Assembly (NCBI GenBank): GCA_903861715.1
Contig: CAIOVI010000046.1
Coordinates: 1-49,302 of the forward strand
Direction: 5' to 3'
Length of the DNA: 49,302 bases
DNA from: an uncultured bacterium
GTDB lineage: Bacteria > Patescibacteriota > Minisyncoccia > Moranbacterales > GWC2-37-73
The stretch's first letter is position 1; each line of letters starts with the position of its first letter. Made by a program: the position numbers and the translations under genes. A model generated the notes under the pieces. The model was not told the origin of the DNA, made no database searches, and saw nothing but the letters and a program-made list of their open reading frames with translations. Shown here piece after piece: positions 1 to 49,302 of this stretch.

Positions 1-73
1 TTTCACCCTTGATAGCTGTGAGAGCTACTTGGGCTTTTTCTTGGGGGCTAAAGGTTTTGTGTATTTTGGTCAT
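1..73 (-). CDS. IS3-family transposase OrfA, N-terminal fragment
   Basis: Partial reading frame from ATG at 73 to the window edge, giving 24 residues beginning MTKIHKTFSPQEKAQVAL. This is the typical start of an IS3 OrfA, the small helix-turn-helix protein that recognises the IS ends. The pattern of a basic start, FSPQEK and A-x-x-AL-x-AIKGE matches the first helices of this family. The rest of OrfA and the OrfB integrase lie outside the window. Recognition rests on a short stretch but is supported by the terminal inverted repeat just upstream and by the matching OrfB end at the other edge. Confidence 0.7.
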   Translation of the reverse strand, partial: MTKIHKTFSPQEKAQVALTAIKGE

Positions 74-134
74 AAATTTGGGTTAATATTTCCCTCTAAG
101 TTTAGCATATTTCGTGTGCAGATTTATGGGACCA
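1..134 (-). mobile_element. IS3-family insertion sequence, 5' end only (runs off window)
   Basis: The upstream end of an IS3-family element, read on the minus strand and continuing beyond base 1. The outer end is placed at 134 because the minus strand there begins TGGTCCC and, about 40 bases further in, carries AGAGGGAAAT. The same TGGTCCC...AGAGGGAAA arrangement occurs inverted at the right edge of the window (49168 onward). The two ends therefore look like the left and right terminal inverted repeats of the same IS type. The orfA start lies at 73. No target duplication can be checked because only one end of this copy is visible. Confidence 0.75.
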
Positions 135-365
135 TTATACTCCCCTTGTTTTCGAAGTAGGTTTTCCGTATTCTTTTATTTTTTCACTATCTATTTTTAC
201 CAGTGGTGCATTTGAAATAACAAGCTTGGGAATTGGAAGTCCAAAAGTTGAATACGCATTCATTTCTTTAAAATAACTTTGAGCAATTGGCTGAACATCG
301 CAAGATGCGCTAGCCATATATGGCATTGCAAATACAACGATAAAAATAAGCCATTTAAATTTCAT
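135..365 (-). pseudogene. Small secreted protein, probably truncated by the IS3 insertion
   Basis: A 76-residue frame starting 5 bases after the hsdR stop. Residues 1-21 form a clear signal peptide (K-F-K, hydrophobic core, then ASAS before Cys22), so the product should be exported. The mature part has no domain I recognise. The stop codon (137..135) is the last three bases before the IS end at 134, so the native C-terminus was most likely removed by the insertion and the present stop is accidental. A GAGG sequence about ten bases upstream of the ATG is a plausible ribosome binding site. It could be a cargo gene of the restriction operon or the first gene of another unit; the sequence cannot decide. 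Confidence 0.55.
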
Positions 366-370
366 AAATT

Positions 371-3300
371 TTACGCCTCACCGCTCCAATCCTTACACAA
401 AACCTCCGCCTGTTCCAAAACAGTCTTAGTGGCGAGTTCTTGTTTATCTGGTGGATACTTATATTTATTAAGCAATTTTTTCACATACACACGAAGCTTC
501 GCTCGGACACTTTCCTTAAGCGTCCAGTCAATAGTTGTATTTTTACGAAGCATGGCTACCAATTCCTGGGCAATCTTTTTCAATGTTTCATCTCCAAGCT
601 CCATAATTGCATTATCATTTTCACAAAGGGCATCATAGAAAGCGACTTCATCTTCACTGAGATTTAAATCGCCACCTCTATTTTTTTCTTCTCTTATTTT
701 CTTAGCCAATTCAACCAACTCAGCAATAACCTGTGCCGCTTCAATAGTTTGGTTTTGATATTTTTTGATTGTTTCTTCGAGCATCTTGGCGAATGACCTA
801 GATTTCACCAAGAATTTTTTCTGCATCGTTGTAATTTCATCATTGAGCAGTTTTTTCAAAAGCTCGAGAGCCACATTTTTATGCTCAAGATTTTTCACTT
901 CCTGCAAAAATTCATCGGATAATACTGAAACATTGGGAGTCTTAAGTCCTGCGGCATCAAAAATATTTACCACCTCGTCTGATACCACCGCATTGGAAAT
1001 AATTTGTTTTATAGCTTGATCATAATCCTCCTCTGTTGGTCCGCCTTGTCCGCCAGTTTGTTCCAGCTTAATAATCACAGCTTTGACTGCTTGAAAAAAA
1101 GCAATGTCATCCCTGATTTTTAAAGCCTCGTCACTTGGAACTGAAAGTGAAAAAGCATAGGATAATTCCGTCACGGCTTGAACATATCTTTTTTTACCAT
1201 CCTCCAATCCTAAAACATAATCGACCGCACCGGAAATAACTCGGGTTTTTTCCGAAGCTTTTTCACTGAAATACAAACTGTAATCGTATTTATGATAAAT
1301 AGCTTTGACAATCTCATATTTTTCAAGCATTACAGAGATAGCTTCCTCTTGCGGAATGGTTGGTTTTTCTTTTCCATCTTGCGTGTAATGAGATAACGCT
1401 TCTTTAAGTGATGGAGCGATACCAAGATAATCAACCACTAAGCCTCCTTGCTTGTCTTTGTAAACACGATTAACGCGAGCAATCGCCTGCATAAGCCCAT
1501 GCCCTTGCATTGGTTTATCAATATACATCGTGTGCATAGAAGGAGCGTCAAAACCAGTAAGCCACATATCTCTAACAATCACGAATTTCAACTCATCTTT
1601 TGGATTTTTCATGCGACTAGCCAATAATTCTCGCTCCTCCTTATTATGAATATGTTTCTGATAATTAGCAGGATCGCTGGCACTACCAGTCATAACCACT
1701 TTAATAAATCCTTTGTTGATATCATCATTGTGCCAATTTGGTCGAAGCTTGATAATTTCATCATAAAGTTCCACGGCAATTCTACGGCTCATAGAAACAA
1801 ACATGCCTTTACCATCTATTGCGTCTAATCGAGCTTCAAAGTGTTCCACAACATCTTTAGCAATAAGGGTAATGCGTTTTTCTGATCCAACCATGGCTTC
1901 AAGTCGTGCCCATTTACTTTTGAGTTTTTCTTTTTTCTCAACTTCTTCACCCTCGGTCAATTCTTCAAATTCAGGATCGAGCTTTGGCTTTTCTGATTCA
2001 AGAAGTTTTATCTTTGCTAGCCGTGCCTCATAGTAAATTGGAACAGTAGCATGATCTTCAACTGCACGGGAAATATCATACACATCGACATATTCACCAA
2101 ACACCGCTCTAGTATTTTTATCAGTCAGTTCAATTGGGGTCCCTGTAAATCCAATGAATGAAGCGTTCGGCAATGCGTCATGCATGTGTCTGGCAAAGCC
2201 ATCAATAAAATCATATTGACTGCGATGGGCTTCATCAGCAATCACCACAATATTTCTTCTATCGGAAAGCAACGGATGCTGTCCATATTTATTTTCTGGA
2301 AAGAATTTCTGAATCGTAGTAAATACAACACCACCCGAAGCCACGCTTAACATTTTTTTCAAATCTGAGCGATCCTTGGCCTGCACTGGAGTCTGGCGGA
2401 ATAATTCATCACAGCCATTAAATACTCCGAAGAGTTGATCATCCAAATCATTGCGATCAGTCAAAATGACCAATGTGGGATTATCCAAAGCTTGAATTAT
2501 TTTCCCTGCATAAAAAACCATTGTGAGAGATTTTCCCGAGCCTTGCGTATGCCAGACCACTCCACATCTGCGATCACCTTCTTGCTTGGTTGCTTCAAGC
2601 GTGCTGATTACCGCCTTCTTGGTTGCATGATATTGATGATAGGCTGCTAATTTTTTAATGGTATTTTTTCCATCATTTTCAAAAACAATAAAGTTTTTAA
2701 CAATATCCAAAAGTCGCTCTTTCGCAAATACGCCCTTAATCAAAACTTCCATTTCTGGAATCGAAGCTGGAGCAACAGCATCACTATCAATTGTCCGCCA
2801 TTTCATAAATCGCTCAAGATCAGCAAATAATGTTCCAATGCGAGCATCAATACCATCACTGATTACACAAAGAGCGTTAAATGCAAACAAAGAAGTAATT
2901 TGCGCTTTGTATGTTTGGATTTGATTGAAAGCGTTTTTTACGGTGGCATTCGTATCAGCAGGATTTTTTAATTCAAACACAGCCAAAGGCAGACCATTCA
3001 CAAAAATCACCACATCGGGACGGCGATTGTGATTATTTTCAATCACGGTATATTGATTGACCACTGCCCAATCATTGTTATCAATATTTTTCAAGTCGAT
3101 AAGATATACCTTATCCCCTGCAATTGTTCCATCCGCTCTTTGGTATTCAACATCAATCCCCTCGACCAGCATTTTGTGAAAACTATGATTAACCTCAAGT
3201 AGACTTGAATTTGAGTAGGCCACATTTAAAACTTTTTTGACAGCGTCCTCTTGTGCCTCCTTTGGAATTTTTGAGTTTATTTTTGCAACAGCATTTCGCA

Positions 3301-3457
3301 GTCGATCTTCAAGCACAATGTCTTGGTAGTTTTTGCGTTCCGGTAATTCTCCATCTTGAGCAATGCTTGGTCCAAAAACAATTGCATAGCCAAGCTCCTC
3401 AAACCATTCAAGGGCTGCGTTTTCTAGATCTGATTCGGTGTATTTGTAGTTTGCCAT
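371..3457 (-). CDS. hsdR: Type I restriction enzyme, R subunit (HsdR)
   Basis: Motor and endonuclease subunit of a type I restriction-modification complex, about 1028 residues and near the usual size. In numbering from the chosen start, the nuclease site is seen as PD at 147-148 followed by E162-L-K164. The helicase shows GSGKS (306-310), DEAH (408-411), GFTGTP (436-441) and a motif VI region QAIARVNR. A longer frame reaches 3583, but I place the start at ATG 3457: it begins [12 protein letters not shown], like other HsdR proteins, and lies one base after the upstream gene's stop, whereas the longer form would overlap that gene by 125 bases. Last gene of the five-gene operon hsdM-PIN-hsdS-DUF3644-hsdR. 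No frameshift or missing motif is seen, so the subunit looks active. Confidence 0.95.
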
Positions 3458-3458
3458 A

Positions 3459-4460
3459 TTATTTTTTCTTATAAAATTTTTCGAATTCCTTATATACTTG
3501 TTTACTAAAAAATGGTATTCCTCCCTTTTCTGGCTGGCTTGGATAAGAAAGTCTAAATCTGAATAAATTTGGATCTTTTTCAAAATCTCCTCTTATTTTG
3601 TAGTATTTCTTATCAATCTTGCAAATAAAATTTTCTCTCATATATTTAGTCACCAAAGACCTATTTTGGGTAAAAATCGTTTTAAATATATCATCCTCAT
3701 TATCTATTTTAATTTTTTTTGCATTTGGATCATCTGAAAATTGAAATTTATTTATTTGAATTTTATTTTTTTGCTCATTTTTATTATCAATAGCAGCTAT
3801 TATGTCTGCATTTTTAACACGATTGATATTTTCAACATTCATCTTATAAGAAACTAAAATGGAATCATCAATGCCTTCTTTTTGGAGCCTATCAACCCTC
3901 TCCACTAATTTATTCAAAAATTCCTTCACCTCTTTGTTTGAATTTTTTATATAACTATCATTACTCAAAAAGTCTACGGGGGAAACAATTTTTTTAAAAC
4001 CAATTGGCAATAAAACCAGGTCTGTTTTATTTGATAAATCAAGTTTAAAGTATTTCTTTAAAAAATTTGATAACAATAGGACATTTTTTTGCAAAAGAGA
4101 GAAAGCTACGCTATCCATTTTTTGTCCATAAAAATGTATCACATTATTCCTATAGTCATAGATTGATTCTATGCTTTCAGATGTGAGATAAAACTCTTTT
4201 TCCAAATTGCTTTTGACGCATTTTAAACATTCCAGAAAAGGTTTTGTCGTCCCATCTTTAAACACTAAACGCACTTTTTTCTTAAAAAATTTATATATGT
4301 AAGCCTTTAGGGCAAGTTCCCACGCATTAACAATAAGCACTATGCAGATTTCATATCTATAAACAAAAATTGGCTTATTATGAATTTCTATGGCAGCAAG
4401 TAATGCTGACTCCGAATTTTTCAATAATGATTTAGCAATTGGAGGTTTGCGTTGTTGCAT
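3459..4460 (-). CDS. DUF3644-like protein embedded in the type I restriction operon
   Basis: A 333-residue protein whose first 120 residues ([19 protein letters not shown], then [12 protein letters not shown], then [10 protein letters not shown] near 128-137) fit the DUF3644 family, which is often found in defence and restriction neighbourhoods. The YRNNVIHF stretch recalls the R-x4-6-H motif of HEPN RNases, so an RNA-cutting role is possible; that is inference. The C-terminal third is lysine-rich and I do not recognise it. It starts 3 bases after hsdS and stops one base before hsdR, so it is surely co-translated with the restriction enzyme. Its codons are even more A+T-rich than those of hsdR, suggesting separate acquisition. 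The biochemical function is unknown. Confidence 0.7.
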
Positions 4461-4463
4461 AAA

Positions 4464-5648
4464 TTATTTAATTTTTACTCTTATTTTTCCATTCATTAGT
4501 CGAGGCAAAAGCGAGTCCCTTATTTGTGACAAACTATCTATTTCCCTTTTATGAAAATCAATTGTCTGGTTGTTTTCATAGAAGAATGTGGCCATATTTT
4601 TTAAAACTAAATCCGAGGGCACTGCAATTTTAAAATCCTCGATCATTCCTTTCGTTATAAATCTAATTACTGACCCCCTGTGTCCAGCTGTAATATCATC
4701 AAGGAAGTATTTGATTGCATAGAATAAAAATCCTAGAAACAATTTATTTTTAGGAGTCAAAACATAAGTTCTCTGATATGCGTCAAATTTACCTTCATAC
4801 CATTTCACATTAAAATCACCATTGCCTGAAAGCAAAATTGATGATGAATCAAATGAATATTCATCTGTATGCAATACCCCCTGAGAACATGAAAAAAATG
4901 GATATTGACCATGTTGAGTAGCTACATTGGCATCTTTCTTCCCTGTAATTATTGGAAAAAAATCTTTCAAACTTAAAATACTCCATGAATTAGGAATTTC
5001 ACCCAATTCAGATATAACCATTTGTCCGCCACTGGTCTTATATGGCTTCCCATCTTTATCAGGAAATTCAAAATCAACAAACCATTTTTTAAATAGCGCA
5101 CTGGCCATTTTTTCCAAATTAGCATTTATTTTGCGATTGAGCTCTATTTTATCATCAAGAGAGGATAAGATTTCAGCAATTTCTTCTTGCGCTTTAATAT
5201 CTGGCAATAATATTTCCAAATTTTTCAAAACATTTCCAGAAATTTCCTTGAATGTTGATCCTGAAGCAACACTCTCTATTTTTTCTTTATTGAAAAGCAA
5301 TGAATAATAAATAAATTTATTATTGGCAATTTTTTCATCACACACTATACTCTTAAAACCCTGATTGGTAGTTACTTCATTTTCAGCTATTGCGACATAT
5401 CCTATTGGGGCTCGTGATGAAAATAATACCGTTCCTTTTGGCAAAATTCTTGCAGAAGAATTCATTAGGCCTAGCTTTGTTATTCCCCTAGCCCCCTTGC
5501 TTATATACATAGACTGATACCCTGATAGATCCCTGGGTGTAATCCACGGAATGTCTTCCCCATAATATAGGTCATTGTTGGTTGATGGTGTACCTCCACC
5601 TATCACATCCCCTATTTCTCCAATTTTAATTTGTTTCCAAATACTCAT
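4464..5648 (-). CDS. hsdS: Type I restriction-modification specificity subunit (HsdS)
   Basis: DNA recognition subunit, 394 residues, the expected length for a full two-domain HsdS. Target recognition domain 1 covers about residues 1-150 (start MSIWKQIKIGEIGDVIGGGTP, then WITPRDL and SGSTFKEIS). A central conserved helix follows (about 155-195, with Q-EEIAEILSSLDDKIELNRKI). Target recognition domain 2 spans about 215-360 (GEIPNSWSILSLKDFF). A second helical spacer ends in RDSLLPRLMNGKI. Both domains are intact, so it should specify a bipartite site; the two halves cannot be predicted by eye. It starts 5 bases after the PIN gene stop and ends 3 bases before the DUF3644 gene. Confidence 0.95.
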   Translation of the reverse strand: MSIWKQIKIGEIGDVIGGGTPSTNNDLYYGEDIPWITPRDLSGYQSMYISKGARGITKLGLMNSSARILPKGTVLFSSRAPIGYVAIAENEVTTNQGFKSIVCDEKIANNKFIYYSLLFNKEKIESVASGSTFKEISGNVLKNLEILLPDIKAQEEIAEILSSLDDKIELNRKINANLEKMASALFKKWFVDFEFPDKDGKPYKTSGGQMVISELGEIPNSWSILSLKDFFPIITGKKDANVATQHGQYPFFSCSQGVLHTDEYSFDSSSILLSGNGDFNVKWYEGKFDAYQRTYVLTPKNKLFLGFLFYAIKYFLDDITAGHRGSVIRFITKGMIEDFKIAVPSDLVLKNMATFFYENNQTIDFHKREIDSLSQIRDSLLPRLMNGKIRVKIK

Positions 5649-5653
5649 TTTGT

Positions 5654-6622
5654 CTAATACATATAATAGTTACATCGACCCTCTGCAATAACCCACGCCT
5701 CGTTTTCACTACTATTTCTTTTAAAATTATAAGGCTTTACTATATCAGTTATTTCCTTTATCTCTCCTTGGTTATTTTTATAGGCGATTTTCAACCCAAT
5801 ATTTATGTTATATTCATCCTCATTTATCTGATCCAATTCAAAGTCATTAATTCCTGATTTTATTATCTCAAATGAACCCTCACTTGGAATCGCTATGGTT
5901 GTCAGTTTTTCTATCTGCTCTTCTATCTTGGGCAGAAATTCATTATTTAAATAATTTTTAAATTCTGGAAATACTGGATACAAGTTGGATATATATCCTT
6001 GTATATTTTTATTAAAAACAATCTCCAATTTCTTCCCTGTATTTTTTTCAAAAGTTTTCGTAATAGAAGAATGATTAAACCCTTTGTCCTTTGTGAAAAA
6101 TGTAAACTTATCAAAGTCAGAATTTCTAGCTAAATCCTCAATTGATTTCAATATAATCGCATCCTTGAATCCATGGTCTGAATCGCCTTGTTTAAACGGA
6201 GGTATTTTTAATATAGACATCTCCAAAATTTCTTGAAAAAGCAATCCTTTATCATCAGGCATTTCGATAACTTTTATATTTTTAATCTTTATGTCTGCAA
6301 CTTCTGAGATGTGTTTTTTACAAGTAAACCCTACTTCGCAATCAAAATTTATATTTATTCCACTCACGCTACCTATATCATGCATTAATTTCTTTGCGGT
6401 TGATACCCTAGATTTTAATTTATTCTCCTTATGGTTTAACAGCTCATCTAGAACAATCCTTGGTATAAATATTTCTACATTATCCTGGAGTTCATTTCTC
6501 TCAATTAAGTCCACAGTGTCATCATAAATACTCAAACCAAACAGAGACATGTCTTCGTCTTCATTGATAGTTTTTTCTAAAATACATGTATCTAGCACTA
6601 ATGCAATCTTATTAACTTCCAT
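5654..6622 (-). CDS. PIN-domain putative ribonuclease inside the hsd operon
   Basis: About 322 residues. The N-terminal 190 residues form a PIN nuclease fold of the DUF4935 type. From the ATG at 6622 the acidic metal-binding set is visible: D11 in LVLDTC, E60 in VLDELL, D154 in [10 protein letters not shown] and D179 in FFTKDKGF. The rest of the chain, with a helical stretch then a beta-rich tail ending NYYMY, is unassigned. A TTG six bases earlier is an alternative start. The gene overlaps the end of hsdM and is 5 bases from hsdS, so it is part of the restriction operon. PIN proteins usually cut RNA, often as toxins. No antitoxin is adjacent, which suggests that the restriction complex itself restrains it, as EcoprrI restrains PrrC; that link is inference. 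Confidence 0.8.
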
Positions 6623-8162
6623 ATCCAATTTTTCGTAAGTTTTCGCTGACCCTTTTTTCTAATTCCCTTGATTCATTGAATTGCTCTTCTAATTCGCTCG
6701 TAAGCCGTTTCATCTTTTCTTCAAATATTTCGTCATCTTCTTCAATAAAATCAGTCCCGACATATCTTCCGGGTGTCAAAACAAAACTGTTTTTTTCAAC
6801 CTCGTCAATTTTTGATGCCCTACAAAATCCTTTTACATCTTCGTATTTTCCATCCTTATTTCTCCAGCTATGATAAACGCCAGTGATTTTTTCGAGATCT
6901 TCCTCGGTGAGTTCCCTATTTTTTCTTGTCACCATTGTTCCCATCTTGCGTGCGTCAATAAACAAAATCTCGTCATGACGATCTCTAAATTTGTGATTAT
7001 ATCGATCACGAGAAACAAACCAAAGGCAAGCGGGAATCTGCGTTGTATAAAAAAGCTGTGCGGGCATGGCTACAATACAATCAATCAAACCATTCTGAAT
7101 AAGACTCTTTCTGATTTCTCCTTCGCCCGAAGTGTTTGATGAAAGTGAGCCATTCGCCAAAACAAAGCCTGCAATTCCAGTTGGTGCAAGATGATGGATC
7201 ATATGCTGAATCCATGCATAATTTGCATTGCCAGCAGATGGCACGCCATATTTCCATCGAACATCATCCTTAATTCGCTCTCCACCCCAATCACTAATAT
7301 TAAACGGAGGATTTGCCAGGATAAAATCCGCTTTAAGATCCTTGTGCAAATCATCATGAAATGTATCAGCATTGTGTGCTCCTATATTCCCTTCAATACC
7401 ACGAATCGCAAGATTCATTTTGCAAAGTTTCCAAGTAGTCGGATTTGATTCTTGACCATAAACTGCAATGTCATGGACACTTCCACCATGCGCCTCAACA
7501 AATTTTTCACTTTGCACAAACATCCCACCGCTACCGCAACATGGATCATAAATTCTCCCTTTGTATGGCTCCAACATTCCAACTAAAAGTTTTACCACCG
7601 ATTGTGGGGTGAAAAATTCTCCGCCACCTTTGCCCTCAGCTCCAGCAAATCTACCAAGGAAATATTCATAAACTCTACCTAAAATATCTTTGCTTCGACT
7701 TTCTTTGTCGCCAAGTCCAATCGTGCTAATCATATCGATAAGCTCTCCCAAGCGAACCTTGTCCAAATCTGGACGAGCGTAGTTTTTGGCAAGCACACCT
7801 TTCAGGCTTGCATTGTCTTTTTCAATCGCAATCATTGCATCATCAAGCATCTTGCCAATTTCGGGCTTTTTAGCGTTTGATTTTAAATGATCCCAGCGAG
7901 CAACTTGCGGAACCCAAAAGACACCTTCGCTAAGATAGGCGTCTCGATCTTCCTCTTGTCCTTCATAGGATTCAGAATCATTTTTAATTTTGTTGTGAAT
8001 CTCCTCAAAAGAATCTGAAATGTATTTCAAAAAAATCAAGCCTAAAACCACATGCTTATACTCGGCCGGGTCCATGTTGTTTCGCATTTTATCGGCGGCT
8101 GCCCAAAGCGTTTCTTCAAATCCGATATTGGTTCCATTGGATTTTTTATTTTCTTTTGCCAT
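6612..8162 (-). CDS. hsdM: Type I DNA methyltransferase subunit (HsdM)
   Basis: Adenine-N6 methyltransferase subunit that modifies host sites and forms the core of the restriction complex. It is about 516 residues, of normal length. The N-terminal helical domain includes [19 protein letters not shown] and [16 protein letters not shown]. The SAM-binding motif is [10 protein letters not shown] and the catalytic motif is NPPF (both near residues 206-287 from the chosen start). I place the start at ATG 8162 ([12 protein letters not shown]); an in-frame ATG at 8174 adds four residues, and neither has a clear Shine-Dalgarno sequence. First gene of the operon; its end overlaps the PIN gene by 11 to 17 bases. 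All motifs are intact. Confidence 0.95.
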
Positions 8163-8445
8163 AATTTTTTTCATCTTATCAATAACGCTTATTTCTACAT
8201 AAAATCAACACCTGCCGATTAGGCAGATTTTAACTTGCTGTAAAGTTTTGTACACTCCAATATTACCATTAAGCTGGCAAAAACTCAAGGATTGGCTAAA
8301 TCTTCTTTACAAGCACTCCAAACACATGTCTACTATGCAAATACGGCCAACTTCGAACTATTCAACCAACAGCAACAAGGACAAAGAATCCTTCACTTTG
8401 TCATTTTTTCCACCCAAACTCCACTGCTCGTTTTATTTTGCCATC
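8163..8445. other. Intergenic stretch upstream of the hsd operon
   Basis: No convincing gene on either strand. The plus-strand frames here run into the reverse of rpsI and have no family features. On the minus strand a small hairpin (CTGCC/GGCAG, about 8211-8225) lies some 50 bases before hsdM. Weak promoter-like boxes (TTGAGT, 17 bases, TAATAT on the minus strand) occur between about 8260 and 8300 but are not near consensus. The operon promoter is presumably in this stretch. Confidence 0.4.
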
Positions 8446-8474
8446 ACAAAAAAACACTCCTTGCGGAGTGTTTT
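8446..8474 (-). terminator. Intrinsic terminator of the ribosomal operon
   Basis: A perfect 10-bp stem (AAAACACTCC at 8451-8460 and GGAGTGTTTT at 8465-8474) with a four-base loop. On the minus strand it is followed by a run of eight T residues, a classical Rho-independent terminator for the operon ending with rpsI. Confidence 0.85.
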
Positions 8475-8514
8475 GGAAAATTTAACGTTTCGCCCTCTGA
8501 GGAGTCGCTTCGCT

Positions 8515-8610
8515 CCCTGAAACCCAGCGGTTTCAGTACTTCCGCTACGGGAAAACCCAGTTTTTCCCGACCCCTTTCCTTTCCACATTGGCCAAAAAGA
8601 TTACTATCTT
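8515..8610 (-). repeat. Cluster of stem-loops after rpsI
   Basis: Between the rpsI stop and the terminator the minus strand can form several consecutive hairpins. CTGAAACC pairs with GGTTTCAG around a four-base loop, CGGGAAAA pairs with TTTTCCCG around a short loop, and a longer palindrome (CAAAAAGAT / ATCTTTTTG, extended by TCCACA / TGTGGA) includes the rpsI stop codon. No coding capacity is seen. They could stabilise the 3' end of the ribosomal mRNA or be remnants of palindromic repeats. Confidence 0.6.
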
Positions 8611-9140
8611 TTTGCCCACTGTGGAGATTTGCGGGCTTTTTTGAGACCTGGTTTCTTGCGTTCAACTTCGCGAGCATCGCGAGTCATGAAGCCAAGTTCT
8701 TTGAGAGTCTTTTTGAAAGTTTCGTCATATTTCACCAAAGCTCTGGAAATGCCAAGGCGCACAGCCTCAACTTGACCAGTCACTCCTCCACCTCGCACCA
8801 AAACAGTGGCGCGCATTTTGCCATAAAGTCCCACGGCTTTGAGTGGTGCCAAGAAAGTGTTTTGCAAATTGGCCACTGGGAAATAGTCCTTCAGTTTTTT
8901 CTTGTTGATCACAAAATCAGAATCAGTTGCTTTGTCATAGGCATACAAGCGAACTTGGGCCACGGAAGCTTTGCGACGTCCCACGCCATAAAAATAAACC
9001 TCGTCAGCTGATTTCTTTTCAACTTTCGGCGCAACTTCCTTCAAGGCCTTTGCGGCAACTGGTTTTTCAACCGTTTTCTTGGGAGCTGTTTTTTTGACTT
9101 TGCTAGTCGTCGTTTTTTCTGCTGTCTTTTTTACTGCCAT
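8604..9140 (-). CDS. rpsI: Small ribosomal subunit protein uS9
   Basis: Component of the 30S head that contacts P-site tRNA through its C-terminal tail. About 178 residues from ATG 9140, against about 130 in most bacteria. The excess is an N-terminal Lys/Ala/Thr/Pro-rich extension of roughly 45 residues. The core starts at YFYGVGRRKASVAQVRLY and contains VRGGGVTGQVEAVRLGISRAL and TRDAREVERKKPGLKKAR, ending in the basic tail WAKR. A frame beginning 21 bases earlier exists, but MAVKKTAEK is the natural start and follows the repeat-encoded leader. Last gene of the operon, after rplM. Confidence 0.96.
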   Translation of the reverse strand: MAVKKTAEKTTTSKVKKTAPKKTVEKPVAAKALKEVAPKVEKKSADEVYFYGVGRRKASVAQVRLYAYDKATDSDFVINKKKLKDYFPVANLQNTFLAPLKAVGLYGKMRATVLVRGGGVTGQVEAVRLGISRALVKYDETFKKTLKELGFMTRDAREVERKKPGLKKARKSPQWAKR

Positions 9141-9245
9141 ATATTCTAATTTTTTATCCAAATTATATTCGAATTTTATCCGAATTTAAATAAATATTTC
9201 ACGATTCGAATCACATTCGGATGTTATTCGAATCATCATTTGTAA
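9141..9245 (-). repeat. Intergenic repeat module, family A (rplM-rpsI spacer)
   Basis: This spacer is built from motifs shared with other spacers in the window: variants of ATTCGAAT, CATTCGGATGTTATTCG, and an ATG-proximal GGATAAAAAATTAGAATATATG. The same order occurs at 9636-9755, 12570-12676, 15677-15821 and, interrupted, at 22707-22996. The last 20 bases act as the leader and presumed ribosome binding region of rpsI. Confidence 0.75.
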
Positions 9246-9635
9246 CTAGTGGGTGACTTCGATGTTCTTGTGTTCATGTTGCGCATCGCCATAGACCAGC
9301 AGACGAGGCATCATTTTGTCTCGCAATTTGTTTTTTGGGAGCATCCCATAAACTGCATTTTGAATCACTTTGCGAGGATCCTTGGCCAACAAATCTTGAA
9401 AAGCAATCGCGGTGATTCCGCCTGGATAGCCACTGAAACTGTGATAAATCTTGTCAGTCAATTTCTTGCCGGTCACTTTGATTTGGCTGGCGTTAATCAC
9501 CACCACAAAATCACCTCCGTCAATGTGGGGAGTATAGTCAACTTTATTTCGGCCGCTAAGCACTTTTGCAATCTCAGTTGAAAGGCGTCCGAGAACTTTT
9601 CCCTGGGCATCAAAGAGATGATATTGTCTTTTCAT
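9246..9635 (-). CDS. rplM: Large ribosomal subunit protein uL13
   Basis: Early-assembly 50S protein. It has 129 residues, slightly short of the usual 142 or so; the loss is mainly at the N-terminus, where the chain starts MKRQYHLFDAQGKVLGRLS. Family signatures are VLGRLSTEIAKVLSGR, DGGDFVVVINASQIKVTG, DKIYHSFSGYPGG and AVYGMLPKNKLRDKMM-RLLVY. It is followed by rpsI, the normal bacterial pairing, here appended to the alpha operon after rplQ. An AGGA just before the ATG (AGGATATATG) is the likely ribosome binding site and belongs to the repeat module upstream. Confidence 0.96.
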   Translation of the reverse strand: MKRQYHLFDAQGKVLGRLSTEIAKVLSGRNKVDYTPHIDGGDFVVVINASQIKVTGKKLTDKIYHSFSGYPGGITAIAFQDLLAKDPRKVIQNAVYGMLPKNKLRDKMMPRLLVYGDAQHEHKNIEVTH

Positions 9636-9755
9636 ATATCCTAATTTTTATCCAAATTATAAAACAATTACATCCGAATTGTTCAAAAATATCACCAGCG
9701 ATTCGAATTACATTCGGATATAATTCGCATCATAATTCGCATCATAATTCGCATG
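9636..9755 (-). repeat. Intergenic repeat module, family A (rplQ-rplM spacer)
   Basis: Second copy of the module, containing CCGAATTGTT, GCGATTCGAATTACATTCGG, ATATAATTCG and then tandem ATAATTCGCATC units. It ends, on the minus strand, with GGATAAAAATTAGGATATATG at the rplM start. It matches the rpsM-rpsK spacer closely through the GCGATTCGAATTACATTCGG core. Confidence 0.8.
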
Positions 9756-10121
9756 CTATACAAACTCAATTATGGCCATTTTGGCTCCGTCACTTTTGCG
9801 AGGGGCGATTTTCAGGATTCTAGTGTAGCCACTAGTACGAGCTGAAAATTTTGAGGCAAACTCACCGGAAAGCTTTTTGACAGCTGCCAGGGGAATTTCT
9901 TTGCGCAAATCTCGCACGATGGCAACTCGCTTGGTTTCATCGGCTGAGATTTTTTTCGCTTTAGTGATGATCTTGTCCACCATGGGTTTGATTTCTTTGG
10001 CCTTGGCTTCGGTCGTGGTGATTTTTTCTTTCAAGATAAAACTCCCGATCAAAGTTTTGAACAAAGCCGTGCGCACTTTTTTAACTCTGCTGAATTTTCT
10101 GCCTTTAACTAAATGTTTCAT
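9756..10121 (-). CDS. rplQ: Large ribosomal subunit protein bL17
   Basis: 50S protein near the exit tunnel. 121 residues, a normal length. Start MKHLVKGRKFSRVKKVRTAL corresponds to the family's RKLGR-x-SxHR region in diverged form. It is followed by LIGSFILKEKITTTEAKAKEIKPMVDKIITKAK, the hallmark of L17, and a C-terminus with GYTRILKIAPRKSDGAKMAIIEFV. It starts 7 bases after rpoA, the standard rpoA-rplQ arrangement, so the two are co-translated. No anomaly. Confidence 0.95.
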   Translation of the reverse strand: MKHLVKGRKFSRVKKVRTALFKTLIGSFILKEKITTTEAKAKEIKPMVDKIITKAKKISADETKRVAIVRDLRKEIPLAAVKKLSGEFASKFSARTSGYTRILKIAPRKSDGAKMAIIEFV

Positions 10122-10128
10122 ATACTTT

Positions 10129-11097
10129 TTACTGTTTTAAGGTAAGGCCCAGCTCACCGATTGACTTTTTAATTTCCTTGATGCCTTTGTCGCCCATGCC
10201 TTCCAAACCTTTCAGGCCTTCTTCGGTGTGTTTGACAATATCCTTGACTTTGGCAACTTTATTGGCTTCCAAAACGTTCAAAGTTCGCGTGGAAAGATTT
10301 TTCAGTTCTGTGACTTTGGTTTTGAGTGGATCAAATTCTTCTTCTTTGACCTCGGCAACTTCTTCCACCAATTCTGCTTCCTTGACTGGAGCTTCCACTT
10401 TTTCTTCCACTACTTCAATTCCACCCAAAACTGAAAATTGTTCAACTAGCAAGGTCACGGCTTTGGAAAAAGCTTCCTGGGGAGTGATGCTGCCATCAGT
10501 CACGATTTCAAGGGTGATTTTGTTGTAGTCCGTTCTCTTGCCCACGCGCATATTTTCAACTTCATAGTTCACGCGACGAATTGGAGTGTAAACAGCATCA
10601 ATGGCAATCACTTCGATTTCTTTTTCGCCTCGCTCCTGTTGATCAATTGGAACATAGCCCAGACCATTGGAAACTTCCAATTCCATTTCCAACTCAACTT
10701 TTTTGTCAGTGATGGTGGCAATAGCCTGCTCAGGGTTGACAACTTCAACTTCAGAAGAACCCTTGATAGAAGCAGCCGTCACCTTTCCTTCACCTTTGAA
10801 TTTCAAACTAACTTTCACTGCTTCATCAGTGTGCAAGCGGAATCTGATTTTTTTCAAATTGAGAATAATCTGAACAGCGTCTTCCAACACTCCATCGAGC
10901 GTTGAAAATTCATGTGAAACACCTTTGATTTTGACAGAAGTTACGGCAGCTCCTTTGAGTGAAGAAAGCAAAACGCGTCTAAGCGCATTTCCAAGGGTCA
11001 TTCCATAGCCTGGGTAGCAACCCAAGATTTCGAATTTTCCGCTTTGGTCATTAATCGGAGTGTATTTTGGCTTCTGAGGAAGTGACACTGTCTGCAT
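10129..11097 (-). CDS. rpoA: RNA polymerase alpha subunit
   Basis: Scaffold subunit for RNA polymerase assembly and the target of upstream promoter elements and activators. 322 residues. The N-terminal domain includes GYGMTLGNALRRVLLSSLKGAAVTS, the dimerisation helix, and YVPIDQQERGEKEIEVIAIDA. After an acidic linker of about 40 residues rich in Glu and Val (near 230-255), the C-terminal domain has LNVLEANKVAKVKDIV and the helix-hairpin-helix GLEGMGDKGIKEIKKSI. Located between rpsD and rplQ as in most bacteria. The 238-bp gap to rpsD holds a transposon-like inverted-repeat element. Confidence 0.97.
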   Translation of the reverse strand: MQTVSLPQKPKYTPINDQSGKFEILGCYPGYGMTLGNALRRVLLSSLKGAAVTSVKIKGVSHEFSTLDGVLEDAVQIILNLKKIRFRLHTDEAVKVSLKFKGEGKVTAASIKGSSEVEVVNPEQAIATITDKKVELEMELEVSNGLGYVPIDQQERGEKEIEVIAIDAVYTPIRRVNYEVENMRVGKRTDYNKITLEIVTDGSITPQEAFSKAVTLLVEQFSVLGGIEVVEEKVEAPVKEAELVEEVAEVKEEEFDPLKTKVTELKNLSTRTLNVLEANKVAKVKDIVKHTEEGLKGLEGMGDKGIKEIKKSIGELGLTLKQ

Positions 11098-11187
11098 ATC
11101 CTCTTTTGAACGAAAAGCTCATGGAATTTTTTCCACAAACCAACCGTTTTAGTTAATGAAGTTAAGAAAACAAAAAATATAATATAA

Positions 11188-11329
11188 CAATTAGGACTTA
11201 TGTGTTTGATTGAAAATTACTTACAACTGACTTTTTTAGCAAATATGGCTTGAAGTAGACCAGGGAAAACTTTCTTAGCAGGTTTTTCATGCTCTAGGAA
11301 TTTGAGAGCAAGCACATAAGTCCTAATTG
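11188..11329. mobile_element. MITE-like element with 17-bp terminal inverted repeats
   Basis: A 142-bp unit between rpsD and rpoA. Its ends, CAATTAGGACTTATGTG (11188-11204) and CACATAAGTCCTAATTG (11313-11329), are perfect inverted repeats, and TAA flanks it on both sides (11185-11187 and 11330-11332). Perfect terminal repeats plus a 3-bp direct repeat are what a small non-autonomous transposon of an IS5-like group with TNA targets would leave. It codes for nothing. It lies 6 bases after the rpsD stop and 90 bases before rpoA. Confidence 0.65.
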
Positions 11330-11335
11330 TAAATG

Positions 11336-11971
11336 TTAACGAGAATAAGATTCAACCACCATTTGAGGATCAACTTGAATGCCGACGTCCTCTCTGGCTG
11401 GCAAAGCAATCACCGTTCCAACAATCGCATTCTGATCAAAGGCAATCCAACGTGGGAAATCTTTCTTGTTCTTCAAAGCTTGAATTTGATTGACAAAATA
11501 TGGGTTGACTTTCTTCGATTCTTTGATGCTAATCACGTCGCCAATTTTGACTTCATAAGAAGGAATGGTCACGCTCTTGCCGTTGAGCAAAAATGCTCCG
11601 TGATTGACCAATTGACGAGCTTGGATTGGGGAAAGTGCAAAACCCATTTTGCGAACCACATTGTCCAAACGCAGTTCCAGTCTGGCCATCAACAAATCTC
11701 CCGTCACCCCTTGCTTGTTCTCAATTTCTTCATAGTGCTTGCGGAATTGTCTTTCCAAAATTCCATACATGCGTTTGATGCGTTGCTTCATGGCAAGTTG
11801 TTTGCCGAACTCACTGAGTCCTCTGGACATTCTTTTGCCATGCACGCCTGGAGCATAGGGACGTTTAACCATTGCGCACTTGGCAGTGTTGCAACGATCA
11901 CCTTTGAGAAAAAGTTTTTCTCCCGAGCGGCGACATCTCTTACATTTTGATCCTAATAAATCTCTAGCCAT
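11336..11971 (-). CDS. rpsD: Small ribosomal subunit protein uS4
   Basis: Primary 16S rRNA binding protein that nucleates the 30S body. 211 residues, typical. The N-terminus has four cysteines (C10, C13, C27, C32), as in the zinc-binding C+ type of S4. The S4 RNA-binding domain follows (RLDNVVRKMGFALSPIQARQLVNHG then INGK-like FLLNGKSVTIPSYEVKIGD). The C-terminal part ends ESYSR. It lies between rpsK and rpoA in the alpha operon. A family B repeat precedes it and a MITE-like element follows it. Confidence 0.96.
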   Translation of the reverse strand: MARDLLGSKCKRCRRSGEKLFLKGDRCNTAKCAMVKRPYAPGVHGKRMSRGLSEFGKQLAMKQRIKRMYGILERQFRKHYEEIENKQGVTGDLLMARLELRLDNVVRKMGFALSPIQARQLVNHGAFLLNGKSVTIPSYEVKIGDVISIKESKKVNPYFVNQIQALKNKKDFPRWIAFDQNAIVGTVIALPAREDVGIQVDPQMVVESYSR

Positions 11972-11977
11972 AATATT

Positions 11978-12078
11978 ATTACTTTACAGAATTACACAGA
12001 AGTTTACGGAACGACACAGAATTTTTAATTCTCTTTTCCGTGTCTCTGTGTGTTTCTGTTTTATTTCGTGTTTATTCT
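11978..12078 (-). repeat. Intergenic repeat, family B (rpsK-rpsD spacer)
   Basis: On the plus strand it begins TTTACAGAATTACACAGAAG, continues TTTACGGAACGACACA and ends in repeated CCGTGT, CTGTGTG and TCTGTT units. The first 45 bases recur almost unchanged at 13235-13280 between infA and rpmJ. The arms ACAGAA...TTCTGT can pair, so each copy can fold into a long imperfect hairpin. Confidence 0.8.
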
Positions 12079-12086
12079 GTTATATG

Positions 12087-12569
12087 TTATATTCGTCGTG
12101 GTTTCTTTGGTCGGCAACCGTTGTGAGGAATCGGGGTCATGTCTTTAATGGAGGTCAAATTGAAACCTTTGTTGGCCAGTGACCTGATCGATGATTCACG
12201 TCCGCTGCCAACCCCTTTAACAAAAACTTCCAATTCTTGCACGCCATATTTTTTGACCTTTTCTGAAACATCATGCACAACTTGCGTGGCAGCATAAGGA
12301 GTGGCCTTTTTGGCCCCCTTAAAGCCCAGCAGCCCGGAACTTGCCCAAGCAAGCATGGCACCATTGGAATCCGAAATCATCACCATGGTGTTGTTGTAGG
12401 TGCACTTGATGTGCGCTTGTCCTTTCAGAATTTGTCTTTTGAGCTTCTTCTTTTTCTTCTTGGCGTCAGCCTCTGAAACTTCAGCAACTTTTGGAGCTTC
12501 AACCCCTTCGGTCTTTTCAGCCGCCACTTCTTCAAAAATGTCCTCGGTTTTTTTGATATCCTCTGTCAT
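12087..12569 (-). CDS. rpsK: Small ribosomal subunit protein uS11
   Basis: 30S platform protein near the Shine-Dalgarno helix. 160 residues against about 128 normally; the first 40 or so are an acidic-then-lysine-rich extension (MTEDIKKTEDIFEEV..., then KKKKKKLKRQ). The core includes GQAHIKCTYNNTMVMISDSNG, WASSGLLGFKGAKKATPYAAT and VFVKGVGSGRESSIRSL, ending HNGCRPKKPRRI. It lies between rpsM and rpsD, and its start is supplied by a family A repeat leader. Extensions of this kind also occur on S9 here. Confidence 0.96.
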   Translation of the reverse strand: MTEDIKKTEDIFEEVAAEKTEGVEAPKVAEVSEADAKKKKKKLKRQILKGQAHIKCTYNNTMVMISDSNGAMLAWASSGLLGFKGAKKATPYAATQVVHDVSEKVKKYGVQELEVFVKGVGSGRESSIRSLANKGFNLTSIKDMTPIPHNGCRPKKPRRI

Positions 12570-12676
12570 ATATACTAATTTTTATCCGAATTATAAACAA
12601 TTTAAATCCGAATTATTTAAAAAATTGCTAGCGATTCGAATTACATTCGGATATAATTCGGATCATCATTCGTATC
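12570..12676 (-). repeat. Intergenic repeat module, family A (rpsM-rpsK spacer)
   Basis: Best-preserved module. On the plus strand it has TATATACTAATTTTTATCCG, two CCGAATTAT units, GCGATTCGAATTACATTCGG, ATATAATTCGG and ATCATCATTCG. It fills the whole spacer and ends exactly at the rpsK start codon. Confidence 0.8.
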
Positions 12677-13063
12677 CTAGGTCTTTGATTCTGTTCGTCT
12701 TCCGCTGGCCATTGTTCGGCGGACATTTCCTCGCACAGTTCGGCTGTTGGTCTTGGTTCGTTGGCCGTGCACTGGCAGACCTTTCTGATGACGAGAACCA
12801 CGATAACTGCCAATTTCTTTCAAGCGCTTCACGTTCATTTTCACTTCGTGTTTGAGTTCACCTTCAACCTTGTGCTTCTTTTCAATTTCATCTCGCAGCT
12901 TGTTGGCTTGTTCTGGCGACACAAGTTTGGTTTTGGTCTTGGGGTCAATTTCAAGTTTCTTCAGAAGTTTTTTGCTCGTAGAAGGACCGATGCCATAAAC
13001 ATAAGTCAAAGCAACTTCAATTATTTTTTCATCTGGCAAATTTATTCCGGAAATACGTATCAT
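12677..13063 (-). CDS. rpsM: Small ribosomal subunit protein uS13
   Basis: 30S head protein that forms intersubunit bridges and touches P-site tRNA with its tail. 128 residues, a normal length. Start MIRISGINLPDEKIIEVALTYVYGIG, helix-two-turn-helix, then KRLKEIGSYRGSRHQKGLPVHGQRTKTNSRTVRG in the strongly conserved C-terminal region. It lies after rpmJ and before rpsK as in the standard alpha operon. A short A/T repeat (ATTTAAAATTT units, about 13078-13108) separates it from rpmJ. Confidence 0.97.
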   Translation of the reverse strand: MIRISGINLPDEKIIEVALTYVYGIGPSTSKKLLKKLEIDPKTKTKLVSPEQANKLRDEIEKKHKVEGELKHEVKMNVKRLKEIGSYRGSRHQKGLPVHGQRTKTNSRTVRGNVRRTMASGRRTESKT

Positions 13064-13117
13064 AATACAGAAAAAATTTCAAATTTAAAATTTAAAATTT
13101 AAAATTAAAAATTATTG

Positions 13118-13231
13118 TTATCCTTGTCGTTGCTTGTGTTTTGGCGTTGAGCAAATCACATAAACGCGTCCTCGGCGTCTGACAACTTTACATTTAGCAC
13201 ATATTTTTTTGACTGATGCTCGTACTTTCAT
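13118..13231 (-). CDS. rpmJ: Large ribosomal subunit protein bL36
   Basis: A 37-residue zinc-knuckle ribosomal protein. The chain starts [14 protein letters not shown], continues [13 protein letters not shown] and ends KHKQRQG. The zinc ligands are C11, C14, C27 and H32, the classical CCCH form. The position between infA and rpsM is the standard one for rpmJ. The gene is flanked by a family B repeat on its 5' side and a low-complexity ATTTAAAATTT stretch on its 3' side. Confidence 0.95.
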
Positions 13232-13234
13232 ATT

Positions 13235-13330
13235 GACTTTACAGAATTACACAGAAGTTTACGGAACGACACAAAATTTTTAATTTTTTCTGTGTTTCCG
13301 TGTTTTTCTGTTTTCTTCCGTGTTTAATCT
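13235..13330 (-). repeat. Intergenic repeat, family B (infA-rpmJ spacer)
   Basis: Second copy of the TTACAGAATTACACAGAAGT / TTTACGGAACGACACA unit, again followed by TTTTCTGTG, CCGTG and TTTCTG units, as in the rpsK-rpsD spacer. No coding potential. Confidence 0.8.
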
Positions 13331-13339
13331 GTTATCTTT

Positions 13340-13564
13340 TTACATACGTTGCACAACTCGTCCCCTGGTCAAATCGTAGGGGCTCATTTCCATCAGCACT
13401 CGGTCACCCGGCAGCAATCTGATGTAGTGGACTCGCATTCTGCCAGAAATGTGAGCCAGAACTTCATGACCATTGTCCAGTTTGACTTTGAAAGTTGTGC
13501 TGGGCAAAGTTTCGATGATCACGCCTTCGATCTTGATGAGTTCCTTGTCATTATTTACTGTCAT
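13340..13564 (-). CDS. infA: Translation initiation factor IF-1
   Basis: OB-fold initiation factor that occupies the ribosomal A site. 74 residues, as expected. Recognised by [32 protein letters not shown] and [29 protein letters not shown]. It is the first gene of the ribosomal unit, followed by rpmJ. A consensus promoter lies about 130 bases upstream (13695-13723). Confidence 0.97.
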
Positions 13565-13694
13565 ATTTTGAGTGATTTTCCAACATAAAAATAGAGGGGA
13601 AATACTTTTCCAAAACTATCCTCATTCGTGAAAATAAAGTAGTGAAAACCTCTAATTTAAACTGTCTATTAAGCTGTTCTAAAAACGTATAACT

Positions 13695-13723
13695 ATCTTA
13701 ACAAGTTATCGAATTGTTGTCAA
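13695..13723 (-). promoter_or_regulatory. Consensus sigma70-type promoter of the infA-rpsI operon
   Basis: On the minus strand, TTGACA (13718-13723) is followed after exactly 17 bases by TAAGAT (13695-13700). The boxes are at the ideal spacing and lie about 130 bases before infA, in the only sizeable gene-free gap at the head of the ribosomal cluster. The leader between promoter and infA is about 125 bases and A/T-rich; no ribosomal-protein binding structure is evident. Confidence 0.75.
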
Positions 13724-13780
13724 CCCTGACAAATCATTTGTTTTGAGCTTTCTTTTTTTGACTCAAAAAATGCCTATTTT

Positions 13781-13806
13781 AGGCCAAAAAGCATGTTTTG
13801 CGGCCT
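13781..13806 (-). terminator. Terminator-like hairpin after the 623-residue membrane protein
   Basis: The minus strand starting at the stop codon can fold AGGCC...CAAAA against TTTTTGGCCT (13781-13806), and a second palindrome TTTTTTGAGTCAAAAAA follows within 30 bases. The T-run is not directly attached to the first stem, so this is a moderate candidate. It separates this gene from the infA promoter. Confidence 0.4.
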
Positions 13807-15676
13807 ACTGCCCTTTTTCAATCTCAATCTTGAGTCTTTGAGGAAATTGCGGGGTGCGGTTGATGAAGGTTGGCCAAAAATTGACACTGGCACTTTCGAT
13901 TTCAGTTTGATTTTTTTTGAGCACCGCCAAAAGTTCCGTTTCATTTTTGCCAAGCAACTGGCTTTTGAAAAATTCAACGTCGATTTTCGGAGTGACTGCA
14001 ATCTCGCCATGGACTTTCAAGAGCATCGTATTGACATCAAAATTTGGTTCCACGCTGACGTAGTCAATTTTTTTGATTTCTTGGGTGGAATTTTTTGGCA
14101 GATCTGCCAGCTCAGGCGATTTGGTGAGAATGTCTCGCACCTCTTGCCCAGAAAAAGCCAAGGCGCTGACACTAGCTGTGACAGTGTATTCAAAAGAACC
14201 GACGCCATCGCCGACTTTGGCGCTGGCCAGTGATTTGTCAATTGTGATTTTTTCAGCTTGCGGCAAAGCCAACTCCTCAGGTTTCAGCTGAGCCAAAATG
14301 GCAGCGGCAGTTTTTTCCTTCAAGGCAGCTTCAGTTTTTTGCTTGGCGCTATCAAGATCACTTTGACTGACTCCCGCTGAGCCGTTGCCTTCGGTTGTGC
14401 CACCACCAAAAGTGGCAGTGGACTTGGCATAAAATTTGTCATATTTTGGCCCACCTTGGAAGCCGGGAATTTTGAAATTACTGGCCTCAAGATTATATTC
14501 TGACCCTGACTCATCAGCCACAACCTGCGCTGAAATTGCCCCAGGTTTTGCCTGACCGCCAACATTGCTCAAGCCTGGAACAACAACTGTTTTGAGCAAG
14601 CGAAAAACTTTCCCATTATCTGCCTGCAACCTAGTGGTAGCGACCAATGTTTGCGGCTGATTGTCGAATTCGTTATAAATCACCACTGTTCCCTGCGCTT
14701 TTTTGCCAGAAGATGAACTTTTGCCAGTGGTATTATATTGCAAGGTTATTTGCTGATCTTCATTGATGACATGAGCAGTGATAGCACTAGCACCTTGTTG
14801 CGAGCCAACTTTAATGTCAGTGTCTATTTTAATGGTCTGCACATTCGGTTTAATGATAATGTCCGCACTTGGCACAAAAAGATAGCCCGCTACTCCCGCC
14901 AATAAAAACAAGCAAACGATTATAAAAATAAAAAGGAAATTTCTTGTTTTAGGATTTGCGATTTGACGCTCACTAGTTTCACTTTTTTTCGGTTGCGGAA
15001 AAAGTTTTTCCGATTTGCGTTCTTTTTCAAAATCAGTCCCAGAAAAATTGCTACTGCTATCAGAAAAAAACTGCTTTTCTGATTCTGAAACTTTATCTTT
15101 AGCGGTCACCCTGTTTACGCTTGACTGGGAAGATATACTATCAGCCGCTTTTTTTTGCCCAGCAGACTTGTTCTCCCCAAAAACAGGCGCTTTGCGCTCA
15201 GCAAGAAAATTGGTCGCTGGAACACTTTTAGCTGGACTTTTTTTGACTGCCAACACAGGTGTTTGCCTCTCTGGTAAATCCTGACCATCACTAAATTCAC
15301 TTGAACCAATATTTTTCAATCTGACTGCTTTGTCATTGCTCTGTTTTGCCAAATTTTGGGATTGCGAATCTTTGAAATCATCCTCTTCATTTTTCAATTC
15401 AACATTCAAGTTTTCCTCAACTCCCTCAATTGTTTTTTGAACTTCAATTCCGCTTCTGCTCGCCATTGCTGCCACAATTTCTTCCTGAGTCACCAAAATT
15501 ACTCGCTTTCTCATTTTGTCCGCTTCACGCTTGAGCAGTTTCAAATTCACAATGCTTTGCAGGAAAATTGCTCGCTTGGGTGCCACGAAATAGTTATCAA
15601 CCGCCATTGATCTTTTGAGCCTGTCTATCACGGATGAAATTTCTTCATCCACATCGATGTAAAATGTGTGGTGCAT
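13805..15676 (-). CDS. Large single-pass membrane protein with extracytoplasmic domain
   Basis: 623 residues in four parts. Residues 1-90 form a soluble alpha/beta region starting MHHTFYIDVDEEISSVIDRL, with VAPKRAIFLQSIVNLKLL. Residues 91-245 are a Ser/Lys/Glu-rich linker with no predicted fold. One membrane helix spans about 247-268 (FLFIFIIVCLFLLAGVAGYLF). The remaining 350 residues are outside, rich in beta-type repeats such as AQGTVVIYNEFDNQPQTLVA. The extracytoplasmic part resembles proteins of Patescibacteria sometimes labelled baseplate J-like, but I hold that name loosely. It follows the FtsA/PilM-like gene and its start comes from a family A leader. A role in the cell envelope or a surface machine is inference. 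Confidence 0.7.
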   Translation of the reverse strand: MHHTFYIDVDEEISSVIDRLKRSMAVDNYFVAPKRAIFLQSIVNLKLLKREADKMRKRVILVTQEEIVAAMASRSGIEVQKTIEGVEENLNVELKNEEDDFKDSQSQNLAKQSNDKAVRLKNIGSSEFSDGQDLPERQTPVLAVKKSPAKSVPATNFLAERKAPVFGENKSAGQKKAADSISSQSSVNRVTAKDKVSESEKQFFSDSSSNFSGTDFEKERKSEKLFPQPKKSETSERQIANPKTRNFLFIFIIVCLFLLAGVAGYLFVPSADIIIKPNVQTIKIDTDIKVGSQQGASAITAHVINEDQQITLQYNTTGKSSSSGKKAQGTVVIYNEFDNQPQTLVATTRLQADNGKVFRLLKTVVVPGLSNVGGQAKPGAISAQVVADESGSEYNLEASNFKIPGFQGGPKYDKFYAKSTATFGGGTTEGNGSAGVSQSDLDSAKQKTEAALKEKTAAAILAQLKPEELALPQAEKITIDKSLASAKVGDGVGSFEYTVTASVSALAFSGQEVRDILTKSPELADLPKNSTQEIKKIDYVSVEPNFDVNTMLLKVHGEIAVTPKIDVEFFKSQLLGKNETELLAVLKKNQTEIESASVNFWPTFINRTPQFPQRLKIEIEKGQ

Positions 15677-15821
15677 TATCCTAATTTTTATCCGAATTAT
15701 ATCCTAATTTCCTAATCTTTATCCAAATTATATCCTAATTTCCTAATTTTCTCTAGTAATTTTAAAAAAATCATTCGCGATTATTCGAGATCAAATTCGA
15801 GTGGATTCGTGAATTATATTA
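15677..15821 (-). repeat. Intergenic repeat module, family A variant
   Basis: Starts at the ATG of the membrane-protein gene with TATCCTAATTTTTATCCGAA, then a tandem duplication of TATCCTAATTTCCTAAT, and ends with GATTATTCGAG and ATTCGTGAATT. It shares the leader and ATTCG units with the ribosomal spacers but lacks the full GCGATTCGAATTACATTCGG core. Confidence 0.6.
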
Positions 15822-17081
15822 TTAGTCTTGAATCGTCTGCAGCACGCGACGCAAAATTCCAGCCATAACTTTTTCTTCATCCGTCACATCCAAAACTAAA
15901 TTAGCCAAACCCATCGGGGTGACATCTTGAGGATTTCTCAAAGTTCCGGTTTCATCAATAACTCTGGCAACATCCCTTGGCTGCAAATAACTGACTACTG
16001 GCGCTTTGGCAAAAGGCAAATCTTTCAGCCAGTCTTTTGAGTTAAGCGCTTTCTTGATGCCTGGCAAACCAGAACCTCCACCGCAAAGCAAGATTTTCGA
16101 AGGTAACACGTCAGAATTGGCAAATTCCGAAAGGGATAGTTCCACCCCACTGAGCCACACATTGCAATCACTTTGCATAATCTGCTGAATTTTGTCACTC
16201 ACATCGTTGCCAAGCTTACCTTGCGCATAACTTATCTTAAGCTCTTCTGCCTCCTCAAAATTAATTCGCAATTCTTGCGCCAGTTTTTTTGTGAAAGCGC
16301 GTCCCCCAAAAGCAAACATCTTGGTGCCTTCCAAACCGCCGTTACGCACCACGGCAATGTCCGTGGTGCCACCTCCAATGTCAATGAAAATAGCACTAAA
16401 ATCCAAAACATCATCATAGTCAACGCTGCGCGCAACCGCATAGGGCTCGGCTGCGATGCTGAGCAAGTTGATGCGTAATTCATCCGCGATTGTTTGAAGT
16501 GCTCCCAAATGAATCATTGGCGCATAGGCATTAAAAATGCTAACCGAAACATCTTTGCCCTGAAAACCAATCGGGTTGGTGACTTGATAACCATCGATCC
16601 GCACATCCACAATGGCCGCATTAATCAATTTCACTTCAATATCCTGACCAGTTTCCCATTCGATTTGTTGCTGGATTCGCTCATAAGCCTTGACCTGGAC
16701 TTTTTGAATGATGTTTTTCAGTTCTGGAAAATCAATGCGCGAATCAGGATTGAGACGCTCGTAGTGCACCGTGGTGGTCGTGCCCTTGACCAGTTCGCCT
16801 GCAATTCCAACTACGGCCTTTTTAACATTTTTGAGCTTAGCTTGTCCAAGCGCATCATCAATAGCAAGCTGACAAATTTCAATCACCCCCGCAATATCAG
16901 AAACTGCCCCACTTTGCATGTTGCCCTTTTTTTGACGCTGCTTGCCAACTCCCACAACATTGGCAGTTTTTTCTTGCTGATTGATTTGAAAAACCAGCGC
17001 CTTGGTGACTTCTGTGCCAATGTCAAGAGCCAGGAAATGTTCCCTGCTTCCACCTGAAAATAAATTAGAAAAAATGGACAT
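15822..17081 (-). CDS. Actin-like ATPase of the FtsA/PilM family
   Basis: About 419 residues. The actin-like phosphate loops are visible: ALDIGTEVTKALVF near the start and FIDIGGGTTDIAVVRNGG in the middle, with a third glycine-rich ILLCGGGSGLPGIKKAL. Between the first two lies an SHS2-like insertion (VVGIAGELVKGTTTTVHYERLNP). Length and the SHS2 position fit FtsA, which tethers FtsZ to the membrane; PilM, the type IV pilus analogue, is the main alternative. No ftsZ or pil gene is adjacent. I use ATG 17081 (MSIFSNLFSGGSREHFLALD) rather than a TTG three codons earlier. The following gene is the large membrane protein, so a shared envelope machine is possible. Confidence 0.8.
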   Translation of the reverse strand: MSIFSNLFSGGSREHFLALDIGTEVTKALVFQINQQEKTANVVGVGKQRQKKGNMQSGAVSDIAGVIEICQLAIDDALGQAKLKNVKKAVVGIAGELVKGTTTTVHYERLNPDSRIDFPELKNIIQKVQVKAYERIQQQIEWETGQDIEVKLINAAIVDVRIDGYQVTNPIGFQGKDVSVSIFNAYAPMIHLGALQTIADELRINLLSIAAEPYAVARSVDYDDVLDFSAIFIDIGGGTTDIAVVRNGGLEGTKMFAFGGRAFTKKLAQELRINFEEAEELKISYAQGKLGNDVSDKIQQIMQSDCNVWLSGVELSLSEFANSDVLPSKILLCGGGSGLPGIKKALNSKDWLKDLPFAKAPVVSYLQPRDVARVIDETGTLRNPQDVTPMGLANLVLDVTDEEKVMAGILRRVLQTIQD

Positions 17082-17141
17082 AAAACACAATAATTTTAAA
17101 TTTAAAATTTTAAATTTAAAATTAGCACCAAACTAAAAAAC

Positions 17142-18140
17142 CTAAGACAATTTAGTAACCTCAATTTTATCAATGAAATCAATAATCTCACTTTCATTTA
17201 ATAGTCCTGCTTGTCCGCCATATTGAGTGACGCAGCTGCTAGAATTGGCAACTCCCCATTTCAAAGCTGCAGCCAGATTTTTTTCTTTGAGATAACCAGC
17301 GAGAAATCCACTGGCGAAAGCGTCACCTGCCCCAGTTGTGTCAACCGTGTTTGAGTGCAAGATAGCTTCAACATGCAAAATTTCCTTGCCATCAAAAGCC
17401 CAAGCGCCTCGCATGCCATCAGTCAAAGTCACAACTTCAACTCCGTTTTTCTTCAGTTCCCGCAGCAGTTGTGGCTCATCCTCAGTCACCTCTTTTCCAT
17501 TTGAAGAAAGAAGCTCCAAGGCCTCATCTTTATTGATAAACAAAAATTTGCAAATTGAACTAGCTTCAAATATTTTTTGACTATCTTCTTGAATAGCTTT
17601 CTGCCGCGGATTAAAGGCAACCGGAGCATGCTTTTCTTTTGCTTTTGAAGTTATTAGCTCAAGATTTTTTTTCCAATCCCCACTGAGATCGCCAATAAAA
17701 ACTAAATCAAAATCCTGAATGTTTTCAGTCGAAATTTCAAATTTTTCACTGGCATCGTGTCCAGAAAAAATCACCCTCTCGCCACTATTTTTGTCCACCA
17801 CAATCGATGAGGCATCACTGAAATGACCGTCTACCACCACCAAGTGCGCTGGGTCAATTCCTTGTCGCTCAAGCTCATTTTTTATCCATTTTCCAGTTTC
17901 ATCACTGCCTATGGGAGCGTAGCATTGCACCTGGAAACCAAGTTTAACCATTCCAGCCGCCACGTTGATTGGACAACCGCCCAGGGTTTCATGTTTGTCA
18001 CTGATGTGATATTTGGCTCCTAATTCAAAAGCGATCTTTTTTTGAGACAACAAATCTTCTGGAGTTTCCAGAATGACCCCCTCCGCCGTCGGCAAAAAAG
18101 TATCCTTAGTGACTGAACCAATGGTGAGAATTTTAGTCAT
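17142..18140 (-). CDS. PfkB-family carbohydrate or nucleoside kinase
   Basis: 332 residues of the ribokinase fold. The N-terminal signature GGCPINVAAGMVKLGFQVQ and the C-terminal signature NTVDTTGAGDAFASGFLAGYL (catalytic Asp in GAGD) are intact, as is a central IGDLSGDWK region. It phosphorylates a sugar, nucleoside or similar alcohol with ATP; the substrate cannot be read from the sequence. It sits downstream of eno and pgk, which suggests a link to the glycolytic or pentose pathways of an organism with reduced metabolism. It may stand in for a missing phosphofructokinase or ribokinase; this is inference. Confidence 0.9.
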   Translation of the reverse strand: MTKILTIGSVTKDTFLPTAEGVILETPEDLLSQKKIAFELGAKYHISDKHETLGGCPINVAAGMVKLGFQVQCYAPIGSDETGKWIKNELERQGIDPAHLVVVDGHFSDASSIVVDKNSGERVIFSGHDASEKFEISTENIQDFDLVFIGDLSGDWKKNLELITSKAKEKHAPVAFNPRQKAIQEDSQKIFEASSICKFLFINKDEALELLSSNGKEVTEDEPQLLRELKKNGVEVVTLTDGMRGAWAFDGKEILHVEAILHSNTVDTTGAGDAFASGFLAGYLKEKNLAAALKWGVANSSSCVTQYGGQAGLLNESEIIDFIDKIEVTKLS

Positions 18141-18229
18141 GATATTTATATGATTTTAAATTTTGTATCTCATAGATCCTACAAATCAACAAATCAACTA
18201 CAAATCTACAAATTAAAAACTTCCAGAGC

Positions 18230-19528
18230 CTACGATTTAAGCTCTTGCTCTATTCTCATAAGGCGATTGTATTTGCAAAGTCGCTCGCCCCGGGAAAGCG
18301 AACCAGATTTGATAAATTCTGCTGCTGTCCCTACTGCCAAGTCAGCAATGAAATCATCCGTTGTTTCGCCACTGCGATGAGACACCATGATTTTCATTTT
18401 ATTCTTTTTGGCCAATCTGATGCAATCAAAAGTTTCGGAAAGCGATCCAATTTGATTGACTTTGATGAGCACTGCATTGCAAGCTTTTTCCTTGATGGCC
18501 TTCTCAAGTCTTTTTACATTCGTAACCAGCAAATCATCCCCCACCAAAATATGTTCGCTCAAAACATTCCTAGAAACCTCACTGGCCAGCGGTTTGCTCA
18601 CAATTTTTTCCATCATGATTTTCCAACCCTCCCAATCTTCTTCCGCCAAGCCGTCTTCAATTGAAACCAAATGATATTTATCAATCCATTCCCGATAAAT
18701 ACTAACCAAGCGCTCTTTCTCAAGACTGACATTTTCTGGTTTAAGCGTATACAAATTTTCTTTTTCTTCATAAAAAGAGCTAGCTGCAGCATCAATGCCA
18801 AGGTTAATTTGTTTGCCCAATTCATAACCAGCCCCCACAATTGCCTGATTAATAATTTCAAGCGCCTGGGTATTGCTTTCTAGCTTTGGCGCAAAACCAC
18901 CCTCATCTCCAACGCCCGTGCTCTGCTTGGCTGCTTCTAAAATCTTTTTTAACTTGTGAAAAATTTCGCTTCCCGCCCTCAACTGCTCAGCAAAAGTTTT
19001 CACTCCCGTAGGAATTATTTTGAATTCCTGAATGCTCAAACCATTATCACTGTGCTGTCCACCGTTGAGCACATTAAACATCGGCACTGGCAAGGCTGGT
19101 TTGACTTTGATTCCGCAAATCTGATTGATATATGCGTAAAGAGGAAGATTCTTCTCTTTGGCCGCCGCTCGGCAAACTGCCAGGGAAACTCCCAAAATTG
19201 CATTAGCTCCGAGATGAGTCTTGTTTTCGCTGCCATCAAGCTCCAGCATTATCTCATCAAGTTGTGCTTGCTGACTTGCTTCCTGCCCCAAGAGACTGTT
19301 CTTGATCAGTGTGTTCACATTTTTAACTGCCTTCAGCACCCCGAGACCGCCATATCTGGCTGAATCATTGTCTCGCAATTCCAGAGCTTCAAACTTCCCC
19401 GTGGAAGCTCCAGAAGGAACTGCAGCGGTGGCGCTAATACCACTTTCCAAAAAAACTTCCACTTCCACGGTGGGGTTACCTCTTGAATCAAGAATCTCTC
19501 TCGCGACCAAATCTTTTATTTTTGACAT
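18230..19528 (-). CDS. eno: Enolase
   Basis: Glycolytic enzyme converting 2-phosphoglycerate to phosphoenolpyruvate; cytosolic. 432 residues, full length. Landmarks in order are AREILDSRGNPTVEVEVFLE, SGASTGKFEALELRD, VGDEGGFAPKLESN, SIEDGLAEEDWEGW, a catalytic-lysine region LIKVNQIGSLSETF, and SHRSGETTDDFIADLAVG near the end. It follows the 204-residue membrane protein with a 26-base gap and precedes the PfkB kinase. An intergenic stretch rich in TACAAATC/TACAAATT words follows its stop. Confidence 0.97.
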   Translation of the reverse strand: MSKIKDLVAREILDSRGNPTVEVEVFLESGISATAAVPSGASTGKFEALELRDNDSARYGGLGVLKAVKNVNTLIKNSLLGQEASQQAQLDEIMLELDGSENKTHLGANAILGVSLAVCRAAAKEKNLPLYAYINQICGIKVKPALPVPMFNVLNGGQHSDNGLSIQEFKIIPTGVKTFAEQLRAGSEIFHKLKKILEAAKQSTGVGDEGGFAPKLESNTQALEIINQAIVGAGYELGKQINLGIDAAASSFYEEKENLYTLKPENVSLEKERLVSIYREWIDKYHLVSIEDGLAEEDWEGWKIMMEKIVSKPLASEVSRNVLSEHILVGDDLLVTNVKRLEKAIKEKACNAVLIKVNQIGSLSETFDCIRLAKKNKMKIMVSHRSGETTDDFIADLAVGTAAEFIKSGSLSRGERLCKYNRLMRIEQELKS

Positions 19529-19554
19529 ATTTTTTGTTTTTTAATTTTTATCTT

Positions 19555-20169
19555 TTAAATATGCATTCGCACCCAGACAAACATTAGTTGCAATGGATTA
19601 ATCAGCAACAACAAAGTCAGGAGCAACAAATAGTAAGCAGTTAAATATTTCAAACTTAGAAAATATTCTCTTTCCATTAAAAAAGCTTCATTGCTGCTTT
19701 TCAATAAGAACTCCCAAGACAAACGCAAAAATTTATAGTGAACCACAAAAATCATCAGCACGGAAGCGATCAGCAGCGGCAAGGCTATGAAAATTTTGCT
19801 TCCATATAGGAAAAATGTTCCGAAAAAAAAGGAAGGAACTATCAGAAAAGTCTCACTATCCCAATAAGCATTTTCCTGTTTAAAATTCTGAAAACTCGAA
19901 AAATACAAATGAGGAATGGCAACAAAATTAATAATCAATCCTATCAAAAAAACCACTGCCGTGACCCAGCTGAAAGTTCCAAAATAGCTTCCCGGAGCAA
20001 TAAACCCCATATTATTGAGCAAAATCAAAACAAGACCCAGGAAAAGCAAGGCCTTGGAAGCAAGCGCTGCCAAAGAGGCGGTTCTGTCTACTGCCCTGAC
20101 CTCACTCAAAAGTGTTTCCCTTTCGTTGAAAATTTGAACTCTTTTACCCTTTAAATTCGGAGTGATCAT
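19555..20169 (-). CDS. Small multi-pass membrane protein of unknown function
   Basis: 204 residues. After a soluble start of about 35 residues (MITPNLKGKRVQIFNERETL) there are four or five hydrophobic segments, at about 37-57, 68-88, 107-124, 126-146 and 175-198. No known motif is seen. It lies between pgk and eno and is oriented like them. An extended -10 promoter candidate lies about 80 bases upstream. I do not recognise a family. Confidence 0.6.
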   Translation of the reverse strand: MITPNLKGKRVQIFNERETLLSEVRAVDRTASLAALASKALLFLGLVLILLNNMGFIAPGSYFGTFSWVTAVVFLIGLIINFVAIPHLYFSSFQNFKQENAYWDSETFLIVPSFFFGTFFLYGSKIFIALPLLIASVLMIFVVHYKFLRLSWEFLLKSSNEAFLMEREYFLSLKYLTAYYLLLLTLLLLINPLQLMFVWVRMHI

Positions 20170-20249
20170 ATAAAATTAAGTTTGCTTTTACAATTTAAAA
20201 CACAATTGCATTTTTTCATTACAACTATTTTTCCCTTCATTCTTTTTTA

Positions 20250-20258
20250 AGTATACCA
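20250..20258 (-). promoter_or_regulatory. Extended -10 promoter candidate
   Basis: On the minus strand TGGTATACT gives a TGN-TATACT extended -10 box, about 80 bases before the 204-residue membrane protein and right after pgk. No good -35 is present at the proper distance, as is common for extended -10 promoters. Confidence 0.4.
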
Positions 20259-20282
20259 CATTTAAGCGAAATATCTACTCTC

Positions 20283-21332
20283 TTAGTTTTGGATTTTCAA
20301 TGCTTCCAACCCTGGCATCGCATTGCCACTCAAATATTCCAACATAGCGCCACCTCCGGTCGAAACAAAAGAAATTTTGTCCATCAATTTATTCTCCTCC
20401 AAAACTTGCACCGACTCTCCGCCCCCAATCAGCGTGTAAGCCCCGCTGCTAATGACCGCTGCCAAAATTTCTCGAGTGCCTTTATCAAAAGGAGGCTGCT
20501 CAAATTTTCCTAACGGCCCATTCCAGACAATGACTTTAGACCCAGCAATTATTTCCTTGAAAATTTGAATGGTTTTTTCTCCAATATCCAGTCTGTCTCC
20601 TGCAAAGTCAACCGGCAAAATAACCTTGGAAGAAAATTGGATTTTTTCCTCAAACGCCTCGTTGGCAATTTTGCCTCCCACCAAAATGTTAGTGTAAATC
20701 GTTTCAAACAAATTTAGCAAAGGCAATTTAGTTTCAATTTTGGCGCCTCCAATAATAGCCGTGGCTGGCAGCTCAGGATTATTGACTACTTTATCCAGAT
20801 TTTCAAGTTCTTTCTGGAGCCAAAATCCCCCATAACTTGGCAAATACCGAGTAATTCCTGTCACTGAAGCTTGGTTGCGATGGCAAACACTGAAAGCTTC
20901 ATTAACAAAAACATCAAAATTTTCTGACAATTGCTGCGAAAATTTCTCGCCATTAGTTTCTTCATCGCCATGGAAACGCACATTCTCCAAAAGCAACACT
21001 TCATCCTCTTTGACTGTCGCCAGCGCACTGGCAACTTTCTCGCCAATGCAATCAGACACAAAGACAATTTTTTTGTTCAAAATCTTTTCCAGCTCATCAA
21101 CCAATTGAGCCAAAGAAAACTCCAGATTTTCCTTGCCATCTGGCCGTCCCAAATGAGAAGTCAACGCAATCTTTGTCCCTGCTTGACTTGCAAGATACGC
21201 CACTGTTTCTTTGCACGCTTCCAATTTGAATTTTTCTTGAATTTTTCCCTCCACAATTCCCACGTTAAAATCCGCTCGCACCAAAACTTTTTTACCCTCG
21301 AAATTTCCGTCTTGAATTTTTTTTATTTGCAT
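20283..21332 (-). CDS. pgk: Phosphoglycerate kinase
   Basis: Transfers the acyl phosphate of 1,3-bisphosphoglycerate to ADP. About 349 residues from ATG 21332, distinctly shorter than the usual 390-400. Signatures are VLVRADFNVG, TSHLGRPDGK, NEAFSVCHRNQAS, GGAKIETKLPLL, WNGPLGKFEQPPFDKGT and the nucleotide loop FVSTGGGAMLEYLSG. The longer frame to 21362 starts inside a CATGGACCATGGATCATGG-type sequence and is less likely. It precedes the membrane protein and eno, so three glycolytic-type genes are grouped here. Confidence 0.95.
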   Translation of the reverse strand: MQIKKIQDGNFEGKKVLVRADFNVGIVEGKIQEKFKLEACKETVAYLASQAGTKIALTSHLGRPDGKENLEFSLAQLVDELEKILNKKIVFVSDCIGEKVASALATVKEDEVLLLENVRFHGDEETNGEKFSQQLSENFDVFVNEAFSVCHRNQASVTGITRYLPSYGGFWLQKELENLDKVVNNPELPATAIIGGAKIETKLPLLNLFETIYTNILVGGKIANEAFEEKIQFSSKVILPVDFAGDRLDIGEKTIQIFKEIIAGSKVIVWNGPLGKFEQPPFDKGTREILAAVISSGAYTLIGGGESVQVLEENKLMDKISFVSTGGGAMLEYLSGNAMPGLEALKIQN

Positions 21333-21599
21333 AAATTTCACATAGCATGGACCATGGATCATGGAACAATGCTCTAAGATAAATTTTAATTAACTTTATT
21401 TTTTTCTATTTTTTAATCCTCACTAAATTACCAATTTCTTGCCCGCCTTGCGACAGACCAGAAAACATACCAATAAAACTCAAGCGTTAAAAAATTAAAA
21501 TTTGAGACTTAGGGCTTTATTGGAAATTAGGTTTTAGAAATTAGGATTTGCTTGATGTTTATATTTTTGGTTATTGTTTCTTGTTTCTTGAGTATTGTT
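21333..21599. other. Gene-free stretch between mraY and pgk
   Basis: 267 bases, very A/T-rich. It contains tandem CCATGG/CATGG units (about 21345-21370) and no convincing gene, RNA or terminator. A plus-strand frame that enters mraY antisense is considered spurious. Confidence 0.4.
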
Positions 21600-22706
21600 T
21601 TACGGATGTCTTCCCATCCCAAAAATCGTGATGATGACGCCGATCATGGCAGTGACCATCGTGAAAATCCAGGCCCGCATCACAATTTTGCATTCTGGCC
21701 AACCGAGCGCCTCAAAATGATGATGAAGCGGCGCCGCCAAAAAAACCTTACGATGAAAAAATTTCTTGCTGGTGAGTTGAATGATCACACTGCCCGACTC
21801 CAGAAGATACACAAAAACTATCAAAAAAAGCACCAACGCTGAATTCGTGAGCATGGCCACCACGCCTAAGGTTGTCCCCAGCGCAATAGCCCCTGTGTCG
21901 CCCATCATAAAACGCGCTGGCGAAATGTTGAACCACAGAAAAACCAACAACACGCCTGACATGGCGCTGCAAAAAGCAGCCAGGTCGACTTTGTTTTGGA
22001 AAAAAGAAATGATTGCAAAAGAAAAGAAGGCCACCAACAAAACTCCCCCATTGAGTCCATCCAAACCATCCGTTTCATTAGAAGAAATCGCTGTAAACAA
22101 AATCATGAAGATGAAAAGCGGAATATACCAAAGTCCAATATTAAAATCTCCCGCCGCTGGAATATGCAAAACGTCCCAACCAAGTTTGTAATAAAACCAC
22201 CAACCGCCTGCTGCTGCAATGGCAATCAACCAACCAAAGCGCATGGCAAATTTGATCCCGCCCCCTTTATTTTTTCCCCAGCCTCGCACGCTCATCACGT
22301 CGTCAAAAAGCCCCAGCACCCCAGCTGTAGCCAAGGCAAAAAGCGGGAGCCAGACTTCTTTGCGACTCAAAAAATCAAGCCTTGCCACAAAATTGATGTT
22401 GGTGATTTTGGCCAGCCAAGGAAAAACAAAATGTGAAGCAAACGCAAGCACTAAGACCGAAAACCACATAATCACTCCGCCCATCGTCGGCGTGCCAGCT
22501 TTGTGCGCATGAAGCTGACTAACAAAAGTCAATTTTTCTCCACTAACATCATTGCTTTTAATTTTAATGCCTATTTTATATTTATAGAGAATATGAGTCC
22601 AAAACGGTGTGATCAAAAAAGCAAAAACAAAACCCAGCAGACCAGTCAGCAAAACCTTAAGCAAATTAACGACCTCCGGAATTGTTTGAATTTGAGCAAA
22701 TTGCAT
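21600..22706 (-). CDS. mraY: Phospho-N-acetylmuramoyl-pentapeptide transferase
   Basis: Integral membrane enzyme that attaches the peptidoglycan precursor UDP-MurNAc-pentapeptide to undecaprenyl phosphate (lipid I). About 368 residues from ATG 22706, with roughly ten membrane segments. Key motifs are HKAGTPTMGGVI, GLFDDVMSVRG (the DDx type), NETDGLDGLNGG, MGDTGAIALG and the histidine-rich PLHHHFEALGW. It is followed by pgk and preceded, across a repeat-filled gap, by a D,D-carboxypeptidase gene. It shows that the organism makes peptidoglycan. The longer frame to 22736 lies in the repeat region and is not preferred. Confidence 0.96.
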   Translation of the reverse strand: MQFAQIQTIPEVVNLLKVLLTGLLGFVFAFLITPFWTHILYKYKIGIKIKSNDVSGEKLTFVSQLHAHKAGTPTMGGVIMWFSVLVLAFASHFVFPWLAKITNINFVARLDFLSRKEVWLPLFALATAGVLGLFDDVMSVRGWGKNKGGGIKFAMRFGWLIAIAAAGGWWFYYKLGWDVLHIPAAGDFNIGLWYIPLFIFMILFTAISSNETDGLDGLNGGVLLVAFFSFAIISFFQNKVDLAAFCSAMSGVLLVFLWFNISPARFMMGDTGAIALGTTLGVVAMLTNSALVLFLIVFVYLLESGSVIIQLTSKKFFHRKVFLAAPLHHHFEALGWPECKIVMRAWIFTMVTAMIGVIITIFGMGRHP

Positions 22707-22830
22707 GATCCTAATTATAATCCAAATTTTATTCAAATTTATTCAAATAAAAATTACGATTTTTGATTACTAATTAATTTTAAACTTAATATTTTTAGGT
22801 AAATTTATCTTCCATTCGGATTTAATTCGA
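22707..22830 (-). repeat. Family A leader module upstream of mraY, interrupted by a palindromic element
   Basis: Starts at the mraY ATG with GATCCTAATTATAATCCAAA and ends with CCATTCGGATTTAATTCGA, similar to the family A core. The module appears to resume after the palindromic element, at 22975-22996 with TTTGAATCATAATTCGGATAC. The element at 22831-22974 would therefore have inserted into an existing module. Confidence 0.55.
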
Positions 22831-22974
22831 AATAAAAGGGTATTAATACCCCAGGGCAAGCCCTGGACCCTTCAGGCTCACGAGACAAGCCTCGTAGGCA
22901 AAATACCTTTTGTTATCGTCGCTTGCTCGGAAATGAAAGAGTACTTTCATTCCTCTCGCTTCGCTAGATAATAA
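22831..22974 (+). mobile_element. Palindromic non-autonomous IS200/IS605-like element (copy 1)
   Basis: About 144 bases starting AATAAAAGGGTATTAATACC and ending near GCTAGATAATAA. It contains the palindrome GGGTATTAATACCC, then the hairpin CCAGGGC-AA-GCCCTGG, then ACGAGACAAGCCTCGT and a hairpin GAAATGAAAG/CTTTCATTC. It sits just after AATTCG. The block GGGTATTAATACCCC plus a GGC(AA/TT)GCC hairpin matches the left end of the tnpA element in dinD. A second copy lies at 33046-33243 and a decayed one at 42112-42180. Confidence 0.65.
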
Positions 22975-22996
22975 TTTGAATCATAATTCGGATACT

Positions 22997-24043
22997 TTAT
23001 TGCCACACATATGAATTAAAAGTCCAACTGGCCATATCTCTGATGTCTTGCCAACGCTTTGGATCATCTAGCACCACTGCAACAATACGATGCTTAGATG
23101 CCGGATCAGTCATAATTGTGAGCAAAGAATAACCTGCCATTGGCGTGTAGCCAGTTTTCGTGCCAATCAGCGGAAAGGTTAATTTTTTTTGATCCAGATA
23201 TTTATCCGTATTAATGATTGTATGTTTAATTTTCCCATCCGCGGAGGTTATAGTCAAATCACTTGGCGTGCGAGCAATTTCCCAAATTGTGTTATAGCGC
23301 AAAGAATAAGCCCCAATCCTGGCGATATCATAGGCCGAAGAATAACAGCCAGCTGCCGCATTTTCATCATCCAAATCAAGTCCTGAAGCCGTGCAAAAAT
23401 TAGTATCCGCAAGCCCGAGTTCCCTAGCCTTACTATTCATAATTTTCACAAAACCCTCTTGGGTTCCGCCGATATGTTTGCCCAAAGCAATAGCTGAATC
23501 ATTGGCGCTATTCATGAGCATCGCATGCAGCAAATTCCTGACTGAAATTTTTTCTCCAATTTCCAAACGTTTTGAAGTGCAATTCCCACTCACTAAACAT
23601 CCTACCTTTGTGCCATCCGCATAAACCGACTCCTCATCGATGGTCACTTCTTCATCCAAATTTGGAATTTTTTCCATCACCAAGATTGCTGTCATAAGTT
23701 TGGTGAGCGAGGCAATTTGCCTGTGATCACGTCCATTTTCATAGTGCAGAATCGTGCCAGTGTCGGCATCAACAACCACTGAAGCATGGGCTTCTGGCAC
23801 CACCAAATCCTTCACTCCGTCCTTGCGAACTGGCCAATAGCTTGGATCGTCAACCGCCTGCGCTTTCAAAATTTCAACTTTCTTTTCGGTTTCAGCTCCA
23901 GCTACCATGCCACCAGCTAAACTTTTTTGATCAGCAAGCGTCTCATTCTGAACTTTCCCATCATGAAGAAACTCATTTTGCAAGAACAAAAATGAGTTCA
24001 GTGGAAAAAAAACCGTCATCAAAATTATTGAAAAAATAGGCAT
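22997..24043 (-). CDS. D-alanyl-D-alanine carboxypeptidase (PBP5/DacA-like)
   Basis: Exported serine peptidase that trims the terminal D-Ala of peptidoglycan stem peptides. 348 residues. An N-terminal hydrophobic signal or anchor (MPIFSIILMTVFFPLNSFLF) is followed by a spacer and then the catalytic domain. The SxxK motif is SLTK in QIASLTKLMTAILVME, SxN is SAND in MLMNSANDSAIAL, and the KTG motif is in GTKTGYTPMAGYS. No C-terminal amphipathic domain of full PBP5 is evident. It lies next to mraY and scpB, a cell wall and chromosome grouping. A large inverted repeat lies between it and scpB. Confidence 0.92.
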   Translation of the reverse strand: MPIFSIILMTVFFPLNSFLFLQNEFLHDGKVQNETLADQKSLAGGMVAGAETEKKVEILKAQAVDDPSYWPVRKDGVKDLVVPEAHASVVVDADTGTILHYENGRDHRQIASLTKLMTAILVMEKIPNLDEEVTIDEESVYADGTKVGCLVSGNCTSKRLEIGEKISVRNLLHAMLMNSANDSAIALGKHIGGTQEGFVKIMNSKARELGLADTNFCTASGLDLDDENAAAGCYSSAYDIARIGAYSLRYNTIWEIARTPSDLTITSADGKIKHTIINTDKYLDQKKLTFPLIGTKTGYTPMAGYSLLTIMTDPASKHRIVAVVLDDPKRWQDIRDMASWTFNSYVWQ

Positions 24044-24118
24044 TTTATATTAGAAGATATCGCAATGTAAATTATGTTTGTTAAAAAAGCTAGTGGCGTG
24101 ATTTAAATTAATTTTACA

Positions 24119-24203
24119 CCCACGAATCTACAAATAAACTACAAATCTACAAATTCTTATTTATTCTATTTGTAGATTTGTAGCAAATTTGTATATTTGT
24201 GGG
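24119..24203. repeat. Long inverted repeat made of TACAAATC words
   Basis: Arms of 36 bases (24119-24154 and 24168-24203) match at 31 of 36 positions around a 13-base loop, running from CCCACGAATC to GATTTGTGGG-type sequence. Each arm is built of CTACAAAT units, also seen at 18180-18225. It lies between scpB and dacA. No T-run follows on the minus strand, so it is not a typical terminator. Confidence 0.8.
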
Positions 24204-24260
24204 GCTTCAAGTTATTTTATCGAAAAAGACTGACTTTGATACAAAAGTTTTTAAAAATCA

Positions 24261-24809
24261 CTAAACTTCACCAATAACAGAACCAATTCTCTCATCTACT
24301 GACAGTGTAGCATAATCTGGCAGTTTTTTCACATCGTCAACCCCCATTTTTTTCAAGAATTCAAAAGAAATTCCATAAACATAACCCCGAGAATCCCGCG
24401 GATTGTCACTGCGCTCAATCAGGCCACGAAGGAGTAAATTTCTCAGCGTGTAGTTGCAATTAACTCCCCGAATCGCTTCAATTTCCGGCTTGGAAATTGG
24501 GCCACGATAGGCAATGATCGAAACAACTTCCAGTGCTGCGGGCGAAAGCGAATCTTGAAGTTCGCTTTTCATGAGCTGTTCTACGAATGAAGCATTTTCA
24601 GCCCTGGAAACTAGTTGAACTTCGTCGCCCTTGCGAATGATGGCCAGCCCGCTTTGAGGACTGGCATATTTTTCTTGCAAACTTTGCAGACCTTTTTCAA
24701 TTTCCGCCGCTTGCAAAGCCAACACTTTCACCAAACGCGAAAGCTTAATCGGTTCGCCACTGACAAACAAAACGCTTTCAATTGCTGAAATGATTTTTTC
24801 TTTATTCAT
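24261..24809 (-). CDS. scpB: Segregation and condensation protein B
   Basis: Winged-helix kleisin partner of the SMC-ScpAB condensin, acting at the nucleoid. 182 residues, typical. Recognised from EKIISAIESVLFVSGEPIKLSRL at the start, then SPAALEVVSIIAYRGPISKPEIEAIRGV and LLLRGLIERSDNPRDSRGYVYGIS. scpA lies 1.9 kb upstream on the same strand. In most bacteria scpA and scpB are adjacent, so dinD and its IS200-like insertion have come between them here, or the original pair was split by rearrangement. Confidence 0.95.
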   Translation of the reverse strand: MNKEKIISAIESVLFVSGEPIKLSRLVKVLALQAAEIEKGLQSLQEKYASPQSGLAIIRKGDEVQLVSRAENASFVEQLMKSELQDSLSPAALEVVSIIAYRGPISKPEIEAIRGVNCNYTLRNLLLRGLIERSDNPRDSRGYVYGISFEFLKKMGVDDVKKLPDYATLSVDERIGSVIGEV

Positions 24810-24834
24810 AATAATTAATCATTTTTAAAATATT

Positions 24835-25240
24835 TTAATTCTTTTTGCTTTTCAATAATTTCCTCTTTTCGCTTTTCAATTCCTTGATATGTTTTTCCGC
24901 TTGCAAATTTTCTGGCAAAGTTCCGCCGATGTCTTTGATGGTCTGTCGCACTTTTCCGCCAATCATAAAATGGGTTTGGGTTGCATCTCGATCCCCGCTG
25001 ATATTATCATTTTTTATTTTTTCATCCGTCTGTGTGATACGAAAAAGATTTGCCGCCAGCTCTGTGGTTCCAGCCCTATCTAATAATTCGCCTTTCTTGA
25101 TGCCTTTTTTATTTTCAATTTCTCCAAGTGGCATCCCATACAAACCTTTATATCCCGCATCATTAAATGAACCAAATTTAGTCACACCCGCATTTTTCGC
25201 CGTGCTAAAAAGTTTTTTATTGTGCTCCGTAACCTGTCCG
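24835..25240 (-). pseudogene. dinD: DinD C-terminal fragment (gene split by IS200-like element)
   Basis: Open frame downstream of the insertion encoding the C-terminal half of DNA-damage-inducible protein D. It reads GQVTEHNKKLFSTAKNAGV, then TKFGSFNDAGYKGLYGMPLG, LLDRAGTTELAANLFRITQT and GGKVRQTIKDIGGTLPENLQ, all DinD hallmarks. The initiator GTG at 25185 could restart translation, but the fragment has lost about 160 residues. Joining base 25240 to 25776 restores one continuous frame, ...KRLFIRGQVTEHNKK..., so the gene was intact before transposition. Confidence 0.85.
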
Positions 25241-25775
25241 CGAATGAACTACCTCGGGGCAAGCCCGCGAGGTATCAGTCGAAGATCCTTAGTTGGTCTT
25301 GATGCAACTGATTGTATTGTGAATTAGTACCTTGATTTTTAACATATTGTTGTATTATGGTTTCTGTTGCGTTTTTTCCCACCGATGATATGAAATATCC
25401 ACTTGTCCAGAAATTTCCACCCCAGAGTTGTTTTTTTACTTCTGGCAATCTAGCAAAGATTTCTCGTGCAGTGAGACTTTTCACGATTGTGGTAATCTTT
25501 GTTGGAGAATAAGTGGGTACTGATTGAATTAGGAAATGAACATGATCATCATCGGTACCTATTTCTAGAAAGTGTATTTCGTATTTAATTGAGATTTCCA
25601 GACATATGTTCTTAAGCTCATGATCAACTCTTTCGTTAAATACCATTTTTCTGTATTTTGCAGGACAAACTAAGTGATAGATTAGCAGATTAACATTATG
25701 ACTTTTGTGGATGTACGTACTCATCTATCTAGTATAGCACTAACGAGGCAAGCCTCGGGGTATTAACCCACAAAA
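25241..25775 (-). mobile_element. IS200/IS605-family element inserted in dinD (535 bp)
   Basis: Boundaries are deduced from dinD itself: the flanks TTTTTATTCG and CGGACAGG join in frame when 25241-25775 is removed, with no duplicated bases, as expected for HUH/Y1 transposition. Sub-terminal hairpins with GGCAAGCC or GAGGCAAGCCTC cores lie at both ends (25251-25273 and 25744-25757). The left end carries GGGTTAATACCCC next to its hairpin. Insertion is just 3' of ATTCG, and the right end itself ends TTCATTCG. It carries only tnpA, with no tnpB. Confidence 0.85.
25275..25724 (-). CDS. tnpA: IS200-like Y1 transposase (TnpA)
   Basis: 149 residues, the normal size for a single-domain HUH transposase. 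The HUH motif is HVHFLI (H61, H63) after GTDDD, and the catalytic tyrosine is Y127 in ETIIQQYVKNQ. It cuts and joins single-stranded DNA at hairpin-marked ends. The chain starts MSTYIHKSHNVNLLIYHLVC with a typical first strand. It appears intact, so the element may still be mobile and could act on the related palindromic elements elsewhere in the window. Confidence 0.93.
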   Translation of the reverse strand: MSTYIHKSHNVNLLIYHLVCPAKYRKMVFNERVDHELKNICLEISIKYEIHFLEIGTDDDHVHFLIQSVPTYSPTKITTIVKSLTAREIFARLPEVKKQLWGGNFWTSGYFISSVGKNATETIIQQYVKNQGTNSQYNQLHQDQLRIFD

Positions 25776-26188
25776 CGAATAAAAAGTCTTTTATCAGTTT
25801 CAGAAAATTGTTCAAAAATTTCATGTTTTCGAGTTTGAATTGCAAAATAGGTCTGAGCCATGGCAATTTCCTGCTTTTTGGGGTCGCCATTTTGCGCAAT
25901 CAAATAACAAGCGTAACGATCTAATTTCCAATCACGTACTTTTCGCACCGTATTTAAGCCAATGTTCACCATTTTACTGAGCGCAGTAAAATGGTTATCC
26001 ACAGCCTGACCACTATTAAGACATGCCTTGGCAGCTCTAGCAATCACCTCTTCCGCATTTTGCCATTTTTCATATCCCAAAATTGACATCAATTCCCTAG
26101 CTTCCCAATATTCAACACTGCCCTCATCAATTTTCTTAATGCTTTCAAAATTTTTATTCAATGAATTGATAATTATTTCTTTTGCCAT
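25776..26188 (-). pseudogene. dinD: DinD N-terminal fragment
   Basis: First half of DNA-damage-inducible protein D, from ATG 26188 through ...ETDKRLFIR. It then runs four codons into the IS and stops at 25763. DinD features are VEYWEARELMSILGYEKWQN, ACLNSGQAVDNHF, VRDWKLDRYACYLIAQNGDP and AQTYFAIQTRK. In E. coli DinD antagonises RecA filaments; in many genomes its N-terminal domain is shared with phage BRO-like proteins. No LexA box is evident upstream. Here the protein is broken, so that function is probably lost unless the fragments assemble. Confidence 0.88.
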
Positions 26189-26666
26189 GTTGATGTTAAA
26201 AAATTTTAATATTTCATTGGCTCATTTAGGCTAATTCCTGAGTTTCAGGATTTGGCTTGACTGCTGGATTTTTTCTTTGTATAAGTCTTAATTCTTTTTA
26301 AACTATCCGGAATTTCCGGGCAATTCAGGGGGTTTCCCAACAATTCAAGTCTTATTTCGAACTACTAAGAATTATTTAGTAGCTGACCCTATCAATAATT
26401 TGATTTTTTCTGGGTTCATTGTGTTATTTTCTTGGAAATTCGATGTCTAATTCTTTGGCAGTTTTTGAATCAGGCCAAACTAAATTGCCCCGCGTATCAT
26501 AAATGCGCTTCTTCTTTTAATTTATACCTATCTTCCAATTCTAATTTGCTGAATTTTTCCTGATCTTCCTGTTTTGAAAAATCAAATTTAAATTTTTCCA
26601 TAGCGCATAAAAAATAATGACTTATCTTTATATTTCATTCTTACTAACCTTATAGCTTTATAACTT
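26189..26666. other. Gap between dinD and scpA with decayed sequence
   Basis: About 480 bases without an intact gene. It contains a small broken reading frame (26424-26601) and several short palindromes (CCGGAAATTCCGG, TCCTGAAACTCAGGA, and ACTA...TAGT around 26360-26382). The accumulation of palindromes and a frameshifted gene suggests that foreign DNA arrived between scpA and scpB together with dinD. Confidence 0.4.
26424..26601 (-). pseudogene. Small frameshifted gene, about 57 codons
   Basis: From ATG 26601 the frame reads MEKFKFDFSKQEDQEKFSKL, then ELEDRYKLKEEA, and stops at a TGA after HL. A shift into the next frame at that point continues RIYDTRGNLVWPDSKTAKEL, then DIEFPRK, and a TAA at 26426. 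The charged, low-hydrophobicity composition is consistent across both halves, so a single indel in a small real gene is the simplest reading. I do not recognise the family. A sequencing error is an alternative. Confidence 0.4.
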
Positions 26667-27380
26667 TTATCTTTCAACTTCCTTATACTTCAACCTAATT
26701 TCCGAAAAAAGTTCCCCTTGTTCAACATGGATGAGTTTTTGCTTGACCATTTCCAGCATGGCCAAAAAAGAAACCACCACTTCAACTTTGTCGGTCGCAT
26801 TGGCAATCAATTCCGCAAAAGAAGTTTGAACTTTTTGGCGCAGCGTTTCCTGCAAATGCACAATTTTTTCTTCCAAGGTCAAAACTTCTTTGATCATTTC
26901 CTGCTCCAATTTTTCCACCACTGGAATCTCGCCCAGCACTTTTGAAAAGGCTTTGCGCAAATCCTCACTGGTGATTTTTTCTGGCGGATAAAAAACCACG
27001 CCCTGCCCCAAAAAGCTTTCCCGAGCAAAAAAACGCAGCGGATTTTGGAGCAGCAAATTCAAGCCGCCAGCTGCCTCTTTGAACTTTTTATACTCCGCCA
27101 GCTGATGTTCCAAGTCTTTGATTTCTTCTTCTTCCTCCGGCGAAAATTCCAGCAGTGGGAGCAGGGCTTTGGATTTGATCAAAATGAGCTTTGAAGCCAC
27201 CGACAAAAAGTCTGCCAAATTTTGCAAAGTGATGTTTTCTGCTTGGCTGATATATTGCAGATACTGATCAGCAATTTGCGCCAAACTTACCCGGGTGATG
27301 TCCAGCTTTTCCTGCTCGGTCAGTTGCAACAGCAAGTCCAACGGTCCTTCAAATTGTTCAATCTTGATGTTATAAACCAT
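26667..27380 (-). CDS. scpA: Segregation and condensation protein A (kleisin)
   Basis: Kleisin bridging the SMC heads in the bacterial condensin. 237 residues. The N-terminus FEGPLDLLLQLTEQEKLDIT and the following VSLAQIADQYLQYI are diagnostic, as is the helical DFLSVASKLILIKSKALLP. The C-terminal winged-helix region includes VVSFLAMLEMVKQKLIHVEQ. The gene is followed, after a decayed stretch and the split dinD, by scpB. It probably has its own upstream signal, since a gap of 110 bases separates it from the yhcG-like gene. Confidence 0.95.
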   Translation of the reverse strand: MVYNIKIEQFEGPLDLLLQLTEQEKLDITRVSLAQIADQYLQYISQAENITLQNLADFLSVASKLILIKSKALLPLLEFSPEEEEEIKDLEHQLAEYKKFKEAAGGLNLLLQNPLRFFARESFLGQGVVFYPPEKITSEDLRKAFSKVLGEIPVVEKLEQEMIKEVLTLEEKIVHLQETLRQKVQTSFAELIANATDKVEVVVSFLAMLEMVKQKLIHVEQGELFSEIRLKYKEVER

Positions 27381-27490
27381 AATTTAAAAGACAAAATTCA
27401 GTAATCGATAATAAAAACACAATAAAATTATAACTTTCTAATTATAACACCCTTGTAGTATTTCATTATAAATTATTTTTAATAAATTAA

Positions 27491-28501
27491 TTAAGTTTGA
27501 CTTAATAATCTCGCCACTTCATTTTCTAAATCTTCTTTATTTGGTAAATATAATTGATATTTTGACACAAAAAGTTTATTACTTATGCCACCAAGCGCAT
27601 ATTCCATTTTGATTTTATTTTTTCCAGCACTTAAAATAATGCCTACGGGTTCATTATCCTGGCCTGTATTTTCCTCTGCCTTAAAATAATTAAGATACAT
27701 ATTCATTTGTCCGACATCTGCGTGATCCGCTTCGCCAATTTTAAGATCAATCAATACAAAACATCTCAAGATACGATGATAAAACACTAAATCAATATAA
27801 TGATGACGACTATCAAAACTAATCCTAAACTGTCTCTTAACAAAAGCAAAGCCTTTGCCGAGCTCAAGAATAAAGGCTTGTAGGTTATCAATGATTTTTT
27901 GTTCCAATTCCGCCTCTGAATAAATATTTTGCTCTGGAATATTAAGAAATTCCAAAATATACGGCTCCTTGATAAGATCTTCCGGTTTCATTATTTTTTG
28001 ACCTTGTTTTGATAATTTCAATATTTCTTGCTTGTTTTTACTTAAGGCCAATCTCTCAAAAAGCATTGAATTTTTCTGTCTTTTAAGTTCACGAACGGAC
28101 CAGTTTTCAATAACACATTGCTTTTCATAAAAACTACGAGCAAATTTGTCTTCCACTCCCAAGATTTCAATATAATGACTCCATGTTAATTTGCCAGACA
28201 TGTCTGGCATTTTCGGAAAATACAAATATAAAAGCCTCATATATTGCAAGTTTGTCCTACTGAATCCCTTGCCGTGATGTTTAAGTTCCTTGGAAAGATT
28301 TTTTAGAAGTTCTGAGCCATACTCTGCTTTAAGATTACCTTGCTGTTCATACTCTACAATTTTTTGGCCTATTCGCCAATATGTTTGCAACAAAATAGTG
28401 CTAACCGAAGAAATGGCCAATTTTTGTCCCTGCTTAAGCAGCTGACCAATATCAGAAGCAAGATTTTGATATTTGGAAATTAAATTATTTTTGTCCTGCA
28501 T
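27491..28501 (-). CDS. YhcG-type PD-(D/E)XK nuclease (DUF1016)
   Basis: 336 residues. The N-terminal DUF1016 domain has LLQTYWRIGQKIVEYEQQG, LSKELKHHGKGFSRTNLQYM and LTWSHYIEILGV. The C-terminal nuclease core shows HHYIDLVFYHRILRCFVLID with D and the following LKIG, consistent with a PD-(D/E)XK active site, then YLNYF and EPVGIILSAGK. These proteins are widespread in mobile and defence contexts and are thought to act on recombination or DNA structures. It stands alone here, between scpA and an MFS gene. The leader contains an ACGAATCTACGAAAT repeat word. Confidence 0.9.
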   Translation of the reverse strand: MQDKNNLISKYQNLASDIGQLLKQGQKLAISSVSTILLQTYWRIGQKIVEYEQQGNLKAEYGSELLKNLSKELKHHGKGFSRTNLQYMRLLYLYFPKMPDMSGKLTWSHYIEILGVEDKFARSFYEKQCVIENWSVRELKRQKNSMLFERLALSKNKQEILKLSKQGQKIMKPEDLIKEPYILEFLNIPEQNIYSEAELEQKIIDNLQAFILELGKGFAFVKRQFRISFDSRHHYIDLVFYHRILRCFVLIDLKIGEADHADVGQMNMYLNYFKAEENTGQDNEPVGIILSAGKNKIKMEYALGGISNKLFVSKYQLYLPNKEDLENEVARLLSQT

Positions 28502-28555
28502 AGAAATAATCTAACCAAAAAATTAAATACGAATCTACGAAATTTCTCCATGCCC

Positions 28556-28586
28556 AGCAATATAACAATATAACAATGTAACAATT
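28556..28586. repeat. ACAAT-type intergenic microrepeat
   Basis: Runs of ATAACAAT and GTAACAAT units directly after the MFS gene. The same wording, in either strand, recurs at 32918-32954, 43535-43570, 46702-46732, 46842-46874 and 48706-48742, always between genes. Confidence 0.7.
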
Positions 28587-29795
28587 TTATTCCTCTGCTT
28601 TCAACTCCTCTTCACTCTTATTATCCACCAACCTAAAAGCAGGATAAACTCCCAACAAAACCAGGCCAGCAATCAACAGAAAAATATATTTCATCGGAGC
28701 AATGATGAGCAGCATCGCCGAAAGTCCTGTGGCCAGCAAATAGGCCACCGCCCTGGTCGTGCGGAAAAAGCTGATGAGGTCCACATCACGTCCGTCAATT
28801 TTCTTGTAAAAATAAGAATCACGCAAAATCTCCACAGTGGCTGCGCCCACACGTGTGAGCAGCAAAATTGCCGCCCAGACAAAAATGGAGTTTGAGCTGA
28901 CAAAGAAAATCGCCAGAGAGGAAAAAGCCATGATCAGCAAGCCACCGATAATCATTTCTTTTTCACCAAATTTCTCATCCGCCAAAATGCCAATCGGATA
29001 TTCCAACAGCACAAAGGGAATGAGCATCACTGTGAAAGCAATTCCGATTTGCTCCCAAGAAAATCCTCGTCCCAGCAAATAAAGCGGAGCATAAATAATC
29101 ATCAAAGCAAAAAAAACTTCCAAGGCCAAGGAAATCATGTAGATGTTAAGCACATTTTGATTAGTCAGCACTTTCAATCCAATATCTTTCACTGTCAGCT
29201 TGCTGTGAAATCTGCCATTAACGCCTCGCAGTCCAAACAGTCCAATCACAAACATCAAACAGTTGATGCTGAGCGTGGCAATGAAAAGACCGTTATAACC
29301 AAGCGTAGCCAAAATTTCTGTTGACAAAAAAGGCCCCAGCAACACGCCAGCATTCAGAATCATCAAATGAAAACCGCGAATGCGTCCTGACTTTTTGTCT
29401 TCAGAATATTCTTCGATAATAACGTCCAAAATAGTCCAAGCAAAATAGTTGACAATGATATAAAGCATCATCAAAACAGCTCCCCAAATTGGCTGCTTGG
29501 TGAAAATAAGCACAAACAAAAGATAAATTTGGAGCAAAAAAAACAAAAAGAAAGCGCCAGACTTGCCCAAAAGCTTGACGAGCTTGTGCATATTAAGCAG
29601 ACCAAGCAAGGCAATCACATAGGCAATAAAATAAAAAGCACTAACGTTGTGACTGCCCAATTGCTGACTGAAATAATCCGAAGTGACATACAAAAGCAGG
29701 GCTTGCGCAAAACCAAACAAAAAAGAAATCACACTCAAGAGTTTTAATTTCTTTTCATCGGCATGTTCGAGATGTTTGTCTTTTTTCTTTATCAT
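28587..29795 (-). CDS. Major facilitator superfamily transporter
   Basis: 402 residues with about 12 membrane segments, hence an inner-membrane secondary transporter. The segment after helix 4 (EEYSEDKKSGRIRGFHLMIL) fits the loop region of MFS permeases, and a second cytosolic loop holds LADEKFGEKEMIIGGLLIMA. The substrate is not identifiable. Charged tails at both ends (MIKKKDKHLEHADEKKLK and SEEELKAEE) are cytosolic. It follows a small OB-fold gene after 25 bases and is the last member of the aspS-OB-MFS run. Confidence 0.85.
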   Translation of the reverse strand: MIKKKDKHLEHADEKKLKLLSVISFLFGFAQALLLYVTSDYFSQQLGSHNVSAFYFIAYVIALLGLLNMHKLVKLLGKSGAFFLFFLLQIYLLFVLIFTKQPIWGAVLMMLYIIVNYFAWTILDVIIEEYSEDKKSGRIRGFHLMILNAGVLLGPFLSTEILATLGYNGLFIATLSINCLMFVIGLFGLRGVNGRFHSKLTVKDIGLKVLTNQNVLNIYMISLALEVFFALMIIYAPLYLLGRGFSWEQIGIAFTVMLIPFVLLEYPIGILADEKFGEKEMIIGGLLIMAFSSLAIFFVSSNSIFVWAAILLLTRVGAATVEILRDSYFYKKIDGRDVDLISFFRTTRAVAYLLATGLSAMLLIIAPMKYIFLLIAGLVLLGVYPAFRLVDNKSEEELKAEE

Positions 29796-29820
29796 TGTTT
29801 TTATTTTTCCTTAGAAAAAG

Positions 29821-30159
29821 TTATTCTTTCCCTGCAATTTTGATCATGTTTTCCACTCTGGTTCTGGCTGAAAGAATCGCCAGCGTTTCAACTTCAATTT
29901 CGCAAAGATTTTCCGTGGAACTAAGCGGGCCCTTTTTGGCAACACCAGTCACTTCAATCCAAAAACCTTCTTTCAGATTTTTTGCCATCAAAAAAGCTTT
30001 TTCCTTATCAGGAATGATCACCGCATTAGCCAAAAAAGAAAGGTCATTGATTTTCAAAAACAAAATCCCCCCGTGATCTTCTATTTTTTCAACAATTCCT
30101 TCAACTCTAACTTGCTGACCAATATATTGCTCCAATTTTTCGATGGAGATGCGCTGCAT
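29821..30159 (-). CDS. Stand-alone OB-fold protein next to aspS
   Basis: 112 residues with an OB-fold pattern: IGQQVRVEGIVEKIEDHGGI, LFLKINDLSFLANAVI and EGFWIEVTGVAKKGP. The N-terminal part parallels the anticodon-binding domain of the neighbouring AspRS (IGQEVVLTGWVHRRRDHGGI). It starts 4 bases after aspS ends, so the two are co-translated. It could bind tRNA or another nucleic acid. It may derive from a duplicated AspRS domain; both statements are inference. The alternative is an unrelated nucleic-acid OB protein of the tRNA_anti family. Confidence 0.65.
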   Translation of the reverse strand: MQRISIEKLEQYIGQQVRVEGIVEKIEDHGGILFLKINDLSFLANAVIIPDKEKAFLMAKNLKEGFWIEVTGVAKKGPLSSTENLCEIEVETLAILSARTRVENMIKIAGKE

Positions 30160-30163
30160 ATTT

Positions 30164-31957
30164 TTAAATTTGATTTATGATCTTGATGTTAACTTCCTTT
30201 AATTGTTTTTCATCAACCTGACTAGGACTGTCCATCATCAAATCTTTGCCTCTGCCATCTTTCGGGAAAGCATAAATATCCCGAATCGAATCCAAATCAT
30301 GCAGCACCATCAAAATGCGATCGATGCCAGGTGCATTGCCACCATGCGGAGGTGCGCCAAATTTGAAAGCCTTAATCAGAGCTCCAAAACGAGCCTCCAC
30401 GGCCGCTTTGTCATAGCCAGCAATTTCAAAAGCTTGATACATAAGCTCCGGATCATGATTGCGAATAGCCCCACTGGAAGCTTCAAAGCCGTTGACAATC
30501 ATATCAAATTGATAAGCCAGAATGTCCAAAGGATTTTTTTCTGCCAATGCTTTTTTTCCGCCTTGAACCATTGAAAAAGGATTATGTTCGAAATCAATTC
30601 TGCCATTTTCGATTTCTGAAAAGCCATACATTGGAAAATCGACAATCCAACACCAAGCTGCCTTGGAGTTGTCCTTGAGTCCCAATTTCGAGCCACACTC
30701 ACTGCGCACAGCGCCCAAACTGGCGCAAACAATTTTCCAGCTGTCGGCACCGAAGAAAATAAGGTCACCCGCTTTCGCCTCCAATGTTTTGACTATTTCT
30801 TGAGCCAACTCCTCTCCCAAAAATTTCACGATTGGGGATTGTAATTGTCCATCTTCTTTGCAAATTATATAGGCCAAACCTTTGGCTTCTTTGCTTTTGG
30901 CTAATTCTGTAAGTTCGTCAATTTCTTTGCGTGAAAATTTTCCGCCACCTTCGACTTTGAGGGCGTGCACCACGCCGCCATTTTTCACTGTGTCAGCAAA
31001 AACTGAAAAACCGCAATCACTGACTATTTCAGTAATTGGTTTAATTTCCATTTCAAAGCGTAAATCTGGCTTATCTGAGCCATATTTTGTCAAAGCCTCT
31101 CGCCACGGAATTTGCCTGAAACGGCCATTTGACTCCAGCCCAACCACTTTTTTGTTGGAAAATTTCTCCGTCAATTCCAACATCAAGGGCTCCATGATTG
31201 CAAAAATGTCTTCCTGCTGGACAAAACTCATTTCCATGTCCAACTGATAAAATTCTCCATAGTGTCTGTCCATGCGAGGATCTTCATCGCGAAAGCAAGG
31301 CGCAATTTGAAAATAGCGATCAAGCCCGCCAACCATCAAAAGTTGCTTGAATTGTTGTGGAGCTTGCGGCAAGGCATAAAATTTTCCTGGATGAAAACGT
31401 GAGGGCACCAAAAAATCTCGGGCACCTTCCGGCGATGAATTGGCCAAAATCGGCGTTTGGACTTCAATAAAACTGAGCGCATGAAAATAATCTCGCATGT
31501 GCTGAATATATTTGTCTTTTAATTCTAGCAACTTTTGAGCCTCTGGACGCCGCAGATCAATGAAGCGATATTGCAGACGCAAGTTTTCATTTGCCTCAAC
31601 AGCTTTTTCTTCATCCAATTCAAAAGGTGGGGTCAGAGATTTGTTGAGCACTTCCAATTCAACTGCTTCAATTTCAATTCCTCCAGTTTTGAGTTTTGGA
31701 TTCAGCATGTTGGCTGGTCTGCCAGCCACTTTGCCTGTCACCTTAATCACCCATTCGCTGCGTAATTTCTCGACCTCCACCATAATTTTGGCGTTGCCAA
31801 CGGGATCAAATTTGAGCTGGGTAATTCCATAGCGATCTCGCAGATCAATAAAAACGATCCCGCCATGATCTCTGCGCCTGTGCACCCAACCAGTCAAAAC
31901 AACTTCCTGCCCAATATTTGCTTGATTTAATTCTCCACAAGTGTGCGTTCTCAGCAT
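30164..31957 (-). CDS. aspS: Aspartyl-tRNA synthetase
   Basis: Class II synthetase, bacterial type, about 597 residues. In order: OB-fold anticodon domain (GQEVVLTGWVHRRRDHGGIV), catalytic core with QAPQQFKQLLMVGG and motif 2 FRDEDPRMDRHYGEFYQLDM, the bacterial GAD insertion in the middle, and motif 3 with GGNAPGIDRILMVLHD. I start it at ATG 31957 (MLRTHTCGELNQANIG), because AAAGG lies seven bases upstream. The longer frame to 32005 has no such site. Followed by an OB-fold gene and an MFS gene. Confidence 0.96.
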   Translation of the reverse strand: MLRTHTCGELNQANIGQEVVLTGWVHRRRDHGGIVFIDLRDRYGITQLKFDPVGNAKIMVEVEKLRSEWVIKVTGKVAGRPANMLNPKLKTGGIEIEAVELEVLNKSLTPPFELDEEKAVEANENLRLQYRFIDLRRPEAQKLLELKDKYIQHMRDYFHALSFIEVQTPILANSSPEGARDFLVPSRFHPGKFYALPQAPQQFKQLLMVGGLDRYFQIAPCFRDEDPRMDRHYGEFYQLDMEMSFVQQEDIFAIMEPLMLELTEKFSNKKVVGLESNGRFRQIPWREALTKYGSDKPDLRFEMEIKPITEIVSDCGFSVFADTVKNGGVVHALKVEGGGKFSRKEIDELTELAKSKEAKGLAYIICKEDGQLQSPIVKFLGEELAQEIVKTLEAKAGDLIFFGADSWKIVCASLGAVRSECGSKLGLKDNSKAAWCWIVDFPMYGFSEIENGRIDFEHNPFSMVQGGKKALAEKNPLDILAYQFDMIVNGFEASSGAIRNHDPELMYQAFEIAGYDKAAVEARFGALIKAFKFGAPPHGGNAPGIDRILMVLHDLDSIRDIYAFPKDGRGKDLMMDSPSQVDEKQLKEVNIKIINQI

Positions 31958-32044
31958 AATTAGCCTTTCAAGGTTTAAGTTTGAAACAAAAAATTTCAAC
32001 CCCAACTACCGTGTTTATGTATTATTAAAAAAATTTTTGAAATA

Positions 32045-32842
32045 CTACCCAATCAGATGCTTGACCTTGCGAGCCAGGTCACTTGGCACTACCTTTGTTT
32101 TCTCATAATAATCCGAAATGCCCATTGCCCGCACTGCTGCAATATCATCTTCCGCCAAAGAGGCAGACAAGACAATGATCGGCACGTTTTTGGTTTTGTC
32201 GTCCATTTTCAATTTTTGAATTATTTCCGCTCCCCCGGCCGCTGGCATAGTCATGTCAGTAATGAAAAGATCATAAACGTTCTCAGCAGCCATTTTTATT
32301 CCCCAAACTCCGTTTTGAGCATATTCAACTTCATAGCCCTCATCTTCCAATTTTTTGCCAAACATCTCCAAAAAAATTTCTTCATCTTCAATAAAAAGAA
32401 TTCTCTTTTTGTTCCCAACTTGGACTTCTTTTTTTCCACTCAAGCGCTCTTTGTTTTTTTTCTGCTCGCCATATTCATTCAGCAGCCGCTCAATTTCAGT
32501 CACAAGTTCCGATGGGCTATATTGAGTTTTTCCAATAAACCCATCTGCTCCATTATCCCTCGCTTCTTTTTCGTAATCAGTTTTGTTCAGATTGCTGAGC
32601 ACCACAACCTTAAGTCCGGCATCATATTCGCCACTTTTCCTTAGCTGCCTCAGAACATCCATCCCGCTCATTTCAGGCAACACCATGTCCAACAAAATTA
32701 AGTCAAATTTGCTCTCACTGGCAAACTTCAAAACTTCCTTACCAGTCACCGCATTAACCACCTCAAAGCCAGCCGACTCAAATTTTCTTTTATAAATTTC
32801 GGCGATCATCGGATCATCCTCAACCAACATTATTCTTGCCAT
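32045..32842 (-). CDS. Tandem-receiver response regulator
   Basis: About 265 residues holding two CheY-like receiver domains and no output domain. The first (1-125) has RIMLVEDDP, the phosphoacceptor Asp in LILLDMVLPEM and Lys in GFIGKTQ. The second (about 145-265) has RILFIEDEE, LFITDMTMPAA and YYEKTK. Both appear able to be phosphorylated. I start it at ATG 32842 (MARIMLVEDD). A histidine kinase lies 4 kb upstream in the same window but is not in the same operon. Tandem receivers usually act in phosphorelays; the partner is unknown. Confidence 0.92.
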   Translation of the reverse strand: MARIMLVEDDPMIAEIYKRKFESAGFEVVNAVTGKEVLKFASESKFDLILLDMVLPEMSGMDVLRQLRKSGEYDAGLKVVVLSNLNKTDYEKEARDNGADGFIGKTQYSPSELVTEIERLLNEYGEQKKNKERLSGKKEVQVGNKKRILFIEDEEIFLEMFGKKLEDEGYEVEYAQNGVWGIKMAAENVYDLFITDMTMPAAGGAEIIQKLKMDDKTKNVPIIVLSASLAEDDIAAVRAMGISDYYEKTKVVPSDLARKVKHLIG

Positions 32843-32917
32843 ATGTTTAGTTGTTATTATTAGCTTTTTACTTCCTAAGTATACCCAAAACAAAGGTAAA
32901 AGGCAAGCGGGGATGCT

Positions 32918-32954
32918 TACATTGTTACATTGTTATATTGCTACATTGCTAAAT
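32918..32954. repeat. ACAAT/ATTGT-type intergenic microrepeat
   Basis: Successive TTACATTGT, TACATTGTTATATTGC and TACATTGC units upstream of the response regulator. Same family as the stretch after the MFS gene. Confidence 0.7.
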
Positions 32955-33045
32955 TATCAAGACACAAAGAAAGACAACAAGCGAGAGAGAAAAAGAAAAG
33001 ACAATGTGTCATCTGGCGTCGGCCGTGGAATTATGACACAAAAAT

Positions 33046-33243
33046 AAAAGGGTATTAATACCCCAGGGCAAGCCCTGGACTCTTCGGGCTCACGAGGCCC
33101 GTCTCGACTGAGGCTCGCCGAGGTGGACAAGCTTCGTAGGCAAAAACCTTTTGCTGCGTTGCTTCCTCCAAAGGCGGACAGGCTGCTGTGAAATGAATTC
33201 GCCAGCTGGCGAATTCATTTCACTCACTTTGCTAGATAATAAA
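33046..33243 (+). mobile_element. Palindromic non-autonomous IS200/IS605-like element (copy 2)
   Basis: About 198 bases. The first 37 are nearly identical to copy 1 (AATAAAAGGGTATTAATACC, then the CCAGGGC-AA-GCCCTGG hairpin), and it ends with the same GCTAGATAATAA. In between it carries additional material, including CAAAGGCGGACAGGC and a perfect 36-base palindrome at 33188-33223 centred on CAGCTG. No coding capacity. It lies between the response regulator and ispH. Confidence 0.65.
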
Positions 33244-33271
33244 ATAAGGGAGATTATATTTTTACTGAACC

Positions 33272-34150
33272 CTAAAAAATGTCGCCACTTAAACTAACAA
33301 CGACTTCATTTATAACCCAATCCGGGGTTGAAGCTCCAGCGGTAATAGCAACGTTTTTTTTATTCTTAAGCCATCTTTTATCTAATTGCGTCGCCGTTTG
33401 AATGAAATATGAATTTTCATTAATTCGCTTAGCTACTTCAAAAAGGCGCTTGGAATTTGAACTGGCTGGGTCACCAAGCACAATCACAACGTCGCTGCTT
33501 TTTGCCAGTTGGCTGATTTCGCTTTGACGGCTATGCGTCGCCAAGCAAATTGAATCCAAAATTTGAGCCTGGGGATATTTTTTCAAAATTTCCTGACCAG
33601 CAAACTGCACAAATCCTTGATCCTGGGTCGTTTGAGACAAAACCGCAATTTCTTTGTCAGGATCCAAACTTAAAGTAGCCAAGTCTTTCATTTTTTCAAC
33701 AAAAACAGCAACATTGCCGCCCCACTGAAAAATTCCCACCACCTCTTTGTGTGTTTTTTCGCCAATGATGACAATTTGCACTTCTTTTTCAAAAAAGTTT
33801 TTCGCCAACCTTTGCACCTTGATCACCCGCGGACAAGTCGTGTCAACCAAATTAATTTGATATTTCTTGGCCAACTCATAAATCCTTGGCCCTGCACCAT
33901 GAGCCGTGATCACCAAGGTCCCAATTTGATTTTTGTTTTTTTCAAAAAAATCTTCCAAAGTGCCTTCAAGATTTATTTTTTTCACGCCCAAACTTTCAAT
34001 TTTGGCCACCACTTCGTCATTGTGCACCAAGGAACCCAACACAAAAATCGGCTTTTTCACCTCTGGGTCTCTGGCAATTTTTTCCACCATTTCAAAGGCT
34101 CGCTGCACTCCTTCACAGAAGCCAGCGTATTTACTGAGTGTTATTTTCAT
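33272..34150 (-). CDS. ispH: 4-hydroxy-3-methylbut-2-enyl diphosphate reductase
   Basis: Iron-sulfur enzyme of the last step of the non-mevalonate isoprenoid pathway, yielding IPP and DMAPP. 292 residues, typical. Start MKITLSKYAGFCEGVQRAFE with the first cluster cysteine, LVHNDEVVAKIESLGV, DTTCPRV with the second, VLSQTTQDQ, and DSICLATHSRQ with the third. The cluster and substrate residues are all there. No other isoprenoid gene is in view; the undecaprenyl carrier used by MraY would need this pathway. Its leader contains a repeat also found before recQ. Confidence 0.93.
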   Translation of the reverse strand: MKITLSKYAGFCEGVQRAFEMVEKIARDPEVKKPIFVLGSLVHNDEVVAKIESLGVKKINLEGTLEDFFEKNKNQIGTLVITAHGAGPRIYELAKKYQINLVDTTCPRVIKVQRLAKNFFEKEVQIVIIGEKTHKEVVGIFQWGGNVAVFVEKMKDLATLSLDPDKEIAVLSQTTQDQGFVQFAGQEILKKYPQAQILDSICLATHSRQSEISQLAKSSDVVIVLGDPASSNSKRLFEVAKRINENSYFIQTATQLDKRWLKNKKNVAITAGASTPDWVINEVVVSLSGDIF

Positions 34151-34154
34151 ATAA

Positions 34155-34320
34155 CCGATACGAAACTAAGAATTAAATACGAATCTACAAAAAATCTGTC
34201 TTCGCGAGAATTTATGTATTCATAAATTCGTGGCGATCCAGGAAATTATAAAGACGCTCTCCGTCGGTTCAATGTCTCTGACTTGAACCGCACTGTTCTT
34301 GTTTAAGGCTAAATTCTAAG
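34155..34320 (-). repeat. Leader repeat family C (upstream of ispH)
   Basis: Begins CCGATACGAAACTA and contains ACGAATCTACAAAAA, a variable hairpin (GAATTTATG-TATT-CATAAATTC at 34208-34229), GTGGCGATCCAG and then TTTAAGGCTAAATTCTAA. The same ordered words occur at 48506-48616 before recQ, with another hairpin in the variable slot. Both copies lie within a few bases of the gene start. Confidence 0.65.
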
Positions 34321-34375
34321 AATCTTTTTAATTTCCTACAAAGGCGGACAGGCAGGTTGCAGACATTGAACCGAC
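34263..34375. repeat. 15-bp inverted repeat with 83-base loop
   Basis: GTCGGTTCAATGTCT (34263-34277) and AGACATTGAACCGAC (34361-34375) are perfect inverted repeats in the gap between proS and ispH. The interior carries AAAGGCGGACAGGC, also present in palindromic element copy 2. It could be a small mobile element or RNA structure; no gene is inside. Confidence 0.7.
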
Positions 34376-34389
34376 TTAAATTTTTCGGC

Positions 34390-34428
34390 AAATACTATCA
34401 TACTAGATAGTGTGAGAGTATTTGCTTT
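34390..34428. repeat. Long hairpin after proS
   Basis: GCAAATACTATCATAC and GTGTGAGAGTATTTGC pair with two mismatches around TAGATA. On the plus strand a TTTTTA follows; on the minus strand it lies about 12 bases after the proS stop without a proper T-run. It may reduce read-through after proS. Confidence 0.5.
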
Positions 34429-34438
34429 TTAGGCAAAG

Positions 34439-35674
34439 TTATTTCTTCAGTAAGATAATCATATCCTCAATCTTCACAATCTTACTTTCTTTTTCATTTC
34501 TCTTTTTGAGTTCCACCCCACCTGCCTGTAAAGATTTTTTGCTAACCACCACCCGATATGGGATGCCAATCAAATCGCTATCGGCAAATTTTTCGCCAGC
34601 GCTCACATCTCGGTCATCCAACAAGACTTCAACTCCAGCCGTAGTAAGTTCTTGATAGACTTTTTCAGCTTCCTCAGTTTGACCAAGATTTATTAAATGA
34701 ACCAAAAACGGCGCAATGCTTGCTGGCCAAATAATTCCCCTTTCATCATGAAAAAGCTCCACAGCTACACCCATCAGACGATTAAGCCCGATCCCATAAC
34801 AACCCATAATCACCTCTTTTTCACTGCCTTCTTGATCCTTAAATTTAAGTTCAAAAGGTTTCGAATATTTCGTCATCAACTTAAAAATATTTCCAGTCTC
34901 AACAGCTTTCTCTTTGCGCAGCTTGGCATTTCCACATTGCGGACACTTGCTCTCTAGGTCAGTAATAATTTCTTCATTAATTGCAATTCTACATTTGTCG
35001 CAAATATGAATAAGGTCCTCACCAGCCTCACTAACCGTTTGAAATTCATGGGAATATTTTGAAAAAGTTCCACCCGAGGCATAAGTAAAATATGTCTGCT
35101 CACCAATTCCCGCTCGTTGGAAAACTTTCTCATAAGTTTTAGCGGCTTTTTCATAATATTCATCAAGATCCTTCTCACTAGTATGAAAGGAGTATAAATC
35201 TTTCATAAAAAACTCTCTGCCTCGCAAAATTCCAGACTTAGCTCTTTTTTCATCTCTAAATTTATTTTGAATTTGGAAAGTCGCCGTTGGCAAATCCTTA
35301 TAAGAAAAAACAAACTTTTTCATCAGTGGCACCACGATTTCTTCATGCGTTGCGCCTAAAGCGTAGTCAATTTTCGAATAGTAACTAGCAAAGCGAAACA
35401 AATTATCTAACTGCGTCCATCTGCCAGTTACCTCCCAGTTTTCCTTTGGCTGCAAGGTTGGCATTAAAATTTCACTCGCACCCAAGGCTTCCATCTCTTG
35501 CCTGATAATATTTTCAATTTTTTTAAAAACTCGCAGACCTAATGGCAAAAAAGAATAGGTCCCAGCCATCAATTTATCGACAAACCCAGCCCGAATCAAG
35601 AGTTGGGCGTTAACACTAACCTCATCTTTTGGCGCTTCTTTTCTGGTTTTAGTGAATAATTGTGATTGTTTCAT
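34439..35674 (-). CDS. proS: Prolyl-tRNA synthetase lacking the editing domain
   Basis: Class II synthetase that charges tRNA-Pro. 411 residues, against about 570 for a usual bacterial enzyme. Motif 1 region AGTYSFLPLGLRVFKKIE, motif 2 FRDEKRAKSGILRGREFFMKDLYSF and motif 3 region MGCYGIGLNRLMGVAVE are all present, as is the C-terminal anticodon domain (YQELTTAGVEVLLDDRDVSAGEKFADSDLIG). The 180-residue INS editing domain normally between motifs 2 and 3 is absent. A short CDKC...CPQC stretch that looks like a zinc ribbon takes its place. Cis-hydrolysis of Ala-tRNA-Pro should therefore be missing unless a free-standing editor exists elsewhere. Confidence 0.95.
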   Translation of the reverse strand: MKQSQLFTKTRKEAPKDEVSVNAQLLIRAGFVDKLMAGTYSFLPLGLRVFKKIENIIRQEMEALGASEILMPTLQPKENWEVTGRWTQLDNLFRFASYYSKIDYALGATHEEIVVPLMKKFVFSYKDLPTATFQIQNKFRDEKRAKSGILRGREFFMKDLYSFHTSEKDLDEYYEKAAKTYEKVFQRAGIGEQTYFTYASGGTFSKYSHEFQTVSEAGEDLIHICDKCRIAINEEIITDLESKCPQCGNAKLRKEKAVETGNIFKLMTKYSKPFELKFKDQEGSEKEVIMGCYGIGLNRLMGVAVELFHDERGIIWPASIAPFLVHLINLGQTEEAEKVYQELTTAGVEVLLDDRDVSAGEKFADSDLIGIPYRVVVSKKSLQAGGVELKKRNEKESKIVKIEDMIILLKK

Positions 35675-35735
35675 AGAGATAAATTTATAAAATTGAAAGC
35701 TATACGTTTATCATAACCAAATTTTCGCTTTATTG

Positions 35736-35766
35736 CAAACAAAAACACCTCATTTAAAGGAGGTGT
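35736..35766 (-). terminator. Intrinsic terminator after the HIT gene
   Basis: On the minus strand ACACCTC...GAGGTGT (35745-35751 with 35760-35766) forms a 7-bp stem with an 8-base loop, followed directly by TTTTTGTTT. It ends transcription from the HIT gene before proS. Confidence 0.75.
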
Positions 35767-35791
35767 CCACTACAAGAAATTTCAAGAGAGA

Positions 35792-36244
35792 CTATCTTCT
35801 AATCCTCTCTGCTAATTTTGCCAACTGCTCATCGTCAGCACGAACATAGTCATGCGAAGAAACATAGCCTTCATATTTTTCAAAATATTTGTCAACATTC
35901 GAATTTGTTTGCTGCCAATTTTCCATCTTGGTTCCATGCATCGGAAAAAGCTTGGCATGGACGTGATCAACACCAAAACCTTCAAAAATCATCGCAGTGC
36001 GACCAACGTCTTCAAATTTTGCGTCCAAAAGTTTGGCGACTTTTCCAGCCGCTTCAATCAAATCCGTGCGAACTTCCTGAGGTAAATCAAAAACATAACT
36101 TGGATAATGTTTTTTCGAAATAACCACTGAAAAACCTTCCGTGTTGGGAAAAATTGAAAGAAAAGCCAAATGCAAATCGTCCTCCCAAATCCTGTGACAC
36201 GGAATTTCCCCCGCAACAATTTTGCAAAAAATACAATCAGACAT
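35792..36244 (-). CDS. HIT-family nucleotide hydrolase or transferase
   Basis: About 150 residues. Starts MSDCIFCKIVAGEIPCHRIW with the zinc-type CxxC of many HIT proteins. The histidine triad region is VDHVHAKLFPMHG, where HVH-A-K-L is a slightly altered form of H-x-H-x-H. It acts on nucleotides such as AMP-lysine or dinucleoside polyphosphates; the substrate is not known. The ATG at 36244 is preferred over a GTG two codons upstream. A 14-base palindrome AACGTTATAACGTT lies just upstream (36253-36266) and may be an operator. Confidence 0.9.
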   Translation of the reverse strand: MSDCIFCKIVAGEIPCHRIWEDDLHLAFLSIFPNTEGFSVVISKKHYPSYVFDLPQEVRTDLIEAAGKVAKLLDAKFEDVGRTAMIFEGFGVDHVHAKLFPMHGTKMENWQQTNSNVDKYFEKYEGYVSSHDYVRADDEQLAKLAERIRR

Positions 36245-36352
36245 AGACACTTAACGTTATAACGTTTACAAATTTTGTAACGCTCACAACGTAAAATTTT
36301 ATTATTATTTCACTTTTGCATAAACACAGTAAGCAATATATTTTTTGTTTCT

Positions 36353-36805
36353 TTATGCTTTTTTTAAATACATCTTCATTCCTTCCAAAATTCCTGAGGT
36401 GAAATATTCCTCCAAAATAATATCATTTAAATTAATCCATGCATGATTTTCATGCTCATGACTGATGGAAACGTCTCCTGATTTTAGCTGAACCTCAAAA
36501 AAAACATAGAAAACATGGATGTCTTTTTCTGTTTTACTGTGTTCCTTTTTAATGCAGTGTCTTCCAGTTGCCACAGGAACTGCGCTGACTGTGATATCAG
36601 TAATGCCACTTTCTTCAGATATCTCACGCCTCAAAATTTCTGGCAATGATTTTGAAAACTCATCTTCATCAATTCTGCCACCTGGCAGATCATAAAATCC
36701 TGAAAAAGTCCCGGACTGCCTAGCTTTCAAAATAAGAACTTTACTATCCTTATTTTTCAAGATAGCCTTTAATGACACATGATAAAAGTCCCTCTGTTTT
36801 AACAT
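36353..36805 (-). CDS. NUDIX hydrolase
   Basis: About 150 residues from ATG 36805 (MLKQRDFYHVSLKAILKNKD). The NUDIX box is intact: GGRIDEDEFSKSLPEILRRE, then ISEESGI, with the REx2EE core and glycine. It hydrolyses nucleoside diphosphates linked to another moiety. A longer frame running to 37111 overlaps the histidine kinase and is not credible. It starts 13 bases after the kinase ends, so it is probably co-transcribed with it. Confidence 0.92.
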   Translation of the reverse strand: MLKQRDFYHVSLKAILKNKDSKVLILKARQSGTFSGFYDLPGGRIDEDEFSKSLPEILRREISEESGITDITVSAVPVATGRHCIKKEHSKTEKDIHVFYVFFEVQLKSGDVSISHEHENHAWINLNDIILEEYFTSGILEGMKMYLKKA

Positions 36806-36818
36806 AAAATTTTTAACT

Positions 36819-38597
36819 TTACTTACTAGTTTCGATTGGCAATTCGATGATAAATCTTGAGCCCAATCCTCTGCCATCTGATTCAAGCCAGACTTGTCCA
36901 TGGTGAGTCTCAGCGATGGCCTTGCCAACATAAAGACCCAAACCTGTGCCACCAACGTGCAAGCGTGAGACATCTTTACCGCGAGAAAACTTTTTGAAAA
37001 GAAGGGGAATTTCCTCTTTGGGAACGCCAATCCCCGTGTCTGAAACAGTAATGCGAACCATTTTTCCGAAAGGCGACTTTTTGCCGACAGCCACAAAACC
37101 ATTTTCATCAATCACGACCCCTTCAGCTCTGAGCTCAGCTTTAATTGTCACGCCCCCTCTTTCAGTATATTTCAAAGCATTATCAATAAAATTAGAAATA
37201 AGCTCTCTGATTTTCGAATAGTCCATTTCAATTTCAGGCAGTGCTGTTTCTGGTAATTTGAGGTCCAAATAAAATCTTTTGGTTTTGGCGATCAAAATGA
37301 AATTGTCATAAAGTTCCCTCAAAAGTTTTTCCAAACTCGATTTTTCAAAAGCAAAAGACATGCGCCCCGATTCAATGCGTGAGACATTCAAAAGATCTTC
37401 AATAAGTTCGACCAGTCTTTCCGTCGAAACATAAACTTTTCCCAGGGCTCCATGAACACCCTCATTAACCTCACCATAAGAACCTTCCAAAATGAGCGAA
37501 ACAAAACCTTTAATGGCGGTGATTGGAGTGCGCAATTGATGTGATGCGATTGAAATAAACTCCGTCTTAGCATTGTCCAACTTTCTGAGCTGATCATTGG
37601 CCACGGCCAGACTGTCCGCCATCATTTGCAGCTGATCCTTTCTTTCAGAAATTTCCCTGTTGGCAAGCTCCAAGACTTCTCGCTGCTTGATTTCCGCACT
37701 AATAGATTTTATCAAGGCATAACCAAAACCCAAAGACAAGGTCAAGGTTATTCCAGTCAAAATCATGCCTGCATTACTCTGCACAAAGAAAAATTGAGAA
37801 CCGACCAAAACAACAAGAGCCACAACTAATGCTTGAACTCCGAGCAACTTTATCCTGAACACGCCAAATTCGACTATCAAATAAGCCAGCATTCCCATGA
37901 AAAAGGTCATGCCAAAAAGACCATAAAATTCAAGTCGTGAATCAAATAATATTCCCATATCAGTGAGATATGCGGCTAAAAATGTTACTACGAAAAAGGA
38001 AAAGAGAAAAAATTCTATTCCTATTCCCATAATTAATATTTGCTTTTTAAAATCAATTTCTGCTTTTCGATACTTGCGAACAAGCAAGATAAATATCCAA
38101 ATCATTGCCAACGCTCCAAAAAAAACATTAGAAAAACGAAATAAAAATCCTTCAAACATAAACGCATCACAATTTGTGATATTAAACCCACTTAAGTTTG
38201 CGGGAGTCGGAGATAAAATGATAATAGGAGCTATAAGTATTAAAAAAATACTCTTAAGCAACAAAGATACGTCACCTTTTTCCAAAAAAACATAAATAAA
38301 ATATACACTAAGTATAGATATAATGGATGACAACACCATGAGAAAAGACCAAATAAGCAACATAAAATCGCTATGAATATTTGTCCATAGGATAAGATTC
38401 GAAATCACCCAAAGAGAGAAAGAAATCGAAATAGCAAATAATAATCGATTGGCCAAAAGTCGTGTGCCTTTCAAAAAAACAAGAAAACCAATCAGCATTG
38501 CAACTATAACTGTTGGGATATGCGAATAATACAAAAGTGCTGGAACATCTTTGGAAAATATAAAATATAGTGGATTTGAGGATAAATAGCAGATCAT
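36819..38597 (-). CDS. Sensor histidine kinase with multi-pass N-terminal domain
   Basis: 592 residues. The first 300 contain eight or nine hydrophobic segments (from about 26 to 296), as in the 7TM-type histidine kinase input regions. The dimerisation and phosphoacceptor helix has H353 in ISIASHQLRTPITAIKGF. The ATPase domain shows LISNFIDNALKYTERGG (N box), VSDTGIGVPKEEIPLLFKKF (G1 and F boxes) and GGTGLGLYVGKAIAETHHG (G2). All catalytic elements are present. It overlaps the end of a Cys-rich membrane protein by four bases (ATGA). No response regulator is next to it. Confidence 0.95.
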   Translation of the reverse strand: MICYLSSNPLYFIFSKDVPALLYYSHIPTVIVAMLIGFLVFLKGTRLLANRLLFAISISFSLWVISNLILWTNIHSDFMLLIWSFLMVLSSIISILSVYFIYVFLEKGDVSLLLKSIFLILIAPIIILSPTPANLSGFNITNCDAFMFEGFLFRFSNVFFGALAMIWIFILLVRKYRKAEIDFKKQILIMGIGIEFFLFSFFVVTFLAAYLTDMGILFDSRLEFYGLFGMTFFMGMLAYLIVEFGVFRIKLLGVQALVVALVVLVGSQFFFVQSNAGMILTGITLTLSLGFGYALIKSISAEIKQREVLELANREISERKDQLQMMADSLAVANDQLRKLDNAKTEFISIASHQLRTPITAIKGFVSLILEGSYGEVNEGVHGALGKVYVSTERLVELIEDLLNVSRIESGRMSFAFEKSSLEKLLRELYDNFILIAKTKRFYLDLKLPETALPEIEMDYSKIRELISNFIDNALKYTERGGVTIKAELRAEGVVIDENGFVAVGKKSPFGKMVRITVSDTGIGVPKEEIPLLFKKFSRGKDVSRLHVGGTGLGLYVGKAIAETHHGQVWLESDGRGLGSRFIIELPIETSK

Positions 38598-39037
38598 AAA
38601 TTAACATTATTTATTAATGTATTATCTTGTGGTAATTCTTCATTGATGCTGTCTTGATTCTTTTGAATATCCGTCTCCGTGGCACAAGTATCCTCTTTAA
38701 CTTCAGGGTTGCAATATGTCACAGAACACTGACGATCATCAGACAAACACGCATTAGCTGATTCACAACCAGTTATGTCCTCGCCACATTCTCTGCGCAA
38801 ATCTGGTGCGTATTTTAACATCTTTGAATAGTAGTGCACTTTAGTGCAAGCATCGTCATCACAACCTTGAAAACATTTATTTACATCAGATACGGCAGGA
38901 TCGCAACTTCCCTCATACCCAACCATGTAATCTCGCCTTATCATAAAACGACCATATGAAAAAACACCAGCCAAAAAAACAGCGCCTACAAGCGTATAGA
39001 AAAAAAAGTAATTACGAAAATTTTGTTTAATATTCAT
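38594..39037 (-). CDS. Cys-rich single-pass extracytoplasmic protein coupled to the kinase
   Basis: 147 residues. One membrane helix (about 10-30) is followed by a short RFMIRRDYMVGY segment and then a domain with ten cysteines in about 75 residues (in SCDP, NKCFQGCDDDACT, ECGEDITGC, NACLS, QCSV, YCNP and DTCA), ending in an acidic Asn/Gln tail. The even count suggests disulfides outside the cell. The RDY motif after the helix recurs in a 48-residue protein at 41925-42071, so they are relatives. The stop overlaps the kinase start, indicating coupled translation and a likely role as sensor partner. Confidence 0.75.
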   Translation of the reverse strand: MNIKQNFRNYFFFYTLVGAVFLAGVFSYGRFMIRRDYMVGYEGSCDPAVSDVNKCFQGCDDDACTKVHYYSKMLKYAPDLRRECGEDITGCESANACLSDDRQCSVTYCNPEVKEDTCATETDIQKNQDSINEELPQDNTLINNVNL

Positions 39038-39195
39038 AGCTATTTTATTACACCAATAAACAACAATTCTCCAATATTTGACACAATTAAGTTGTTATTG
39101 GAATCAGGGATTTTTTAGGGCTATATGCAACAAATGGGTTAATATTCTTAAAAATGTAATCTACGAATCAGCACGATTTAACGAATTTATCTTTT

Positions 39196-39720
39196 TTATA
39201 ATTGATTAATTTTTTCTTGTAAGTAGTATTGAAAATATCCTTCATATTTTTTTTGCAATTCTGGAATTTTCCAGTCCTCGTCTGTAATTATGCCACGACA
39301 ATCAGTAAATCCGCAACGACAAGGCATACTATAGTCAGGGGCATTTTTTGACCTGCAAAGTGTCATAGCATAATCAAAAACTATCTCGTTATCTGTGTTT
39401 ATATCTTTCATCGCAACTAAAAATATCTGTCCATTTAATCCTGCATTAGGATTGCAGCTATGATTAAAAAAATTTATACCTCCTAAATGATATCTGTCTC
39501 TTATGGACAACACCAAATCTTCAGTTATCTGAAGACCATTATCATTAAATTCTTCTGGCAAATTTAGCTCATCCTTAATTTCAGTTATATAACCGCCCAT
39601 CACCAGCAATCGCTCTCCCTTTTTTATATTCTCTCTTGCAAAAGTTCCCTTACCGCCAATAGTATCTGCCCTAACCTCTAACTTAGGATTCATCCAGAAA
39701 AATTTAAATTCATTTTCCAT
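39196..39720 (-). CDS. SET-domain protein lysine methyltransferase
   Basis: 174 residues, essentially one SET domain. The N-terminal strand set is GKGTFARENIKKGERLLVMG. The catalytic core is INFFNHSCNPNAGLNGQIFL, followed by INTDNEIVFDYAM. A post-SET cysteine cluster is CRCGFTDCRG. These bind SAM and methylate lysines; the substrate in bacteria is seldom known. It stands alone with gaps of about 150 and 200 bases on either side. SET proteins are patchily spread in bacteria and often exchanged, so acquisition is possible. Confidence 0.88.
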   Translation of the reverse strand: MENEFKFFWMNPKLEVRADTIGGKGTFARENIKKGERLLVMGGYITEIKDELNLPEEFNDNGLQITEDLVLSIRDRYHLGGINFFNHSCNPNAGLNGQIFLVAMKDINTDNEIVFDYAMTLCRSKNAPDYSMPCRCGFTDCRGIITDEDWKIPELQKKYEGYFQYYLQEKINQL

Positions 39721-39926
39721 AAATTTTATATTTTAGTAGTATTTATAAATCCCTGAGCGTAATCTCATGAAAGGTTTATAATTTTTTACATCCGCATAAA
39801 ATACTCTTTTTATTCTAACACATTTTTAAAGTAAAAGGTAATCAGGCCCAATATCTTGTATTAAAATAGTGCCTTTACAAAGAACATTGAGGCTTTTGTG
39901 TTTATTGCGTTATTAGGAAAAGCTTC

Positions 39927-40871
39927 CTAACTTTTCTCGTGTTTTTTTTGCAAATCATGTTCACTAGCATCATTAAGTGAAATTGTATACATTTTGAGAA
40001 AATTGACTGGACGATAACCCAGTTTTGTATCCCTCAGGTTTTTAATATTCAAATCCTGTTGCCAATTCCATAGCATAACATCAAGACTTCTCAAATATTT
40101 AGCTAATTCCCTATTGAGAAACTCATATATGCCACTAAAGGAATTCACAGCTTTGATGAAATGAGCTATTGCATTTCCATCGGGCAATATTTCATCAATA
40201 CTAAAACCAATCATTTCGTCATGCAAAAAAACGCAGGATAAAATTAATTTATGCTTCTTTGCGCTTTCCAGCAAACGACAAAGTGCTCTTTCTTCAAAAT
40301 TTAAATCATAAGTTTTATTTTGTATTTTTTTTTGATGCTCCCATTTCCGTAGCGTGAGATGAATTTGTTTTTGTATCGATAAATCACTCAAATCTCTCAA
40401 TTGGAAAACGGCCTCCGGATACTTTTCTGAGAATATTCTGGCAAGACGCCTAAGCTCTTTAAATTGATTGCCTTGGAGCTCAGCCAACTCAGATGGAGAA
40501 AATAAATAGTCAAAATTGTCGCGATCCTCTTCTATTTTCAAGTTAGTAGCTTGCAAATATTTGATTGACTCTTTTGTTATAAATTGAAGCTTCGGAAATA
40601 TCTTTGAATTTTTAGCAAAAGATAAAAGCGTGCGCACAGTATCCTCATATTTATTGGTGCCCAAAAAAGAAAGAAACGGTTCCATTGTTTTAAAGTCCGT
40701 AGCAAAGCGTATAACCAAATTACCGTTTAATTCTGATACTTCACCCAAATCCCAAGCCCACAAATAAGTGAAATTAAAAGCTGAATATGGTGGAAATTTT
40801 GAAACAAATTTTTCAAAATCCTCCCTATCTGACAATTCAAGTTTTTTGAAATTAGGAAATTTCGGTAGCAT
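39927..40871 (-). CDS. DUF2156 protein, phosphatidylglycerol lysyltransferase C-terminal-like
   Basis: 314 residues with a double GNAT-like fold typical of DUF2156. Recognisable stretches are FPPYSAFNFTYLWAWDLGEV, LTLRKWEHQKKIQNKTYDLN and GFSIDEILPDGNAIAHFIKA, ending LRDTKLGYRPVNFLKMYTIS. Members transfer aminoacyl groups from tRNA to lipids or are uncharacterised acyltransferases. It lacks the N-terminal membrane domain of MprF. A transporter gene lies directly upstream with a 12-base gap, so the pair is probably one unit, perhaps modifying or exporting a lipid or small molecule. Confidence 0.8.
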   Translation of the reverse strand: MLPKFPNFKKLELSDREDFEKFVSKFPPYSAFNFTYLWAWDLGEVSELNGNLVIRFATDFKTMEPFLSFLGTNKYEDTVRTLLSFAKNSKIFPKLQFITKESIKYLQATNLKIEEDRDNFDYLFSPSELAELQGNQFKELRRLARIFSEKYPEAVFQLRDLSDLSIQKQIHLTLRKWEHQKKIQNKTYDLNFEERALCRLLESAKKHKLILSCVFLHDEMIGFSIDEILPDGNAIAHFIKAVNSFSGIYEFLNRELAKYLRSLDVMLWNWQQDLNIKNLRDTKLGYRPVNFLKMYTISLNDASEHDLQKKHEKS

Positions 40872-40883
40872 AAAAGTAAAAGT

Positions 40884-41807
40884 TTATTTGTAAAAAAGTA
40901 AAAGATATGTACCAATTCCCGTTATACTAATTGCAATAATTTTTTGCCAAATATGTTTTTTTTCTATTTTTTCATTTACGACCCTTGGCAAGAAAATGGT
41001 CATTATTACACCGATAATTAAAACGAAAAAGGGTTGGAATGATTCTGTGAGCAACACAAGCCCAACAGGAGCAAGGAGATATGCATAGGCAACAGCCACA
41101 TTTCCTGAGATATAGATAAACTCATTCAAAATATTGAGTGATAAAATATTTTTAGAATTACTTTTTAGCGCTGATATAAAGTTTTCACGATAAGGGCGCA
41201 TGAAAGTAAATATACCAACGCCTGTCAGTACCATCATCATATGAGACCAAAATAGCGACCTCCATAAATTTTCCTCAAGGGCTACTGCTTTAAAAATAGT
41301 TCCGCTAAGCGCCCAAAAAAAAGAAGCCGCCAACATCGGCACAATGGTACTTTTTTTTCGAAGCTTAAAATGATTGTCTAAATCTATTTCAAAAGCAATG
41401 ATTGTCGTGCCAAAAATAATGATTGCCATGGAAACCAACTGCATACGAGTCAAAACTTCACCAAGTAAAAAATAACTCAATACGCTTCCGAGCACAGGAA
41501 CAATCTGATAAAAGACTATCACTACAGAAGCTTCTTCCTCCCTAAGGGCTATCAAATAGCACCACAACACCCCGACACCCAACATTCCCTCAACTGCAAG
41601 AATAAGAATATTTACAAAACTAACATCCAGCACTGTTCTATCCATTAACAGAAAAAAAGGCAACGCAAATACGGAAATCAAAGAAGAGAAAAGCAGAATG
41701 GTGCCAATCCCACTCTTTTTGAAATATTTCTCCAAAAGAATTTTATCTATATAATTTGTCAGGGCATACAAAAACGGCCCAATAAGTGCAATAAAAAACC
41801 AATTCAT
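40884..41807 (-). CDS. EamA/DMT-family transporter
   Basis: 307 residues with about ten membrane helices arranged as two EamA repeats. The first starts MNWFFIALIGPFLYALTNYI; the second begins near PMLAASFFWALSGTIFKAVA. It is an inner-membrane carrier for metabolites, of unknown specificity. It is followed after 12 bases by the DUF2156 gene and is most likely co-transcribed with it. Confidence 0.88.
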   Translation of the reverse strand: MNWFFIALIGPFLYALTNYIDKILLEKYFKKSGIGTILLFSSLISVFALPFFLLMDRTVLDVSFVNILILAVEGMLGVGVLWCYLIALREEEASVVIVFYQIVPVLGSVLSYFLLGEVLTRMQLVSMAIIIFGTTIIAFEIDLDNHFKLRKKSTIVPMLAASFFWALSGTIFKAVALEENLWRSLFWSHMMMVLTGVGIFTFMRPYRENFISALKSNSKNILSLNILNEFIYISGNVAVAYAYLLAPVGLVLLTESFQPFFVLIIGVIMTIFLPRVVNEKIEKKHIWQKIIAISITGIGTYLLLFYK

Positions 41808-41924
41808 ATAATTTTTTATATATAGTAAAAGTTTAGTTTCCGGATAATTAGTTTAAAAAACCCAAATTAATTTATCAACTGTTAATCAAACAGCAATTTT
41901 CAGCTTTGCGATAACAACCCAGGA

Positions 41925-42071
41925 TTAAACTAGCCACCCGTCTGAAAATTTTATAATTTGAGCCTCAATGACATAATCACGTTTGACCATGATACGATAA
42001 TAGGTGGCCCCAATTGAGGCAAAAATTAACAAGAAAAAAACCCCCAAGAATATTTTTGATTTTTTGTCCAT
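41925..42071 (-). CDS. 48-residue membrane protein, paralog of the Cys-rich protein N-terminus
   Basis: Reads MDKKSKIFLGVFFLLIFASI, then GATYYRIMVKRDYVIEAQII and KFSDGWLV. One membrane helix is followed by a YYRIMVKRDYVI segment that parallels YGRFMIRRDYMVG in the Cys-rich protein at 38594-39037. A near-consensus promoter lies about 150 bases upstream. The short tail and lack of cysteines suggest either a minimal family member or a C-terminally lost copy. Confidence 0.55.
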   Translation of the reverse strand: MDKKSKIFLGVFFLLIFASIGATYYRIMVKRDYVIEAQIIKFSDGWLV

Positions 42072-42111
42072 AACAAATTTTTTTATTTATATTTTTATTT
42101 ATTTTTGAAAG

Positions 42112-42180
42112 AATAAAAGACTATTGATGCTCCGGGGCAAGCCATGGAATCTACGGACTCACACCGACAAAATCGGTGAG
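42112..42180 (+). mobile_element. Decayed palindromic element (copy 3)
   Basis: Begins AATAAAAGACTATTGATGCT, then CCGGGGCAAGCCATGGA and CTCACACCGA...TCGGTGAG. It aligns with the first 60 bases of copies 1 and 2 with many changes that break the GGGTATTAATACCC palindrome. It lies in the leader of the 48-residue membrane protein gene. Confidence 0.45.
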
Positions 42181-42217
42181 CTATTCATAAGATTTGAAAT
42201 TAGCTTTCTCTGCTTCT

Positions 42218-42245
42218 AGTATAAATGAGTCAAAAATACTGTCAA
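42218..42245 (-). promoter_or_regulatory. Near-consensus promoter after tyrS
   Basis: Minus strand TTGACA (42240-42245), 16 bases, TATACT (42218-42223). It points away from tyrS towards the 48-residue membrane protein and the EamA-DUF2156 pair. The leader to the first ATG is about 145 bases and includes the decayed palindromic element. Confidence 0.65.
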
Positions 42246-42267
42246 CAAAAAAACAAGACCGTGTTTG

Positions 42268-43464
42268 TCAAAATTTCACCTTAACCCACCCCAATTTGCC
42301 GATTTTGAAGACTTTGTTGTCGAAAGAAGAATTGATGATTAAATTTGGGTCAAGGATTTTTTCGCCGTCAACACTGACTCCCCCCTGCTCGATTTTGCGA
42401 CGGGCGTCACCAATGCTGGTGGCATTGCCAGAAGCAACCAAGAGTTCCGAAAGTTTGATTTCCTTGGTTTCGACTTTAAACTCAGCCACTTCGGTCGGGG
42501 TTTCCTTGTTGGAAATAGTTTTAACGAAATACTGGCTCGCTTTTTCCGCTTCAGCCTGACTGTGATAAATTTTCACAATCTCACCAGCCAATTGCAACTT
42601 CGCATCCCGCGGATTCAAAGTCCCCGCAGCCATGTCAGCTTCGATTTTTCTGATGTCTTCCAACGGCACACGAGTGCAATGAATGAAATATTTAATAATC
42701 AACTCATCGCCCGCACTCATAATCTTGCCGAACATCTCACTTGGTGCTTCTGTGAGGTTTATGGTGTTGCCCCAACTTGAACTCATTTTACGTCCATCAA
42801 GACCTTCAATCAAATCAACCATTAAAATATCTTGCGCTGGCTGATTCTCATGCCTTTGCAACTCACGTCCAGCCAACAAATTGAAACGCTGATCAGTGCC
42901 ACCGATTTCAACCTCAGCCTTGACCATCACACTGTCATAGCCCTGCATTAAAGGATACAGCAACTCACGCAAAGAAATTCGAGTTCCCTTCTCTAATCTT
43001 TTTTTGATATTTTCACGCGCAATAAATTCAGCCAAGGAAAAAACATTCGCTTGATTGGCAATTTCGCTGTAAGTTAATTTTTCAAGCCAAACAGAGTTTT
43101 GATATTTTTCAACCTTTTCCATATCCAAAATTTTTCCCGCTTGCTGGAAATAAGTTTCAAGATTTTTTTCAACAATTTTTTGTTCCAACATTGGTCGTTC
43201 ACTTTCCTTGTCGGAAGTGTCACCAATCACACCAGTAAAATCACCAATAATAAAAATCACTTGGTGTCCAAGTTCTTGTAAATCACGAAGCTTGAGCAAA
43301 CTGACAGCTCTTCCTAAATGAATGCTTGGACTTGTTGGGTCAATGCCAAATTTGATGCGCAATTTTTCGCCAGAAAGAAGTTTCTTTCTCAAATTTTCAC
43401 AATCAATCACCTCGGCAACGCCTCGCGTCAAAATTTCCTCCACAATTTGATCTTTAGTTTTCAT
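42268..43464 (-). CDS. tyrS: Tyrosyl-tRNA synthetase
   Basis: Class I synthetase, 398 residues. HIGH-type motif HLGRAVSLLKLRDLQELGH with the preceding FGIDPTSPSIHLG; tyrosine-site region with LLYPLMQGYDSVMVKAEVEI and GGTDQRFNLLAGREL; KMSKS form GRKMSSSWGNTI. The C-terminal S4 domain is LLVASGNATSIGDARRKIEQ, then GGVSVDGEKI. This is the TyrRS subtype of about 400 residues. No T-box leader is seen. It stands between alkD and the small membrane protein. Confidence 0.96.
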   Translation of the reverse strand: MKTKDQIVEEILTRGVAEVIDCENLRKKLLSGEKLRIKFGIDPTSPSIHLGRAVSLLKLRDLQELGHQVIFIIGDFTGVIGDTSDKESERPMLEQKIVEKNLETYFQQAGKILDMEKVEKYQNSVWLEKLTYSEIANQANVFSLAEFIARENIKKRLEKGTRISLRELLYPLMQGYDSVMVKAEVEIGGTDQRFNLLAGRELQRHENQPAQDILMVDLIEGLDGRKMSSSWGNTINLTEAPSEMFGKIMSAGDELIIKYFIHCTRVPLEDIRKIEADMAAGTLNPRDAKLQLAGEIVKIYHSQAEAEKASQYFVKTISNKETPTEVAEFKVETKEIKLSELLVASGNATSIGDARRKIEQGGVSVDGEKILDPNLIINSSFDNKVFKIGKLGWVKVKF

Positions 43465-43534
43465 TTTTTTAATAGATATAGTTATTTCCTTGTCTAAATA
43501 GTATCATTTCGCCATTTCAAGGTCAAACATGATC

Positions 43535-43570
43535 TATATTGTTATATTGCTATATTGTTACATTGCTAAA
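43535..43570. repeat. ATTGT-type intergenic microrepeat
   Basis: CTATATTGTTATATTGCTAT followed by ATTGTTACATTGCTAAA, between alkD and tyrS. Same word family as at 32918-32954. Confidence 0.7.
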
Positions 43571-43656
43571 GAATTGAAATTTTGCACCCCTGCATTCCTC
43601 TCTGCACATTGCGCAGTGCGTAGGTAAGAGACAAGTAAAGAAAAGTTAATTAGGCC

Positions 43657-44355
43657 TTACATTTTCAAATATCTCAATCGCTTTCCTTCTTCAAACCGCT
43701 CGATCGCATAGCGGAGCGTTGTGCGCGACATCAGCTTGGCATATTTTTGCAAAAATTTTTCCTCCGCTTGCTGCGAGCAACGTTTGCCAACTTCACGCAG
43801 CATCCAGCCAACCGCCTTGTGCATCAAGTCCTCCTGGTCGAGCAATAATTTTTCGGCAATTGCCAAGGCAATCTCGCTGCGACCATTTTTGATTTCGTGA
43901 AAAGTTGCCAACATCGCAATCCGACGCTCCCACAACATTTTTGATTTGGCCAGTTTGAAAAGCAGGTCTTTGGGTTTGTTTGCCAAATAGGCGCCCACAA
44001 TTCGGTCAGCTGTTAAATCAACCAAATCCCAATTGTTGATCCACTGCGTGTTCTTCAAGTATGCGTCAAAAATTTTCTTTTTTTGTTTTTCATCACCTTG
44101 TTGATATTGCAAAACTAGGATCAATAAGGCGGCCAACCTTTCTTCATGAAAAGCTGACTGAAGCAATTGCAAAACTTCTGCCAAAGGCAACTGCGCATGC
44201 TTTTTTGCCACCAACCTGGTCTGCGGCACCGTAATACCCAAAAATTTGTCCCCTTCGCCATATTGCCCCTTGCCCGTCTTGAAAAACCCCATCAAAATTT
44301 TCGCCTTCTCGGGATTAGCCAAATTTCTAAGTTCTTTTCTGATTTCTTTTAACAT
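43657..44355 (-). CDS. DNA alkylation repair protein, AlkD-like
   Basis: 232 residues of HEAT-like helical repeats that bind alkylated DNA and excise bulky or positively charged lesions. Recognised from FFKTGKGQYGEGDKFLGITV, then PQTRLVAKKH, and from INNWDLVDLTADRIVGAYL with the catalytic Asp after NW. The AVGWMLREVGKRCSQ region is also typical. Full length. A terminator of the upstream coiled-coil gene overlaps its start, so it probably has its own promoter, or read-through is partial. Confidence 0.9.
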   Translation of the reverse strand: MLKEIRKELRNLANPEKAKILMGFFKTGKGQYGEGDKFLGITVPQTRLVAKKHAQLPLAEVLQLLQSAFHEERLAALLILVLQYQQGDEKQKKKIFDAYLKNTQWINNWDLVDLTADRIVGAYLANKPKDLLFKLAKSKMLWERRIAMLATFHEIKNGRSEIALAIAEKLLLDQEDLMHKAVGWMLREVGKRCSQQAEEKFLQKYAKLMSRTTLRYAIERFEEGKRLRYLKM

Positions 44356-44382
44356 AAAAAATAAAACCGGAGTAAACTCCGA
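44355..44382 (-). terminator. Intrinsic terminator after the coiled-coil gene
   Basis: Minus strand CGGAGT-TT-ACTCCG (44368-44381), followed by GTTTTATTTTTT. It ends just at the alkD start codon. Confidence 0.7.
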
Positions 44383-44408
44383 TTTATTAAGAAATACATC
44401 AAAACTTT

Positions 44409-44777
44409 TTAATGTTTTTGTGAAAAATTTAGCACAAAATTTTCCAATTTTATTAATCTCTTTTCCAATTTCTGAAAGTCTTCTAAATCAACCTTCTGAG
44501 AGAGTTTGTGCTTAATATCGGTTACATCTACTTGAAGACTGTCAACTTTTGTTTCAAGACTGTCAACTTTTGTTTCAAGATTATCAAATCTAGCATCCAT
44601 CTTGTCAAATCTAGCATCCATCTTATCAAATCTGGCATCCATGCCATCCAAGCGACCAATGATTCCACTATGTTGTTCAGAAATAAGCTGAATTCCATCG
44701 TTCATGCCTTCTAGCATCGACATCACTTCACCGAAGCCAAAAGTTTTCTCTTTAGTTGTACTTTTTTGCTTTTTCAT
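44409..44777 (-). CDS. Coiled-coil protein with heptad duplications
   Basis: 122 residues. After a basic start the chain has three MDARFDK-type heptads and two LETKVDS-type heptads in tandem. They are coded by near-identical 21-base units, so the array grew by recent duplication (about 44530-44640). The heptads predict a coiled coil of some 80 residues and oligomerisation. No catalytic motif. Such proteins in small genomes are of unknown role; the tandem repeats may vary in number between strains. Confidence 0.75.
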   Translation of the reverse strand: MKKQKSTTKEKTFGFGEVMSMLEGMNDGIQLISEQHSGIIGRLDGMDARFDKMDARFDKMDARFDNLETKVDSLETKVDSLQVDVTDIKHKLSQKVDLEDFQKLEKRLIKLENFVLNFSQKH

Positions 44778-44823
44778 AGTAATTATATTTTAACACCAGT
44801 CAAAAAATAGTCAATCTAAAAAA

Positions 44824-45324
44824 TTACCCATGAATTAACTTATCCATAATCCCATATGCGGCCACGCCAGCAGCAATCGAAACATTGAGCGACCCTTTCA
44901 CTCCTCGCATCGGAATTGCCACAGCCAAATCGCATTTTTCCAAAATCTCTGCTGAAATCCCGTCCACTTCATTGCCCAAAATCAAAGCCACAGAAGAATT
45001 TGGCTCAAATTTTCCAAGCTCAATTGCATCTGGAGTTGTCTCCAGCGCCACCACGGCGCAGTTTTCTTTTTTGAGTTTTTCCAAAAGCTGAAAAATGTCT
45101 TCACATTTTTCCCAAGGCACACTTTTTTCACCGCCCAACGCCGTTTTTTCAATCATCTTGTCCGCTTTGCTTTTCAACTCTTGATCTTCTTCAGTGGAAG
45201 GCGCGTGAGAATAACCGGTCAAAAAAATTTTGGAAACTCCAGCCCCATCAGCCGTGCGGAAAATCGCCCCCACGTTATAGGCGCTGCGAATGTTGTGCAA
45301 AATCAAAAAAAGTTTCTTTTCCAT
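44824..45324 (-). CDS. SpoU/TrmH-family RNA 2'-O-methyltransferase
   Basis: 166 residues with the SPOUT knot. Motif 1 is LILHNIRSAYNVGAIFRTAD, motif 2 is LILGNEVDGISAEILEKCD, motif 3 is AIPMRGVKGSLNVSIAAGVA. It methylates ribose in a tRNA or rRNA with SAM as donor. Short, with no N-terminal RNA-binding extension. The target is not predictable by eye. No neighbour points to a specific role; the next gene downstream is the coiled-coil protein. Confidence 0.92.
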   Translation of the reverse strand: MEKKLFLILHNIRSAYNVGAIFRTADGAGVSKIFLTGYSHAPSTEEDQELKSKADKMIEKTALGGEKSVPWEKCEDIFQLLEKLKKENCAVVALETTPDAIELGKFEPNSSVALILGNEVDGISAEILEKCDLAVAIPMRGVKGSLNVSIAAGVAAYGIMDKLIHG

Positions 45325-45437
45325 AATTAAAATTTATTCTATCATTTTTCTTCCACTTTGCGCAATTTGACACGTTGAATTTTAACAAAAGATGGGTTAT
45401 GAGCAATATATGGTGCTAGCCAAAAAGTATCTCTGAA

Positions 45438-45553
45438 TTTTTACGAGCTTGTTTGCTTTTTAGACCATTATGAGCGACAGCGAACTGCGAGCGATTGGCT
45501 ATAGTTCCTGACCAAAGGAGCGCGCCCCAAAAAGTAAACAAGGGAAGTAAAAA
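45438..45553. repeat. Large imperfect inverted repeat with GC-richer centre
   Basis: TTTTTAC-GAGCTTGTTTGCTTTTT at 45438-45461 pairs with the 25 bases at 45529-45553 (AAAAAGTAAACAAGGGAAGT plus AAAAA) with few mismatches. The centre contains GAGCGACAGCGAACTGCGAG and CCAAAGGAGCGCGCCCC, distinctly richer in G+C than the surroundings. No gene. It resembles a small palindromic mobile unit. Confidence 0.65.
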
Positions 45554-45606
45554 TTTCTAACTTAGTTTCCCAAATCCAAAATCTATGCATGACTTCATAA
45601 AAATAA

Positions 45607-45636
45607 TTGGCAAAAAAAACTGAAATGATTTATACT
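45607..45636 (+). promoter_or_regulatory. Promoter of the candidate structured RNA
   Basis: Plus strand TTGGCA (45607-45612), 18 bases, TATACT (45631-45636). The predicted start near 45642-45644 coincides with the base of the RNA's closing stem. Confidence 0.55.
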
Positions 45637-45641
45637 AAAAA

Positions 45642-45775
45642 CAAAGAGCCTTCAGAATAGCTCGGCGAAAAATTGAAACCCACCTGGATTATCAGGGAAA
45701 AAATATATTTTTTTCCGATACTTTTTTCAAGGGATTCACACGCCCCTTGCTTGCATTGAGGGCTTTTTTGCTACC
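45642..45775 (+). ncRNA. Candidate structured small RNA, 6S-like shape
   Basis: About 130 nt. The ends pair as a 12-bp stem with one bulge (CAAAGAGCCTTC at 45642-45653 with GAGGGCTTTTTTG at 45758-45770). A bubble of 10 and 13 bases follows. Then comes an inner stem of GGCG with CGCC and TGAAACCC with GGGATTCA. The apical part holds CCTGGATTATCAGG and an A/T-rich hairpin. The TTTTTT run at the end could terminate transcription. A closing stem, a central bubble and an apical arm resemble 6S RNA, which binds the RNA polymerase holoenzyme. No conserved sequence identifies it with certainty, and other structured RNAs are possible. Confidence 0.45.
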
Positions 45776-45832
45776 CCTACGAAAGTACAAAATTATACAA
45801 AAGTACAAAAAATAACCTAAAAAATTTGGAAA

Positions 45833-45889
45833 TAAAAAAAATGACCGTCGAGTCTACACTTTAAAAAAAAGCGCAAACTCTAACGGTCA
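45833..45889 (-). terminator. Intrinsic terminator after the small lipoprotein
   Basis: On the minus strand TGACCGT-TA-GAGT and ACTC-G-ACGGTCA (45842-45889) form an interrupted 11-bp stem followed by a run of eight T residues. It lies 14 bases after the lipoprotein stop. Confidence 0.7.
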
Positions 45890-45902
45890 AAAGGCTTTGA
45901 TG

Positions 45903-46079
45903 TCAGTGACGGCAGAACTTCACTCTGCTTTCAGGACTATCCCAAGTCAATGTCTGTCCAACAATTGCCTCATAATTATAATGAGGGCGCGGTTGGATAT
46001 CGGGTTTGCTAGGAACATTCCCACAGCAAGCACCAAGCAAAAGCAGCGCCGGAATACCTAAAACAAAAAACTTTTTCAT
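45903..46079 (-). CDS. Small lipoprotein
   Basis: 58 residues from ATG 46079 (MKKFFVLGIPALLLLGACCG). A lipobox LLLGAC with Cys18 predicts lipid modification and anchoring outside the inner membrane. The mature part is about 40 residues, polar, with PRPHYNY and a final KFCRH. It ends at a clear terminator. The function is unknown; small lipoproteins of this size can be lysis- or envelope-related, which I cannot decide. Confidence 0.65.
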   Translation of the reverse strand: MKKFFVLGIPALLLLGACCGNVPSKPDIQPRPHYNYEAIVGQTLTWDSPESRVKFCRH

Positions 46080-46139
46080 GGTTATTAGCATTTTGCCGAA
46101 AATTTTCAGGGTTGCAAAAAATTTTTGAAAACCACCAGC

Positions 46140-46319
46140 TCAACCAAAATATTCTGCGTCAGAAGAAAACGCTCCAGCTTGTCTTATCGCTTTTTCCCAG
46201 GCTCGCTTATCTTCTTCTTCCTGCAACCAGGAAGGTTCGAAATTTTCTTGAGCCATCTTATTGATAGCATCTGCGACAACTTTTTTGCTGTCGATCTTCC
46301 AACTTTTTTTGTTTGACAT
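46140..46319 (-). CDS. Small hypothetical protein, 59 residues
   Basis: Starts MSNKKSWKIDSKKVVADAIN and continues KMAQENFEPSWLQEEEDKRA to a C-terminus GAFSSDAEYFG. Helical and charged, with no membrane segment or known motif. A longer frame to 46403 adds a hydrophobic stretch, which I consider untranslated leader because ATG 46319 gives a more natural protein. It lies between a 70-residue frame and the lipoprotein. Confidence 0.5.
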   Translation of the reverse strand: MSNKKSWKIDSKKVVADAINKMAQENFEPSWLQEEEDKRAWEKAIRQAGAFSSDAEYFG

Positions 46320-46362
46320 AATAATAAAGTTCTCATTATTGGAAAATAAAAAAAGAAAAATC

Positions 46363-46575
46363 TCAACGATTCTGATGAGTGCGAAGCCGAAGAAAAAAAA
46401 CATTTCTTCCTCGTTGTTTGTTGGTCAAACGAACATATGCATCCTGACTGACCGAATTAAGATCACTATCGGGCGCATTAAGTATACATAATGTTGACCA
46501 GCTACCACCCAAGATTGACGAATATACCTCAAAGAATAATTCGCCTTTCAGTTTAAAGGTGCAAATGTAAACCAT
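46363..46575 (-). CDS. Small hypothetical protein, 70 residues
   Basis: Starts MVYICTFKLKGELFFEVYSS and ends VFFLRLRTHQNR. Composition is mixed, with aromatic residues near the start, a Ser/Asp-rich middle and a basic tail. No family recognised. It lies 43 bases before the 59-residue gene and in the same orientation. No clear ribosome binding site is seen, so it could be fortuitous. Confidence 0.4.
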   Translation of the reverse strand: MVYICTFKLKGELFFEVYSSILGGSWSTLCILNAPDSDLNSVSQDAYVRLTNKQRGRNVFFLRLRTHQNR

Positions 46576-46579
46576 GGTT

Positions 46580-46873
46580 ATATTTTTTTGAATTTTAGGA
46601 GACTATCAATTTACAAAGAGCAAAAATTTCTGGATTCTAATTTTCCACTAACTTCATATTATACTCCCAATCGAGCCGAAAGTCAAGCAGACAGGGGCTT
46701 AAATTGTTGCATTGTTGTACTGCTATACTGTTTTTTGGCTCAGCTAAAAGTAAATGCGGCTACCAATATGCCAAATTCCACATATGCCAAAATTAACATA
46801 TTTTAAAAGCTACCAGCAAGAAAACTATGCCTTCTGGAATTTTAACAATATGACAATACAGTAATGTAACAAT
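46580..46873. other. Gene-free stretch downstream of recQ with microrepeats
   Basis: Holds two ACAAT/ATTGT-type word clusters, at 46702-46732 and 46842-46874, and no credible gene. A plus-strand frame at 46588-46806 is dismissed as fortuitous. Confidence 0.5.
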
Positions 46874-48493
46874 TTATTTTCTCCTCTTCGCAATCGCCAT
46901 CCTGATTTGTTCATAACTAATTTCGGCCGGCAATTCTTTTTTGATCGGACTGAGTTTTTCCAAACTGCCAACTTTTTCAATAGCTTGGGAAATTTGCAAT
47001 TCTTCCTCGGGGCTCAAAAAGTCTGCTATCTGAAAATCGCCGCCAGCTTCATACCACTGCACCAAGTGATTGAAAATTGTGCTGACTCCGAGACTTCTGA
47101 TTTTGGCAATTGCCTCAGGAGCATACTTTTGCTTGTATAATTCCACTGTCTCCAAGACTGTGCCAAAAATTTCGCCAGGCGCTCTTGGCACTTTTTGCTT
47201 GGCAGACCTTCTTTCCCTATCGCTTTCGGAAACGTTTGACTTGTCCCATTTGTAGTTGAGGCAAACATCGCAGCCACCGCAATTGCCACTATGATTTTTG
47301 ACTGCTGGGTCGCCAAAATATTCCAGCAGCAAGAGTCGCCGACAAGTTTCGAGTCCGACATATTCTTTCATCTTATTGAGCTTGGCATATTTCACGCTGA
47401 GAACTTTTTGCGAGTCTTCCCAGGTTTTTCCTTGCGCTTTCATTTCGCCCTTGCTGGTCAGGATGAAAAAATTGTGCAAACTGGCATCGCTCTTGCTGTG
47501 CAGCAAAATGCAAAAAGCCTGCTCGCCGTCGCGACCAGCACGGCCCGCTTCTTGATAGTAACCTTCAGGACTGCCCGGCATGCCGACGTGAATCACAAAG
47601 CGAATGTCAGCTTTGTCCACCCCCATTCCAAATGCAATCGTGGCCACAATGACCTTGAATTTGTTTTCCATGAAATCATTTTGAATTTTTTCTCTTTTGT
47701 CCCCGGCCATGCCAGCATGATAGGCGGTGGCGCTGATGCCCTGAGCTTTGAAGAATTTGGCCAGCTCCTCAGTTTCCTTGCGCGTGATGGCATAGATAAT
47801 ACCTGAACCCTTGATGGATTTGGCAATTCGCAGCGCTTCGCTTGCTCGCTCTTTTTTCTTGAGATTTGCGCGCACAAAAAATTTCAAATTTGGCCTGTCA
47901 AAACCGCGCACAAAAACGTCTGGACTTTGCAGGGCCAAACGCTCAATGATGTCATCTTTGACTTCTGGGGTCGCGGTGGCTGTGAAGGCTGCCACAATTG
48001 GCCGCTTGGCAAGCAGTCCAATATATTCCTTGACGTTCAAATAGTCTGGCCGAAAATCATGTCCCCACTGCGACACACAATGCGCTTCATCCACGGCCAA
48101 CAAAAAAACTTCCAACTCGGCAAACAATTTTTGAAATTGTCGATTGGCAAATCTTTCCGGCGCCACATAGACAATTTTGGTTTTGCCGTTTTTAATCTCA
48201 AAAAGTCTTTGATCAATTTCATCAAAAGAAAGTGAGCTGTTGATGAAGGTCGCCGAAATTCCCCGCGCCACCAACCCATCGACTTGATCTTGCATGAGGG
48301 CAATCAAAGGCGAGATGACAATTGAAATGCCACCGCTCAAAATCGCAGGAAGCTGAAAACACAAGGACTTGCCTCCCCCGGTTGGCATCAAAGCCACCAC
48401 ATCACGGCCTGCCATGATGCTTTCCACAATTTCTTTTTGCCCAGCTCGAAACTGAGAAAAATTGAAATATTTTTTGAGTTCTGTTTCTAGCAT
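46874..48493 (-). CDS. recQ: ATP-dependent DNA helicase RecQ
   Basis: 539 residues, the short RecQ form. Motif 0 and I: YFNFSQFRAGQKEIVESIMA and LMPTGGGKSLCFQLPA. Motif II: LLAVDEAHCVSQWGHDFRPD. Motif III: AFTATATPEV. Motif VI: YYQEAGRAGRDGE. A zinc-binding subdomain has CRRLLLLEYFGD and CGGCDVC. The C-terminus is a short winged-helix-like region; no HRDC domain is recognisable. It unwinds recombination and fork structures. The leader is a family C repeat directly before the start codon. Confidence 0.95.
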   Translation of the reverse strand: MLETELKKYFNFSQFRAGQKEIVESIMAGRDVVALMPTGGGKSLCFQLPAILSGGISIVISPLIALMQDQVDGLVARGISATFINSSLSFDEIDQRLFEIKNGKTKIVYVAPERFANRQFQKLFAELEVFLLAVDEAHCVSQWGHDFRPDYLNVKEYIGLLAKRPIVAAFTATATPEVKDDIIERLALQSPDVFVRGFDRPNLKFFVRANLKKKERASEALRIAKSIKGSGIIYAITRKETEELAKFFKAQGISATAYHAGMAGDKREKIQNDFMENKFKVIVATIAFGMGVDKADIRFVIHVGMPGSPEGYYQEAGRAGRDGEQAFCILLHSKSDASLHNFFILTSKGEMKAQGKTWEDSQKVLSVKYAKLNKMKEYVGLETCRRLLLLEYFGDPAVKNHSGNCGGCDVCLNYKWDKSNVSESDRERRSAKQKVPRAPGEIFGTVLETVELYKQKYAPEAIAKIRSLGVSTIFNHLVQWYEAGGDFQIADFLSPEEELQISQAIEKVGSLEKLSPIKKELPAEISYEQIRMAIAKRRK

Positions 48494-48505
48494 ATAAATT
48501 TCAGA

Positions 48506-48616
48506 CCGATACGAAACTACGAAATTAACACGAATCTACGAAAATATCCCGCACTGTCTTTGCGATCCGCCCAGGGCGGAGTGGCAATCCAGATCCTATT
48601 AAGGCAAAATTCTAAC
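48506..48616 (-). repeat. Leader repeat family C (upstream of recQ)
   Basis: CCGATACGAAACTACGAAAT, then CACGAATCTACGAAAA, a variable hairpin TCCGCC-CAG-GGCGGA, GTGGCAATCCAG and TTAAGGCAAAATTCTAA. The word order matches the copy before ispH (34155-34320). The palindrome in the variable slot differs. Confidence 0.65.
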
Positions 48617-48705
48617 ATCCAGCATCTATAATTCAGCATCTATTTTATCATTATCGCATAGTTGAACGCACCTTGCCAGACTGTAAAAATAAGCCTCCAT
48701 TGAGC

Positions 48706-48742
48706 CAACAAACAATGTGACAATACAACAATGTGACAATTT
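48706..48742. repeat. ACAAT-type intergenic microrepeat
   Basis: AACAAACAATGTGACAATAC followed by AACAATGTGACAATTT, upstream of the plus-strand promoter. Confidence 0.7.
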
Positions 48743-48755
48743 CAAGTTCCAATCC

Positions 48756-48783
48756 TTGACAAAAAGCTGAAAACTGGTAGAAT
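48756..48783 (+). promoter_or_regulatory. Near-consensus promoter of the only plus-strand gene
   Basis: TTGACA (48756-48761), 16 bases, TAGAAT (48778-48783). The leader to the ATG at 48849 is about 58 bases and contains GTTTTTCGAAAAC, a small palindrome. Confidence 0.65.
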
Positions 48784-48848
48784 GCGTGATAATCAATCGT
48801 GCACATTGACAATGTAATGTTTTTCGAAAACCTCCCAAAAAAATTAAA

Positions 48849-49139
48849 ATGCTAAAAAAAATCATCGTCGTTTTTAACGATATGAAAATTGCTAGAATGA
48901 TGATGGGCAAGCTCTCATCAGAAATAGTAGGATTTCCAGAAAATGCGTCCAAAGACGATCATATCCTTCTCGTAACAGTTAAGGGAAGCACTCAAGATCC
49001 AGATTCTCATTGCTGCCTTGGTTGTCGGACATTAACATCTTTGCAAAGTGGTTGCACTATAACTACTCGTGAATTAGTATCGAGTAAGGATATAGAGGCG
49101 CTCCTGCATGAGCTTAAAAAAATCATTAAAGAGTTATAA
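48849..49139 (+). CDS. 96-residue Cys-containing protein of unknown function
   Basis: The only plus-strand gene in the window. Starts MLKKIIVVFNDMKIARMMMG and contains SHCCLGCRTLTSLQSGC with four cysteines in a CCxxC...C pattern that could bind a metal; it ends in a helical LLHELKKIIKEL. The alternating beta-like IIVVF and ILLVTV segments suggest a small alpha/beta fold. I do not recognise it. A near-consensus promoter is well placed. It ends 28 bases before an IS3 terminal repeat and might be truncated or recently adjoined. Confidence 0.65.
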   Translation: MLKKIIVVFNDMKIARMMMGKLSSEIVGFPENASKDDHILLVTVKGSTQDPDSHCCLGCRTLTSLQSGCTITTRELVSSKDIEALLHELKKIIKEL

Positions 49140-49167
49140 AGATAACTCACAATCTTGAGCCGTATGG

Positions 49168-49302
49168 TGGTCCCCTTTGTCAACACAGCTAAATTAGAAA
49201 AAGTAGAGGGAAAATTTTTAAAAATTATTAGCTATTGAAAATGCACTTCCCTAGGGGTTGCGTATTCCAAAGATTGATGTCTGCGGGTATTATTGTAGAA
49301 AA
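49168..49302 (-). mobile_element. IS3-family insertion sequence, 3' end only (runs off window)
   Basis: Outer end at 49168, where TGGTCCCC begins; inside it, TAGAGGGAAAAT follows 35 bases later. This mirrors the other end of the same IS type at 134-88. The orfB end follows at 49232. The host flanks at 135 and 49167 differ, so these are two separate copies. Confidence 0.75.
49232..49302 (-). CDS. IS3-family transposase OrfB, C-terminal fragment
   Basis: 22 residues to the stop: FYNNTRRHQSLEYATPREVH then FQ. YN-x-R-x-H-x-SL-x-Y-x-TP-x-E is the standard end of the DDE integrase domain of IS3 OrfB. The rest of the gene, including the catalytic triad, is outside the window. Confidence 0.85.
   Translation of the reverse strand, partial: FYNNTRRHQSLEYATPREVHFQ

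Follow-up and report, generated by a model that had tools for sequence, protein, structure and literature searches.

Comparative sequence analysis indicates that the window, which is the whole 49,302-nt stretch of DNA analysed here, carries a real, previously uncatalogued gene for a small structured RNA that is not a recognisable 6S RNA. The gene occupies positions 45642-45769 of the plus strand, with a predicted 5' end at 45642-45644 and a 3' end in a T-run, and it is delimited and supported by the limits of homology, the folding z-score and covariation. An earlier note on this DNA had proposed a structured RNA with its own promoter, a proposal for which the homologues, the covariation and the conserved promoter give strong support. 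The gene specifies a free-standing structured sRNA typical of Candidatus Moranbacteria, and we consider it moderately likely that this RNA acts in trans, most likely by binding a protein.

The family is missing from Rfam 15. The order supplies about 72 homologues that covary strongly, its boundaries and promoter are mapped, and it is testable now in existing metatranscriptomes. A large order of small genomes without a recognisable 6S RNA keeps a lineage-specific RNA instead; the same order, in the genomes tested, is also without a recognisable signal recognition particle (SRP). Searches of a library of papers for 6S, SRP or noncoding RNAs of Patescibacteria turned up nothing relevant.

Promoter, transcript limits and genomic setting

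The contig holding the RNA gene belongs to a 1.28-Mb genome assembly. The gene lies in a gap that has a SpoU-type methyltransferase gene (44824-45324, minus strand) on one side; on the other come small ORFs on the minus strand and then a gene for a RecQ-type helicase. Elsewhere in the window, 44409-44777 on the minus strand encodes a small protein that is coiled-coil-like and has ARFDKMD and LETKVDS repeats in tandem.

The promoter claimed earlier (TTGGCA-18-TATACT) is present at 45607-45636 of the plus strand. The -35 element TTGGCA starts at 45607, the -10 element TATACT ends at 45636, the spacer is 18 nt, and the pair scores 10 of 12 matches. We found that the -10 element is conserved in the homologues: 60 of 65 homologues have a hexamer with at least five of six matches to TATAAT at a distance of 13-25 bases ahead of the P1 anchor, compared to 4-14 in upstream control windows of equal width. 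The -35 element is also enriched, with five of six matches in 17 of the 65 homologues vs about 1.5 expected.

At the other end, the 3' strand of the closing stem P1 and the T-run (45756-45769, plus strand) make up a terminator-like end, for which both the paired cells and the T-rich tail of the homologues speak; at least six Ts are found within the first ten bases of the tail in 65 of 77 aligned copies. Conservation extends from near the predicted transcript start to the T-run. The RNA is 128 nt long in the window and about 125-130 nt in homologues, more where side hairpins are inserted, which brings some relatives to 140-240 nt. The -10 element and the T-run are kept while the flanks and the neighbouring genes change between genera, and this persistence is the strongest sequence evidence for a transcript that would be autonomous.

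No conserved reading frame was detected, as no frame was open in more than 29% of the homologues, and the RNA gene is non-coding. The neighbours across loci include genes for a methyltransferase, helicases, an ABC transporter, TspO, YceG and RadC, as well as PfkB, a NuoF-type subunit, TsaD and PheS. We looked for a neighbour function common to the loci and found none; the neighbours differ between genera. In the sampled loci with a downstream gene, that gene varies and is mostly on the opposite strand, so the RNA does not precede a conserved gene in the same orientation, and in the window no plausible plus-strand gene follows it. Since the neighbours share no theme, we regard it as very improbable that the RNA acts in cis on a neighbouring gene, as a leader, riboswitch or attenuator, even though the conserved loops are aptamer-like and P1 doubles as a terminator.

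Fold and covariation

The 128-nt RNA has a folding energy of -38.4 kcal/mol compared to a mean of -25.3 for dinucleotide shuffles (z of -3.83, with none of 200 shuffles as good), while the whole 169-nt interval, 45607-45775, gives a z of -3.14. When a 36-pair structure was imposed on 45 full-length homologues, 97.1% of cells were paired vs 89.7% after shuffling; the same structure slid by one base left 59-69% of cells paired (at most 68.9%). Covariation over related genomes, which the earlier note had named as the check on its fold, is decisive and takes the form of compensatory double changes in the proposed helices. We counted 142 double-change cells vs 38.4 after shuffling (none of 500 shuffles reached 142), in an alignment that was fitted, like a 67-row alignment giving the same covariation picture, to a model of nearly the same structure, a bias in favour of this structure. 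A first MAFFT alignment, built without structure, had by itself shown double changes at 11 pairs. The conserved positions cluster in helices, junctions and loops. Judged from these alignments, helices P1, P2 and P3 are real beyond reasonable doubt.

The supported fold, as predicted from the aligned homologues, is a rod formed by P1, P2 and P3, to which two hairpins at the apex and a U-rich strand are attached (all parts are given on the plus strand). The 5' strand of P1, 45643-45655, pairs with 45756-45768; double changes were seen at seven of 11 tested pairs, and 99% of cells are paired. A closing stem had been described here before with 45758-45770 as its 3' side; the stem is real, and its partner strand was about two bases off. 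The internal loop between P1 and P2 has AAT (45656-45658) opposite TGCA (45752-45755) and is nearly invariant. In three homologues (L027, L041 and L047) its two sides are changed in a coordinated way, from CAGAA/GCATTG to CACGA/GAGTTG or GAATTG.

The 5' strand of P2 (AGC..GGCG, 45659-45667) pairs with the covarying 3' strand at 45741-45751, with double changes at six of seven tested pairs. This helix runs within the 10 x 13 open bubble drawn earlier (about 45656-45665 x 45745-45757), and that bubble is given up. An A-rich side loop follows at 45668-45673. In several families it holds an extra hairpin of about 20 to over 100 nt; in other families the extra hairpin is located in the 3' strand of P2 instead. 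P3 is formed by UGAAACCC (45674-45681) and GGGAUUCA (45731-45738), an 8-bp helix of the pattern UGRRACCC/GGGRYYCA that includes one A.A mismatch. Its 3' strand, too, is backed by covariation: the third and fourth pairs (35-95 and 36-94) switch among A-U, G-C and C-G.

Two hairpins are the best reading of the apex, in place of the single arm envisaged before. The first, P4, is CCUG-GAUUAU-CAGG at 45683-45696. With a single exception, every distinct sequence that retains the apex is able to make 4 bp or more here, and among them are the double changes CCUA/UAGG and CUUA/UAGG; on the fixed alignment P4 is weaker, with 88% of cells paired. The second, P5, is the A-U hairpin GAAAAAA..UUUUUUC at 45697-45715, with 98.7% of cells paired and double changes at three pairs. 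A conserved, unpaired U-rich strand, CGAUACUUUUUUCAA, occupies 45716-45730.

Two other arrangements were considered. For the apex RNAalifold proposed the helix UGGA/UUUUCA, which at 84% of cells was the least supported of all, and P4 was put in its place. Folding of the window sequence by minimum energy nevertheless favours this helix over P4, and for this reason the apex is the least certain part of the fold. A pseudoknot or triple helix joining the U-rich strand with the A-rich loop or the P5 stem was considered by eye and set aside, since several lineages do not keep the U-run.

Distribution and altered copies

Most of the relatives belong to the order Candidatus Moranbacteria / Moraniibacteriota. 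DNA searches found the element once per genome in all six congeners and as real copies in 13 of 19 family genomes, after palindrome echoes and one spurious match had been removed. A covariance model built from those 13 copies gave matches in 75 of 131 order genomes. Once weak false matches were removed by inspection, about 72 of the 131 carry a homologue, one per genome. Over the searches as a whole, the matches taken out as spurious were L014, L085, L086 and L146, together with reverse-strand echoes of the palindrome. Model E-values are rough.

A second, broader model matched 27 of 384 class genomes; 22 of these lie inside the order, the other five in two further families. With the same broader model, 380 phylum-wide genomes gave three matches, all inside the order. 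Scanning 84,980 species genomes for an exact pattern returned 39 records, most of them titled Candidatus Moranbacteria / Moraniibacteriota and the remainder mainly uncultured, Parcubacteria, Paceibacterota or Patescibacteria bacteria. A single record with the RNA (L111) is titled Micavibrio, probably through mislabelling or contamination. Viral contigs, scanned twice for exact patterns, gave no matches to the RNA.

Within the order the occurrence is patchy: the RNA was not found in many complete genomes, and two congeners of carriers (G012 and G015) had no match. When 20 apparent non-carriers were searched with looser filters, the sole yield was a disrupted copy in G091. The patchiness may come partly from divergence beyond the reach of the models.

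Three copies are interrupted or truncated. In G091 (L147) an insert with the ends AAGTCTGTC/GACAGACTT lies in the apex and splits P4, while P3 retains the C-G alternative pair. In G110 (L077) an insert with the ends AGACCTCTTG/CAAGAGGTCT lies within the U-rich strand. Both inserts are short, inverted-repeat-ended and MITE-like, and the apical domain was hit independently in two genera. The copy in G095 (L073/L144) has lost the whole apical domain, is without a good -10 element, and is possibly a decaying or minimal form. All three are still able to form the basal rod. Given the patchy occurrence and these three copies, any function of the RNA would be dispensable in some lineages.

Proposed function and comparison with known RNAs

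In the mechanism that we propose, a sigma-70-type promoter would set the start of transcription at the foot of P1, and P1 with the T-run would end the transcript. The RNA folds into the rod with its conserved internal loop, A-rich side loop, two apical hairpins and U-rich strand, and would probably act in trans, neither as a cis-element nor as an SRP RNA. The conserved loops and the apex would be presented, most likely, to a protein. The resulting RNP may be of a regulatory or decoy type in the style of 6S or Ms1, with RNA polymerase as one candidate partner.

The main rival is a trans-acting sRNA that works by base pairing, with CGAUACUUUUUUCAA and the A-rich loop as seeds for mRNA and the rod in a protective role. 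Neither stretch pairs in the supported fold, both are largely conserved, and the conserved U-rich strand could equally serve as a seed. On the other hand, several lineages (L036, L042, L056, L061) differ in the U-run, the A-rich loop is swapped for a hairpin in others, and conservation falls mostly at paired or junction positions. We see base pairing as possible but rather unlikely and prefer protein binding.

With bacterial SRP RNA (RF00169, RF01854) the RNA shares a rod shape and a housekeeping size, and as the order yielded no match to an Rfam SRP RNA, an unrecognised one was conceivable. RF00169 gave no match in 15 order genomes, including the genome of the window (controls, 13 of 14), and RF01854 gave none in 131 order genomes. 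The M domain of the partner protein Ffh (PF02978) was not matched in any of the 15 order genomes tested, carriers and non-carriers alike (controls, 14 of 14). The RNA itself has no match to an SRP model and, as described above, is missing from many complete genomes. As no SRP model matches the RNA and none of the 15 genomes tested gives a match to the Ffh M domain, we exclude, with near certainty, that it is the SRP RNA of this lineage. Judged by the SRP RNA models and the Ffh M domain, the tested order genomes may lack a canonical signal recognition particle.

The comparison with 6S RNA used the general 6S anatomy in PMC8414754 and PMC9130861 as a yardstick; the lower bound on the length of 6S and Ms1 RNAs is 150-160 nt (PMC9130861). 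No Rfam family matched the locus at the gathering threshold, and permissive thresholds gave nothing credible. The Rfam 6S model (RF00013) had no match in the window or its relatives, nor in any of 131 order genomes, though control genomes gave matches. The RNA resembles 6S in being a stand-alone, rod-like sigma-70-type transcript with a long closing stem from the transcript start and a terminator at the end; its own promoter and terminator are not a 6S-specific feature. Unlike 6S, it is 128 nt long instead of about 160-200 nt or more, which is less than even the shortest 6S RNA known, has small internal loops and a covarying P2 in place of a large central bubble, ends in a two-hairpin apex, and is lineage-restricted and patchy. 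The '6S-like' label of the earlier note, taken as membership, fails on the Rfam match, the length and the bubble.

A divergent 6S RNA would mimic an open promoter, bind the RNA polymerase holoenzyme and template product RNAs. Besides the rod and the start of the closing stem, the 6S niche may be vacant in the order, given the lack of Rfam 6S matches, and a 'GATACT' in the 3' strand looks like a -10 element. This word, however, is often GTTACT or GTTAAT, with the A at the second position lost. Together with the missing 6S match, the P2 helix inside the proposed bubble and the apex, this makes a divergent 6S RNA improbable. In a more novel but rather unlikely reading, the RNA represents a new class of regulatory RNAs that form RNPs in an order of Patescibacteria; it possibly binds RNA polymerase and replaces 6S by a different fold, a rod with a side loop and two hairpins at the apex.

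Ms1, an actinobacterial RNA that binds core RNA polymerase, offers a further comparison. Ms1 is about 300 nt long with a central bubble (PMC9130861) and has conserved synteny, whereas the RNA described here is 128 nt long, has no such bubble and shares no neighbours across its loci. What the two have in common is that each is a lineage-specific, free-standing structured RNA of a group without a recognised 6S RNA.
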